Assembly: GCA_025765595.1 (NCBI GenBank)
Contig: JAIVFH010000117.1
Span: 35,834-99,833 of the forward strand
Source: Obelidium mucronatum
Taxonomy: Eukaryota; Chytridiomycota; Chytridiomycetes; Chytridiales; Chytriomycetaceae
Reading direction: 5' to 3'
Length of the DNA: 64,000 bases
The position numbers and the translations under genes were made by a program. The notes beneath the pieces are model-generated. The model did no database searches. It was not told the DNA's origin and was given only the letters and a program-made list of their open reading frames with translations. Numbering within the stretch: position 1 is the first letter of the stretch; the number at the start of each line of letters is the position of its first letter. Of the stretch, positions 1-64,000 are shown one piece after another.

Positions 1-9
1 TCGAGCAAA

Positions 10-60
10 GTGCTTCGAAGTCAGGACTTCGTTGATCCTCCGAGAGACTCGCCGAAGCAC
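10..60. repeat. nested inverted repeats upstream of lipoxygenase
   Basis: Positions 16-22 and 25-31 form a perfect 7-bp palindrome with a 2-base centre. An outer pair, 10-17 and 53-60, is also exactly complementary over 8 bases. The pairs could form alternative hairpins or be a dyad operator in the lipoxygenase promoter. No function can be read from sequence. Confidence 0.4.
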
Positions 61-190
61 AAAGACTTGTTGAGGATGAATCCAAGCAAAGATTTGCGTC
101 ATGATTTCGGTGGGGACAGACATCAAGTTTGCTTTGTGTCACCATTTTGAACAAAATCCTCATTGAATCAAACCTCATCACCCACTTGAC

Positions 191-2131
191 ATGGTCGCTT
201 ACTCCGGATTCATTGCCGCTTTGACCGCATTTGGCATCGTTCAGAATGCCACAATTGCCTCACAGCCAACAGCGTCTTCACCTTCAGACACAGCAACTGC
301 TTGTAACACTCAAGCCTTCGATGGTCTTGTTCTTCCTGCCCAAGACACAGCCACAGTTGCTAGAGCAACCACTGTTGCAATCAACCGCGATGAGTATACT
401 CACACGATCCGCTTTGGTATTTCAAAGGGGCCAGGAGGTCTCTTTGGCAACCAGTTTATCCTCCAAGATCAAACCGATTTCTATTCAAAGGTATCTACAT
501 ACTCTCTTCCTTTATTTTGCGATCGTCCTTGTTTCCGTATCACTTAAATCAGATTTAGATCTCTGGATGGGAAAATGACATCTCGGAAAGAGTCCTCAAG
601 GCACGTGTTGATTTTAAAGTGTCTGAGTACGAGGTCAAGGATCTCGATGGCTATGACATCATCTACAACTATTTGGACAAACCAAACTGGCACGGCCGCG
701 ATTGGATGTCGGACGAATTCTTTGGTCGCGCCAGAATGACATATGCCCACTGGTTCCTGACTCCCGTTGCCAACAAGCTCCCTTTTTCAGTGAAGGCTGA
801 ACAAATCGCTGGGGTTTTGGATAAAGGAGATACATTGGAAAAGGCTCTTAAGGACGAAAATCTCTATGTTGTTGATCACTCAGCTTACACTGCCCTTGGC
901 GTTCTTAACAAGCACAAGTTCCACTTGACTTTTCCAACGGCTCTGTTTTACTACAGTAACGAAAAGAAGCAATTGATGCCTCTTGCCATTCAAACTCATC
1001 CATACACTCACCCGAGCATGATCGTAACCCCAAACAGTGCTCCTGGTGATTGGTTGCTTGCTAAGCTTCTTGTAAACGGTGTTGATTTCTGGAGAAGTAA
1101 CGATGTGGATCATTTTATCGATACCCATATTGCAATCGAACCAATTCAAACAAGTAAATTCAGAACCTTGGCGGCAACCCACCCTGTCAATGCTATTGTC
1201 AGCACTTTGATGCAGCAAAACAGTGGTATCGTCGCTGCTGGTCAGTTGTTGCTTCTTACTGACGGTGGCGTTTTTGAGTTGAACGCTGCTTCTACTCTCG
1301 CCGAGGAGCTCTCACTTGCGGCCAGGTTTGTATCGGGTTGTCTTTCGCCCCTCCCTTCAATTCTTCTTATTCCACTTTAAAATCATCAGACAAGCGTCGT
1401 GGTCCTTTTTCGAAGACAAGCCGACCACAGACCCCCGCCTTACCAAATTCCCTGCCTTCAAGTACCTCAATTTGCACTACACAGCCATCCACGACCTCAT
1501 GAAGAACCTCATCAACATTTACTATGACTCCGACGAATCCATCAAGAACGACCCGGAATTGCAAGCCTTCGCACACGATACCTCATCTCTCTTGCACGGG
1601 AACGTTAAAGGATTCCCATCCTCCTTCCGCACTCGCGAGGAATTGATTGATACCTTGGCGCTACTTCAGTTCAAGGTTTCAGTTCGTCACCACGCGTACA
1701 ATTCTTTCACGTTTCAATGGGCGGGAGGTTTCCCAATGGCACCATGGGCTTTCTGTAAGTTGTCAACTTTATTACCTCTTATTCAAAATTATTTATGAAC
1801 GCTGTTTTTAGACAAGCCTATTCCAACCACTCCCGGCCAAGTCACCCTTGAAAACATTATCGAATGGCTCCCACCAATTGACCACGCGATCCGTGCCTGG
1901 TCTTCCATTAACGGCTTCTTTGTCCCATTAAAGGAGCACGAACAGACTTACTGGATCTACAACAACACTGCCATCGCTTCTCCTAGAACCGCTTGTGCTT
2001 TGAAGGGGTACAGAGACGCGATGGATGTTTTGTCTCGTGAGATTCAGAATGATAAGGAGGCTGGTGCGAATGCGTTGATTCCTTGGACTACTTTGGATCC
2101 ACACTTGTTGCCCAGTTATGTTTACATTTGA
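191..2131 (+). CDS. lipoxygenase, probably secreted
   Basis: Non-heme iron dioxygenase that peroxidises polyunsaturated fatty acids. Four exons: 191..490, 559..1325, 1390..1754 and 1812..2131; all junctions keep frame. The N-terminus looks like a secretion signal followed by a Ser/Thr-rich stretch. Family hallmarks are present: the first iron-ligand pair H-x4-H in DHFIDTHIAIEPI, then ATHPVN, the third histidine in VRHHAYN, and a C-terminal isoleucine (SYVYI, stop at 2129-2131), which in lipoxygenases is itself an iron ligand. Length, about 580 residues, fits fungal/bacterial-type lipoxygenases lacking the PLAT domain. All ligands are intact, so an active enzyme is expected. Substrate and regiospecificity cannot be read by eye. 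Confidence 0.9.
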
Positions 2132-2968
2132 TTTTGGCTAAATCTATTCAAAGAAAAAGAGAACAAAACGTTATCCAACACATATCACGCAATATATTAT
2201 CAATCATTTTTCTTTTCACATTCTAATTTTCAAAGCAAAATCACTCTTTCGCTTGCGATGTTTTTTGTTTCAAGAAGAAAACCCCAAGCAGCATTGGAAC
2301 CAGCAAGCGCGCGATCGGGATAAGGCCTTTGAGTGGCAAATGAAGGACAATTTGCTCGATGACTTCGACTGGAACGGGTCGTACAGTGGTACTTGTTGGA
2401 CCACATTTTACAAAAGTGAAATGGCCTCGTTTGCAAGTCCAGCCGGACCCATCTGGTATCTTCTGCTGTTACTACGCCGTCTTGATTATTGCGATGGAAA
2501 AACAGCTGCATTAGCCTAACCGAGTCCTGCTTGAATACTTCACTCTGATATGCTGATTCAGTCGCTGGGAGCAGTACAAAGGAGCCAGTGTTGATATGAT
2601 CACGGTCCCTGCTTCAACCGATGCTGCTGATTCTATCTCCACAAACTTACTTCCAACGCGTGCTCTACAAAAAAGAATTGCTCTCAATTGATTTTGTATG
2701 ATTTGAACCCTTAGTAAGTTGGGTGTGACAAAGTCTCTAAAGGTAGCTATTGGCACTCATTTCGCACACTTTAATCACCAATGCATCGATTCGACATATT
2801 TAAGAAATCAATAGACCGCAGACTGTGTGCGTTTGTCGTGAAACATGAATGATGTAATACCAAAAAAATTAAATTTTTCTGGCATGCAGGGTTTGATTTC
2901 GAAAAGGCAGATCGGAGCAAAATCAGGCTGAAATAACAGTACCAAAAAAATACACGTACAGACGCACT
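2132..2968. other. intergenic, with a possible gene remnant
   Basis: No convincing gene. An 88-codon open frame at 2253-2519 (+) resembles nothing I recognise. Around 2566-2698 a + frame (WEQYKGASVDMITVPASTDAADS) is about three-quarters identical in DNA over ~45 bases to 10006-10050, upstream of the second ankyrin gene. The two ankyrin genes may therefore have been duplicated together with an upstream neighbour that has since decayed. Confidence 0.3.
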
Positions 2969-3763
2969 ATGACTAGCTTGACTTCTGGTCTCACTCTCGA
3001 TGCTCTAGAAGAGACTCTCATCCACCTTCCAGTCGACGGAAACCTTGTACACCTCGCCCTAGCCTCCAAACACCATCTAGCACCCTCACTTCTCGCCAGC
3101 ATCCCTTTTGCCAGACGTCACTTTCGAACTCAGCACAAAATCTCTGGTTTGGATCTATGGGAGTTTCTGGACTCATCCAACATCAAATACGAAGGCTGGA
3201 CAAACCTCCCCTTCACCTACAAAGTAGTCATATACGGAGAAATGCTTCGTGCAAACGACTGGGCGCAAGCAAAGACAGTCGCAAACCCAGAAGTGAATAG
3301 TTTAATGTGGCCTGAACGCTGGAACCTGCCAAGACATCAAGCCTTACGTCTGATAAAGACAAAGATGCGGGAGTCGAGCCACTTTGTTACTTCGAGTCAA
3401 GATAATCGGCTGATTATTTGGGCTTCGCGGTTGGGTCACGCTGAGATGGTTTCTATGCTTCTCAAAGACCCGAATGTGAATCCTTTGGCGAGAGGCGGTG
3501 CTGCTATAAGAATCGCAAGTCAGAACGGACACGTTGAAGTTATTAAGGTGCTTTTGGCAGACGAAAGGGTGCATCCGGGAGTTAATGACAATTACTCGAT
3601 TCGACTGGCGGCGCAGAACGGACACTTGGAAGTATGCAAGCTGTTGCTGCAAGATCCAAGGGTGGATCCAAAAGCACAGAATTGCGCAGCTGTGATTTCG
3701 GCAACAACAAATGGACACTTTGAAGTGGCGCGGCTGCTGCTGTCGCATTCAGCATTTAAATAG
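2969..3763 (+). CDS. F-box-like/ankyrin-repeat protein
   Basis: Single-exon gene, 264 aa. The N-terminal ~130 residues are shared with the gene at 10604-12055: a short leucine-rich F-box-like segment, then the landmarks IPFARRHFRTQH, WEFLDSS and ANDW..AKT..., and a SLMWPE motif. Residues ~145-264 contain about three and a half ankyrin repeats of the form NGHxEVxKLLLxDPRVDP. Such proteins usually act as protein-binding adaptors, and an F-box-like N-terminus would suggest ubiquitin-ligase recruitment; that role is inference. The 10.6 kb paralogue has many more repeats, so this copy may be a shortened family member. It ends soon after a repeat, with no C-terminal domain. Confidence 0.8.
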   Translation: MTSLTSGLTLDALEETLIHLPVDGNLVHLALASKHHLAPSLLASIPFARRHFRTQHKISGLDLWEFLDSSNIKYEGWTNLPFTYKVVIYGEMLRANDWAQAKTVANPEVNSLMWPERWNLPRHQALRLIKTKMRESSHFVTSSQDNRLIIWASRLGHAEMVSMLLKDPNVNPLARGGAAIRIASQNGHVEVIKVLLADERVHPGVNDNYSIRLAAQNGHLEVCKLLLQDPRVDPKAQNCAAVISATTNGHFEVARLLLSHSAFK

Positions 3764-3830
3764 AGTAAATATTGACTTGAAATGATGAGTGTATAATAAT
3801 GAATTGAAGGGTTGGTTAATATTTTGTTCA

Positions 3831-4433
3831 TTATTCTTCATCTGGCGTTTCGTTTTCCTCTGCTTCAGCCGGACTGCCGCTTCCTTCCTCTGATGCATTT
3901 GGTTCAACGGCAGGCACTGGCTCAACTGCGACAATCTCTGGCTTTTCTTGCACGATCGATACTTCAGCTTCAGCTGTGGATGCAGCAGCTTCTGCTGCCG
4001 CTACAGCTTCGGCATCATCCCTCGCTTGTTTTGCATCATTCTCAGCTATCGTCTTTCGATCCAACGCCCTTTGCTCCATCCGCGCAATTCCTTCCTCCAG
4101 CTGCATCCCTATTTTCTAAGCAAAAAAGAGAGAATATAAAGAAACATGATTAATTTGTCGTGCGGTTCAATTGAATGTTATTTTGCGACTCACCTTTTTA
4201 CAATCATTGATATGTTTCACACGCGCCTTTTCAGCATCAATCATGTATTGAATATTCCCAAGCTTCTTTTTTTGCGCCATTTGGTTGTTTAGAACTTGAT
4301 CTTGATGGAGGAGGTGTCGCGCAACGTGGTGGATTGGATCACTTATTTGGTTTGGGTGTGGATGGGCGAGGAGCGACGAAATTGCGGCAGTCAGACTGGG
4401 GCCGACTGCGTGCTTTAAGTAGTTGGCGTCCAT
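3831..4433 (-). CDS. DPY30-motif protein, DYDC1-like (flagellar/ciliary type)
   Basis: Two exons, 4433..4194 and 4115..3831, joined in frame by a 78-base GT-AG intron; 174 aa. Residues ~5-47 match the DPY30/RIIa-like dimerisation motif: LKHAVGPSL, then a DPIHHVARHLL core equivalent to DPIEFLAxYLL. A charged helix follows, then an acidic Ala/Glu-rich tail. The order DPY30 motif plus basic coiled coil is that of DYDC1/2 proteins of axonemal radial spokes and sperm/cilia. A COMPASS Dpy30 would be shorter and lack the tail. If correct, the gene implies a flagellated zoospore stage. The motif is clear; the axonemal role is inferred. Confidence 0.7.
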
Positions 4434-4567
4434 TCTTAGCTTGTTGGAGGCGTTGACTGCCTGACTGATTTTATTTTTCTAGAGAATTGTCACAAATGCC
4501 AAAAAGCTCCAAAAAGTATGTACTACATGAAACTTCTTAGAATCCATTATCATTTAATAAAAAACTT

Positions 4568-6756
4568 CTAGTTCCCACAATAAACAGCTTCATGCACAGC
4601 TCGCACTCCTTCATACACCTGATCTTCATTTACCACAACACTCACACCTACAGCACCCACCCCTTGAGAGCACATTTCAATATGGATTCTCGGCTTCGAT
4701 AGAGCATTCAATAGTTTTCGGGTCAATTCGACACCGATATTGCGATTCAGGTATCCATCTTTTGACGAATTTGAGTTTGTGTTGATGAGAGATATAATTC
4801 CCTTGTTGGGATATACTGAAATGGTTGCTTTCAGAACTTGCAATTTCTCGATCGCTTTTTGAAGGTTCGATTTCGCTGATAGTACGGGCGTTGGATCGCC
4901 TTTGAATCCACCAGCAAACGAAGCTGCACTTGATGTGCGACTCAAGGAATCATCATCTCCCTTTCCTCCTGAAGTGGATTCAAATCCTTCTTCAACCACA
5001 GCGACAGTCACGGTCCGATAACTCGAAGAGCTGGTACACACCCTCACACCACATTCATCCAAAACACTGAAAACGAATCCCAAGATCCGATGACTCTCCA
5101 GCAGCAGTGTTGTCGCCGCATTGTCTCCCGCATCCGCTGAGGGACCTGAACTGCTTTCCAAAATTCGGTCTATTCGCAGAACCACAACACCGTTCTTGTA
5201 AATGACAATGCTGTTGCTGGTTTCGCTTTCAACAGAACCATTTCGGACAATCCTTGTTCCCACGCTTTGAACTACCGCGCCAAAGTCTACAGTTGGAATC
5301 ACTTCATTGGACGACAGCGACGACGGCTTTAATGACAACTCGTGGTCGATATCCCGAATTCTCCCGAGATACACTTTCATGTCGCCTCCACTCTCGGCTA
5401 CGGATGAGTTATTATCTGTCTGTCCGCCACTACCAGCACCGAAAGGAGCAGCACCAAAGACAAGCTCCAATCCAGCCCTGGACAATAATCCACCAGTTGA
5501 CCCCACACCGCAAATCTCAATCGCAGCATTTACATCCACATTTTTGATTTGTCGACTCACATTCGCAGAGCAGCTGCCAACTCCAGTCGAGACTGAGACT
5601 CGGGGGTCGATGCTGTGGATTCCGCTTATATGTGTATGGAGGAGGTACAGAGTGGGTGGGATGCATGAAAAGTTGGCCAGCGAGAGTGTGAGCAAAGAAG
5701 CGAAAAGGGACGTGTGTTGTTTTTGCGGGAGATGTGTTGAGAGTGCGAGATGGGACGGTAAGCTTCCGAATGCGCCTAAAAAGAAAAGGTCATGAAAAGC
5801 AGACCTCCATCTAAAAAAAAATACCTGAAAAAACAGGAATTACGGGAGGTTCATCGGCTTCATTGGATGAGTAAGCTTCCATTTGTAGTCGGCGTGTCAA
5901 GTTGGAGATGACGTGTGTGAAGAGTTCGTCGTCCATATTTTGGCAAGTGAAGGAGGGAGATACTAGGGAATCGGTAGGCATAAGTTTTGCAGGAAAACCC
6001 TAAAATAAAAATCTATTAATTCTTTATGGTTGCACGTTTGAGAATGAAACACTTACGGAGGCTTGCAAAGCACAAGTCAGGATGAAGGCAGCCATATTAT
6101 CCCCAGCTGAAATCAACGCATCTAACGAGCTTGGCGACATCTCTCCAACAATCTAGTTATTAAAGAAAAGTATTGATACTCTGCCTCACAGCGTTCATCG
6201 TTTTCCGCAAACCTCGATGGCAGACAAAAACTCCCTAACTCCCCTCAACGTCTCTCCCACATACGCTTCTGCATCTTCACCCAGCTTTGGATCTCGAATA
6301 CTCCTTCGAATCAGTTGGATCAAGTCTCGTTCCAAGGATGAAATCAAGGGTTGGTGTTGACAGGCAGTTCGAATGAGTCTTTGCGGCGCAGAGGTATTGG
6401 ACGCATTTCGACGGGTTTGCTTTATCCCAAGACAGTGTGAAGCAGCTTCGATAAGTCTACAAGACTAAAATGAGTTTTTTTTTTTCCTTTATAACAAGTT
6501 GGATCAGACCTGTCAGTGCAAGACTTTGTTCGAGGGATCTTAATCGACGAAACAACGATTGCAGTTCTTTTGTTATGCCCCGCTGATGCAATAGTTGCGC
6601 TGTCGAAGGAGAGATTGCTTGTGAGTTTGGTCCTAACCAACTACAAAAAAAGTCAAAGTACCGCACAAGCCGCTCCAATTGCTCAATTGCAATATTCGAT
6701 CCAATCGATGGCGAATCGATACGTAGAATCGACCATTCATCGCTTGCTTGTTGCAT
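4568..6756 (-). CDS. degenerate aspartokinase homologue (probable pseudoenzyme or pseudogene)
   Basis: Colinear with fungal aspartokinase (Hom3). Exons I can join: 6640..6510, 6456..6213, 6152..6057, 5999..5825 and 5775..4568. Matching blocks: VVSSIKIPRTKSCTDRLIEAA versus the VCSA...TKAEGTT..LL region; IVGEMSPSSLDALISAGDNMA versus GEISPRS...GE; PPVIPVFSGAFG versus VPVFTGFFG; IDPRVSVSTG versus ADPRKVP; and a C-terminal ACT block IHIEMCSQG matching NIEMISQG. The nucleotide/aspartate site is gone: KFGGTSVG reads RIDSPSIG, and GRGYTD is replaced by an unrelated stretch. The 5' end is unresolved: a start at 6756 needs a one-base shift near an A7 run at 6644-6650. This is either a regulatory pseudoenzyme or a decaying copy; threonine-pathway catalysis is unlikely. 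Confidence 0.65.
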
Positions 6757-6894
6757 TTTGTCTTATTTCTGTTTTCAAATTTCTGTTTTTAGAACAAGGT
6801 TTGGGGAAAATGGTGGGAAAATGGAGATGGGTTTATTTGGAATATATTGCATGTTATTTACTACTTTGAGATAGAATTTTGATCGATCTGTTTT

Positions 6895-7155
6895 TTAAAA
6901 GTGACGGCCGGCATTTAGTGGTTTCCCCTTTGGTGTAACTCCCTCAACAACAACGGCAGCTGTTGCAGAAGGCAAAATACTTGTAGAACCAAATGCAGAG
7001 GAAAGAGAAGTTGATACTTGTTCTTTCACCTCCTCTACTTCTTCGAACTGAATGCTTTCCAAATCGTCTTGACCGTCTCGCTGAATTGGGATTGCGATTG
7101 CCATTACGACGGAAGCGGCACAGAGGAAGGATGCAACTCTCTTGACAGAAACCAT
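6895..7155 (-). CDS. small secreted protein with PLNAGRHF C-terminus (twin 1)
   Basis: 86 aa, single exon. It has an N-terminal hydrophobic signal (about residues 5-22, cleavage plausibly near MAIAIP), an acidic middle rich in Glu/Gln, and a Ser/Ala/Val stretch. It ends in KPLNAGRHF immediately before the stop. The gene 245 bases upstream on the same strand ends almost identically (SPLNAGHHF) while the rest is unlike it. Conservation confined to signal and C-terminus is typical of secreted precursors whose end is the functional part. No family recognised. Confidence 0.6.
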   Translation of the reverse strand: MVSVKRVASFLCAASVVMAIAIPIQRDGQDDLESIQFEEVEEVKEQVSTSLSSAFGSTSILPSATAAVVVEGVTPKGKPLNAGRHF

Positions 7156-7399
7156 GTTTAGTTTTTTTTAGACTGCAGAACGTGTTGTGACTGTTGTCTA
7201 TTTATATTCTAACCACAACGTTGAAAATTTAGTTCATATTCACTCAAACTCATTATTAGTTCATTAACTGATTGACAAACCGAACGAGCCTCATACATTC
7301 ATATAGCGTATCTTTTAAGGACAATTCCAATGAGAAGACGCGTAACTTCGCTGATAAGCTATTTATTTTTTCCTGATTCAAATACAATAAAAGGAGATA

Positions 7400-7801
7400 C
7401 TAGAAGTGATGCCCCGCATTCAATGGAGACGGCTGTAAAACCATCGGCAATCCTGCTACAGGAACGGGCTGTTGCGGCACAACAGTAGCTGGAAGTTTCA
7501 AAGGTGATTTGATGGAAGGTAATTTTGGGAAAGTGGGGGGAAGAGGCGCAGGCGCCAATACAATTACGACTGGAGACAGCTTTTCTTGTGGCAGTTTGAC
7601 GGTCGGTTCAGCAGTGGGAGGCGGCTGTTCTTGCAACACAGGTGATGCTCCTTGAATTGCCCACAATGGAATCTGCCCATCATTGTCCCCTTCATCAAAC
7701 AAGTCTAACCTTCTCTGGTTATTGGTCTTATCGACAGGCATTGCATTTGTCACAAGACTTAAAAGGAGCGTTGCAAGCGAAACCAAAGTCGCATACTTCA
7801 T
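7400..7801 (-). CDS. small secreted Pro-rich protein with PLNAGHHF C-terminus (twin 2)
   Basis: 133 aa from the first ATG (7801). A signal peptide (residues ~1-19, VTNA|MP) is followed by a dibasic RR near residue 30 and then a Pro/Val/Leu-rich linker with repeated PxLP units. It ends with LQPSPLNAGHHF. The last eight residues match the neighbouring twin at 6895-7155, in the same orientation. The Pro-rich centre suggests an extended wall-associated or precursor protein. Function unknown; a short bioactive C-terminal peptide is only a hypothesis. Confidence 0.6.
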   Translation of the reverse strand: MKYATLVSLATLLLSLVTNAMPVDKTNNQRRLDLFDEGDNDGQIPLWAIQGASPVLQEQPPPTAEPTVKLPQEKLSPVVIVLAPAPLPPTFPKLPSIKSPLKLPATVVPQQPVPVAGLPMVLQPSPLNAGHHF

Positions 7802-8067
7802 TTTCAGCACTAATTTTTGGTGTCAAAGGTTTTTGACAAATGAAATGATTATGAAGGATGCTTTTTAATCAGTGTCTTCACTCACCCATGCTTGGCATGG
7901 GCTTTGATGTTTTCATGGGGTTATCACAAAGTTTTAGAACTTTCAAGAAAGCTTTACTCAAACCACTGTGAACAGTCTCGCATCTCATCTCACACAGACA
8001 GCCTTTCATCCAATAAGGGTTTTTTAAAAAGAGGAAATAGAACAAAAAATAAAAATAAAAAACAACT

Positions 8068-9706
8068 TTAAGCCACTGGAACCCATCCAAAAGTTTCGGC
8101 AGGATCTGTAGAAACAAATCCCCCCAACTTGGCAGGATCCAAAGTGACTTCCAAAAGCTTTTGAAAAGACTCTGCAAAGTAATTGAAAAAGCCATCTAGG
8201 GGCTTTCTTCCAGGAGCACTGAAGGAGAGGAAGTCCTTGTTTGCGGCTGGACCTGGAACACCTGGTTGTGGCGAGTGGTCAAAGTCAAGAAGACCGTTCA
8301 CAATGGCCACGTCGCTTGGTAATTCCATAACTAAGGCGCCGTTTACAGGACCTAAAACATGGGTTTTAGCATCTTGATGGATCCATTGTGGGTATTCGTT
8401 TTGGCCACTCAACTGACTCCGTTTCTTTGCCAGCTATTAATGGCGGGAAGCGACTCATTCGTTTTCAACAATGGATCGGCTCTGAAAGTACCGTAAAAGC
8501 TGGAAAAGGTGTTTTCTTGTCCAGTCCTATTTTGTATCATAGAATTACAAAAACCTGTCTAAACCCCAGAAACCAATCGAGATAATACCAAGGTCCGTGA
8601 TATCCAGAATATTCACGATGGCATCTTCCAACACCGTGTCCACCGTGAATGAGGGCCGCAATATCCGACTCATTGAGTCCCATACTCTTAAACTTGTTTA
8701 CAATAGTAGGCCAGTTGTCTGTCGCAAGTGGGATGTTGTTGTCGGGAGACTTTAACCTAGCCTGGCTGAGATGTGTAATATCATTCCGACCCGGTCTCCA
8801 TTTCGTGTTGGGGCCTTGTAAACGGAGTTTTTCAATTCATCACAATCACAAGCCTCAAGAAATCCAATTTACCTCCCATAACTCTCACAGCCACAGCTCC
8901 TGCATAAGACCAGAGATCAGCACGCGAAATCTTTCCGTCGTAAATATCGTACAAAGGGTCCAACGCGTCAATCGCTCGTTGCAACCCTTTGTTTTGAGGA
9001 TCTTCTGGGTCCTGCAAACTCATTGTCGAGTGGGGACCGCCGGTGCCAGTCCAAATGTTACCAGTTGCTGAATCGTGCCAGGCAAGACGGAGAAAGACGG
9101 GTCCGTACTGCTTGACTTGCACAATTGTCTTGATGGCCTCGCGAAGGTTGACCCAATCGTAGTTGGTCATTGTGGAGTTGTAGTACTTGCTCCATTCTTT
9201 GTTTTCCGCCGATGGATCTGTTTTCTCTAGAGCAATGTGGATAATATCTTGAGCGGCTGCTTCTTGGCACAATGTCGAAGACACAGAGATCTGCAAGAGG
9301 CCCCCTTATTAGTAAATACGAGATATCTTACTAATAAAAGACACTCGTCGGAGTTTACCCAGGCGCTTGCAAATGGCTGATCTTCAGCGGGGCACTTTGC
9401 GACACAGGACAAGTAGCCAGCGGCAATCAGCTCGCTTTCTTGGCAGGCAGCCACAACATCATCAAACGTGATAATGTTGGCAACTGCATTCGCACTGCCG
9501 GAAACAGTAACAAGCTGTTCAATAACGCACTTCTTGGAGCAGGGACGAAGCGCATCGTAGGCCGAGAGGAAGGCACTGACAACATCAGCATTGGTCTTGA
9601 AACGAGGAGTAGCAGGAGCAACACTGCCAGAAGAGCCGCCAGCGTTGATCACAAAGCTTTGAGCGACAGCGAGAGTTGCAGTTGCGAGAACTGTGGCCAA
9701 ATGCAT
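8068..9706 (-). CDS. secreted class I-type heme peroxidase with N-terminal Cys-rich module
   Basis: Exons 9706..9359, 9290..8873, 8814..8589, about 8526..8492 and 8433..8068. After a signal peptide (MHLATVLATATLAVAQ), residues ~20-125 form a Cys-rich module with six cysteines. The peroxidase domain follows: distal site FLRLAWHDSATG (the R-x-x-W-H of cytochrome c/ascorbate peroxidases), then GGPHSTMSLQDPEDPQN, proximal IHGGHGVGRCH, SGYHGPW, and the C-terminal LPSDVAIV block. It reduces peroxide using heme. Mitochondrial or cytosolic class I enzymes normally lack a signal, so extracellular export is notable. The exon 4/5 junction is one base out of frame, from a misjudged splice, an indel or a mutation. 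The Cys module is not a canonical eight-Cys CFEM. Confidence 0.8.
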
Positions 9707-9849
9707 TTTTCAAATGGTTGTAAAACTGTTTTTCTGTGGGCCTTGGAAAATTTACGTCACAAGCCACAGTTTGTAAATGTTTCCTGTGTCTGTCTCCTTT
9801 TATTTTCCATTCTGTGGGTGGGTGCCATAAATCTGGACAATTACCAATA

Positions 9850-10603
9850 GTATGGTGACTGGAATGGTGGGAACAAGAGGCTACAAGAGGTTGCAGCAAA
9901 AGACAACCCTGCAAAACAACAAAAAATAACATAACACACCTATTCTCGTTTGGTTTCTTCTCGTTGACTTGGCCACAGGATTCTGGAAACCGCCCTCAGG
10001 TAACTGGCGCTGACAAGATCGCTGTCTCTGCTTCGAGCGATATTGCTGATCGGCGCAATGCAGTCAAGAGAGACAAACTCTTGCCCCCTTCAAATCCGCG
10101 CAACTTATTGCCTTAAAAAACAAAGCCGCTTTCAAAAGGAGAACAAAAGAGCCGCTCGAAGAAGGCTCTCTTGTAGAAGGTCTTGGATTCTCAAAAAAGC
10201 AAGCTGTCGTTGTTGTTGTTCCATCGGCATTTTTTTCTTGAAACCGTGTCATCAAAAACCGACCAAGGTTATGACTGCGGAGGTGTCCTGCCGTAAATGC
10301 TTGGAAGCTATCGCTCGAACGGGTTTGATTATAAATACAGCCAGTGGAAGGGGATGAGTGGAGTTTCCGTCGAGCTATTAAGAACTTCCAACAACTCGAT
10401 GCCGATGGGTTTCCCGTTGAAATTGTAAAAGGGCCGCATTTTAAATACGCTAATTGTAGTGTCGTTAAAATAAGATGGGAGATGAATGATGCAGAATTCG
10501 CCTTTGAACATCTGCTCAACGTTTAATGTCGAGACGCGTTTTCGGACAGTGGTAGGCTGTGGTCAAAACACTATCTTTTAAAATTTCATCCTAAACCCTT
10601 GCC
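9850..10603. other. intergenic, no supported gene
   Basis: Contains the counterpart of the 2566-2698 remnant at about 9990-10120 (frame VTGADKIAVSASSDIADRR). A + frame at 10344-10526 (EWSFRRAIKNFQQ..., ending at a stop) has protein-like composition but no start codon and no recognisable family. The long minus-strand open frame over 10064-10519 has no homology I recognise. Best read as gene debris plus the promoter of the ankyrin gene. Confidence 0.35.
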
Positions 10604-12055
10604 ATGTGCAACACACAACAGTCCGACTCCATCCCATTCGATGACATCCCGTTCGATATTGTTGAAGACATTCTGAGACACATTCCAATCAATCCTGATC
10701 TGATTAGCGCAGCGCTGGCTTCAAAACAGCGAATTGCCCCATCAATCCTCCAATCAATCCCATTTGCCAGACTCCACTTCCGCACCCAACACTCAGAATC
10801 CAAACTTGGCTTCTGGGAGTTTCTCGATGCATCCGGAATTCAGTACGAACGATGGCTGGCTTTGCCGCTCACCTACAAAACGGCAATCTACCAGGAGATC
10901 CTTACTGCCAACGACTGGGAACACGCCAAAACTATACCGGATCCCCAAAACAAGAGCTTAATGTGGCCAGAATCTTCGGCTTTACCCCATGACCAAGCAT
11001 TGAGCATCTACCGATACCTTGTTGACAACCACTTTGATTTCACCCAACAAGAAACTCGAAGCATTCGTTGGGCGGCTTGGAACAACCAAGTCGAATTAGT
11101 CAAAATTATGCTCAAAAATCCGTCTATTGACCCAAGCGTGAGGGGAAACATTGCTTTTCGAATTGCCTGTCAAAGCGGATTCCTAGCCATAATACACATT
11201 CTTTTGGCTGACCCCAGAGTCCACCCTGGAACAGAAGCTGGGGATAATAATCCAATCAAGGTTTCTTCAGAACGTGGACATTTAGAAATTGTTGAGCGGC
11301 TCTTGCAAGATCCGAGAGTCGACCCAACCAGCCAGCATAGTCGGAGTGTCCGCATTGCTTGCAAAAACGGACACTATGAAGTTGTACGTCTTTTGCTGGC
11401 TGATGGTCGTGCCGATCCATCCGAAAACAACCAGCAACCAATTCGAGATGCTGCCGCAAAAGGGAGCACTGCTTTGGTCGAACTGCTTCTAAAAGATCCC
11501 CGAGTTGATCCAACAGTTGGTCACAGCAATCCTCTAAGATGCGCAGCAGCTTCCGGTCACGTCGAAACAGTCGAACTCCTCCTCAAAGATCAACGCGTGA
11601 ATGCAGCCGACAGGGAAAACTACGCGATTAGAGTAGCAGCCCAGAAAGGCCACGCTGGCGTAATCCGCCTCCTCCTTGATCAACCTGGCGTCAACCCAGC
11701 CACAGACAACAACTGTGCAATCCGTCTCGCTACCCAACATGGCCACATTGAAACCGTGAAGCTACTGATCCAAGATCCACGCGTTACCGTGGCCGGGGAT
11801 GTTATTCTTGGACTTGCTGTGCAATCGGGACACTCTGAAATGGCGAAACTGCTCCTCGCACATCCCATAGTGCGGAATAGCGTTGACTTGAAATCTGCTG
11901 CTGCTGCCGGAAAAATTGGAATTGTGAAAATACTTTTGGCCGATACGTCGTTGATTCCTAAAATGGACGGCAGCGCTGCCATGATGGCCGCACTTAAGAA
12001 TGGTCAAATGGAAGTGTTCAACTTACTATTGGAACGATTTTCTGCGGATTTTTAA
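10604..12055 (+). CDS. F-box-like protein with about ten ankyrin repeats
   Basis: Single exon, 483 aa. The N-terminus (to ~150) is the family module shared with 2969-3763: IPFDIVEDILRHIP, IPFARLHFRTQH, WEFLDAS and ANDWEHAKT, then SLMWPE. From ~155 to the end run about ten ankyrin repeats with the consensus GHxExVxLLLxDPRVDPxxxxxxAIRxA. Interspersed RIACKNGHYEVVRLLL-type units make it a regular protein-binding solenoid. F-box-like plus ankyrin proteins typically serve as substrate adaptors of SCF ubiquitin ligases; binding partners are unknown. The frame is intact, so this is probably the full-length family member of the pair. Confidence 0.85.
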   Translation: MCNTQQSDSIPFDDIPFDIVEDILRHIPINPDLISAALASKQRIAPSILQSIPFARLHFRTQHSESKLGFWEFLDASGIQYERWLALPLTYKTAIYQEILTANDWEHAKTIPDPQNKSLMWPESSALPHDQALSIYRYLVDNHFDFTQQETRSIRWAAWNNQVELVKIMLKNPSIDPSVRGNIAFRIACQSGFLAIIHILLADPRVHPGTEAGDNNPIKVSSERGHLEIVERLLQDPRVDPTSQHSRSVRIACKNGHYEVVRLLLADGRADPSENNQQPIRDAAAKGSTALVELLLKDPRVDPTVGHSNPLRCAAASGHVETVELLLKDQRVNAADRENYAIRVAAQKGHAGVIRLLLDQPGVNPATDNNCAIRLATQHGHIETVKLLIQDPRVTVAGDVILGLAVQSGHSEMAKLLLAHPIVRNSVDLKSAAAAGKIGIVKILLADTSLIPKMDGSAAMMAALKNGQMEVFNLLLERFSADF

Positions 12056-12453
12056 TTGTCCATGAAGGTGCCAAAGTTGATAATAAGCATCAATCACATA
12101 TCTCCATCCACCCCATCGCGTTCGTCTGTTTTGTATCTTTCGCAACCAATTAACTTTCCGATTCCACTTCCAAACTTACCATTGTATCCGACAACTTTCG
12201 TTGGCGACACCCCTGAAACTGAATAGGCAACCAACTTAATTTAATCATGCAAACTTAATTGACGGTTCCTAATCTGTATGAACACGTCCGTAATTTCTTC
12301 AATCGAAAGGGTCTCGCTTGCATTCCACATCTTCCTTTCCAACAACCACAAATAAGCAGAAATCATTTCACTTAGAGACGGTAACTTTTTGGTGAGGGGT
12401 TGAGTCGGCCATTTATTTATTATTCAAAATAGAGCAAAATAGTATACCACAAC
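12056..12453. other. intergenic between convergent genes
   Basis: AT-rich 3' flank shared by the ankyrin gene (+) and the nitroreductase gene (-). I see no open frame, RNA gene or repeat here. Confidence 0.5.
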
Positions 12454-13155
12454 TCAAACAAAGGACAAAAACCTCTGTTCAATTGGAACACGCGTTTTTT
12501 CTGGTAGAAGTACCGAGGAATCCACAGCCCCAAACGGCAATTGAGCAATCAACTTCCACGAAGACGGCAAATTGTACTTTTCACAAGTTTCTTTCCCGGT
12601 AAAAGCTTGAACATGTTGCAACGAGGCTCCCAGCCCTGCATCGGCAAGAGCCGTCCAGATGACAAACTGAAGCATTGCATTCGAGTGATTTCTATATTCC
12701 TCCGCCATTGAAGGAGCCACGGAATAGTCTTCGTATATGAGTACAGTTCCGTATCCGTTCTGAAATCCTTGGAATCTTTTCACGGTCGCGGATAACTGCG
12801 TGTTTGGTTCATTTCAAGTTGAAAAAAGGGTGTCACCACGAAAACGCACATGATCTCCAGTTTGAACTTTCCGTGCATTCGAAATCGCTATTTGCCAAAA
12901 CCAAGACTGTGCTTCTTCAGTAAGGAGGATTGCACGGGAAGATTGTGAGTTTGATGACGATGGGGAATGAGTGAGTGAAAATCGAATCAAGTCCTCAATT
13001 TCAGCTGTTGACAAGGGTGATTTGTTTGTTATCAAACGATGCGATCGACGCTGGATAATAGCTTCAGAGAGCTTTGACGCGGTCATTTTGTTCGGTAATG
13101 TTTTAAAGGGGGATTGCGTGTTTGTTCTTGAAATCGCACGAGGTGATGATATCAT
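12454..13155 (-). CDS. nitroreductase-family oxidoreductase (Frm2/Hbn1-like)
   Basis: Two exons, 13155..12850 and 12795..12454, joined in phase 0 with a GTGCGT donor and a 54-base intron; 215 aa. A second ATG at 13086 (MTASKLSEAI) would give the usual family start and may be the real one. The landmarks match the small fungal flavin nitroreductases Frm2/Hbn1: AIIQRRSHR near the start (the FMN-phosphate arginine region), NSQSSRAI, FQNGYGTVLIYED, and TALADAGLGASLQH with LPFGAV toward the end. These bind FMN and use NAD(P)H; yeast homologues link to oxidative-stress and lipid signalling. Substrate unknown. Confidence 0.8.
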
Positions 13156-13386
13156 ATACCGTGAACAGACATTTCAAAATGCACCGTTCAATAAATAGAA
13201 TGTTGAAATATTTCCTCCTTTATTCCTTTATAATAATATTAAACCCTCATTTAATTTTATACTTCGAACTTTTTTGTGGCAGTGTGTGGCGAAGTCACTT
13301 TGCACAAGCCCCCAACATTTATAAGAGCTCCCCTTTTGCCCTTAACATTTAATATCAAAACCAATACCGTTTATCTGATTCTGCCA

Positions 13387-13629
13387 ATGAGTTCCTTCAA
13401 AGATCAAGTGCTCTTTCAAACTTCGGCTGTTACCAAAGTTCAAGAACCTTCAAATACCAACGACTATGATGAATACTTTGATGAAATGTACGATGCATAT
13501 GATCACGAAGACTTTAGTCCACAACAAGGTCGATTGGAGCGCAACAAGCGAACTTTGGGGACACAAGTTTACAACTCTAAACATATTCGTATTCAAACCG
13601 CAAAACAAGAAAAAATAAAGAAACGATGA
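13387..13629 (+). CDS. small basic-tailed protein, twin A (GRLERNKRT motif)
   Basis: 80 aa, single exon, no signal peptide. An acidic Tyr/Asp-rich middle (DYDEYFDEMYDAYD) is followed by the motif SPQQGRLERNKRTLGTQVY and SKHIRI, then a Lys-rich end. The next gene downstream (13892-14194) repeats the same order, acidic-aromatic block then SPQNGRLERNKRT, so the pair is a tandem duplication. I do not recognise a named family. The acidic block plus conserved basic motif would suit a nucleic-acid or chromatin partner, but that is speculation. Confidence 0.6.
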   Translation: MSSFKDQVLFQTSAVTKVQEPSNTNDYDEYFDEMYDAYDHEDFSPQQGRLERNKRTLGTQVYNSKHIRIQTAKQEKIKKR

Positions 13630-13891
13630 TTGAAATATCCATGTGTTGACATCCTTGCTGAAATTAAATGATATTAATGTGCTGTGCCCAACTTTACCCA
13701 TACAGCTGACGAAAAGCCTATTATGGAGCTGAAGGAAACAATTGCGCCGATTGGAATTAATCATTCACCTAAAGAGAGAGTCGGACTTCTCTGTGGCAAA
13801 GTTACTTCACAAAGGCCGATCAATGGTGAACAATATAAAGCTTGACACAGACCCACACAAAAGCACCGATTTATCCAAAGCGTTTAGATAA

Positions 13892-14194
13892 ATGAGTTCT
13901 ATTCCTAGCATGTCGCAAGATCCTTATAAAGTCATATGCGAAGCAAGTGCCACAGAAATGGTCGTCCAATATTACGGCGAATATTTTGATGACATGTACG
14001 AGTCAGATTATATCTCAGAATATGAAGCTGGAGATTCCTATGACTACGAAGACTTAAGTCCGCAAAATGGACGATTAGAGCGTAACAAACGAACTTCAGG
14101 AACACAAGTTTACACGTCCAAACATCTTCGCATATTCGCATTCAAACTACAACCTCATCATAATAAGAAAAAAGTAAACAAGACAATAATGTAA
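13892..14194 (+). CDS. small basic-tailed protein, twin B (GRLERNKRT motif)
   Basis: 100 aa, single exon. It shares with twin A an acidic aromatic stretch (EYFDDMYESDY...YDYEDL) and the motif SPQNGRLERNKRTSGTQVY with SKHLRI, followed by a longer Lys-rich tail. The core motif is ~85 percent identical between the twins while the N-termini differ. That pattern argues for selection on the motif. No membrane segment, no signal. Family unknown to me. Confidence 0.6.
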   Translation: MSSIPSMSQDPYKVICEASATEMVVQYYGEYFDDMYESDYISEYEAGDSYDYEDLSPQNGRLERNKRTSGTQVYTSKHLRIFAFKLQPHHNKKKVNKTIM

Positions 14195-14287
14195 CAATAA
14201 AATGATTCAAGAAAAACTATTTTTGTGTTTCATCAACTTGAATATCATATCCGAGCCCCATAAACCTGCGCCTTTTCCAGCACAGAT

Positions 14288-14985
14288 TTAACTTCGTTTT
14301 TTTTCAATGCGAGGAAAATCATCGTACCTTTTGGGTGGGTGGAGCGAGATTATTAACTCATGAAAACGGAAAAGCAACCATTACCATAAGGCAACATCCC
14401 GCCCTTTTTGAGGTTGCACGGGAACAAAAAGCAAGTTAACCAATTTCGCGATGTTGTCACAGCTGCTTGGAATACCAACAGGGGCGGCTACCACAAGATA
14501 TGCTGGACCCATACTCTTAATGATTTTAATTGCGGTCCTCATAGTACTGCCTGTCGTAATTCCATCTGATGACACAAAAGCAGTGCATAAAGTAAATAAC
14601 GCGTTTTCTTGAAACAATGAAAAATACCATCAACCAAGAAAACAGTTCGTTCCTTGACATCAAGCGCCGAAGATTGTCCCCAGTATTTCGTGCCATGATG
14701 TATGTCCAGCATATTCAAGGGAACGTTGAAGGCTTTTGTCACTGACGCCGCGACAAGAACGCCTCCACCGGATGTGGCAACGACGATTGGGGAGTATTCT
14801 CCCGTTGGAATCTGTGATTCCAATAAAAGATTGGCGAGATGGTCTCCAGCCTCGGTCCTTTGCGTTCGAAAGAGTTTGACTCAGCACTGTTATAGATGTG
14901 TGTTTTGCTCTCACCTGTCGTGAAACGCCTGGATATTGATTCTGTTCTTGGGAGCAGCCCAAATTGATGTTATGATACTGTTCAT
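14288..14985 (-). CDS. phosphoribosyltransferase-domain protein
   Basis: Four exons: 14985..14915, 14857..14628, 14565..14385 and 14327..14288; 173 aa. The type I PRTase fold is recognisable. VVATSGGGVLVAASV corresponds to the N-terminal PPi loop region. The PRPP-binding motif VFLVDDGITTGSTM is assembled exactly across the third intron. The end LWYDDF corresponds to the usual LWYEDF of stand-alone PRTases. Its closest type is the bacterial stand-alone PRTase rather than HPRT, APRT or OPRT. The product is therefore unknown; it may be a nucleobase salvage or regulatory enzyme. The last exon is only 40 bases but restores the conserved tail, which supports the gene model. Confidence 0.75.
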
Positions 14986-15150
14986 TGGTGAGTCTATTCG
15001 GGAAGGTTTATTACTGGTGTGACTTTCGTAATGAGCTCTTTAAAAGGCGGGAATCCTGGCGGCTGAGCTATCCGCCCCCACAGCCTTCAGCAGGAAAATA
15101 AAAAAGCCTCTTCTTCAGCCTCGAAGAAAAGTATCAAAAAAATCCAAACC

Positions 15151-16707
15151 ATGGCCTCCACATTCGAAAACGAGATATGGGTCGGGGGGATAGCAGCCAA
15201 AGATGATACACGCCTAAGAGAAACCCATTCGCAGGGAAGCAAGCTGTACAAGATTTTAGACTCTAGAGCCGGTTACTTCTTTGGCCGCAGCCGTCGCTAC
15301 AACTCGGACTCCGAATACGGATCGGATTCTGACACTGGTGGAGCTAGTAGTGGCGATTCTGAGAGTTCACTGCCTCGTTTGACAACATCTTCTTCAAAGT
15401 CCTCAAATGGCCTCTTTCGAAAGCAGAAAAGCGTCAGCAAAGTGGATTCTGAGTCCGATAGCGATACAGAGGGACCACGGGCGAAAATGTCCTTCAGCTT
15501 CTTGAAAAGCACATTTGCCGCCGAAACGTCACAAAGCCGAAGCGCAGACAGTGGAAGCAATGCTGAATCTTCTTCTTCAACTGATATCTTTAGAAACATT
15601 CTCAATGCTCCAAAGGCAGCGCGTTCTTCTTCAGAACATCCTCCGTTGCCCACTCCCAAACAACTATCGCCGATAAATCAGCGCGGCTCTTGTACTCCAG
15701 ACACTCGTTCGATTAGCTCAAGTTCTCAATCCAACTCAGAATCTTCTCTCAACGAAAAATACGGAGCTGCTTCGAAAACGGAATTGGGACACGGTGCAAC
15801 GGCCATTGTTCGGCTTTGCATATCAATGTCTGGCGACAACAAAAAATACGCAATTAAGGAATTCAATTCGAAAAAGAAAAACGAAGACCAGAAAAGTTAC
15901 ATCAAGAAACTGACGTCGGAATTCAATATTAGTAGCTCTCTTTTGCACGAAAACATTGTTCGTACTGTTGATTTGATACAAGATGATCGTAAAAAGTGGT
16001 GCGCTGTGATGGAGTATTCAGAGGGCGGGGACTTGTTTTCAAAGATCCAAGGGGGATCACTTCATGACCAGACATTGATAGACTGGTATGAGTCACATAG
16101 GGGGATATACAAATCGTGTGTTTAAAAATGTTTTTATTCCGGCAGTTTTTTCAAGCAAATTGTGGCTGGTGTTGCTTATCTCCATGCTGTTGGTGTCGCC
16201 CATCGCGACTTGAAACCTGAGAATATTCTCCTGGATAAATCTTGTCGCATACTCAAAATCACCGACTTTGGTGTGAGCACTGTGTTTCACTTGCCATTAG
16301 AAACCAAGTCAACAAAGTGCATTGGCCAATGTGGTTCTGGTCCATATATGGCTCCAGAAGTCTATCTCTTGAAACCGTATGATCCGGCTCTTGTCGATGT
16401 CTGGTCTATTGGAATCATCTACTATGTTATGACTTTTTCTTCAATGCCATGGTTAGAATCTAGAATAAGTGATATGCGATACAAGAAATACCTAGATGCA
16501 TTTGGCGCGTTTGGACCCATTGAGAGACTTTCGCCATTGAAGCGGCAATTAATGTATCGAATGATTCACCCCGACGTCAAAAAGCGAATCAACATCTGCA
16601 AAATAACATCAAGCGAATGGATATCAAAGATTTCTGTTTGCCGTGAAGGTACCTCTGAGTCTGAGGGAGGTGTAACTCATTCCCATGCTTGTCTTTCTGT
16701 GCTTTGA
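15151..16707 (+). CDS. Ser/Thr protein kinase with long Ser-rich N-terminus (Npr/Hal-like)
   Basis: Two exons, 15151..16085 and 16146..16707; 498 aa. Residues 1-205 are low-complexity Ser/Asp-rich, probably disordered and phosphorylated. The kinase domain spans ~210-480: glycine loop ELGHGATAIVRL, VAIK-type lysine in KYAIKEF, hinge MEYSEGGDLFSKI, catalytic loop HRDLKPEN (Asp ~333), DFG in KITDFGVS, APE in YMAPEVYL, and the DVWSIGIIY helix. All catalytic residues are present. The layout of Ser-rich tail plus short kinase resembles fungal Npr1/Hal5-type kinases that control plasma-membrane transporters. A Pma1-like H+-ATPase is also in this window, but linkage is no evidence of regulation. Confidence 0.85.
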
Positions 16708-16843
16708 ATACCTTAATACATATAAACCGGAATAAACCGGAGCCATTTTATCATGTGACCTTTTCCAACGTGTGAAATCAACTGATTGATTTTCTTCGAA
16801 ATTAACTTGCACGGGTCTCTCACGCCAACAAAAACCTCTTACA

Positions 16844-18730
16844 ATGTTGACAGCAATCACTCGGGGATCACTTCGACGTTCTAGTCCTAAGTACTTCTTA
16901 GGAGTATCAATACTCGCTAGGCCCAATGTGTCTATTGGAGTCCAGTCTGCTAGGCCAGCGCCTGTCAAGTTAAACTTCCATAGACCCTTCACATCCAGCG
17001 CCAGTCCATTACGTCCTTTCCCTCCTCCTGCTCGAAAGCCGCTATACAGATCAAAGGTCATGATTGGACTATTTATTGGTGGCTCAATTGTGTTGTTTGC
17101 CCTCACCCGAAAAAGAAAAGAGGTTCCTGTTCCAAAAAGAGACTTTGGCGATCACCTATTCACACGAGGAGATGTGCGAAAACACACTTCAAAAGAAACC
17201 GGGATTTGGGTGACTTCTGGTGATGGTGTCTATGATATCACAGAATTTGTTGATATCCATCCTGGGTAATGCAAAACCATCATCCATCTCACCTCTATTC
17301 AGCTGACATAAATGAATCGAATATTTAGTGGTGAACGAATTCTTCTGGCTGCAGGCCATTCAATCGACGCTTTTTGGGCAATCTTTGCTATTCATCAATC
17401 AGAGGAAACCCGCGAACTTCTTGAAACATATCGCATCGGAAACCTGATGCCTGCTGACCAAGATCCGACTTTTAATTCAGAGCGTGACGATACCACAGCA
17501 ATCACGCAGGCACTTGAACGCCTATTTCACAATGACCCAGTGCGAGACCCACAGCTTATAACGCGTTCTGAGCGGCCATGTAATGCAGAGACACCTCCAT
17601 CTCTTTTAACTGATTCTTTTGTGACGCCAAATAATCTGTTCTTCGGTATGTCGACATTTTTTGTTCAAGGGCGAAGTCTTAAATGTTGACTTTTCGTTTT
17701 CATAGTGCGGAACCACCTCCCAGTTCCAGAAATGGATCTCTCTGAGTACACCCTTGAAATCGATGCTCCCTGGGTGAAAGACCCAATCATCTTGACGTTG
17801 GACGACATCAAGTCAAAGTTCCCACACATTGATGTAATGACAACTCTTCAATGCGCTGGAAACCGAAGACGTGAAATGCACGACGTGAAGCCCGTCAAGG
17901 GTCTCCAGTGGACACAAGGTGCAATTTCAAATGCCGTATGGACAGGTGTCCCACTCGCCACCCTCTTGAAAGAAACGATCGGCTCCATCCCTGCTGAATA
18001 CGAAGCCAAAATCAATCACTGTCAGTTTCATGGAGCTGAAGGATATGGAGCTTCGATTCCAGTGGATAAAGCACTGGATCCAAAAGGGGATTGTATTCTG
18101 ACGTTTGCAATGAATGGCGAGACATTGCCGAAGGATCATGGATGGCCATTGCGCGCTCTTGTACCTGGACACGTTGCCGCCAGAAGTGTAAAATGGGTTA
18201 CGAAAATCGCCTTGTCGGAGGATGAGAGCGACGCACATTGGCAGCAACGGGACTACAAAGGATTCGGCCCTTCTAAAACTTTGGAACAAAGTGATTACGC
18301 CACTTCTCAAAGTATACAAGAGCTTCCAGTGCAGTCTTGTGTTACTGTTCCACAGCAAAACGATTCTGTTGAGATTGTTGATGGGAAAGTAACGGGCATC
18401 AAAGGCTATGCGTGGTCTGGTGGCGGTCGAGGAATAATTCGAGTAGATGTATCGATTGATGGTGGCAAAACGTGGACCGATGCAGTGCTTACCAAGCCTA
18501 ATCAGCCACCTGGTCGAGAATGGGCATGGACTCATTGGGAAGCGGAAGTTCCTGTGAATGTGGATAGAAACAAAGTTCCCGTAGAGATTGTTGTCAAAGC
18601 TGTGGATACTTCATATAATGAACAGCCACAAAGCTTTGACAGCACATATAATGTGCGTGGGGTATTGGTTAGCGCCTGGCACCGGGTCAAAGCAGAAGCA
18701 GTCAAAAAGAACTCGGAACCAGCTGCTTGA
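16844..18730 (+). CDS. sulfite oxidase (cytochrome b5 + molybdenum cofactor domains)
   Basis: Three exons, 16844..17265, 17329..17645 and 17706..18730; 587 aa. Oxidises sulfite to sulfate, passing electrons through heme to cytochrome c in the mitochondrial intermembrane space. An Arg/Ser-rich N-terminus with a hydrophobic segment (about 72-87) suits mitochondrial import with an inner-membrane stop. A cytochrome b5 domain follows, with heme ligands expected in DIHPGG and [11 protein letters not shown]. The Moco domain has [13 protein letters not shown] (molybdenum-ligand Cys ~296), [11 protein letters not shown] and [28 protein letters not shown]. The C-terminal dimerisation domain contains [11 protein letters not shown]. 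Complete and intact. Confidence 0.92.
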
Positions 18731-18958
18731 AATGCTATATTATGGACTTCATAGATGTATATTTGATTCTCTTTCGATTAAACTACCTCATAAGTGATGA
18801 TTAAAAAACTGCAATGGAAAGAGGCTAGCTTGCTCATTTATTTTATCTCTTCATTTCCATCCATCGATGCTTAATGCGATGGTTCCCTCAGTGAAGTGGG
18901 TAAGGCACTCTCTGCCATTTGTGATTTCGATGACCGCTTATATTTTACAATAATCTCC

Positions 18959-21900
18959 TCAAGCCTGCTTATGTTTGTTAAGACGAAGAATTTCGTGTTG
19001 ATGTTTTTTTCTTAACCTTTCTCTTGTGAAAGGCTTCAGCAAAACGTCATTCATCCCAGACGAGCGTGCCTCCTCGACTTGCTCGTTCCTTGCATTTCCA
19101 GTCACTGCTATGATAGGAATTCCGGAACATATATTTTGCACGGCTTCGTATTCACGGATCTTCTTAGTCGTATCTCTTCCATTTAAAATTGGCATTTCGA
19201 GATCCTGTAAAATCAAGCAGTCGGTGGAAAGCAAACATACTGAATCATTCAAACCATAAGTATCATGCAAATTTCATCCGTTCGAGTCATGAAAACGTCA
19301 TACGCTTCTTGTCCGTTTACAGCAGAAATGTACCCCTCTCCAATTTTTGTCAAATGTTTTTGAAGAACCATTCGATTTATATCATTGTCGTCTTGTTTTT
19401 TTGGCAGTTATAAAAGAAGGAGAATTTCTGGGCAAAATTTGAATTTAGTTACCGACAACCAGAACTTTTTCGCCGTTCAATTTCGATAACCCTGATTGTC
19501 TTCTTTGGCTTGATCGAGGTACCATTGGCGATGGGGTCAACTCTACGTAATTTGAATTCTGCCGAGATCGGTTTTCATTGACATTTTCTGCAACTGTGTC
19601 CACACTCTTTTCAACCGTCTTGGGGCAAGTATATCTCAACGGAATTATCACTGTAAACGTTGTTCCCACGCCTTTCGTACTCTCCACAGACACTTGCCCG
19701 CCCATCATATCTACAAGCCGCTTTGATATGAAAAGACCTAGACCAGATCCTCCGTACTCTGCATAGGTGCGATTCGATGCTTGCTGAAACTGTTTAAATA
19801 ATCGGGCTTTCTCTTCTTCAGTCATTCCAATCCCTGTATCACGCACTGCAATCTTCAAATTCGCACGACCAAGAACATTGCTAACATCATCTTAAAAACA
19901 AGTTTTTGGAATTAATGGAATAGATACTTCAGAGTGCTCCTTCTCCCACCTGTACTTCCTTCCCGTATCTCACGTTCGCAAAGGCTAGAATCCTTAAGCT
20001 CTGTAAATTCCGCTGAAAGCATTGCTCGAATATCTCTTTTGTCGGATTTCATTGTAAATTTGGAAGCATTTGCAACCAAGTTAATGACAATCTGGGTGAT
20101 TCTGGCAGGGTCGCCGAGAAAGTCAGATTTCCCAAACTGCTCGGAAAACTGGGGATCGACTTGAATCGTCAGCTTTGTCTTTTTGGTTATCATTTCGGCT
20201 TTGAAGGTACTGAGAACTTTTTTGAGAAGCTCTTTCGGATTAAAGGGGGTGGACTTTGATATACTGATTAGACTCATACTGGCAGGTTGAAAGCAGAGAT
20301 AAATCTTTGGTTAGTTTAAGAATTGTAATGAAACATGCAAGTACTTGAGTTTCGACAGGTTAAGCACATCGTCTGCAATAGTCTGTATTGAAAATACACA
20401 TAATCAAAAAACGCATCCAGGGTATATGATTTCGAACCTGCTGATGTTTCGCACATATGTCTATTGCATCTGTATATTCCCTTGCTTTTGTAGCAACTTC
20501 CTCTATTTCTGAAGGATTGAGTTCCCTTCTCTTGTCGAGCATTCCTGATAAATCACCAACCAGCTCAGCCAACAACATATTGCTGTTTTGAATGCCATTG
20601 AGTGGATTTCTCAGCTCATGGCATACCTAATTAACAATTTTCAGGTCGCCATCCTGGGGATCCTCGACAACCCACCATGTCGATGAATTTTTCAGAATCA
20701 ATCTTGGATTGAATAGCGTCATCGGCTCTCTTTTTTTGAGTCTCTTGCTCAAATTGGAATGCCTGAATTCGTTCTTCTTCAAGTAATTTCCGTATGGTGA
20801 TATCGCTCATGCAGCCTATGTGAATCAGACTTCCATCGGCTTCTGAATCTAAAATTGCTGAATATGGCAGATTAATTTTTTTTGGTTGAACCATAAATTC
20901 AAACGCAACTGCACAGCTGAACCCAAGAAATTTTCCCCGCAGCTGATGGTCTTATTCGGAACTCCAAGTTGACCACTGGCTCTTGGTTATTTATGCATTT
21001 TCTCCAATTTTCAAGAGTTTCCTCCTTATCGTCAGGATGGATTCTAACATCGTGGAGTGATCAGCTATATGTTCGAAACTTATTGGAAATTATTGAGTTA
21101 TGTACCCATCTGGTAGTACGCTATTCATTGAGCCTTCGTTGGCTGACATGAGTGAATCGATTCCTTCGAAACCGAACATTTGAGCAAACTTGTCATTTGC
21201 AAATAAGAGGTTGCCCTAAAAGAGAAAACAAGGGTTGATACTTGTATCTTCATGGGGTTTTTGATAATTATCGGGGTTGGACAAACCTGTTCATCGCAAA
21301 GGAAAAGACCCAGCGGAGATATCCGGGACATTTGCTCGTATCTTTATACACAAAGACAAAAGAATCTAAGTTTGGAAAAATAAAATTTGGTTTGTTACCT
21401 CTTCATTGCATGAGCAGAGTATTCTTTCTCTTTCTTGATATCATTCTCCAAGTGAGTTTGAATTGCAGAGCGCTCCAAAAGCTTCTGTATTTTGAAGATC
21501 ATTTCCCGCTGGTTGATTGGTTTCTCCTATTGTCCTTTTTGCTTAGTAGTGTTGCCCAACTGTTTACAAAGAACGTAATACCAAAAAGTCGTCTGCCCCA
21601 CTTTCAAACCCGTCAATCTTATTTCCAGTTCCACTAAAAAGAATAACAGGTATAGCTGCAAGATCGGATCGGCGGCGCATTTCCTTTACGAGTTGTAATC
21701 CGTCCAAAACAGGCATTCTGGAAAAAAAGACAATTTCAGATGACCTGCCAACTTTGCTTTAGTACCCACAGCACGTCGGAGACGACAAGGCTTGGCGCAA
21801 TTCTCTTCATGGCATTTAAAGCAGTATGACCATTGTCAAACGTTTGACACGACCAATACCTTGAAATGATTTGACTCAAGTACTTTCTCATATCTGAGTT

Positions 21901-24522
21901 GTCGTCAACAAGAAAAATAAGCCGCTTATTAAAAATATCACTGTCTTGGTCATTGGGATCCGGTTTCGGAATCATGAATGCGTCAGTCTCAAGATGAGTC
22001 TCTAATTCTTCTTGAGCTGAACTTGTGGTTTCATTGGTTTGTGGACAACTTTCCGCAAACTCTCGTGCTTCTTCCAAGAACACAGACAAATGACCTGTAT
22101 TAGAGTCTGACGTCACTGGAGATCCATCAATGTCTTGCAGAGACGTCTCGACAACGCGCTCAGGTGGCAGGTGGTTTTTTCCAACTGGGATGGAAACAAT
22201 AAAAGTCGAACCCACACCAAAGACACTACGCAGAGTGATAGTTCCCCCATGTAGCTTCACCAGATCGCTAACTAGAGCAAGACCAATTCCCGAACCTTCA
22301 AAACTACGCCCACCGGCATAGTCCACACGATGAAACTGCTGAAATACCCTTCCCAATTGATCTTTAGGAATTCCCACCCCAGAATCTTCCACCACAAATT
22401 CAAATTTTTTGTTGTCGTCAGATAGACGTAGTGCGGTTTTGATATACCCCTTTAAGGTGAATTTGATGGCATTTCCTGGATTTTCAAAACAGTTTTAATT
22501 CAGTCCGTAAAAAACCAAGCATCTTACTTACCCAAAAGGTTAAAAACAATTTTTTGCAGCATTTCTTCGTCCATATAACACGGCTCGTTGATTTGTGAAA
22601 ACTCGGTAATAAAGTTCAAACCCGCTTTCTTGATAATGCCCTCAAACATACTCTCAAATTGATGAATCTTGTCTGCAATATTTGTTCTTCTAAATGTCGC
22701 CGTCATGCATCCGGCATTGAGCCTTCCAATATCCAGCAAGGTATTGACAAGCTTCAACAGTCGACATGCGTTTTTCCGAACTAATTCTAAAGTAGAGGAT
22801 TGCTCTTTGGTGAGCTGATTCTTTGATTCTTTGATGACATCCTCTACTGGGCTTATAATAAGTGTCAATGGGGTTCTCAATTCATGGCTCATGGAAACGA
22901 AAAACGACGTTTTGACTTTATCGAGCTCAAGCAACGCGTGGTTCTGCTTTTTGGCAGTTTCGAGGGATTTGACGCTTGTGTATGATGTCGCGATTTCATG
23001 TCTATGTTGAGTGATTGTTTGAAAACAAATAAATTTTGCATCATTGACTTACACCGCCATATTTATAAAGCTCCGATAACGTTCATCGTAGTTTAGGTTT
23101 GGATTTGTTCCTAAAACAAGTAGACCTGGCGCATCGTCCGAAGTGGTCAGTATAGGGATAATTAAAATTGTGCCGTTCTTGTGGACAGGGTGGGCTTCAG
23201 CTGGAATTATCTCTATCGTATCTTCTAAATTCCAAGCTTCGGCGATTTTGGATGTAAGTTCGTCGCATTGGGTCCCAAGGACTGGATCAATCTTGTTAGG
23301 AAATGACGATTCGATATTGACAACTTTATCGTATCGAAGAAGAATTCCGTCATTTTCGCGCCGATAACTAGATGTTGCTCAATCAGTAGTTTTACTTCCA
23401 TCTTGACATACGTACATAATACCAAAAGCGAATTCTTCCTTTCGATTTTGTAGAACTTCCCATAACGCCTCCCAGTAGCCTGTGACGTTTGGTGAACTGA
23501 TCAAATTGAGCCCCAAATCTTGCAAACACATGATTCGGTTATTTCCAACAACTTTTGCTGTTGTTTCGAAGCTCCAGGTTATAACGCCTTCAAATTCTCC
23601 TCTATCGCCAAGAACAGGACACGTCGTAACCTTAAACGGAGTTTAATATGATAGAGGAAGTATGAATTTAGCTATAGATCTTACTGTAAAGTAAGTAAGC
23701 TCCATAAACCCGTGGCGGAACAACATGTATCCTTTGTCTTCAAAATACGATGTCTGCCCAGTTTCCTTTGCTTTCACAATAGTTCCTTTAATAATGTGCC
23801 AAATCTCTTGAAAAGTTTCTGCATAGGACGCGCCAAGCATAGTGGGGTGCTTACCAAAGAATTTTTTAGAATCCAATCATCGGTACAATCGCATTCACCA
23901 ACCTTGCCTCCGAATGTAGATATCGATATATCATTATACGCAATAACTCGATATGCAGGTCCCCATAGCAAAAGCCCTTGAATTTTCGATCGGAGTACAA
24001 GCGATGTTGCAGTTTTCAAACTTGAGGGCCAATTACGTATTTCCCCCAACTCAGGTGCAGTTTTCAACCAATCAAAGCTCTTTACAATATCGCCCATAAC
24101 ACCCGTACTACTGTCGAATGGAATATCATAAGTTGCCTCAATCTAAACTCCTTGCCAATTATTCTCTTGTTCTTTGAAGCAATCCAAAATACCTTCGAAA
24201 ACATGAGATGTAATAAATAGATATAAGCGCCGTTCGCGCATTTCGTTGCAGTTCCAGTCCACTCAATGACCCATTTTGAATCTCCCGATGTATAGTGTGA
24301 TATTCGGGTTGACGTTGGAACCGATGTTGCTTGCTTGAGATTTCGCAGCCAAACATCACGTTCTTTTTTATCATCCAGAGTATTCAAGTTTTGTGCACCA
24401 AGTTCCTTCAGCTTTTGATGCAGCGATTGATTTTGCCACACAAAGATAAGCTGCTCGTTCACTAAACACGAGCATACCGGAGATAAAGAAAATGCTGCGG
24501 TCAAAATAGACACTTCTGGCAT
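18959..24522 (-). CDS. dual hybrid histidine kinase (two kinase-receiver modules)
   Basis: One gene with many short introns; junctions checked include 24193/24142, 23903/23849 and the H-box exon at ~20.63 kb. Order: PAS (FGGKHPTMLG) and PAS/GAF-like region; HisKA with SHELRTPL (~22.9 kb); HATPase with EDSGVGIP and GSGIGLALV; receiver 1 with LIFLVDDN, Asp in VVSDV and MPVLDGLQLV; a PAS/PAC linker; second HisKA with VCHELRNPLNGI; second HATPase with VRDTGIGM and GSGLGLFIS; receiver 2 with VLVVDDNDIN and LMDLEMPILNG, then KPF. Both phospho-acceptor histidines and both aspartates are present. No transmembrane segments are evident, so a cytosolic sensor feeding an Ypd1-type phosphotransfer protein is expected. 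Signal unknown. Confidence 0.85.
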
Positions 24523-24613
24523 TATCTGCTGCAAAGGGCGAGGCGCTCTATATTATATTACAAAGAGATTTACGACATCAACAAAACCGACCTTTGACCA
24601 GACATTAGTACAT

Positions 24614-27600
24614 GAATAATGCAGAAACGCCAGGCAAGATCATCTGGCAAGCAATTAACTCGAGAAAGATGAAGGACTTGATCAAAGGAATGATTGGAGT
24701 ATGTTAATGAGTGGTGCCACACAAACCTCACCTAAACACAAACCAAGTACTTCCTTTGCTACTGCTATGTCTTTTCATCACTTCCGTCACTGTGGGATAT
24801 GCAGCCACGTGTTTTAGCAAATGTTCTTCTGGTTCCAGTCATCCTGACTCCGTAAGTTTGCCTCTTGAGTTCCCACAACAACTCATCGAAATACACAGCG
24901 CAAAGACAGTGGGGCAATTCCTCGATCTTTCTGTTCTTTTGCTTATCTCGGTTGGGATTTCTTCTGCTTTGTGGGCGATTGTGAACCTCGTTGCTGGCTT
25001 CAACTCTGTTGGAATGGGTGTCATTCTGTTTCTATCCACGTACTGGTTTTCTATTCCTCGAGCTATTAACCCTGGAAGATTCTTTGGTTGGTATATATAT
25101 TTTTTAAATGATTTTCGGGAACTCACAGGGCACCACTAGCCTTTTCGTTGTGTGGACCTGTTTTCGTTTTCACTGGAATTCAAAGTATCCTGAATGCATA
25201 TGGCCCCAACACATCGAACGGCTCTCCATTCGACTACAACTTTCTGATACATACCATCAACTCCTACCTCATCGGGATCGTCATTTGTTTGGCAGTGAAT
25301 GTTTTGATTTGGCCCGATTTTGCGGAAAGGAAACTTCAAAAGCAGCTCGCCGAAGCCATGGAGACAATCATCAACCTCTCTTCGGAAATTGTTTTATCTT
25401 TAGCTGGATCGGAATCATCTCATGATCTTCATGAAACTGCCAATATCCAGCGGAGCATTGAAGCCCAGTCGCTCCGGGCGGGTCTTCTCGCCATTTCGCA
25501 AACTCTAGATAATGCTGATGCGGAAATATCATACTCTCGTTTTTCCATGCTGGAATACCTGGATCTGTTCTCTCGAGTTAGTAACCTTGCCGGTATTATT
25601 CTGTCGATTCAAACAGCACTTCAAGATCCTGCAACAATCGCCACAATCTCCAGTCAAGAATTCTTGACCGAGTTTAGTGTACCAATGAAAACGAATCTCG
25701 AAATTCTTTCAGCGCATACAGCGAAATTGCTGGGAGAAGTCAAAACACGTCTGACCGACACCGCGACTTCAGCAAGAACTGACCATGTTCGAATAGATGT
25801 CCAACGGACTTTGGAAGAATTTAAAAGAGCTCGACCAAATTTGCTGGTCAGATCTTTTTTACCTGGAAAAGCCGTTGAGCCGAATTTAGATGAACGAGAA
25901 ATCAGGGAGAAATGGGACAAAGTATTACACTCTAATTTTTTGATATTGGGCATATCAGAGGTATGAACCGATTTTTTTTTTGATCATGTTTGTTTTTATA
26001 TTCCTTTTGACCTGGAATCAGCTTGTTGAAGAGGCGCTCAACTTTCACTGGGCACTAACAGGAATGAATCGAACACGGGCATTCCAATTTAATTATCGCC
26101 ACTTCCTCCCTTCAATCATCGCCAAACACTTGTTTGTTCCTCAAACTTGGTCTCCATCTACTTTTGCTCTTAGGGTCTCGGTTGACTCCTTACCTCACGA
26201 AGTGAATACGAAAAAAGAGAATACATCAAACCCGTGGCGTTCTTTAGCCTACTCTATGAAAAATTTTCTGCTATCGAATGAGTCAATATATGGCTTCAAA
26301 TGCGGGTTGGCACTGTTGTGTTTGCATTCAATTCTTGTGGCAGAATTGTGAGTGACATAACGAATGACCTTTTCCTTATATCTATCTCAACGCGTTTCTG
26401 TTATTCAGAGATGTTTTTAATTCTTGGTATCTTGGAGCCACTTTGGTGACGTTTCTGATTGCGTTGACGCCATCACGTAAATAACTATGTTTCCCGTCTC
26501 CTTTTTTTTGGCCTTTTCCTTTAATTAATTTACTTCCACCAAAGTTGGACAGACTTATATAGCCCTTCCAATACAAATTGGATCCACTTCTATGGGCGCT
26601 CTCGCAGGGTTTGTTGCAGTCACAATCTTTGGTCCAACTGGATCGTTTGGAATAGTCGGAGTTGGTCTGTCGCATTAAAGCATTTTACGCGATGTTATTA
26701 ATTGAATGATTTGTTTCGTGTGTTTTCAGGAATGTTGTTTGGATTACCTTTATGTACATGATGCTGTTTACTCGTCATTTCGTGTTGGGGTTATTGACTC
26801 TTCTAGCTTACAACTATGTGAGTTTCTCTCTCACTTTTTCATTGAACTTTTCCACAGTTTCTGACCCTTTGAACAATAGTATGTCGTGTTCATGTATACC
26901 TATGACAGGCGTGCCTGGAATTGACATACCCGCAGTCTATCTCTATAAAATCGTAAGTTATTTGTTACTTATTCATACCAGTTTTATGTTTTCCAACACA
27001 CCACGCTTCAAAAAAACTCATAGATTGCAATCAATTCAGTCGCGTTAAGCTTTTCACTCGCTCTCACAGTGATCATATTCCCAAGACTCTCTCGAAACCT
27101 TTTGAGAATTCAACTCTCCACCGTCATCAAGTCACTTTCCTCGTATTACACGGAAATTATTGTCAGTGCTTTCACCCCACCAGGATCAGCATCACCATGA
27201 CAGCAAACAGCAACAATCGCAGTCAACCAGTCCATCACCACTGATCACGAATCCATCCTTCGCTACTACACCAATTCCAGAACAGCGGCTATCAAAAATG
27301 CGAGATATGAAACGCAGCATCAACACACAATTCGGCAGCATCGCCCACCTTCTCGAGACGTGCAAAGTAGAACCGCGTATTCAAGCGCCCTTCCAACTCG
27401 AAATCTACGAATCACTCATTTCGAAACTGCAGACGGATATTCCAAGAACTGGGAAACGCGCAATGGTGTGTTGGTAGAAATGTGTTTGATGCGGATGTGA
27501 GATTTGTTTTTGGGTGTGATCAAGTGAAACCGTGGAGAGGGGAAATGAATCAAGTGAATCGGTGAGTTCCATTCCCCCAAAAAAAAAAAAAAAAAAAAGA

Positions 27601-28095
27601 GGAGACCAACAACAACCAAAAAGTATTAGTTACACTCGGTGTCTGTGGCTTATTATTTTTTTATTTTTTTTTTGTTTCAGGCTTCTGTTTTACTTGTATT
27701 CCACATGTATTATTGCAAAGCAGCCACTTCCGTACGATATGCCCAACGCGTCTATTGCGCGGCATCGCTTTTTCGATGCATTCATTAAAGTCACAATGGA
27801 GCATTTAAAGACAATCACCCCGAACGAAGAATTGAGTCCTGTTGTTTTCAATACAGATGGGTGGATGCGAGTGTATGGAATGTCTGTCTCACTTCAAGAA
27901 GGTAATCAACCTGCCTTTTTTTTAACTTTGTTAAAAACGGGGAAAAAGTGAACATTCTTGACTTTTTTTTTTTACCCTCATGCAGTTTCGCGACAGATGG
28001 ATTCGCTGAGTATAGATTTCAAGGCCTTGTTTGGTGAATTGCCGGACTTGTTTGCAGAGAATCCGGATTTAATGTGGCGTAACATGAAAGAATGA
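24614..28095 (+). CDS. BRE4/aromatic-acid-exporter-like membrane protein
   Basis: About ten exons, starting at MNNAETPGKII (24614). An N-terminal membrane bundle (~30-170) is followed by a long cytosolic helical region (AERKLQKQLAEAMETI..., ~25.3-26.3 kb). A second membrane bundle follows (GQTYIALPIQIGS, GALAGFVAV, NVVWITFMYMM, then NSVALSFSLALTVIIFP). A C-terminal domain ends KQPLPYDMP...ENPDLMWRNMKE. This split 2 x membrane plus DUF2421-like C-terminus is that of the fungal brefeldin A-sensitivity/FUSC exporter family. Several donors are weak (gttaat at 24703, gtcgca near 26650). Between 27417 and 27460 the frame must shift by one base to continue, suggesting an indel or decay. Substrate unknown. 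Confidence 0.7.
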
Positions 28096-28186
28096 GTTTT
28101 TGATTTCCCCGTGTTTATATAAAAAAGATATCATTATGCTTTAAGACGAAGTTGCGTTTACAGATTACTTTATTGTATTAATACTG

Positions 28187-28918
28187 CTAATAATAATGAG
28201 GTCTGCATTTTCGAGAGAATGTTTGAGTCGGCGCATAGACGCGTTGTTTAGAGATGACCAGAGGTGACGGAGATGATAGTACAGCCGGCTGCGTGGTGGG
28301 AATTTGTGTTGGATTGCTTGATGTTGAAATGGGTGACGAGAATACACCACTACTGGTATCCAAGACCGTTTCGGTACTTGTTACAAGCGATACACTGCTG
28401 GCTGTTGATTCTTTCAAAGTTTCTACTTCAAATGTTTGAGCCACCGTAACACTGCTGGCTTCTGGGTAAGGTACAGGAAACGGAGAGTCTCCAGCGATAA
28501 TTACTGGGACCTCTGAATCCTTAGAACTAGTGACAGGAAATGGTTGTTGGTCGGGGTATGGGTCGGGAAATGGAGAATCCCCAGGAACTATTATTATATC
28601 TGATGGTCTCGTAGAATCGATTTCGGAGATGGGGGGAATTTCTTCGTCCGTGTTCCCATCTTCTGGATACGGATTGGGAAAAGGAGAATCCCCAGAAACT
28701 ATGAATATATCTTCTGGTCTCGTTGTTGGAGTAGAATCGATTTCGGAGATGGAGGGAATTTCTTTGTCCGTGTTCCCATCTTCTGGATATGGATTGGGAA
28801 ATGGAGAATCCCATAGCTGGATCGTTTCATTGACAGCAGCCGTGGGAGTTGTGTCGGGTATGATGGGTAAAGCAGCAACTGAGAGGCTAAAGAGCGTCAG
28901 CAACCAAAGGTATCTCAT
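28187..28918 (-). CDS. secreted protein with DSPFPxPYP repeats
   Basis: 243 aa, single exon. A clear signal peptide (MRYLWLLTLFSLSVAAL) is followed by four imperfect repeats. Each begins DSPFPNPYPE or a variant, with a Gly/Trp-Asp boundary. The first two continue into an acidic DGNTDEEIPPISEIDS arm, so the repeat is ~35-40 residues in the first copies and shorter in the last two. A Ser/Thr/Val-rich tract and a basic end (FSRKCRPHYY) complete it. There is no GPI tail and only one cysteine. Function unknown: a wall protein or a multi-copy peptide precursor are both possible. No dibasic sites separate the repeats. Confidence 0.6.
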   Translation of the reverse strand: MRYLWLLTLFSLSVAALPIIPDTTPTAAVNETIQLWDSPFPNPYPEDGNTDKEIPSISEIDSTPTTRPEDIFIVSGDSPFPNPYPEDGNTDEEIPPISEIDSTRPSDIIIVPGDSPFPDPYPDQQPFPVTSSKDSEVPVIIAGDSPFPVPYPEASSVTVAQTFEVETLKESTASSVSLVTSTETVLDTSSGVFSSPISTSSNPTQIPTTQPAVLSSPSPLVISKQRVYAPTQTFSRKCRPHYY

Positions 28919-29122
28919 TTATGGGGTATTTTAATTGATTTATCTGACAGACAAGTGTGGATTGAGTGTGGATTGGAAACAAATGAGATTTTTTGGTGGT
29001 TTGGAAATTGTCAAAGAAATTGTAACAACAAAACTCTTGGCAAGCGAGCGGCTGATGAATGATAACGTTTTTATTGATGCAAAAAAAGATTAAAAGTAAT
29101 GCAGTTTGTAGATGCGGATGTG

Positions 29123-29716
29123 CTACTGGCTCAAACCTTGGGCTGCGGCCAAAGCTCCTTGAATAGCTGCGGCTGCTATGGCTGCGGCGTTTCCTTGGGG
29201 TGGTTGGGCTTGATTCGCTGCTTGAGTTTGCTGGCTTTGGGACTGTTGAGCGGAAGTAACCGTTGAAGTATTCGAAGCAGTGGCAGTACTGGCGGTAGTC
29301 GCGGTAGCAGCGGTATTCGTAGCAGCGGCATTAGCGGCATTGATTGAAGCAGAAGTAGCAGCAGTTTGTTGTGCGTTGTTGGCAGAGACAGTTGAAGCTG
29401 AAGAAGTCGAAGCCGAAGCGGCATTTGCATTTGCCGCATTCTTTGCCGCTTTTTTCGCCTTTTTCGCCTTAGCTTTTTTCGCCTTTTTTGCCTTCTTTTT
29501 CGCCGCTTTTGCCGCCGCCGGCGCCGCCGCGGCGTTGTTTCCGGCGTTGTTTCCAGCGGCGGCCAAAGCGGCATTGACAATCGCGTTCAGATCTGCGTTT
29601 GCGGCGACATTGAAGACTTGGACCGAGTCTTGCTGCTGGCGCACTGGGGCTGCGAGCACGGCAAGGAAGGCGGAAGAGGCGAGAAGGGCGGAGGCAAAGT
29701 GATTCTGGACGCGCAT
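29123..29716 (-). CDS. secreted Ala/Lys-rich low-complexity protein
   Basis: 197 aa. Signal peptide (about residues 1-22, ending LAVLAAP), then an Asn/Ala-rich region, a Lys/Ala block (~70-92) of KKAK units, and a long Ala/Ser/Thr/Asn tail. The Lys/Ala block would be an amphipathic or polycationic helix in the extracellular space, perhaps binding anionic wall polymers or nucleic acid. The extreme composition also opens frames on the opposite strand, so coding status rests on the signal peptide and isolated position. No family recognised. Confidence 0.5.
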   Translation of the reverse strand: MRVQNHFASALLASSAFLAVLAAPVRQQQDSVQVFNVAANADLNAIVNAALAAAGNNAGNNAAAAPAAAKAAKKKAKKAKKAKAKKAKKAAKNAANANAASASTSSASTVSANNAQQTAATSASINAANAAATNTAATATTASTATASNTSTVTSAQQSQSQQTQAANQAQPPQGNAAAIAAAAIQGALAAAQGLSQ

Positions 29717-30042
29717 TTTCTGGTGTTTTTGCTTGCCAGTCAGTTGTGCCCCTTTAATACTCTTTCTTCCTCCAGGATTTCGTTCATCAACAAAAAAAGG
29801 TAAAAAGTCATTTAATTATTGAAGAATCCACTGGCAGCATGTGTCACAATGAAGTGGGAAGGTTAATGAATGAAATGCAAAGTGGGGCTGAATTAAATTT
29901 ATGTAAACTCGCCTTTAAACAAGTCCGTAAGATAACAGAATTGGGTCTCGATTAATGTGCGATCATATAGAACGGTACCAAGCTTTCTATCCAATAACAT
30001 GGAATAGTAATAAGCGATACTATTTCTTGACTTTTTCAAACA

Positions 30043-33000
30043 ATGGATTCCCAACTGCCAACTGCCACTGGAACTCCCGCAACATATCGATCGCCGCTTC
30101 TCGAAAGACGAAGAAGAGCTACTTTGGCAGCGACAAATCCCGATCTTTCTGCTCCAACATCAACAGCCAGTGACCAGCCACTGAGTCCAAGTCTGAGGCG
30201 GTTGTCTCAACACAAGCAAAGTGTTGCTGATTTAAGTCTGCGATTAAAAGGACTCTTTTCGTTCTTGAAAACCGATGAAAAAGATCAACAACTGAAGGAA
30301 GAGGGAGATGATGAAGAAGAACAAAGTGTGTTGGATTCTGATGAGACGATTGCTATTGGCCAGTTGGAGAGGTCTCGGGCAAGAACAACTTCTGCCCAGA
30401 GAGTCAGTCGAAGAGTATCAATGAAGATTACAGTTGAGAACTCAGTTTGCTGGGTAGGGTGGTTTTAATGTGGACTTACCCTTGTGCAAATTAGACTCCA
30501 TCTCTGTCTCACAAACTCCATCTGATGCCAACTTCAGCAACTCACTCTGGCACTGCAACACCCAGGCAGAGGGCCCTCGGTCATTGAATCTCACGATTTC
30601 TACAATGCAGATTTTTCAAATCAGAACATTGGTGTGACTGATTCCAAAAACGAGGTCTTGCCTGCTTCGGCTCCGTCTCCTATAGATATAACTGCAAAGA
30701 CCGACCATCCGTGTCGAAATCGATTGATGCAAAAACTTCAAAATTTGGATCAGTTTTTATCGACGCCTTGAGTTCAATTACGCAGAGTCGTAACTCTGCT
30801 GTTGACGTCAAAGAGAATGAGCCACAAATTACATACACTGCGCCATCAGTTAGTATTTTAACCATGCTCCCTTTTGTTTTCTGGTTGGTATTCCCTTGTT
30901 AAAGTATTTGTTATCAGAAACGCATGACACCGAGATCTTCAATCTCTTCGAACATCAGCATAACAGTTCCAATCGATGCATTAAAAGATGCCACACCCTC
31001 AGGAATAGCAGCAACCACCAAGAAACCGCCAACTGCATCAGCACCTCAGATTTCCAACATTGACGTTCGCGACATGTTTCCCCAAGACTTTTTATACGCT
31101 AGTAAACAAGAAGGCCTCGTCATCTTTCGAATTGAGAATATGCGACCCGAATTATTGGAGAAGGACTGAGGTTTTTTTAACTCTAATCGTGGGTCTCCAC
31201 CAGTCTAACAGATTTATTGAGAACAGCACGGGACATTTTTGTATAGCAGACTGCTATGTAATCATTTCCACAACCACAGACGATCCCCACCTTCAACACT
31301 ACAACACCACCACCACTACACCAACAAATCAACAAGAACCCGATGAAATCAGCGCCGACCACCTCATCCACACAATCTACACGTGGATCGGTCCCTTTAT
31401 CTGAACTGGACAAACGGTTTTGTTGCGCAATGTTTGCAGTTGGTGTGAAGAACTTGCTTGGGATCGGATCTCGAGTCATTCGTCAAGCGCAGAACGAGGA
31501 ATCTAAAGAGTTTATCGGATTGTTTGGGAGCCTGAATAATACCAGCGATACTAGGAAGAGAAGGACAAGATCTGGTTGGGGAAGAAAAAGCAGGCATTAT
31601 TTACGACGATGAAAGCTATGCCGCTGAAAGTGGGTTATTTATCGCTGAACGAAGGATGTTCCAGTTGCGTGTTTATAGAGTCAGTGGGAAGCCTCGGGTG
31701 CGAATGACTCTTGTGGAACCGGCGCGCAAGAGTTTGGAGTCGTGTAATGTGTATTTGATTGATGGTGGGCATGATTTGATTCAATGGAATGGAAAGGAGT
31801 CGTGTCTCACTGTCAGAACGAAATGTCGCATGTTGATGAGTATTATAAATGGATCGGATCGTGTTGGGAAAGCTTTTTTGCTTGAGATTGGTTTGTGTTT
31901 TCCTGATTAGTGTTATTTTTATAATTTTTTGAATTTTTTTGGCGCTTCTTTCAGAGGAAGGAGAGGAATCAGAGAAGCTGGAGAAAATATTGCCAAGAGA
32001 CTCTGTTGGTCAAGACGATCATTTAAATCCAGAGAGCTTTGTCGCCATGATTTATAAAATCCCAGAAGGCCCTATTGGAGAAATGAATGATGTGCTTATA
32101 GCAAAAGATGGTTAGTGCATATACGCTCTGAATTTTTTTTTTTTAAATCGTTGGTCTTTTTTCTTTCCTTTTTTTTCAAGAAAACGATGCTGGATTCTCT
32201 CAAACAATTTTAGATGCCCAAGAATGTTGTATTCTGGATGCTGGTGTAGAAATATATCTATGGATAGGCAGCAAAGCCACAGCTGCCAAGAAATGCTTTG
32301 CCCCCGAAGTACTTGCAGTTGAGTAACTGTGGCAATCAATGACACGAACTGATGACTAATAATCAAAAAACGCACAGCGAGTTATCCGAAGCCAACCAAC
32401 TCGCCCGTCTTACCTCTCCCTCCAAAGAATCACCCAACACAACGAGCCTGAATCCTTTAAACTCTATTTCTCAGACTGGATTGAGCAACGAACTCAGCAA
32501 CACATTCACCAAACCCGGGTTTCCCTGCTGAACCGTCCAACGCCTCTTAAAGTCGATGTTCGTGCACTCTATGCACCGCATCCGCTGCTGTTGCGCGTCG
32601 GCCCCACTACCACATCCTCAATCTCTGAAAACCGATTCATATTGTCTCAATCCCTAATGGGAACCTGCAAACAAAAAGCTCGTCGCATATAACGCCTTTT
32701 CTTTCGAACGTGGCCGATTTGTCAAACTCGAAACCGTGGAACGTGGGGGCGTCCATTTATGCATGGAAGGACAATATGTGTTTCTGTGTGTATACAGAGG
32801 AGAAGGGGAAGCGGATCAAGACGGCCCTCAATGCGGCCCCCAGCCGTAGTCCTTCCCGAATGACGAGGACTGAAGTGAGCGATGCCATGAATAAGGCGTT
32901 GGTTTTGTCGGGCGCTGAAGAGTTCCGATTGGGGGGAACGCAGTTTCCCTGTTGTGGAGAGTTACAATAGTCTTGTACTGGGTAATGACAAGAAACGAAT

Positions 33001-34248
33001 CACTGGGCGAAAATCGGTTCATCGTCGCTTGTAGCGTTCGAGAGGTCCAAGACGTGTTGTGTTGCTTATTTCTGGGTCGGGCAGAATGGCCTCCAAAGTC
33101 TCTGAAAAAACGTTTCGGTTCCACGCGCGTCATGAACTTGAAGAGGCGATTCGCAAAATGTATCACTGTTCTGTCCAAATCGTCCATGTTTCGCAAGAGA
33201 GGGAGCCGTTGGAACTGTTGGCGCATTGGGGAAATAGAAGTGTTGTGCATCGTGGGACAAGGAAAGCATTGCTGAAGCGGTTGAAACCGGCAAGCTCTGG
33301 CAATGAAGCTGAAGAATCTGGGCTGCCGAAATCGGTTTTGTACCATATTCGGACGGATTGGAAGTATAAAACGACACGCGCGATTCAAGTTCCATGTGTC
33401 GCTGAGAGGCTGATTAGCAGGGACTGTTTCTATATTCATGAACTGGGCTCTGATCCTGGAGTTGGGTTCCTCTGGACGGGAAAGAACTCTACTGCTGAAG
33501 ATGCACGGAAAGCACTTGCTGTGTGTGATCGGATATCTAGTTTTATATTTCGGGAACAAAAGTATCGAAAAGGCAATCAGCGGCCGACAGACGAAAACGG
33601 ATCCAATTTGTCACTAAACAGTGTTTCCTGAAGCCGAAGAACCACTTCAAGAACTTTCACTCAAACCATCAGTCTCCAAGCAACAAAATACTCTTACAAA
33701 GCAGTTTAGAATAGTCGGAGAGGGCTTGGAACCCAGGGCGTACTTTCAACTCTTCCCGAATGGAAAGCAGCCATACTGCACTGGTAGCCATGCCACCAGC
33801 ACTGGTTTCTGAGCCGTCATCCACATCATCATCAACGCCATCAGCCGTCTTCAACCGCAAGTCAATTCTACTTGGGACAAGTGTGATACCCACAAATTTA
33901 CCACGTCTCCTGATCTGCTCCTGCGTGAAGGGATACTTTACAGTAGGAAGAGCTCCCACATTTCGATCAACTGAATTTAGATACCTCCAATTGCGCAATA
34001 CTAGGATCCAGGGCCGCATTCTCCGGTTTATCTATGGAATGGATCGAGCGCATCTGACGTCGGTCGTCAAGTTGAGTCGGAAAGCCGTGGAAGTCTGGTT
34101 GGAGACTTTGGACGACGGTAGACGGAATTGGGAGGGAGAGATGGCAACTGGGGAATCGGTTGTGGATGGCGTGGTTTCGGTGCGGGAGGGGGCGGAAGGG
34201 TATGAGTTTAGAGCACTGTTCCATGCGTGGATACAGATGGATAAATAA
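30043..34248 (+). pseudogene. gelsolin/villin-like protein gene with several frame breaks
   Basis: Starts at 30043 (MDSQLPTATG...). Successive pieces in different frames match the fungal gelsolin-repeat (DUF4045-type) proteins. In order: DVRDMFPQDFLYASKQEG; GHFCIADCYVII...TIYTWIG followed in another frame by SELDKRFCCAMFAVGVKN and RQAQNEESKEF; LRVYRVSGKPRVRM...YLIDGGHDLIQWNGK; VEIYLWIGSKATAAK; FVKLETVERGG...YVFLCVYR; VQIVHVSQEREPLELLAHWG; RAIQVPCVAERL...FLWTGKNSTAED; and LLICSCVKGYFTV. Shifts of one base fall near 31400, 31535, 32690, 32830-32940 and 33945, several inside units too tight for an intron. Gelsolin repeats bind and sever actin with calcium. Either the gene is dead or the assembly carries indels here. 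Confidence 0.7.
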
Positions 34249-35312
34249 GCAGTCTTTTTTTTCCTTTTTTTTAGGTATAGTATTTAGTGGATGTAATTAT
34301 AAATGAGTTGCTGGTGATTCTTGGTGTTGGGGAGAGCTGATTAATCAGCAGGGTTTCTTTGACAAGCCTTTTTTGATTGAAGATGGCATGCCGTTAAAGT
34401 GCTCAATTGTCCTTTTATTGATGCGAAAGCAACAAAGATATGAATATCAGATTATTTACATTTCTAAATGCAGTCATGAAATTTGTAATGACGTTTGTCA
34501 TCTATTGAATGTTCAGCAAAGAATTCCCAAACACAAAAAAGGAAGCAGAGAGTCCATTTGGTGCCTTCTAAAAAAAAAAACTAGAAGGCACACGTCTGAT
34601 GGAAATAAGCATTATGCTGAAACGAGGGCCCTTTTTCGGAACAAATATTAGAAATTAGATTGTTTCCATTTCTGAAAAAGGATAAAAAGTGGGAAGGTCC
34701 ACCAATTTTTCTGCCTTTTTTAAGTCTCGAAAAAACTGCAAAATGAGTCTTGAAGGTGAGCTACCGCTTGGAGTCCCTGTCCCCCCCTCATGCATTTGGG
34801 TCTCTTTGGAAGGCTGTGTGGTGGTTGAATCGAAGGAGTTGGCTTGAATTGCATGGTATTGTATTGAGATCAGAAGCAACTGCCTTCTCTTGGTTGATTG
34901 GCACTCTGTTCTTCTTGATCGACCTGCAAGGCATTGATGCTTTATCCGGAACGCATTTGTGTCCCTGGGGCATTGGCTGGCAGAGGGTCCTGGCAAGGAT
35001 GGCGGCAGGATGGAAAGCTCCTGCCAACCAATTTATGCCGATATCTCTCCCCCCAAACCCCCTTCAGCGCCCCGCTTCCTTGTCTCTGCTCAATCAAACC
35101 TCACTCCTCTTTGCTTGTTTCCCGCCAATCCCAACCCAACTTGTGTGTCTTGGCATGGATCAATCCACTTCAAGCTGGGGGCTGAAGGCGGAAAATTTAA
35201 ATATTCCGAAAATTGTGTTTGTTATCAGTTGATTCTAAATGTCGAAAACAAATCACAAAACACAGACAAGCACGAGGAGCAGCTTAACAGCGATGGAAAG
35301 AAGCCGCTGAAG
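34249..35312. promoter_or_regulatory. long leader/promoter of the H+-ATPase gene
   Basis: About 1 kb without a convincing gene. Pyrimidine-rich stretches (CT-rich around 35041-35110) lie upstream of the ATPase start. The ATPase frame is open upstream to 34959, but the added residues show no homology, so I take ATG 35313 as the start. Strong promoter activity is expected for such a gene; specific sites cannot be named. Confidence 0.4.
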
Positions 35313-38176
35313 ATGGAGGAAGCCATTCACGTCGAAGTCGCCGATGAAATCTCGCCAGAACTCGAAGCCCTTTTGCACACTGAACCCTTGCAGGGTCTGA
35401 CTGACGAGCAAGTTGCTGAACGCACTGCCCAATTCGGTCTCAACGAAATCCCAGAGACCAAGACCAACCCCCTCCTCAAGTTCTTGTCTTACTTCTTGGG
35501 GCCAATTTCCTACCTTTTGGAAATCGCCTGTGTCTTGTCTGGTATCTTCGAAGACTGGATCGACTTTGGTATCTTGCTTGCCGTGTTGATCATCAACGCT
35601 TGTATCGGTTTCTTTGAAGAAGCTCGTGCTGAATCTGCCTTGGATGCCCTCAAGAACACTCTTGCCTTGAGAACCCGTGTTTGGAGAAACGGAAAGCTTG
35701 TCGAAGTTGAATCCAACACGCTTGTTCCAGGCGACATTATCGCTCTTCGTCTCGGAGACATTATTCCAGCCGATTGTCGTCTTTTGGGAGTCGGTGTCCA
35801 GGGAGAAATCTCTGAGGGTACTCTCCAAATCGACCAAGCCGCTCTTACCGGTGAATCCCTCCCAGTCAACAAGGGTAAGGGTGCCACTGCCTACTCCTCC
35901 GCTATCGTCAAGCAAGGTCAGATGTTGGCTGTTGTTACCAAGACTGGTATCCACACTTACATTGGTCGTGCCGCCAACTTGATCTCCATCACCACTGAAG
36001 AAGGTCACTTCCAAAAGATTATTAACTCCATCGGAAACTTCTTGGTCATCATCACCTGTGTATGTATCTTCTTATATTTCTACTTAAGTCTATTTTTTCG
36101 TCTCACGTATGTTCTCGGACACAGGTCATGGCTTTCGCTCTCTTCTTCATCCGTGTTTGGGCTGTGCCAGAAAACAAGGACGACGAGCTCGGAAAGAGAG
36201 TCAAGTCTGCCCTTTTGGAAGTTCTTGTTTTGACTATTGCTGCCATTCCAGTCGGTCTCCCAACCATCATGTCCGTTACCATGGCTGTCGGTGCCTCCCA
36301 GCTTGCCAAGAAGGAAGTTATCGTCAAGCGTTTGACTGCTATTGAAGAACTCGCCTCCGTCTCCATCCTTTGTTCTGACAAGACCGGTACTTTGACCATG
36401 AACAAGCTCTCCTTTGACGTTCCATACCTTTCCAACAAGGGAAACACCACTGATGACTTCGAGGGTACTGGAATCAAGTACACTGAACAAGACTTGTTGT
36501 TGCACTCCTTCTTTGCTTCTGAACCAGGAGCGCAAGATGCCATTGAATCCGCTATTCGTAAGGCTGCCCAAGAACGTGTCACTGTCCTCAAGGAGCGTGA
36601 AAACCAGGACCACCACATCCCAGGCTACAAGGTCAACAACTTTATTCCATTCAACCCAACCTCCAAGTACACTGAAGCCACTGTTACCGACCTTGCCACC
36701 GGAAAGCAATTCCGTGCCATCAAGGGTGCCCCACAAGTTATTGTTCGTATGGTTGGTGGTCACGATGAAGCTACCGCTGCCGTCAACAACTTTGCAAGAC
36801 GTGGTCTCCGTGCTCTCGGTGTTGCCCGTACTATCGACGACGCCATGACCAAGTTTGAAATGATTGGTATGATTTCTCTTCTTGACCCACCCCGTCCAGA
36901 CTCTGCCCACACCATCCAAGAATGCCACAACCTCGGAATTGCCGTCAAGATGATTACTGGTGACCAGCAAATTATCGGAAAGGAAGTTGCCCACCGTCTC
37001 GGAATGAACCGTACCATTTTGGATGCCAGCAAGTTGATGGACTCCTCCCTTGACGAAGAAGCCCTCATCGACCGTTGTGAAAAGTGTGATGGTTTCGCCC
37101 AGGTTATTCCAGAACACAAGTACAAGGTTGTTGAATTGTTGCAAAAGAGAGGATTCCTTGTTGGTATGACTGGTGACGGTGTTAACGATGCCCCAGCTTT
37201 GAAGAAGGCCAACGTCGGTATTGCCGTCGAAGGATGTACCGATGCTGCCCGTTCCGCCGCCGATATTGTTTTGCTTGCTGAAGGTCTTTCTACCATTGTC
37301 GATGGTGTCAAGTGTTCCCGTGCCATTTTCCAAAGAATGAGATCCTATGCCTTGTACCGTATTGCCTCTACCATCCACTTCTTGTTGTTCTTCTTTATCT
37401 CCATCTGTGCCTACGGATTCTCCCTTCCAGCTAGATTGATTATCTTGATTGCCGTTTTGAACGACGCCGCCACCCTCGTCATCTCTGTCGACAACGCTCA
37501 AATCTCCCAGCGCCCAGACAAGTGGCGTCTTGGACAACTCCTTACTCTTTCCTTCGTTCTCGGATTCTTGCTCATGCTTATCTCCTGGGCCCACTTCTTT
37601 GTCGGACACTACGGATTCGGTTACACCACTGCCTCTTTCGATGCCCACCCAGAAATTGAAAACTCTGGAGTCCTCCAAACCATCATGTACCTCCAAATTT
37701 CTTCCTGCCCACACTTTGTCATCTTCTCGACCCGTCTCCCAGGCTACTTTTACGAAAACATGCCATCCTGGACCTTCATTATCGCTGTCGCTGGTACCCA
37801 AGTCTTTGCCATGTTCATGTCCATCTTTGGTATCCGTGGTCTCGACGCTACTGCTATCGGTTGGGGTTGGGGTATCGGAGTTCTCCTCATCTCTACCGTC
37901 ATGTTCATGTTGCTTGATATCATCAAGGTTGCCATTATCCGCAAGTGGTCCTTTGACTTGACTGTCAAGTTGTTCCCAACCAAGGCGCGTAAGGCTGAAT
38001 TGGAAGTCCGTCTTGCCAAGCGTCAGGTCAAGGACCGTGTCAACCTTAACGTTGAGAAGGCTCGTAAGGTTCTTTACTTGACTATGGGTGTTGTTGCTTG
38101 GAAGAAGGCTGTTGAACATGCCGCCAAGAACAAGAAGATTGCTGGAAACTCTAGCTCAACTCTTGAAGTCAACTAA
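35313..38176 (+). CDS. PMA1: plasma-membrane H+-ATPase, P-type IIIA
   Basis: Two exons, 35313..36059 and 36125..38176; 932 aa. Pumps protons out of the cell and energises nutrient uptake. It has the acidic N-terminal cytosolic segment, the actuator TGES loop (ALTGESLPV), and the transport motif PVGLP in M4. It also has the phosphorylation site CSDKTGTLT (Asp ~334), KGAPQ in the nucleotide domain, MITGDQ, GDGVNDAPAL, and the M5-M6 block with LNDAATLVISVD. Codon use is strongly restricted (GGT/GGA, GCC/GCT, AAG, CGT, TTG/CTC), unlike most neighbours, as expected for one of the most abundant membrane proteins. The C-terminus lacks an obvious yeast-type SxT regulatory tail. Function is certain; symbol by family. 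Confidence 0.95.
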
Positions 38177-39197
38177 AAGGAAAAAAAAAAAACGGAAAAG
38201 GAAAGGAGAAAAAAAACATTTTTTTTTTGACTTGATTGGTTTTCTATTATCCGGATTCTTTTTTTTCTTTCTTAGAGGTGGTTTGGTTGTTATAAAGCTG
38301 CTTATCCTTATTCAGCAACACACCTTGGTACATTTCTCATTTCCAAAATGTCTCTTCTTCTTTTTTTTTCTGTATTTGATATTTTTGGGAACCTCTTTCT
38401 TTTATAAGTCTTCAATAATATTGCGCACGCAATCCCAAACTGGACTTTGCGCAAAAAAAGAACGCGCAAAAAATGGAGATGAAAAGATGCGTCGACCAAT
38501 CACATCGCAGCAGCCAACCAACCGACCTACAATTAGCTGCCCGGAGTGCAACAGCAACCAGCAATATACAGAGTTAACTGATATGCAAACTGCACTCCGT
38601 CCAGTTGAGCGCCGGCTCCAATCAACGGCACATAGATCATGGTGTTAGTGGCAGTACGTTATACTGGAAACGATCAGGGAAACAATGCAAAGTAAACGAA
38701 ACAACAGCCAATGTTAACTTTTATTCTGTGTGACTGTCAAATAAAAAAGTGTCGCCCAAGAGCATCGTCGCTTCCGATCCATGTCGACTCTGACTTGGAC
38801 TTGGAGAACATACGCGCCAATTGTGCTGGCTTCAACCCCATGAAATAGTACATGTAAAAAAAATATGCCTTTACCACCGTGGTGGTTCTCGACAACGCCC
38901 CTAATGTCCATCAGCCAGCTGCGCGGGTAAGTTGGTCAAGGATTTCTCATTTCGTAAAAATCCAATTTCGAAAAAAACAAACAATAATAAATCCAAAAAG
39001 AATTTAGATGCTGTTAAACGGTTTTATAATGTTAGAAGGGGGCCGCTTTTGGTGGTGGTGGTGGTGGTGGGTTGGTCCAGAGGTTGTCATCAGTTATTCC
39101 TCACATGTCTTTGGGTATGTTAGCATCAGGGATTATCCGCCACGTAAAAATGAAATTTTTTTCATCAAATAGGTTTGCAACACCCCTCCTGTTCGTA
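38177..39197. other. intergenic
   Basis: 3' flank of the ATPase with poly-A and poly-T runs, then a GGT/TGG microsatellite at about 39047-39070 just before the split tRNA. Short open frames here have no protein-like features. Confidence 0.4.
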
Positions 39198-39224
39198 GGG
39201 CAGATGGCCGAGCGGTCTAAGGCG
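39198..39224 (+). tRNA. 5' part of tRNA-Leu(AAG), interrupted
   Basis: Bases 39198-39204 are the 5' acceptor strand. They are followed by TG, a 3-bp D stem with a Leu-type D loop, and G26. The match to the class II leucine tRNA pattern, including the A-box, is exact. The remaining 55 nucleotides lie 4,144 bases downstream at 43369-43423. Together they form an 82-nt cloverleaf; alone this is half a gene. Confidence 0.88.
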
Positions 39225-39642
39225 GTATGGTAAAATGGCAGAATTTCCGTGGGAAAAAAAAATGAGACAGATGAAGTCCCATCACTCCATCGGCATCTGC
39301 CACCAACCAACACTGTCCGCCTTCGGCAAACGCCATGTATAGGCCATTGGAACTACTAGGAGCAAGCAGGGATGCGGTGGGAGGGGAAAGGGAGAGGGGA
39401 ATGGGCCGATCGCTCCACCAGGTGTTCTGGGTTTGCAAGCGACGCAGCAAACTCATGGCAACCTGATGGAGACTATAGAGCTGGATCGGGGCGGGGCGTC
39501 GAATCGGAGCTCGCTGGTTTGTAGTGGTGGGGAAGTTTACCTTCAGGAGTCTTCCGCATTGGCGAGGATTTTTGAATGATTTAAATAAAAGTATCACAAC
39601 AATAAAACCAATATATTCCAAATAATTCCAAAATAAACACAT
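39217..39642 (-). other. open frame at the left end of the element
   Basis: A 141-codon frame in the element's left 440 bases, between its edge and the recombinase stop. The interior (LLRRLQTQNTWWSDRPIPLSL, then SNGLYMAFAEGGQCWLVAD) has protein-like composition and higher GC than its surroundings. I recognise no family, and the frame runs a few codons into the tRNA. It may be a captured fragment, a small accessory gene or chance. Confidence 0.2.
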
Positions 39643-42600
39643 CCACCTTAATTAAAAGCATCCGTTTTGTTTCAACCACTTACTCCCGTTTTTTTTCTCT
39701 TACGTTCCGCAGCTCGTTCCGCAGCACGTATTTCAGATTGCTGTTTCTCGAACACACCCATTCCAAAGTCGTCCCGCTCCACAGACTTTGTTTGGCCCAT
39801 AATGTTAAAGGAGTAACCAACAACACTTCGGTTCGGATCATTCGTATTGGAGGTATTGTAGATGGCGAAACGGATGTCCTGGTCCAAAGCTTTACAGGCA
39901 GCATCAACGTCCAAAGATTCCGCAGCCATTTTGTCCTTGACATGGCCCACAATAGTTTGATAGCGAGAGTAAGTATTAGAAATCTTACTTCTCCACAGTG
40001 ATCCATGGCGCAAATTGTACAAACGGAAGTGTTTCGTGGCACAATCGTAGATTTCTTTGGATGATTTGAAGTTTTTCCCACCGAGGTTGCGAAGGCTGCA
40101 GATGGGAACATTCACATTGAATGGATCGTCCGGATTGAAAGGGCGGGAGTATTCCAGTCTGAAGGGCCCATCTTCAAGAACAATAGGTGGTGGCTCGTCG
40201 CTTGGCACCATTGCAGATGACTCCGGTTGCTCAACAGCAGGAGCAATGACACTTTCTGGCAGTTGATTGGAGACTGTTGCCTCCATTTCGTTCGATTCAC
40301 TTGATGATCCCGTCTCAGATATTGTTGGTGATGATCCCGCCTCAGATATTGTTGGCGATTTGTCCATCATTTTCTTGAATTCCTTCTTGAATTCAGTTAA
40401 CAGTTGGGTCTTGAGCGTTTCCATTAACTCAGGAAAAACGGCTTTAAAAGCTCCAACAGGAGTTGAATCCTCATTTAATTTTCCGAGGGCTTCTCGGCGT
40501 CCATGTTCCACACGACTGCGAACTTGGGCACAAACATCCTCAAATTCAGCCGTTTTCAAACCAGGTAGATTATCAAACAGCCATTTAACTAATTTAGAAA
40601 CATATATGATTATAGGTAGGTAAAATAAAGAAGTGCATTGAATTCAAGTATGATTACCTGGTTTTGTATCATAAACTTTGCTGTACAGCCGCACGTAAGC
40701 CATATTATAATAGAAGCAGTTTGCTGATGCCTCCCACCAGTCGCAAATCACTTTCAGCGATTCTAATCCATTGTACACCCATTTGCTCTGATCGGCATCC
40801 CAATACTGAGCAAGTTCCTTGCATTTGACAGGGTCATTCAGGGCATCACGAAAGCGCACAATGGCTCCATTGAAAACCAAGGAGCTAAGAGACGATGGTA
40901 TCGGAACTCGGCGCCATATAATGATTTTGGTAGCAAATGGGTCATGATCGGCGGTAGCTTTGACAACCTAAAACACACTTTAAAAAAATAAACTAAAATA
41001 AAAATAATAAAATACCGTGTCGGGAGTGCTTTTGGCATAATGAGCATCAGTGACATCTTTACCCTCCTTGTCGGTGAAGTTCCAGAGAGATTTGTAGTGG
41101 TCAGTTGGAACATCTTTCTTCTTCAACAGTTCAACGTGCACCGTTCGCATGGCATGAAGAGCTTTATCTTCAATTTTTACGCGGAGATGTTCAAACAGCT
41201 TGTTCATTTGGGCGTTCATTGCAGGAGACGAGAAGGCCTTTTCGCTGGAGTTTCCTTCAAACACGTAACTCTTCCGCAGCGCGTCAATACCGCCCATGAA
41301 ATTTGGTGGGGCATCTCCATATCCATGTACGTCAATCATCATTGCTAGAATATTTGCAAACATGAAACATTTCCATGGAGTTGCTGCTTCACCAAGGCAG
41401 AAGAAATGGGTGTCCGATTGACCTTTCTTAGCCAATAGTGACTAATAAAAGCTTTTTTTAAAAAAAATCGCCGTTTCAATATAGATAACTCACATGAGTC
41501 TTGGTTCCGGAAATTTTGAATCTTGTGCCGTACAGCGTATCACCCTCACTTGCTCCCAATTTCACGCCAGCTTGGGCGGCAAGGAGTTTCTTACTTGGAT
41601 CACAGTGGAGTGAAAGGCTCCCAACCTCAGAGTAGTCGACTCCCTGTAAATCCTGTGCACGCCCACCACACAAACAGTCAGCGGTCCAGACTTTTAACAA
41701 TTTCAATCCAGCCGGCTCTGCAGTCCCACGATGTCTCACAACACAAAATTCAAACGCTCTTTCATACAAATCCGGTTCTAGAAATTTATCAATAGCACCA
41801 GAGATGTTGTTGAATGGGTCTCGGCTGTGTTTTCTGTAGCGGCCGTAGGTTAGTAGGAAAACAGCAAGACTCCCAAAAACTTACTTGTCAGCGGCCGCTG
41901 CAGAAAAAGAATTCGAATCTTTGATAACATCTGCGTGGGCTTTGCAGGCATTCCTGTCTTCGCAGCACAGATCCTCTCCTGGTGATAGGGGGGAAACAAG
42001 GGGCTCGAAAAAGGTTGCCGCTGCTTTATGAGAGGCATTAACAGTGGACTGAGTTACAGGAAGGTTAACCAGAAAGAATTGTCTCGGAATGTACTCACCC
42101 CTTTTTTTCCACGATCGCCTGTATATTTTCCCCGTTTTGATGGCCTTTCGAATTGGAGTTTCAAGAAAATGTTGACACAAGTCCCCGTAATTTTCCAATA
42201 ATAATCAGCAAGAAACGCTGTATTTGGGGTTGTTTCGACATAGGAGGACATTAAATCCTAAAAAAGATAGTGAATTTTTATGAAGGGTATGAAGCGCCTG
42301 CCATACCATATAATCGCAGAAGTAACGGTAGTCGGACATCCAAGTACTAAGTGGGCCGGCGATGATGGTCGCTGCCTTGCTAACCGACATGGATAACAAG
42401 GAGCCGCCATTTTCCAACAGTGTTGATTCCTTTTCCACGTATTTTAAAATGAGATTGTTGAATCGTTTGTCGAAACGAAGGCAGTAGGCAATGGTCATAA
42501 TGCCCTCGTGCAGAGTCGCGTCAACTGCAGCGATGTTAGCAGACAAATAAAAAAATACCAACAAAACACACCAGTTTGAACCAGCGACCACCAAGAAAGC

Positions 42601-43368
42601 ATGGTTTTCTTGGCCTCTTGGCGTTCATCTGCGTATCGGAAGCCCGGCGCTGCTTTGTGGACATCGATTTTTGGATCCAGGGTGAATGGGAGGTCTTTAG
42701 GGACAAGAGGTACGTCTAATGACGGGTCTTTGCTGATTAATGCCCGCTTTGGATCAATAGCATCGTCTTCGTCATCATCCAACTTTGGCTCTTCGGGATT
42801 TGGCTCCGATCCTTCCTCTTGGTTCTTCTTTCGACGGCCAGTCCTTTTCTTAGGAGGTTCGTCGCCTGCGTTTTCATCAGCCGTCTTTGCCGGTCGTCCG
42901 CGCTTCTTTTTGGACGGGGTTTCGGCGGTTGGGTTAGGGTTTTCCTGAATTGGCGCCTTGATCCATCCTTTACGGCCGCGCGGTTTGTACACTTGGCCGT
43001 TTGCACCGATTTTGACAGGTGCTAAATTGTCAGATGGAAGTAAATATAATAAAAAGAATATTAAATAACAAGTACCAAAAACAACGAACGAACTTACGAG
43101 GTTCATATCGCAACAAGCAGTCCTTACATGCGCGGTCGTTTCTTGTCATAGCGCGGCCCTTTTCAGTCACAGCCGAGGAGTGTGGTGAGGAGCAGTGATC
43201 GGTTGTATGGACGACGTGCTTAGGCTGACCTAAAGCGCACTGCACCCCTTTGCGCTCCTCCGTAACAGTCTCGTTACAAGTGATGCAGAACACGGCCGAT
43301 GGCTGTGAGGCCGTCGCTGCTGTGCCTCGGTTTGTGTTGGCTGGTCGATTGGTAGCAGAATCCAACAC
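39225..43368. mobile_element. Crypton-like tyrosine-recombinase element inserted in tRNA-Leu
   Basis: The boundaries are set by the tRNA: removing 39225-43368 gives an uninterrupted tRNA-Leu(AAG). Length 4,144 bases. I find no convincing terminal inverted repeat, LTR or target-site duplication, as expected for tyrosine-recombinase elements and unlike DDE transposons or retrotransposons. The only large gene is the recombinase, reading from right to left. A short direct repeat (GGCAGAATTTCC near 39237-39248; AGCAGAATCC near 43355-43364) lies just inside each end and might be a recombinase-binding site. The insertion separates the pol III A box from the B box by over 4 kb, so the host tRNA copy is probably inactive. 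Confidence 0.8.
39672..43368 (-). CDS. tyrosine recombinase of the tRNA-inserted element
   Basis: Nine exons: 43368..43098, 43021..42572, 42524..42307, 42257..42099, 42048..41885, 41833..41494, 41441..41016, 40967..40658 and 40588..39672; all phases agree, 1,084 codons. N-terminus: Cys/His-rich (CITC...C...H...HC...CKDC, ~26-85), a probable zinc fold. Then a Lys-rich linker with an AT-hook (KKKRGRPAK, ~128-136). Catalytic region: CGGRAQDLQGVD (Arg ~478), ALHAMRTVHVELL (His ~630, Arg ~633) and DAHYAKSTPD (Tyr ~669); the Arg-to-Tyr spacing of 36 is normal for the family. A C-terminal ~190-residue domain may bind DNA and ends basic (RKRKKTG). No ATG precedes the Cys region: the frame is open exactly to the tRNA, where the next codon is a stop. 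Translation start unresolved. Confidence 0.75.
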
Positions 43369-43423
43369 TCACGTTAAGGCCGTGATCTATTCGTAGGCGT
43401 GGGTTCGAATCCCACTCTGCTCA
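43369..43423 (+). tRNA. 3' part of tRNA-Leu(AAG), interrupted
   Basis: Anticodon arm 43369-43385 (5-bp stem TCACG/CGTGA, loop TTAAGGC, anticodon AAG at 43375-43377 reading shift checked as T-T-AAG-G-C). Then a class II variable arm (TCTA-TTCG-TAGG), a T arm with the B box GGTTCGAATCC, and the 3' acceptor strand TCTGCTC plus discriminator A. It pairs fully with the 5' strand at 39198-39204 (one G-T wobble). The anticodon triplet itself is 43376-43378. CCA is not encoded, as in eukaryotes. Confidence 0.88.
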
Positions 43424-43434
43424 CTTCTTGTTGG

Positions 43435-43438
43435 TTTT
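43435..43438 (+). terminator. RNA polymerase III T4 terminator of the split tRNA
   Basis: TTTT twelve bases after the discriminator base, the normal eukaryotic pol III stop. It confirms the orientation and the true 3' end of the interrupted tRNA gene. Confidence 0.6.
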
Positions 43439-44193
43439 AAGCGTCGTTTGTTTTGAAGAGAGGTTGATGGTAGGGGTGGGGAAGGATGGTTTTGGTTGAT
43501 GTGCCCCGAGACAGTCACATATTAAACCCGAATGTGGAGACTAAAGTGAAAGTGCAATTTTCAAGCAGGAAGGTATTCGATAACAGCTCAAGTTGTATTC
43601 GATAGCAGCACAGTCACTTTTTTGTTCATTTCATAATGCCAGCCCAACACAAGCAGAGCTTTCAGAATTCTCAGAGACGTTATAAAGAAATGCGGCTGTA
43701 TTTTCGCGAATTCTCTTGCTGCTTTCAATTCGTTTTCCGGTAACATCCTCGATTCTCTGGAAGTTCCGAAAGATGAATGGGGTTTACTCTTTTGCAATCG
43801 CTTTTATACCAGCTTTTCAAAGAAAATACCCAGCGGCTATTGAATCATGAATGACTTGCAAAAGCTCGTCTGCAGAGACAAGATTGGGGAAAGCAGATTT
43901 GCCAGTACATACTCTCACGGGACAACCCGCACAACCGGCACTCTATGATACGGACTTTCCTGTCGTAAGAAAACAAAAAAGCTGCTTGCAAAGAATAGAT
44001 TATCCCCTTTTGGATAAAAAACACAGGACTATACCAGAGGTCAAGAGCACACACAAACAGTTTTCAAACGTTATAATTGGCATTGTTTTTTTCAAAATAA
44101 AAAAAAAGTCAAAGAGGAAACAACAAAAAAACATGGAATAGAAGAATGAGAGAGAAAAATAAAAATACAAAAAAAAAAAAAAGAAATCTTCCT
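43439..44193. other. intergenic
   Basis: No supported gene. A direct repeat of a GTATTCGATAxCAGC unit occurs twice near 43570 and 43590. Open frames at 43588-43797 (-) and 43851-44141 (+) are short, Lys-rich and unlike known proteins. Confidence 0.35.
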
Positions 44194-45737
44194 CTAAGCC
44201 GCTTTGATTTCCCCGTTACACAAATACGTCAGTTTACTTGCTTGTGTCAGCTTTGAACCCCACGTCTTGAGTCCCGCCAAAAAGGCAGTTGTACTGGACG
44301 TTGAATTCAGTACTCGCCAGTCTCTCCAGAGGGTTGCCATAAACTTTAGCTCCTCAAATTGCACTGCAATCTTCAAGTTCGGATACTTTTGCACCACAGT
44401 TTGGTTGAAGACGGAGGCATACCATTGGTCGTGAATGACACCTGATGTAACCGCCTTTGGGTCTCCCGGTACTGAGATACTGACACCAGGCTTTCCGCCA
44501 ACATCGGTGTACAGGAATGGGGCCCCCGTTTCTGGAAGCATCATTGGCTTATTGAATCCTTCAGGACTACTGTACCGTTTGTAAAAGTTGTAGTTTGTCT
44601 TCCAGACGTCCGACGGATCTTGGTTATGCCCAGTACCAGTCATATAACCTTCAAAGAATCCATCTGGAACTTTATAATTTTTGTCTTCATCGGCTGGGTA
44701 ATAGTAGAGAGAGAGGCCGACCCAATCCACGTATTCAGCACCGGGCCAATATGGACCGTATGGATCATCAAATTTATCAATTTTTCCATTTTTGTCTGTA
44801 TCCATGGCGATAAAGTTTGCAGTTCCTTCGGCGGGAAGCGGAATACCACCAGAAGATCCAAAGGGATAACCGAATCCAATGTTGGGTCCCCACACCATTG
44901 CAGTCATGTTTGTGAATTTTCGAAGGGATATGGCCATTCCTTGGAAGCATGGAATGAAGCCAGTAGGGTCGAAGCCGTATGTACTCCATGGCCCTTTTTG
45001 GTGATTTGTTAAGTTTTTTTTTCGATGAGCATACATAAGGGGCAAACACAAACCATTCATTTCATGACCGAAACGGAGGTAAATAGGTACACCGTAAGCA
45101 GAGTTGATAGTGGCGAGCCCTTTACTTAAGGCATCAAAGTGTTCATTGGTATAAGATCTTACAGGAGCAGCCATGAGCATAGTGATTTCAAGACTGGCAC
45201 CAACACGGCCGGCTTCACTGCCGTACCAGTTGAGCATAGATTGGTCATAGAAGCCTGTAAAGAGAGGACTGAATTCCTGTGGACGAATCGAAAGCGTTTT
45301 TGGTTAAGATAGTGGCTCCCAAAGCGGGAAATGTGCGTCATACTGCCAATGTTCCCCCCCAATCCAATCCAACCCACACACTCTGTGGTACACACCATGT
45401 ATGCATTGAACACCGTCGGCCTGAACCCGCCGAGCAAATCCACGATCCTCGTTGGAGTATCGTACGACCAGTCGAGGGAGAAGCCCAGCATCTGGCCCGG
45501 CACTTGCGGCTCGAGCCGCGCAAAGCCGGACTTTGGGTTGTAGGCACAGTCCTGCCTGGCCGAGCCGTCCTCGTTGGTGATCTCGATGGGCTGCAGGCCG
45601 TCGAAGAAGGCTGGCGTTGCCCTCGAGTGCAGATCGTAGATGCGCCAGCTGAACCACAGCATGCAGAAGAGGCCGATGGCCATTGCCACGACTGCCTTTG
45701 TCCAGAAGAGGCAGTGGAGGACGCTGTGCCGAATCAT
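44194..45737 (-). CDS. membrane-anchored GH26-like glycoside hydrolase
   Basis: Three exons, 45737..45396, 45276..45054 and 44993..44194; 454 aa from the first ATG. A hydrophobic segment at ~12-33 is a type II anchor or uncleaved signal. The catalytic domain resembles GH26: SLDWSYDTP, PIYLRFGHEMNGPWSTYG (acid/base Glu, assembled across intron 2), MVWGPNIGFGYPF, VDWVGLSLYYYP, and MMLPETGAPF near the expected nucleophile. An insert reading DTDKNGKIDKFDDPYG looks like a calcium-binding loop. GH26 members cleave beta-mannan or related glucans; an extracellular or wall-remodelling role fits the anchor. Exon 1 is markedly GC-rich compared with the rest of the gene and its neighbours. Confidence 0.75.
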
Positions 45738-46026
45738 TTCCAAAGAGCAATTTCGTGAATAGAATTTTCACGCTTTTCAATCAATAGTCATTCATCAGCC
45801 TTTGCAGTTTATTAAAAGTTGTTCTGGGAAGAGACTCTATTGTGGAGGTAATATGCTGTCTACTGCTAGAGTCTCTTTCCTGAAGACGATGCTGATTACT
45901 GTATGCACTGCTTTCGATCGGGAGGCTTGGTGGTTCTAATCACACCAACGCGAGGACCTCCAAAGGCTTCAAGATACATCCGTTCCCATAGTCATATTGA
46001 CATCTTCATCAATACGAAAGAAAAAC
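45738..46026. promoter_or_regulatory. divergent promoter region, GH26 / DGAT2
   Basis: A 289-base gap separates divergently transcribed genes and must hold both promoters. No specific element can be assigned. Confidence 0.35.
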
Positions 46027-47186
46027 ATGAAAATCCAACATAGATCTGTAGAACCACGTTTACTCCAACTGCTGGCTGTAACAACCATGCTACTTTCCCC
46101 TATCGGCATGCTTGCGGCGTTCATGGCTACTCTCAAGATAAAGAGTCGCAAGGTTTGTATTCTTTGTTTTACTTTTTGATACCTGTCAAACGTCTTTCTT
46201 GGCTTTGAGCTAACTTCATCCACCATTTACAGATTCGGGCTGCTCTATTATCATTTATTCTCTATACATTCTTCAACAAAGCGCACGAACGACGAGGCCG
46301 AAACAATGGATGGCTGCGGGATCTGTTTACTTGGAATCTCTGTGCCGATTACTTTCCAATATCGCTGCATAAAACAGTCAATCTACCACGGGATAAACCC
46401 TATGTATTTGCATATCATCCACATGGGTGCATATCTCTTTTTATTTTTAGTTCTTTTGAATTTCATTGCCCATCTTAATGAATGACTTTTCTAACCATAC
46501 ATTCAAACCTCAGGATCCTTGGAGCAGGTGTTGTGCTTGGAATCGCAACCAACGCTCTTGGAATTAAGCAGCTTCTGCCCGGAGTCAACATCCATCCAGC
46601 CACCTTAGACATGAACTTTAGGATCCCTGTATTCCGAGATTTTCTACTCAGCCTCGGATTCATCAGCTGCGAATCCACAGCGCTTGACGCCGTATTGTCC
46701 AACAATGAAAGCGTCATGCTGGCCGTAGGCGGTGCCGCGGAAGCCATGGATTCCCGTCCTGGAACAAACTTCCTCACATTGGATACCCGTCTTGGATTCA
46801 TTCGTCTCGCGTTACGCCATGGCGCGTCTTTGGTTCCAGTATTTGGATTCGGCGAAACAGATATCTTTTCTCAAACAGAGAATCGAGAAGGCTCCTTTCT
46901 TCGAAGATTCCAAGAACTGTTCAAGGACTGGTTTACATTCAGTCCTGTGTTTTTTTACGGAAGATTCGGAGTGGTGATACCGTATCGTCGGCCTGTCGCT
47001 GTGGTCATTGGGAAACCAATTCATGTGCCTAAACTTTTGGATCCCAGCGATCTGCAAGTGCGGAAATGGCATTCCGTGTATGTGAAAGCTTTGAAAGAGT
47101 TGTACAATGCGCATAAAGATGAGTTGCTGCCACATCGGACGTCGGATTTGGTGATTGTCGATCAAATCGCGGTACCGAAACTGTGA
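46027..47186 (+). CDS. diacylglycerol O-acyltransferase, DGAT2 family
   Basis: Three exons, 46027..46152, 46233..46426 and 46514..47186; 330 aa. Transfers an acyl group from acyl-CoA to diacylglycerol, the last step of triacylglycerol synthesis at the ER and lipid droplets. Hydrophobic hairpin ~10-45, then the YFP-like ADYFPISLHKT, the active-site HPHG (completed across intron 2), and a GGAAEAMDSRPG block matching the family GGxxEA. LDTRLGFIRLALRHGASLVPVFGFGE corresponds to the RxGFxxxAxxxGxxLVPV block. FGVVIPYRRPVAVVIGKPI near the C-terminus corresponds to the usual PxR..VxxVVGxPI. Could be a monoacylglycerol acyltransferase; the residues do not separate these. Confidence 0.92.
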
Positions 47187-47498
47187 TTTGTTCAAATAAA
47201 CCTCTTTTGTTTGGGCATTAATATAATAGGCTGTGTCTGTGCAATTCCTTCCGCGCTACGGGGTGACAGGCTGACGCAATATATCGAAAAATTAGGGTTC
47301 ATCAGAAAAGTTTTGTCTAGACTCTGAAAACAGCGTGATACTTTGTCTCAAGCGGACCAGTAAACACAATAATTGATTCATATATCAATCAATAACATAT
47401 TCAGACTTTGGATCAGGCGGTGTCTTGACAGACCTGGACCCAGAAAAGATTTTTCGGGAGGTCTCGGGATTCGGAGTCCCTCTGTAATAAAAAAAAAC

Positions 47499-48942
47499 AT
47501 GCCTCAGTTCAACAGCACTCAGGCTGCACACGACTCTATCGATTCGCTACCGGAAGACCTGCTTGTAGCGGACAAGATCCCATTCACGGCGCTAGACAAA
47601 TTCCACATTACAAACGACGAAGAAACAACGGATGAGGTTGAATACCCTGACGGAGGTCTGCAGGCCTGGTTGGTTGTGATTGGCTCCTTTGTTGCCCACT
47701 TCCTTGTCCTCGGAAATGTTTATAGTTTCGGTATCTTCAACTCGTTCTATGCCGATATTGGGGTGACGATTTTTTATTTGTTGGCTTAAGCACCGTCACT
47801 TTCTTACTAACAGTAATCGTATACTATACAGGTAGGAAGCGCAGCCGAAGTTGCTCTCATTGGAAGCATTGGTATCGCCAGCATCTACATTCTCGGCATC
47901 CTCTCATCCACACTCGCGGAACGCCTTGGATTCCGTCAAGTGATTTTCAGCGGAATTCTCCTTCTTTCTTCTGGCTTATTTCTTGCATCTTTTACTACCT
48001 CACTGCCAATCCTGATACTTACTCAAGGACTCATGTTTGGAATTGGGTCGTGTTTTGTGTACTTCCCCTCAGTTAGTTTACCTTCACAATGGTTCTTGAA
48101 GAAGCGAGGTCTCGCCATGGGAATAGCTGTTTCTGGGAGTGGGTTGGGAGGGCTTGTGTTTTCTATTCTTTCTCAGAGACTGTTGGACACACTTGGACGT
48201 GAGTGGACACTTCGGGTCACGGCCATCATCTGTCTAGGTACGGTTTATGAATTTAAGAAAACCTCAAAAGTTTGCCTACATTGAATACCGTTTCTTAGTT
48301 CTGATGTCCATCTTTGTCCCATTCATGAAAACGCGCATCCCACCCAGAAAGGGGAAAGCCGGCATGTCGTTCCTCAAGAACCCAGGCTTCTACTGCCTTT
48401 TATTCGCGTGCTTTTTTGGCGCCTTTTGTGAATTCGTTCCAGTCTACTTTTTGACAATCTACGGCCAAGACAAACTTGGCTTAACAAAAGCAGATGGAAG
48501 TGTTATTCTTTCCGTATACAATGGCTTCAACATGATTGGCAGACTTGCCCTCGGTCTCGCGTCGGATAAACTAGGGCCCATGAACTCCATGATGGCGTGT
48601 ACGTGGTTGACGGTCGTGTGTATATTCAGTTGGCTTGCCACAACCAGTTTCGGTGGTGTTTGTGCATTGAGTGCCGCGATAGGGTTCTTTGATGGTGGGT
48701 TTTGGACGCTGTTTCCCATAGCCGTGGTTGAGTTGTGTGGAGCGGATGGAACGCTGATTAATATGATGGCGATTTTGTATACTTTCATGACTATTGCTGT
48801 GTTTGGTACGCCTCCTTTGTCTGGATTTATTAAAGATGCATGGGGGCTGGATTGGATGATTGTTTATGCTGGTGGGTTGGCGATATTGGCTGCGTTGGCG
48901 AGTACTGGCGCGAGGTTTGTTCACGCAAGAGGTCGGCATTGA
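47499..48942 (+). CDS. MFS transporter, monocarboxylate-transporter-like
   Basis: Three exons, 47499..47762, 47832..48237 and 48299..48942; 437 aa. A soluble N-terminus of ~50 residues leads into PDGGLQAWLVVIGSFVAHF, the conserved [D/E]G[G/S][W/F]xW entry to helix 1 of the monocarboxylate porter family. About 12 membrane segments follow, with a central basic loop (MKTRIPPRKGK). The second half has GRLALGLASDKLGP, the MFS motif A equivalent. Intact. Fungal members carry monocarboxylates, riboflavin or remain orphans; substrate cannot be inferred. Confidence 0.88.
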
Positions 48943-49286
48943 TTCTTTCATTTTTTTACGGTTATCATTCTCCATCCATAATACAAGCCACATGCAAATC
49001 AATATACCGAATAATAAAGGAGTTTAATCACACGTGCATTTTACAACGTTAAAGCGGGAATCTTGAAAGTGCCACAATTCGATTTCGCGACAAAATTTTC
49101 CGAAAGCGTGGGTGGTTGGCGCAATCCCCACGCTGTTTCACGTGCAAAATGGCACCATATTATCAGTTATGACGTCAACGACCCAAGAAAAACTATTAAT
49201 ACGCAGCGAATATCTCTCCGACAAGTAACCCCACAAAAAAAGGTTGCGACTTCAACTCGCCAAATCAATAAGCAAAAACGAACGAA

Positions 49287-49610
49287 ATGGCCGACTTTAC
49301 TCAATGGTGCTTCAACTGCCAAAAGAAACTGCAGCATGAAGGACTCTACTGCTCAAAGCAATGCCGCCATGAAGATTCTGGGATTAACGAGGCCGATTCA
49401 CTCTTCTTTACAACCGCATCGCCTACCGTGTCTCGAGCATCCTCTGTTTACGATGCCTTTGCCATCGCAGAGTTTTCGGTGGAATCCGACAGCCGACGAT
49501 CTTCAGTTACTTCAACGACATCAACATTGTCGGGCGACTTTGCAAACGTACATTCGATTCTTTCTCCAGCTTTCTCTTTGGAATTCAAGTCACGAAAGCG
49601 AAGAAACTAG
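49287..49610 (+). CDS. small Cys-motif protein, Ecl1-like
   Basis: 107 aa, single exon. The N-terminus has WCFNCQKKL, then GLYCSKQCRHED, i.e. C-x2-C ... C-x3-C, followed by a Ser-rich disordered region and a basic end. This short treble-clef-like motif at the extreme N-terminus plus Ser-rich tail is the pattern of the fungal Ecl1/2/3 lifespan-regulatory small proteins. They are induced by nutrient limitation and thought to bind zinc. Assignment is on motif alone, so it could also be another small zinc-ribbon protein. Confidence 0.55.
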   Translation: MADFTQWCFNCQKKLQHEGLYCSKQCRHEDSGINEADSLFFTTASPTVSRASSVYDAFAIAEFSVESDSRRSSVTSTTSTLSGDFANVHSILSPAFSLEFKSRKRRN

Positions 49611-49735
49611 ATCCAACACATTATGTTTTTGTTTGATTTTTGATACCCTCTTCGCCTAAAAGAGACGATGGCTATTATTTTATTTATAGAAAAAGAAGTA
49701 AGCAATAAAACCAAAAAGAGTTCGTTTTAAAAAAA

Positions 49736-50380
49736 ATGCTGGAATTCACAGCCGCAATAGAAAATGGAACCGAACTGAAAGCCAAAGATGCGGAATCGCT
49801 CATCAGACACTTTGACAAGGATCAGGTCATTGAGTTGATGAATCAAAACAAGACTTTGATTTTGTTCTTTGGCCGAAACGAGTGTCCATACACTCGCGGC
49901 TTGTCCCCAATGGTATTTCTTTCTTTTTTTTTTGAAGAATGTGGGAAGGCGGTTAATGTTTATTGGTCCGGGAATGCTCTACCATAGTGGTTGTCGGTCC
50001 AATCACTGTTTGAATCTCGATATCCATCAACTCCCATCCACTTGGCCAAAGTACTCTGCGATCAAATTGAAGACTTTTGCAAACAAGAAATGAAGGCGCT
50101 GTCTATACCCGGAATCCATTGGTATCAAAATGGCAAACTGGTGTCAGATTTGCCTGTCAGCCACCAGAAGTTATGGGATAGCGTCAAACGGATTTCAGAC
50201 GATTCTCTAGCGTAATTTCGTTGAATTTTTTATTCTGTTATTTTTCTTCGCTTTGTTTGACACTCCAACGATAGATTAAACAAAGCTCGTGATGTTCCCA
50301 CATCAAGCAAAGAAGAAAAAAAGCTGAAGAAACAGAAAGCAAAGGAAACTGCTGATGAAGCCGACCTTTCAATACGGTGA
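49736..50380 (+). CDS. thioredoxin-fold protein with CPYT site (Trx-like 1)
   Basis: Exons 49736..49912, 49988..50211 and 50275..50380. N-terminus: ILFFGRNECPYTRGLSPMW, i.e. a beta strand into a C-P-Y-T site where thioredoxins have CxxC. Then AKVLCDQIEDFC, a paired C-x6-C shared with the next three genes in the cluster, IPGIHWYQNGK (the cis-Pro/GxPT region), and a Lys-rich tail from exon 3. Unlike its paralogues there is no membrane segment. If exon 3 is not used, the protein ends at 50215 and the overlap with the next gene disappears. Confidence 0.65.
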
Positions 50381-51122
50381 ATTTTTGACTCCGTTTTGGT
50401 TCTACAGCAAACATTTTCATTCCATGGCTCACGTTCTTCAACAAATCAGACAACTTCATACTACAAAAGTGATATCGACAACAGCCCAAGGAAGACATGT
50501 TCTCTTTTATGGAGCCAATTATTGTCCGTTTACGCAAAGATTTACTCCTCAATGGCTCGAATTTCAAGAATTGTACGATTCAAAGTCGGATTGGAAATCA
50601 CTCTTTACGATATACAAGGTCCAATGCGCTGAAGATGAGAATTTCTGCATTGATCAAGGAGTGGATGGATATCCGACTCTGTTTCCTTATTCCGACGGTT
50701 TAAGGCTGGACGAAATCGATACTGACTATTTGGTTGAGAGTGTGGATGCATTGGTTGCAAAATGGGCGAGCCTTGTATCTGTTGATAAAGAGGCTTCGAT
50801 TGAGAAAGCCTTTGTCAGCGATTCTCCAGTCTCAAGCGCTTCAATACCACCTATTTTGCCAGTACAACCACCTATTGTCCTTTCGAATCCAATTGAAGAT
50901 GAAATTTCACAGCAACCTGTTCACATTGTGACCCACAACCACAATAACCAGAAACTCGAGGCTTCGGTATGTATTTTACCGGAAATTCGCCGAAGTTTGG
51001 CTGACCAGAAAACAACACAGATTATGTCGGTGATATATCTTTTGTTTTCCGCTGCAGTTATGATTGGTATCTTTTTCTTCGTATGCAGGAGGCGTATCCG
51101 CATCACCCGAACTTGGAATTAA
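50355..51122 (+). CDS. tail-anchored thioredoxin-fold protein with CPFT site (Trx-like 2)
   Basis: 255 aa from 50355; a second ATG at 50424 would avoid overlapping the previous gene. HVLFYGANYCPFTQRFTPQW carries the single-Cys active-site loop. YKVQCAEDENFCIDQGVDGYPTLFPY has the family C-x6-C and the GYPT cis-Pro. A Pro/Ser-rich stalk leads to a membrane helix (~228-245) and a basic tail CRRRIRITR. With no signal peptide, positive charges after the helix predict the thioredoxin domain on the exoplasmic side. A disulfide-handling or pseudo-PDI role is inference; with only one Cys in the loop, oxidase activity is unlikely. Confidence 0.7.
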   Translation: MKPTFQYGEFLTPFWFYSKHFHSMAHVLQQIRQLHTTKVISTTAQGRHVLFYGANYCPFTQRFTPQWLEFQELYDSKSDWKSLFTIYKVQCAEDENFCIDQGVDGYPTLFPYSDGLRLDEIDTDYLVESVDALVAKWASLVSVDKEASIEKAFVSDSPVSSASIPPILPVQPPIVLSNPIEDEISQQPVHIVTHNHNNQKLEASVCILPEIRRSLADQKTTQIMSVIYLLFSAAVMIGIFFFVCRRRIRITRTWN

Positions 51123-51205
51123 ATGCATCTGCTTCATGTTTTATCCAACACAATTCAAACTTCTGATGGAGCTGTATTCTTTATAAACAAAAAAACAACC
51201 CCCTT

Positions 51206-52206
51206 CTATCTCCCCTCTTCTACGGGAGCATATCCCTTGCCCTTTCTCGTCACAGCTTTCCTTACAACAAACCCAGCGAATATTAAAAACCCAACAACCA
51301 GAACCAACATCTCTACAGGAATAACTGTCTCCGCGATCCCCACAGTTCCACCAATCGCTTCCTCCTCCAACTTGTTATGACTAATCACATCCATCTCGTG
51401 TTCCTTCATTGGCACAACCAAACTATCCTCGGGTCGAGAAAATTCAATATCCTGTCGTCCTTGTTTCACCGTCTCCACAGTCTTTTGAACAAAATCCCAA
51501 ATATTGTCGCGCTCCAAGAATTCAGTAATGTAATGTCCTTTATGGTACAAGACGATTGTTGGGAATCCCACGTCTCGCATGTAATGGAAGCATAGTGGTT
51601 GGTTGTCGCCGCATTGTACTTTGGCGAGGGAAAAGTGTTCCGTTTCGTTGAGGTGGTAAAAGTCGAATTGGTATTGCATGTTTAGCCAGACGGCGGTGTA
51701 TTGCTGGGTGAATTGTGTGAGATATTTTGTTGAAAATGGGAGTGTAGATGGCTGGTGTGAACCCTTCGCTTTAACTGCAAACAACCATCCCTTGTTGTAA
51801 GGTACGCTAGTTTATCCGCAATTCGACTGCTTGAATCCCGACTTCGCCTTTACTCAAACCTTTCAAAGTTACCTGAGTATACGGACAGAAGACAGCACCG
51901 TAGAACAAGATGTGGGTATCTTGTTGAATCGTATCATAGACTTGGTCCAGTGGCAGCTGCCTGCAAGACATTTTGATCCGTTAGCCTCTCAAGTTGCAAT
52001 GCACCATCCAATGGCAATGCACACCTCACTTCTAGATCCAGTTTATCAGCGTAGGCTCTCAATTCTTCTCTCGACATTCCACCATGTTTGGATGCATCCC
52101 ATTCTTCCTCCTCATCACCAGTGTGTCCTTGGTGATCAGATGAACTCATTTCACTTTTTTTGTCTTCTATTTTTAGATTCCAGTCGTTTATGTACACTGG
52201 GGACAT
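51206..52206 (-). CDS. tail-anchored thioredoxin-fold protein with CPYT site (Trx-like 3)
   Basis: Exons 52206..52030, 51956..51860 and 51774..51206; 280 aa. N-terminal acidic segment, then HILFYGAVFCPYTQ, LAKVQCGDNQPLCFHY (C-x6-C), VGFPTIVLYHKG (cis-Pro), a linker, a membrane helix (VEMLVLVVGFLIFAGFVV) and a basic tail. Same architecture as the two genes to its left but on the opposite strand, convergent with Trx-like 2 across only ~80 bases. The intron-1 acceptor was chosen as the second AG of a tandem pair because only that keeps frame. Confidence 0.7.
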
Positions 52207-52834
52207 AACAGTAGTCAAAGCAGATGTCTGCTGTCGATTCTAGAGCTCTAAATGTATATTCTAGCCATCTAGTTTATTTATTATTCCTTTCATTCTTCGA
52301 CGGCTTGGCTTCAAATACGATTTTACATGGGGACAAACAAAAAACGGAATGGAGAGTGTCTTTTTTTTCGTATTCTCGTTCATTGTCATTTTCATTCCAA
52401 ATGTCAACTGGAGGGCTTGTGCTGTCAACTGGTTTGCAAGAAATTTTGTTTTGTTTTCATTGGAGCGGGTTAAAACTGACCTCTTCAAGCAGAATATTTG
52501 GCTGCTTATAATACGATGCAACACATCGAAATTCCTCTATTTTAAACAGCCATCAGTATCGCAGTGCTACTCGCTAGGTTTCACACACCCAGACTATTCG
52601 CCACATATCAAAAAATTCATTACAAAAGTATCACAGAGAAACACTTCATCCCCCAACTACTTCAATTCCATAATTACGTAAGTTTGAACTTGCAATCGAG
52701 TTTTTAATGAATTCATTTTCTGTTTGCCAGGTGTCGATATAAATACTAGACGACTGGTACCACAAAAGATTCAAATATCTACTAGCATCTTCAAATAATT
52801 CTGTCTCTGCATCCAACCACATATTTTAATAATC
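52207..52834. other. intergenic, divergent promoters
   Basis: About 630 bases between the divergent Trx-like 3 and the His-Gly repeat protein. A TATA-like AT-rich tract (GATATAAATA near 52736) lies about 100 bases upstream of the latter's ATG. No gene seen. Confidence 0.4.
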
Positions 52835-54399
52835 ATGCAAATCCGATCCGCTCTTTTCATTGCTGCATCTCTGCTCTCTACTATCCCAACACCAGCGGTT
52901 GGGATCGCTCTTTCGGTACCACAAAATGCCGCTGGTGGTAACCAAGTTATTGCTGGTTCTCAACAAGAATACGTTCGATTCCGACGAAATGAGCATGAAG
53001 CACCTGCCGCTCCAGCTGGAGAACATGGAGCTGCACCAGCTGCTGGTGAGCATGGTGGTGAAGCCAAGAAGGAAGAACACGGAGCTGCTCCAGCTGGTGA
53101 ACATGGTGCCGCTCCAGCTGCCGGAGAACACGGAGCTGCTCCAGCTGCTGGAGAACATGGTGGTGAAGCAAAGAAGGAAGGTGAACACGGAGCTGCTCCA
53201 GCTGCTGGAGGTCACGGTGCTGAAGCAAAGAAGGAAGGTGAACACGGAGCTGCTCCAGCTGGTGAACATGGTGCTGCTCCAGCTGCTGGAGGTCACGGTG
53301 CTGAAGCAAAGAAGGAAGGTGAACACGGAGCTGCTCCAGCTGCTGGAGGTCATGGAGCTGCTCCAGCTGCTGGAGGTCACGGAGAAGCTAAGCCAGCCGG
53401 TGAACATGGTGCTGCTCCAGCTGCCGGAGGTCATGGAGCTGCTCCAGCTGCTGGAGGTCACGGAGAAGCTAAGCCAGCCGGTGAACATGGTGCTGCTCCA
53501 GCTGCTGGAGGTCATGGAGCTGCTCCAGCTGCTGGAGGTCACGGAGAAGCTAAGCCAGCCGGTGAACATGGTGCTGCTCCAGCTGCCGGAGGTCATGGCG
53601 CTGCTCCAGCTGCTGGAGGTCACGGAGAAGCTAAGCCAGCTGCTGGAGGTCACGGAGCTGCTCCAGCTGCCGGAGGTCACGGTGCCGCTCCAGCTGCTGG
53701 AGGTCACGGAGAAGCAAAGCCAGCCGGTGAACATGGGGGTGCCGCTAAGGGCGCCGCTGGTGGTAGTGTTGGCCAGGCTAGACCTCAAATGATCATCATC
53801 ATGATGCCAGAACTCTTCAGTTGGTACGCGTTGATGGCCATGCTTCTTGGTCTTCAACCTTCTTTCGGTCAAGCCTTCTTTTCTGGTTTGTCTACCAGAC
53901 CAAGTTTCAACACCTTCTACAGCATCCGGGCGACTGACAATGCTTATGATTCCCAACTTGAAACTATCAATCTCATTAACCAAATTTCCTTGGCCAACCA
54001 GACTTTGTAAGCTTCATATCTTAGCGTCTTCCGTTTGTTGCCATTTACTCACACAACACATCCATTTTTTTCAGGGACTATGACTCACCAGCCAGGACTG
54101 CCAAGTTCGTCAGCAAGTTAGCCACGGAAAACAACGTGCCAATTTCTTTGCTTGGTACTCTCGCATCTAGCGTTGTTGATACGTTGGCTGCAAACGATGT
54201 TACCTCCGGACCTGTATTCAACACTTTCCAAGCAGTCAGCCGCGCTGCGAATCAAACGTTCACCACCTCTACATCTGCCACAATCACTGGTAGCACAGCG
54301 GCTGCTACTTCTATCCCTCCGACTATTCTCTCAAGCGCGGCAATGTCTTTCGTTGCTTACGCTTGTGTACCAACTGTTCTCGCCATGCTTCTCTTCTAA
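52835..54399 (+). CDS. secreted His/Gly/Ala repeat protein with GPI-like tail (surface protein 1)
   Basis: Exons 52835..54006 and 54075..54399; 498 aa. Signal peptide (MQIRSALFIAASLLSTIP), then residues ~65-305 made of tandem GEHGAAPAAGGHG units with EAKPA spacers, rich in His. After the repeats come a hydrophobic PQMIIIMMPELFSWY stretch, the block FNTFYSIRATDNAYDSQLETI, and the domain AKFVSKLATENNVPISLL...DTLAANDVTSGP shared with the other three surface proteins. A Ser/Thr-rich segment and a C-terminal hydrophobic tail (about 20 residues, no charge after it) indicate GPI attachment. The histidine array could bind metal; function otherwise unknown. Confidence 0.75.
53005..53745. repeat. coding tandem repeats, GEHG/GGHG AAPAA units
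   Basis: Roughly twenty-five copies of a 21-30 base unit encoding (G/A)(E/G)HGAAPAA or its EAKPA variant. Higher-order ~117-base blocks (for example 53370-53480 repeated at 53480-53600) are nearly identical in DNA, indicating recent slippage or unequal exchange. The array opens long frames on all three other readings, which are artefacts. Confidence 0.85.
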
Positions 54400-54714
54400 G
54401 AAATGCAACAAAAAACACCGTCTGTCTGGCTGGATCAGACACTATTTTTTTATCACTTTCATTTCCATGTGCATCGCATTCCCCTTCCATTTGTATCTTT
54501 CAATTATTTTGGTTATTTTGGCAAATAATATCATTGGCATTCTACTTCATGCATTCTATGTCTTTGAATACTCTTTACGTGGTTGTCCTCACATCTGTCA
54601 ACGTCCGAAAAGTTTGGCGGCACGGTTGTGTTGACAATTGTTGGAATAATAATAATTATAAAAAAATTTTAATGACGATTTTCATTCCCAAAAACAATCT
54701 CTGACAAAAACACT

Positions 54715-55964
54715 ATGAAGAGCGTCTTGCTGACCTTGCTGGTGCTCAGTAGTATTTCTACAGCGCTTCAATCGAAATGTGCAAGTCTCGAAAGACGCAT
54801 CAATGTCCCTTTGGAGGATGGACTCGACAAACCGAACGCACTGCCTATCGGTCTGGCTCGAATGGCAGAAGAGGCAATGCAAACTACATCAACAACTGGA
54901 GGAGAAGAGCCGCTCTTGAAGTACGACTCAAACTCGAAGCAGCTCTTGTTTGGAAAGCAGCTGATTATGGACGATCGATTCATTGGGACAATTGCATCAT
55001 CGCTTCCTAATGATAATAATGGGCCAGTGTCTACTGACCAGTGTGCATTTGTGCTTCAAGTAATCGGACGTCTCCCTATCCGCGAGAGTTATAAAGCCGA
55101 AGTGTCAGAGATCGCTCTGGTGACCAATGTGGAGGCAAAGAACGTAGTCCGGATTGCGGAAAAGTCGAAAGAGAGCTTTCGGCCGTACAAGGAGTTGTTT
55201 GAAAAGTTTGTCAAAGTGGCTGAGGTTGTGGTGGCTTCGCCGGGTGAAGAAAGCAGCAAAGAGCCGCAAGGGAAGGAGCCAGCGATAAAGCCCGAGGCTC
55301 CTAGTTCGGCCGCTGAGCCAATCAGCCACGGTGATGTTGCTCTTCCGCCGCTTCCTTCTCCGATTGGAGTAAAGCCAAAAGCTCAGCAAGGCATTCCGGT
55401 TCTCCCACAGCTTCTGCCAGACTATGTGACAATGGTGATCTATCTCGGACTTCCTCCTTCGCGTGCAGTGCCGTTCTTTATGGATTTGTCGAGTCGTTCA
55501 GCATTTAACGCCTTCTTTCGGATTCGAGCTTCAACAAATCAAACAGATTCCCAGCTGCAAACTCTGAATATAATCAATGCCATTTCATTGCACAACGAAA
55601 CTTTGTAACTATTTCCTTACTATTTGGCATGTTTGACAGCTCTAACACTATCACACAGAAGCGTCGCCACTCCCTCCGAAATCAAGGATTTTACTGCGGA
55701 AGTTGCCACGAACGAAAACGTGCCATTGGTTCTCGTGACCAATCTAGCTGCTGGTGTGCTTGATACAATGAAAGCCAACAACGTGACTCGAGGACCTGTT
55801 TACCAATCGTTGTTGCAATCAGTCAAGCTGTTGATAACAGCTCCGCCCCTATTACAGCCACAATTACAGCCACAATTACTTCTGATATTCTTTATCAAAG
55901 CGATTCGACAAAGCTTTTGGCTGTATCAGCTCTTCCTATTTTGTTGCTTTTCTTTGGCATTTAA
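54715..55964 (+). CDS. secreted protein with GPI-like tail (surface protein 2), frame break near 3' end
   Basis: Exon 1 is 54715..55605, with an intron to about 55659. Signal peptide, a mixed N-terminal domain with SSLPNDNNGPVSTDQCAFVLQ and Glu/Lys-rich helices, a Pro-rich linker, then FNAFFRIRASTNQTDSQLQTL and FTAEVATNENVPLVLV...DTMKANNVTRGP, colinear with surface protein 1. Beyond GPVYQSLLQ (~55820) the expected Ser/Thr segment and hydrophobic tail (ITATITATITSD... LLAVSALPILLLFFGI, stop at 55962-55964) lie one frame over. In the uncorrected frame the reading continues straight into the thioredoxin gene at 56014. I favour two separate genes with a one-base loss in this one. Confidence 0.65.
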
Positions 55965-56013
55965 TAAACACTTTGCATCATCATCCGAGCAGTCATCATC
56001 CGAAAGCAACCAA

Positions 56014-56739
56014 ATGGATCCGCTATTTGAAGAATCAATCAAAGCCGATAAAGAGATTGAAAAGATTGCGAAAGAAGATGCCGAAGCGTTCATTCGAAAC
56101 GGAACCCATTTCCTGTTCTTTGGAGCAAGCTACTGTCCTTACACTGCCGAGTTCAATCCAATGTGGCTTACAATCCAAAAAACGTTCTATGCGAAAGGAT
56201 TCAACAAGCTTCCTGGGTTTGGGATCGGCAAGATCCAATGTGCCGATATCGAAACATTCTGCAGTATGGCCCGATGGGGGACAGTGGATGGATATCCAAC
56301 TATTATGATGTATAAAGATGGGCGTTTTATCGAAGAGGTGGTGGAAAACGAAGCTGTGATGGGCGCAATTGAGACTCAGGCTAAACTGTTGGGATGGACT
56401 GAGTCTCCAAATTTGGAAGCAACAACTATTACAACAAGGAGCACAACATCCACAACTTCTTCTTCTTCGACTTCCTCTACTGTTTATTCTCAAACGTCTG
56501 TATCACCAATATCCGTTTCGAAGGAAACCAGCTGGACCCATCCTCAAGCTTCCCCCATCAATGTGATTCATCATTCAACGACTTCAATCCAAATGGATCT
56601 ATCCAGCATACTGCCAATTACAATGATTCTTACGGTTTTAGTCGTTTCAATGTTGTGCCTACTATTTTCAAGGCGGCGCTTGGATAAATATACACCCATA
56701 CGAGGGAATACAAATTCAGAAACCGTTCGGTATGTTTGA
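56014..56739 (+). CDS. tail-anchored thioredoxin-fold protein with CPYT site (Trx-like 4)
   Basis: 241 aa from ATG 56014, single exon. HFLFFGASYCPYTAEFNPMW, then GKIQCADIETFCSMARWGTVDGYPTIMMY repeat the family marks: one-Cys CPYT loop, C-x6-C, GYPT. A Thr/Ser-rich stalk follows (~125-185), then a membrane helix (ILPITMILTVLVVSMLCLL) and a basic RRRLDK tail. Separated from Trx-like 1-3 by two surface-protein genes but clearly the same family. The upstream open frame is continuous with surface protein 2 and would give a fused protein if that frame is real. Confidence 0.7.
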   Translation: MDPLFEESIKADKEIEKIAKEDAEAFIRNGTHFLFFGASYCPYTAEFNPMWLTIQKTFYAKGFNKLPGFGIGKIQCADIETFCSMARWGTVDGYPTIMMYKDGRFIEEVVENEAVMGAIETQAKLLGWTESPNLEATTITTRSTTSTTSSSSTSSTVYSQTSVSPISVSKETSWTHPQASPINVIHHSTTSIQMDLSSILPITMILTVLVVSMLCLLFSRRRLDKYTPIRGNTNSETVRYV

Positions 56740-57013
56740 CTTTTAATAAATTCCATTTGTGGGGATCCAGAAGACCTTGTTTATTCAACTTGGGCGTATT
56801 GGACCCCGCAAACACAAAATGAATCCAGGAAACTTCGTTTATTTCTTTCATAATGAATCAAGAAAACAGTGAATCTTAACAGTAAATCTGTTCAAATTTC
56901 ATTACTTTTTGAGGTTTTCGTTCATTCGAAAATTCATAAGCACCTTTTATAAAAATGTCAAAGGTGCTTCCCTCGAAATAAAATTACAAACAAACTTTCC
57001 CAAATCAATACAA

Positions 57014-58417
57014 ATGCAAACCTACTTCCTTGTCGCTGTCTTCATTGCTACCATCGGTGCTATGGCTCAAGATCCGTTCTGGGATTACCTTCCCGACAAG
57101 CCAACAAGTAACTTTGCCGGAAGCTCTCTAGGCGCAAGTTCTCAACAAATTCAGCAAATCGGAAGTGTTCAAGAGCTTCCATCATCTGGATTGGGAATCT
57201 CTCCAGCCGTCATGTGGGGAAATCAGATTGTTCTTTCCGGTGCTCAAGTCCAACAAATGTCACAAGAGCTTGGTATCTCTTCAGAACAAGTCGGATCCAT
57301 CGCGCATTCTTTGGGTGGTCTACAAGTTGGAACTGATATCCTTGCTGGCTGCCAACAAATTTGCGTTCAGCACCAAGTTCCAATGGTTCACGTGGTTCAA
57401 ATTGCACGCCAATGCAGACAAGTCATTCTGCAACATCCTCAAGTCCGAGTCGTTCAAAGGCATCCAATGGTTCAAGTTCTTCATCGAGTTGCCAACATCT
57501 TTTGCACAAGACCACCTGTTGTTGAACAAGTCCAAGTCGTGAAGAAGGTAACATACTCAATGTGATTTTTAGCGTTTCAAGAAAGTTGATATTTACGGTC
57601 TTTTTTAACTTAGATTCAAGTGATTCACGTTGTTCGCCCACCACCACCAGTCATTGTTGTCCACAAGGTCATTGAACAGCGAGTCACAGTGTTGCAACAA
57701 ACACTTGGCTGCAGTATTCCAAACGCACACTGGATGGTTGAATACGGAATCGGAAACATGGGATACTGGGGATCATGCTGCGGCAATGAACTGTCAAGAC
57801 GTGATCATGGGGACGTCAACTCTGAGGAAATGCAAGCCAAAGTATTGGACATTATGGAAGAAATTGCTAAAAGTGCCAAAAACGTCGTGGATGCAACTCC
57901 GGAGCAAACCGCAGCCTGGGTTCAAAAGTATGCACGAGAAGTTGGTGTTGACGCAAACACTATTGCCAACTTTGCTTCGACTATGGCTGCCAGTTTGTAT
58001 GCTACCGAGGGAGTCAAGGCAAATAACGCGAAGCTTGCTGGACTTGTTAATATCGGAAGCGCTCGTACTGGTGTTTTAGCGGAATTGGATCCTTCTTTGG
58101 AGCCACAACAACAAAACGCGGCTGACAACCAATCCGAAAAAGTACAAAATTCGGATGAAGCTGCAAAAGTTTCACCAACTGATTCTGCTCAAGGGAATAT
58201 CAAGGTTGCAAAAGCCGGAAATGCGAAGGCCCAGCAAGTCTCTTCATCCAACACTGTAACAGCGACCTCTACCGCTTCCCACTCTTCTATCGAGACTGCA
58301 TCCGTCACATCTTCTACTGTACGCAGTACCTCAAGCAGCAATAACATCCAAAAAAGTGACGCTTTACGGATGAACGGCATGCTTGCAATTTCGCCCTTGT
58401 TTCTACTCTTCCTTTGA
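57014..58417 (+). CDS. secreted His/Val-rich protein with GPI-like tail (surface protein 3)
   Basis: Exons 57014..57547 and 57614..58417; 445 aa. Signal peptide ending MAQ, a Gln/Ser-rich start, then two short helical modules (SQELGISSEQVGSIAHSLGG, then VQHQVPMVHVVQIARQCRQVI) and a long extended Val/Gln/His stretch (VRVVQRHPMVQVLHRV...). An aromatic block follows (HWMVEYGIGNMGYWGSCC), then the shared domain TAAWVQKYAREVGVDANTIANFASTMAASLY. A Ser/Thr-rich stalk and hydrophobic C-terminus indicate GPI anchoring. Orthologous in layout to the minus-strand gene at 61126-62825. Function unknown; cell-surface location is predicted. Confidence 0.75.
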
Positions 58418-58984
58418 TGCAATTTATTTAATACTCCTTCATCATTCTTACCTTGCATATATTTTGATTCTTTGTATGTATTTCATCTCTTTTGATGTTG
58501 ATCATCTGATTTTTACGTGAGAGATATTTCAATGAAATTAATGGTCCTTTTTAAAATCTGTCGTGTTTTTGAAATTAACTTTTTATGCTAGTCCTTAAAA
58601 ATCGAAAGTTCGGTTGACAGTCTAGATTAAGATTAATGGCGTATCTGACATCCAAGAAGTGTTGCTTAATAATTGACATGGCGGTATCTGCTATGATTTA
58701 TAACCCGGGTAGTTGACAATTCCTGCTGACGTAACAGTAAAATCACAAATTCCATCACATCACGTGCCGAAATTCTTTTGTCCTGGAAATAGTATGGCGT
58801 AACGCGGAGAAGGTCTTGAGAAAAAGAAAAGAGTAAAAAATTCAGTTTGTTTTGATTCTGTTTCGATTCTGTTTCAAGTTTTTTGGGGCTGACAAAAAAA
58901 GGCGTGGACAAACTGTAAAATCTAATATCGTGTCTACACCTTCGTCAGAAATCTAACCAGGAATCCAGTGTTATACTGTCAAAT
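58418..58984. other. intergenic
   Basis: AT-rich, no gene supported. The minus-strand frame at 58666-58911 is not protein-like. Confidence 0.4.
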
Positions 58985-60847
58985 ATGATTGTCCCTTTGA
59001 CGCTACTGATATCAATGGGTGCGGGAGTCAAGTCCGCACTTCAGGATTTATCCGTCAACTTGGGGTGCTATGCCTTGGATTCTTCAGTTGTCAGCCAGTC
59101 AACATACATTGCAGCCATGATGCCCGCATTGTGTGTAGACCATTGTGCTTCATCAGCCTTTGCGCTTATAGCCCCGCGGCCTGGAAACAAGTGGTTCTAC
59201 AACTGTCTATGTCAGGATCAGTTGCCCTCAATAGCCGCAGAAGCTTCCGCCTGTCAGCGTAAATGCATCGGGGCTCCGAACCCTGATTCGGCTCCGTTGT
59301 GTGGAGGAGGATCAGTTCAGAACTTGGAGATTGTGTGGTCGGCTTATCAAGGGAAAGGAAATGGTGTTGTGCCGTTACCATCGCCGTCAGTGGAGCCAAT
59401 TCCATCACCACTACCACCACCACCGCCACCACCATCGCCTCCACAATCTCCACAGCCTCCAAAAACACACGTGGTAACTGCTGTGTCAGGTCCAAGCCCC
59501 CAGCCACAACCACAACCACAACCACAACCTGATGAACCAATTCTCCTCCCCATCCCGCAACCACAACCCGAGCAATCGCACTCAGCGCCTGTTCCAGAAC
59601 CTCAGCAAAACGCTCCTATAGCAGTGATCATTTCATCTCCTCAACAACCAGCGCATATTCCAGCATCATCACAAGCAATTATTCAACCGACAACGATACA
59701 AGGAGGAGGACTGAACTTTAACGTTAACTCAGAATCACAAACTGGTTCCGTGGAGTCAGTTGTCGCGAGAAGCAGTTTTGCAGTCATTACTACAACGTCT
59801 GGAACAAGTCGCTTAAGCGGAAGTAAAACAGCCGAAGAAACAGCTACTCCTACCACAATAATCATGAAAGCAATGCTTCCAAGCACAAATATGCCAGAAT
59901 CAACAACGCAATCCACCGACATCAAACCAGAACCACTATTTATTGGAGTAACCGTGGGAATCTTGGTGCTTTTGATTTTCGCGATTGGGCTCCGTTGCTA
60001 CTGCATTCGAAAGCAGAATGTCAAGTCACAAGCAAGTCGTGATTTCGAGTACATTCACCAAGCATCTCCAAAAATTTTACGATCTAAAAGCAACGCGTCC
60101 TCTGCATTTCGCTTTGGTGCTCGATCTCCCCAAGTTGGATCCGTCGCTGGGTTTGGGAAAAGCCCTCGGCCATTTAAAGTGCTGGACAATGTGATTGATG
60201 GTAACTCTTCATTTTTTACATTTGACTGTGGTTGAGTTTTGTACTAAACGCTTTATTCACTTTTATAGAATCACCGTATGAAGTTGCATCAACCATTGAC
60301 AGAAAACAAGTCTCGCCCAAACCGCCATCACAGCACCACTATTTCGAACGACCCAAGCAAAGAAGCAGCACATTCAGCAATCAATACATTGAAACCGCGT
60401 CACCGCAGCGGCCAATGCTCAACCAGTCCAGACCCTCTTCCCCATTCTTGGCCTCTAAACCTGATGCATCGTATCCTAAGCGCTTGGGATCACGAAAGTC
60501 GCCACTGAACACGCAATAATAGTCTCAGAAACGGCAAGTATCGCCACCCCCGCTCCTGTACACCGAAACCAGCAGCTCTCCAACAGAATTGGAATCATGA
60601 TCCAGTCATTATCGAGCCTTTACCGGCTGCACCAATGCCACCAAAAATCACAGAGAAGCCAGTAGCAGCAATGCGACGACCATCGTCGTCAAAAAAGAAC
60701 AAGGGTTTAAATCGTCTTCCGAGCTGGAAAAGCGCGCGCTGGACTATCCATACTGATTCTGGGGAAACAGTTACTTCAGTCATTGATTTGCAGATTCCAG
60801 AGTCTGAGATGGATGATACTGAAAGCGTGGTTTCTTTGGACTTGTAA
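58985..60847 (+). CDS. WSC-domain transmembrane sensor
   Basis: Exons 58985..60200, 60269..60470 and 60523..60847; 580 aa. The second intron is needed to skip a TAA TAG and brings the downstream frame in phase. Signal peptide, then a WSC module (~25-120): LGCYALDSS, MMPALCVDHCASSAF, WFYNCLCQD, CQRKCIGAP and LCGGGS, with the eight-Cys pattern. A Pro-rich stalk (PPPPPPSPP, PQPQPQ) and Ser/Thr region lead to one membrane helix (~320-340) and a ~235-residue cytosolic tail with many Ser-Pro and basic residues, ending DDTESVVSLDL. This is the layout of fungal wall-stress sensors that signal through Rho1-type GTPases; that output is inferred. Confidence 0.8.
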
Positions 60848-61125
60848 ACTTGTGTAGACTTTGTTGATTATAAAGGATTCTGATTGTACCTTTTTCTTCT
60901 TCGTCTACTGTTAAATAAAATCGTTTCCGTATATGCTGTTTGTATTTATATTTGTGCGGTTCGCGCGAGAGACTTAAATCAACCACCATTCCACAGCAGT
61001 ATAAAAAAAGCACTTGAGTTTATTGAATGAGGATTAGATCAAGCAAAATAATACAACAAATAACCCGGTGTAATGATGCAATTTAAGCGAAGCTAAAAAC
61101 AATGCAATTGACTTATCGGGATGCC

Positions 61126-62825
61126 CTAAACTAGAAGCGCCGATACAAAAAGGGTGACTCCCAAAAAGAGGGAGGCAGTAACTCCTGCGCTTTTAGCTGC
61201 CAAGTTCCCTGAATTGGTTGATTGTACGATACTGATTGACTGAGATGGAACGGCTTTTGTTGTCGAAGTTGCGGAAACCTCCGGTGTAGTGGTTGCAACT
61301 GGAGCGGCTGTGTAAGTGGAATACGTGGTTTTCGAAACTTCAACGTTGCCAACAGAGGTAACTGAAGCCAAAGTAGTAGCACTAGGACCGGACGTAGCTT
61401 CAGTGGAATTGGCTGACACTGCATAGACTGGCTCAGTCTTTGCGACAGCAACGTTCCCAAAAGCGTCAAAAGTACTTCCTTCCGTCTTATTCTGGGAGAG
61501 AAATAGGTCGGACACATGTGACGCAATATTGGATACAACTTGCGGATCAATGTTGTTTTTCTGGGCGAATTCGGTCACCCAAGAGAGAACTGAGGCTTCG
61601 GAAGCAGAAGCGAGTTTATCAGTGTTTTCAGCAATTGCATCAATGACATCAGCGGTCTTGGTTTGGAGATCCTCAACCGGCGGATTGGTCTCGTCGACTC
61701 CAGGCGCTTTCAAGCATAAGCCCACTCCCAGAAGGCAGTGCGGAGTCCCCAAGTGTTAGTTCCCCAGTTCCACCAAATACCTTGAACGCAAGAGTTCCTA
61801 TACAAATGACGAATATTGTTTTAGAAACGTTGGTCAAAAGGAAACTAGAAAATATATTCTCACCAAACAGTTGGTTCAATCTGAGTCAAAGTACACCAGT
61901 GGGCAATTCTTGGAACAACGGGCTGGGCAATGACAACGACTTTCGGATGTTGAACTCGGCGAACAAACACAGTCGAGATGGTTTTCAGAACAACGACACG
62001 CTGGACTTTGACTTTCGGCTGTCGCTTAATGATTCTGTGGCATTGACGAGCAACACGGACGATTTTGATCATTGGGACATTGTGAGTTTGGGCAATAGTT
62101 CCACAACGTGAACGGATGTCAGACACCCATTGGAATTTGGCCAATAGAATGAAGAATGCTGCCACAAGTCGTTGAAGGAAGACCGATGGTTCCAGCAATT
62201 TGTTCAAGAGTCTGGGCGTTGATGACTTGTTGGTTCCCCGCCCAAATACCACCGTTCTGGTAGATGATACCTCCGCCTTGGATGACTTCTCCTCCGATTT
62301 GGTGACCACCCGCTACAGGAATAACTTGTCCTCCGATTGCACCACCAGAAATAACTTTGATGTGCCCTTCAGCTTGGGATCCAATGTTTCCAGTAATAAT
62401 TTGACCGTCATCTGACCATGACCATTGATTTGGCCCGAAATGACTTGCCCACCAATCTGACCCCCTTGGCAAGTTGCGATTTGCTGAAACACAGTGTGCC
62501 ACTGACTCGAAGCGGGAATCAGCTTCATAATCTGCACGGCAACATTAACCACTTCAACGACAGCAACTCTATGAACAACAGCGATTTGTTGCGCTTGCTG
62601 AAGCCAGTTGATTGTGTTTGATGGGTGAAGGTTTCCAATTGACCAAACAATGCTTCCATATGTTGACTGTGGAAGACCTGTTTGGCCAGCAAACGAGCGG
62701 AGTTCAGATTCGGGAATTGTGAGTTCGCCATTGCCAAAACTGAGTGGACCTTGAGAGTATTGGGACTGAGCGAGAGTTGTAGAAGCAACGGCTAGAAGGA
62801 CGAGGAGATGGCGAGTTATTTGCAT
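61126..62825 (-). pseudogene. secreted protein with GPI-like tail (surface protein 4), three frame breaks
   Basis: Starts at 62825 with a signal peptide (MQITRHLLVLLAVASTTLAQ). The pieces QTGLPQSTYGSIVWSIG, GGQIGGQVISGQINGHGQM, then (one frame over) DGQIITGNIGSQ...TIGLPSTTCGSILHSIGQIPMG, then (another) VSDIRSRCGTIAQTHNVPM...VARQCHRII follow surface protein 3 in order. An intron (about 61862-61796) leads to WNSCVQGIWWNWG, and after a third shift near 61715 to VEDLQTKTADVIDAIAEN and WVTEFAQKNNIDPQVVSNIAS. The hydrophobic C-terminus is intact. Shifts near 62405, 62120 and 61715 are single bases. A recent pseudogene or assembly indels; homology to surface protein 3 is clear. Confidence 0.65.
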
Positions 62826-63045
62826 TTAGCTGAGTGTTTTTTTGCAGATGCAGATGCAGGTGATGATGTTGACTCGATGGATGTCCATTTGGGCTGCTAT
62901 ATAGTGGTTGGTGATAACATTAGGGGTGGTCAAAGTTGGGAATTTGAAGATTTTGAAAATCGATTTTGGTTGAAATGAAAAGCAGTTTTTGGGGATCACG
63001 AAAATCGTTTTTCGCAAAAAGGCCGGTCAAAGTTCACGTCCATAC

Positions 63046-64000
63046 ATGCCAGTTCTCAGTGAGCGGCAGGACTTGCTACAGTCTCTGGAACGCCTGATTC
63101 GGCATTCATACACCGAGGACGAGGAGGCAGCTTTCTTGCACCATATGATGTCTTCTGACAGTGATAGCGATTCAATGTCATCGTTGCCTGATTCAAACAG
63201 CACATCAGATTCCGAGTCGTCAATCAGCTCCCAAGACAATCCATTCCTTTCACGAACAGAAAGTGCAGAGTTTGAGGATCTTTTGGATCTGTATTTTGAT
63301 GTCAAAAAAAAACGGTATCTCAACGAGCGGCGATCAATTCCAAAGAGCAAGGCTCTTCGTTTGTTAATCGTGCAATATCGGGATGACAACTTCCGAAGTC
63401 GTGCACGAATGAATAAACAGTCTTTCGCCAAACTGTTGGAATCTATCGAGAACCATTCTGTATTCAAGAACAATTCTCGGAACAAGCAACACCCAGTTTG
63501 GATCCAGTTATTGGTGACTCTTGAGCGATACGGAACATTTGGTAATGGATCAAAGCTTGAATCAACAGCGCAAAACATGGGCATTGCTAAGGGATCGGTG
63601 GTGTTGTTCACTCAGTGTGTCACAACAGCAATTGTTTCTTTGCAACACAAAGTAATCAAATGGCCATCTGCTGTGCAACGATCCAAGATTAGTCGAAAAA
63701 TGCAGCGGAAGTATGCTCTACCGGGGTGCATTGGATCGATTGACGGTACTCATGTTATCTTCAATCAAAAGCCCTCAAATCAAGGCGAAGTGTATTGGTG
63801 TTATAAAAAATTTTACGGGCTCAATTTGCAGGTAGTTATTTTGAGACTTGCTGTCATCTTTTAACATTGTTTAGATGGTGTGTGACGACTCCAGGCGTAT
63901 CCTTTGGTTTACCACAGGATATCCAGCTTCCATGTATGACTCAAATGTTTATTCCAAAAGTCGATTGTTCCGCAAACCACACAATTTTTTTGGCGTTGGC
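63046..64000 (+). CDS. PIF/Harbinger-type DDE transposase (HARBI1-like), cut by window end
   Basis: First ATG 63046; exons 63046..63831 and 63875..>64000, 43-base intron. An acidic Ser/Asp-rich N-terminus leads to a helix-turn-helix-like region (RMNKQSFAKLLESIENH, QLLVTLERYGTFGNGSK), typical of Harbinger transposases. The DDE_Tnp_4 core follows: LPGCIGSIDGTHVIFNQKP (first Asp), YWCYKKFYGLNLQMVCDDSRRI, and PASMYDSNVYSKSRL (second Asp). The catalytic Glu lies beyond the window. Frame intact as far as visible, so it could be active or recently so. The partner Myb-like protein and terminal repeats are not in view. Confidence 0.85.

Follow-up and report, generated by a model that had tools for sequence, protein, structure and literature searches.

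A likely tyrosine-recombinase element inserted in a tRNA-Leu gene of the chytrid Obelidium mucronatum

The split tRNA-Leu gene and its insert

The window, a stretch of 64,000 nucleotides from the chytrid Obelidium mucronatum, holds a tRNA-Leu(AAG) gene in two parts, at 39198-39224 and 43369-43423, exactly as the original prediction had placed them to the base. The insert between them (39225-43368, 4,144 bp) is also as predicted. On the unaltered window sequence ARAGORN calls no tRNA; joined, the 27 and 55 nt fold as the proposed tRNA-Leu(AAG) cloverleaf, and the resulting 82 nt are present uninterrupted elsewhere in the genome. Among 24 intact copies compared base by base, 16 are exact, four have one or two mismatches in the 27-nt part and four have one in the 55-nt part. 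The 3' part has 100% identity at 25 places outside the window, among the matches listed. The insert encodes one protein, modelled on the minus strand as nine exons with GT-AG introns picked by eye. The basis of each feature follows its description.

39198..39224, plus strand: 5' part of tRNA-Leu(AAG), nt 1-27 (acceptor 5' strand, A box and D arm, to G26); identical to the 5' part of intact copies
39225..43368, no strand: family A element, right-truncated copy; missing from 46 intact paralogs, and the copy on contig C309 extends beyond 43368
39225..39257, plus strand: family A left end, GTATGGTAAAATGG..., whose GTAT..GGTAAAAT agrees with family B ends when these are joined; alignment against shuffles
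39672..40588, minus strand: last exon, weak GCR1_C-like domain (about residues 971-1015) and stop codon; gene model and profile match
40658..40967, minus strand: exon; gene model
41016..41441, minus strand: exon with H630xxR633 (41156-41145), W654 (41084) and Y669 (41039); gene model, with H, R, W and Y kept in family B
41494..41833, minus strand: exon carrying R479 (codon from 41661), the first arginine of catalytic type; gene model
41885..42048, minus strand: exon; gene model
42099..42257, minus strand: exon; gene model
42307..42524, minus strand: exon; gene model
42572..43021, minus strand: basic exon with KKKRGRP and RPRGRKG stretches, which we take to be AT-hook-like; gene model
43098..43368, minus strand: first retained exon, 5' end cut by the right junction, with a CxxC...CxxC stretch, presumably zinc-finger-like; gene model
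43369..43423, plus strand: 3' part of tRNA-Leu(AAG) (anticodon arm, variable arm, T arm with B box, acceptor 3' strand); fold of the joined parts and match to intact copies

The 1,084-codon protein first reported for this insert is a real reading, free of internal stops and bearing the R-HxxR-Y residues (R479, H630xxR633 and Y669, together with W654). It has no start codon at its 5' end, which the right junction cuts, and the gene of the C309 copy is longer. That copy, 97% identical to the window copy, runs on for about 685 bp before reaching tRNA-Leu sequence, and its gene extends in frame beyond the position of the window's right junction. The insert is therefore ruled out as a complete element: what would be the right end of a whole 4,144-bp element bounded at 26|27, as first proposed, falls inside the gene in the C309 copy. 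The window copy is probably unable to move by itself now. Between the family A copies compared, 23 synonymous changes in 521 sites stand against 10 nonsynonymous changes in 1810, a dN/dS of about 0.13, which indicates that family A is under purifying selection.

tRNA-Leu genes as the common location

A census of tRNA-Leu genes used patterns with up to two mismatches, pooled the leucine isoacceptors and lets more diverged pieces escape. It finds 51 3' parts in the genome: 46 in intact genes, four in genes split by inserts of 1.3-4.7 kb, and one without a 5' part. All five damaged genes adjoin copies of one of two families, A (the window, on contig C117, and C309) or B (C66, C176 and C158); conversely, all five copies on the contigs searched adjoin tRNA-Leu parts. 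Copies outside tRNA genes with random flanks were sought, and none was found for families A and B; beyond the five at tRNA-Leu, a sixth reads into tRNA-Leu flank. This sixth copy belongs to family A and is seen in an annotated protein, P0002, on a 7,203-bp contig. The tail of P0002, TARPSALHHVEMALSH..., is an exact reverse reading of the tRNA 5' part and flank of an array on C143. Because its splice acceptor requires tRNA bases past the D-loop GGT, its left junction also lies beyond the D-loop. The 51 genes, at about 82 bp each, make up about 0.009% of the 48.3-Mb genome, so that chance is a poor account of where these copies lie.

The genes adjoined or split are tRNA-Leu(AAG) or tRNA-Leu(CAA), with family B found in both. 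Family A occurs in three flank types: that of C117, that of C309 (whose right flank is C139-like) and that of the C143 array, which comprises ten tRNA-Leu genes. In both families the recombinase gene runs antisense to the tRNA, and its start, where that end remains, lies near the tRNA 3' part. Families A and B likely aim at tRNA-Leu genes, as many bacterial elements do. Lone tRNA-Leu 5' parts also exist at C56 and C6, with no similarity to A or B in the loci compared; that at C56 is broken at the same 26|27 point, with no A or B similarity across 7 kb beyond. tRNA-Leu genes accordingly break by other routes too.

Family B is inserted at GGT in the D-loop of tRNA-Leu, so that 26|27 does not hold as a general site. 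Its C66 and C176 copies are identical over 4,763 of 4,763 bp where their flanks differ by 1-6%, a contrast that speaks for the recency of the family. These flanks are 94-99% alike and the two loci may be alleles; family B therefore counts for at least two independent sites rather than three. The C158 copy is a 1.3-kb internal-deletion derivative.

Element ends and junctions

Family A appears to exchange at the D-arm base, next to AGGC(G). Its two readable junctions, the window's left and the right of the C309 copy (which has no left end), touch the tRNA 8 nt apart, the latter joining within the anticodon. An offset of 8 nt is loose for a site-specific recombinase. No direct repeat accompanies the family A junctions (0 bp at the window); that of family B is 3 bp, GGT. 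Useful terminal repeats were not found inside the window element. The window's right junction, though internal to the gene, ends exactly at the insertion point, a coincidence under the truncation model.

For the family A left end alone, 70 of 5000 shuffles match the joined ends of family B equally well. When joined ends of family A are composed from the two damaged copies (window left, C309 right), they align with those of family B over about 40 nt, and 0 of 5000 shuffles do as well. These alignments indicate that the ends of the two families are homologous.

The encoded proteins

Families A and B each encode one large multi-exon protein with an R...HxxR...W...Y pattern. The two proteins match at E 8e-14 over 278 residues, with the H, R, W and Y identical and Y669 of family A corresponding to Y696 of family B. 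The C-terminus of family B scores 18.4 bits (E 0.0026) against GCR1_C, and that of family A 13.8-15.1 bits in hmmscan, against a cut-off of 23; in a six-frame search these matches rank just under the 12 in the genome that exceed it. The family B core matches NDC10_II weakly (E 0.046). A stretch of C293 matches the same core at E 2.5e-6 and is adjoined on the same strand by an NDC10_II match (E 0.004). All Pfam scores of the two families fall under the curated cut-offs. Recombinases are absent from the PDB sequence matches (none in one search, four at chance level in another) and from the PHROG matches; a search with the C-terminal part of a family A relative gave nothing usable. The A and B proteins scanned have no Pfam match to a reverse transcriptase, a DDE transposase or DUF3435. 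By motif and homology, they are likely tyrosine recombinases, and the two families are probably CryptonF-like.

A possible substitute 5' end in family B

The right end of family B carries GGGCAG, which mimics the start of the tRNA, and may rebuild its 5' part. Fusions of the three B right ends with the adjoining tRNA score 31.5, 31.5 and 29.1 bits in cmscan (the last, C158, searched alone), all reaching the Rfam cut-off of 29, whereas the right ends of family A, in the C309 and window copies, give no tRNA match with much the same host 3' half. In the B fusions, seven of seven acceptor pairs form at the right distance, which only 0.3-1.0% of controls match. ARAGORN also calls these fusions, but it calls a tRNA in 489-828 of 2000 shuffled or random control 5' sequences per test, and its call was discarded as proof of rebuilding. 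That result suits another reading, in which GGGCAG is a recombinase binding site that resembles the tRNA start and rebuilds nothing; so do the native tRNA-Leu scores of 53-57 bits, far above the fusions, and an A box in the fusion that is poor as judged by eye. The acceptor pairing and the difference between A and B right ends oppose it, and its chance falls a little short of even.

Were rebuilding real, the internal promoters of RNA polymerase III would allow the 5' side of a tRNA gene to be swapped without loss of transcription, and the host gene would be both target and repaired. A fuller proposal, which we hold tentatively and rather doubt, gives these elements the place in a eukaryote that tRNA-integrating islands have in bacteria: they would be Crypton-like, recombine at the tRNA-Leu D arm and carry a substitute 5' tRNA end.

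Relation to known elements

In bacteria and archaea, tRNA genes are where tyrosine-recombinase elements normally land. Families A and B resemble such elements in being inserted precisely in tRNA genes whose empty sites are found uninterrupted elsewhere. Prokaryotic tRNA-integrating elements prefer, and rebuild, the 3' part. In the portion of the literature cited here, they likewise aim a tyrosine recombinase at a tRNA gene, and the element end may rebuild part of it; by comparison, A and B have a eukaryotic host and interrupt the gene at 26|27 or within the D arm, which separates the 5' rather than the 3' part (PMC8371274). Should Crypton-like elements of fungi have arrived at this use of tRNA genes too, they would be a clean case of convergence. 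They would also mark a fixed, tolerable target in a eukaryote, and a way to test what use a recombinase makes of the D arm and whether a tRNA gene can outlive the hit.

Starships combine a DUF3435 captain with cargo genes; neither feature appears in A and B, which lack a DUF3435 match and yield a single gene model in each 4.1-4.8 kb. Osiris and other Starships of the Enterprise family are nonetheless similar as fungal, tyrosine-recombinase-driven elements that insert in and fragment a multicopy RNA polymerase III gene, the 5S rDNA; their mean lengths are 19-138 kb among the rows listed, with cargo, against 4.7-4.8 kb, one gene and a tRNA-Leu target in A and B (PMC12153272, in part). CryptonF elements are fungal tyrosine-recombinase DNA transposons, most of whose fungal members have 6-bp terminal direct repeats according to the cited excerpt (Kojima and Jurka 2011, PMC3212892). 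A and B resemble them in the single large protein, recombinase residues, weak GCR1_C-like C-terminus, no reverse transcriptase found and a fungal host. They differ in targeting a tRNA gene, in the missing 6-bp repeats and in domain scores under cut-off; family A has in addition N-terminal zinc-finger-like and basic regions. Endogenous nimaviruses also tie eukaryotic tyrosine recombinases to one multicopy site, though these are viral genomes with other targets, 28S rDNA and telomeres (PMC10871703, in part). Across the literature searched, as far as the texts consulted extend, site-specific eukaryotic elements of this kind target microsatellites, 5S or 28S rDNA or telomere repeats, and none was found in tRNA genes.

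Alternative explanations and proposed mechanism

Most probably, the window contains a copy, truncated on its right, of a fungal element that is likely mobile and that its predicted tyrosine recombinase likely inserts into tRNA-Leu genes. A rival origin lies in Dada, eukaryotic DNA transposons found at fixed positions inside tRNA genes, including tRNA-Leu (PMC3706591, PMC8869645, in part). Zebrafish Dada-tL even duplicates GCGTTCA within tRNA-Leu, near the window's GGCG|TCACG (PMC3706591). Were A and B DDE transposons of this type, with the R-HxxR-Y pattern a product of chance, the 6-7 bp duplications of Dada would be expected in place of 0 bp at the window and GGT in family B; the conserved H, R, W and Y stand at recombinase-like spacing, the weak domain matches are to NDC10_II and GCR1_C, and none of the DDE families in Pfam is matched. 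This origin is highly improbable.

Passive capture of element fragments at breaks in highly transcribed tRNA genes, with no site-specific recombination, would suit the gene-internal right junction of the window, the lost left end at C309, the deletion derivative at C158, family A junctions without direct repeats, and the lone 5' parts at C56 and C6. It is improbable given that separate insertions share target isotype, orientation and mutually homologous ends, that the family A left junction recurs in a second tRNA context (P0002), and that away from tRNA-Leu parts only the diverged C208 pieces and the family A relative C496 were found. Alternatively, one old insertion may have been copied with its surroundings in larger duplicated segments, as the ten-gene array and the similarity of flanks (96-100% between C117 and C158, and that of C66 and C176) might suggest. 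We regard this as very unlikely, since at C117 and C158 the same tRNA gene is occupied by two distinct elements, each at its own position, family A occurs in three flank types and family B in two isoacceptors, and family B is identical where its flanks are not.

In the preferred account of site-specific insertion, the element would exit as a double-stranded circle, whose joined ends the recombinase would pair with a tRNA-Leu gene around the D arm, exchanging strands at GGT in the D-loop for family B and beside AGGC(G) for family A. A hit would be tolerable because tRNA genes are multicopy, and in family B the right end may replace the lost 5' part. In the window copy, the right end likely lost about 685 bp, as far as the tRNA, in a later or aberrant event. 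The original idea of a eukaryotic mobile family using tRNA genes as integration sites thus survives as to mobility, a likely tyrosine recombinase and a tRNA-Leu target, and falls as to the completeness of the window copy.

Diverged relatives

Further recombinase relatives occur at C144/C366, C114, C56, C16 and C293, none beside tRNA-Leu halves in the census, and 1.8 kb of C144 contains no tRNA. Neither C496 nor C208 has a tRNA-Leu part in the census; the former has 50-56% amino-acid identity to family A with the recombinase stretch missing, and the latter holds two pieces of about 110-160 bp that are 74-80% identical to family B. Protein searches, limited to at most 100 words each, gave three matches in all, every one from Obelidium mucronatum.

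Split tRNA-Leu genes and their uninterrupted copies

The basis of this analysis is the assembled contigs of one draft genome of the chytrid Obelidium mucronatum (48.3 Mb in 694 contigs, the last of which, C694, measures 10,014 bp), with searches covering contigs of at least about 10 kb. Two element families, each with a predicted tyrosine recombinase, are considered: A, represented in the window (contig C117) and on C309, and its homolog B, on C66, C176 and C158. The window features are:

34959-38173, pieces of a P-type cation-transporter ATPase (Cation_ATPase_N, E1-E2_ATPase, Hydrolase), directly left of the element
39198-39224, tRNA-Leu(AAG) 5' part
43369-43423, tRNA-Leu(AAG) 3' part

The ATPase is an ordinary host gene. 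As originally predicted, the two complementary flanks fold, when joined, as a class II tRNA-Leu(AAG), and the same 82 nt occur unbroken elsewhere in the genome, exactly so in 16 of 24 copies read base by base. A genome-wide census, using a 22-nt pattern for the 3' part and a 20-nt pattern for the 5' part with at most two mismatches, returned 51 and 52 matches, respectively. After pairing, these comprised 46 uninterrupted genes, four split genes (C117, C66, C176 and C158), one lone 3' part (C309) and two lone 5' parts (C56 and C6). An empty paralog on C224 resembles the window site in its two nearest flanks (87/95 and 88/97 aligned bases within 100 bp), a likeness that on the left side fades within 1 kb (310/346 aligned).

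The lone 5' part on C56 (24862-24888) is cut at 26|27 as in the window gene, and the unrelated sequence following it has no similarity to A or B. On C143 (34070-57914) lies an array of ten tRNA-Leu(AAG) genes, spaced mostly 2.1-2.5 kb apart with one gap of about 5.5 kb, which constitutes a target reservoir for such elements.

Family A

The 1,084-codon protein of the window insert is borne out as a stop-free reading of nine minus-strand exons. Its residues R479, H630xxR633, W654 and Y669 follow the order R, HxxR, W, Y expected in tyrosine recombinases. The reading lacks its own start codon and begins at the right junction. The C309 copy, 97% identical to the window copy over 2.8 kb, carries on in the same frame past the point where the window enters tRNA (43369), with the remainder of the exon and one or two further exons (685 bp), and its annotated protein, P0001, begins within the first of these. 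Consequently, the window insert is a truncated copy and not the whole element it was first taken for. The 685-bp extension was found once in the contigs searched and is followed by tRNA-Leu sequence starting within the anticodon. TTAGGG-like repeats are present about 240 bp past this tRNA part (6557-6577 of L009, the C309 locus sequence), and the locus may lie near a chromosome end.

The two copies differ at 33/2335 exon sites and 16/432 intron sites. In the coding sequence, 23 of the changes are synonymous (over 521 sites) and 10 are nonsynonymous (over 1810), and thus the A protein was under selection as the copies diverged. A protein search identified a third copy, P0002, on a 7,203-bp contig. 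Its tail, TARPSALHHVEMALSH..., corresponds to the tRNA-Leu 5' part read in reverse plus the flank of the C143 array. The implied splice acceptor falls within the tRNA, past the D-loop GGT, and the left junction is therefore beyond the D-loop in this copy too, in another tRNA-Leu context.

Family B

At C66 and C176, a tRNA-Leu(CAA) gene is split in its D-loop, between GAGCGGT and GGTCTAAGGCG, by a 4,744-bp B element that is flanked on either side by GGT. The 1,134-aa gene model is open throughout in both copies, its short first exon being a guess. These copies are identical across 4,763 bp, tRNA 5' part included, within flanks that differ (17/1430 aligned bases on the right, 46/959 on the left), and hence reflect recent movement or conversion. 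At C158, a tRNA-Leu(AAG) gene is interrupted at that same point by a B derivative that internal deletion has reduced to 1.3 kb. Judging by its flanks, which match those of the window at 787/791 aligned bases on the left (in 800) and 1924/1975 on the right (in 2000), C158 is the window locus or a recent duplicate thereof, so one tRNA gene exists in two versions with different elements. The C117 version holds A at 26|27, and the C158 version the deleted B in the D-loop. The proteins of A and B are homologs, matching at 24% across 278 residues (E 8e-14), with the residues H, R, W and Y unchanged between the two.

Element ends and exchange point

When the C309 right end is joined to the window left end, about 40 nt align with the joined ends of B, and none of 5000 shuffles is as good; the window left end alone aligns more weakly (70/5000). 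The joined-end match supports two points: C309 preserves the genuine right end of A, and the A exchange point lies a few bases away from that of B. In the window, the A junction is next to AGGC(G) at the D-arm base; in C309 it is 8 nt further, next to the second AAGGC of that tRNA. We infer both the ends of A and the shifted exchange point from two copies, window and C309, each damaged on one side.

Target fidelity

Besides the window, A or B lies next to tRNA-Leu parts at C309, C66, C176 and C158. All five A/B copies in the contigs searched thus adjoin such parts. C66/C176 and C117/C158 may be allele pairs, which leaves at least three independent sites for A, of which one is known through P0002 only, and at least two for B.

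Beyond these copies, DNA and protein searches of the genome detected a relative of A at the C496 contig edge, with 50-56% identity and no recombinase stretch; it either arose by deletion or was co-opted as a DNA-binding protein. Within C496 1-1430, matches to A residues 287-460 and 788-1081 are contiguous in the DNA, and the C-terminal domain is retained. C208 (18432-18710) contains two short B-like pieces, 74-80% identical to the 5' gene region of B. Other matches were many short ones to the glutamine-rich repeat of B and distant recombinase relatives. The census placed no tRNA-Leu part beside any of these, and C496 and C208 weigh most against a strict target.

Possible rebuilding of the tRNA by B

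At the right ends of B, ARAGORN calls a tRNA whose 5' part comes from the element and whose 3' part comes from the host, and the Rfam tRNA model, with its cut-off at 29, scores 31.5 bits (C66, C176) and 29.1 bits (C158, searched alone); for native tRNA-Leu genes the score is 53-57 bits. ARAGORN also calls a tRNA in 489-828 of 2000 controls per test, and its calls alone were rejected as proof of rebuilding. A set of seven correctly spaced acceptor pairs is less common, occurring in 0.3-1.0% of controls. Given these scores and controls, the B right end could possibly rebuild tRNA-Leu. The right ends of A in the window and C309 gave no tRNA match, though the host 3' half is much the same, and the window tRNA-Leu(AAG) gene is simply broken.

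Relation to known elements

Target-specific DNA transposons listed in a 2022 paper on Dada include Pokey (28S rRNA genes), CryptonV (microsatellites) and Dada itself (small RNA genes) (PMC8869645), and one account of Starships has the Enterprise family inserting in 5S rDNA (PMC12153272). Among the open-access papers listed on Cryptons (their target sites, tRNA and chytrids), on Starships at tRNA genes or rDNA, and on fungal recombinases at tRNA genes, no report was found of a eukaryotic tyrosine-recombinase element within tRNA genes. The target of the A/B elements is clear and testable.

CryptonF proteins are described in PMC3212892 as carrying a recombinase and a GCR1_C domain. The A/B proteins fit this through weak matches, all below cut-off, to GCR1_C, scoring 18.4 bits (E 0.0026) for B and 13.8-15.1 bits for A, and, for B, to NDC10_II (E 0.046). 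On C293, a stretch similar to the B core (E 2.5e-6) adjoins an NDC10_II match (E 0.004), and this locus provides a link. Because the 6-bp terminal repeats of CryptonF were not found in the A/B elements, these are classed as CryptonF-like and not as proven CryptonF.

Three GCR1_C-like pieces, each containing a single TAG, precede intact tRNA-Leu genes by 831-837 nt in the same orientation, and are perhaps older Crypton remains near such genes:

C88, 49135-49305
C88, 31876-32046
C293, 20679-20849
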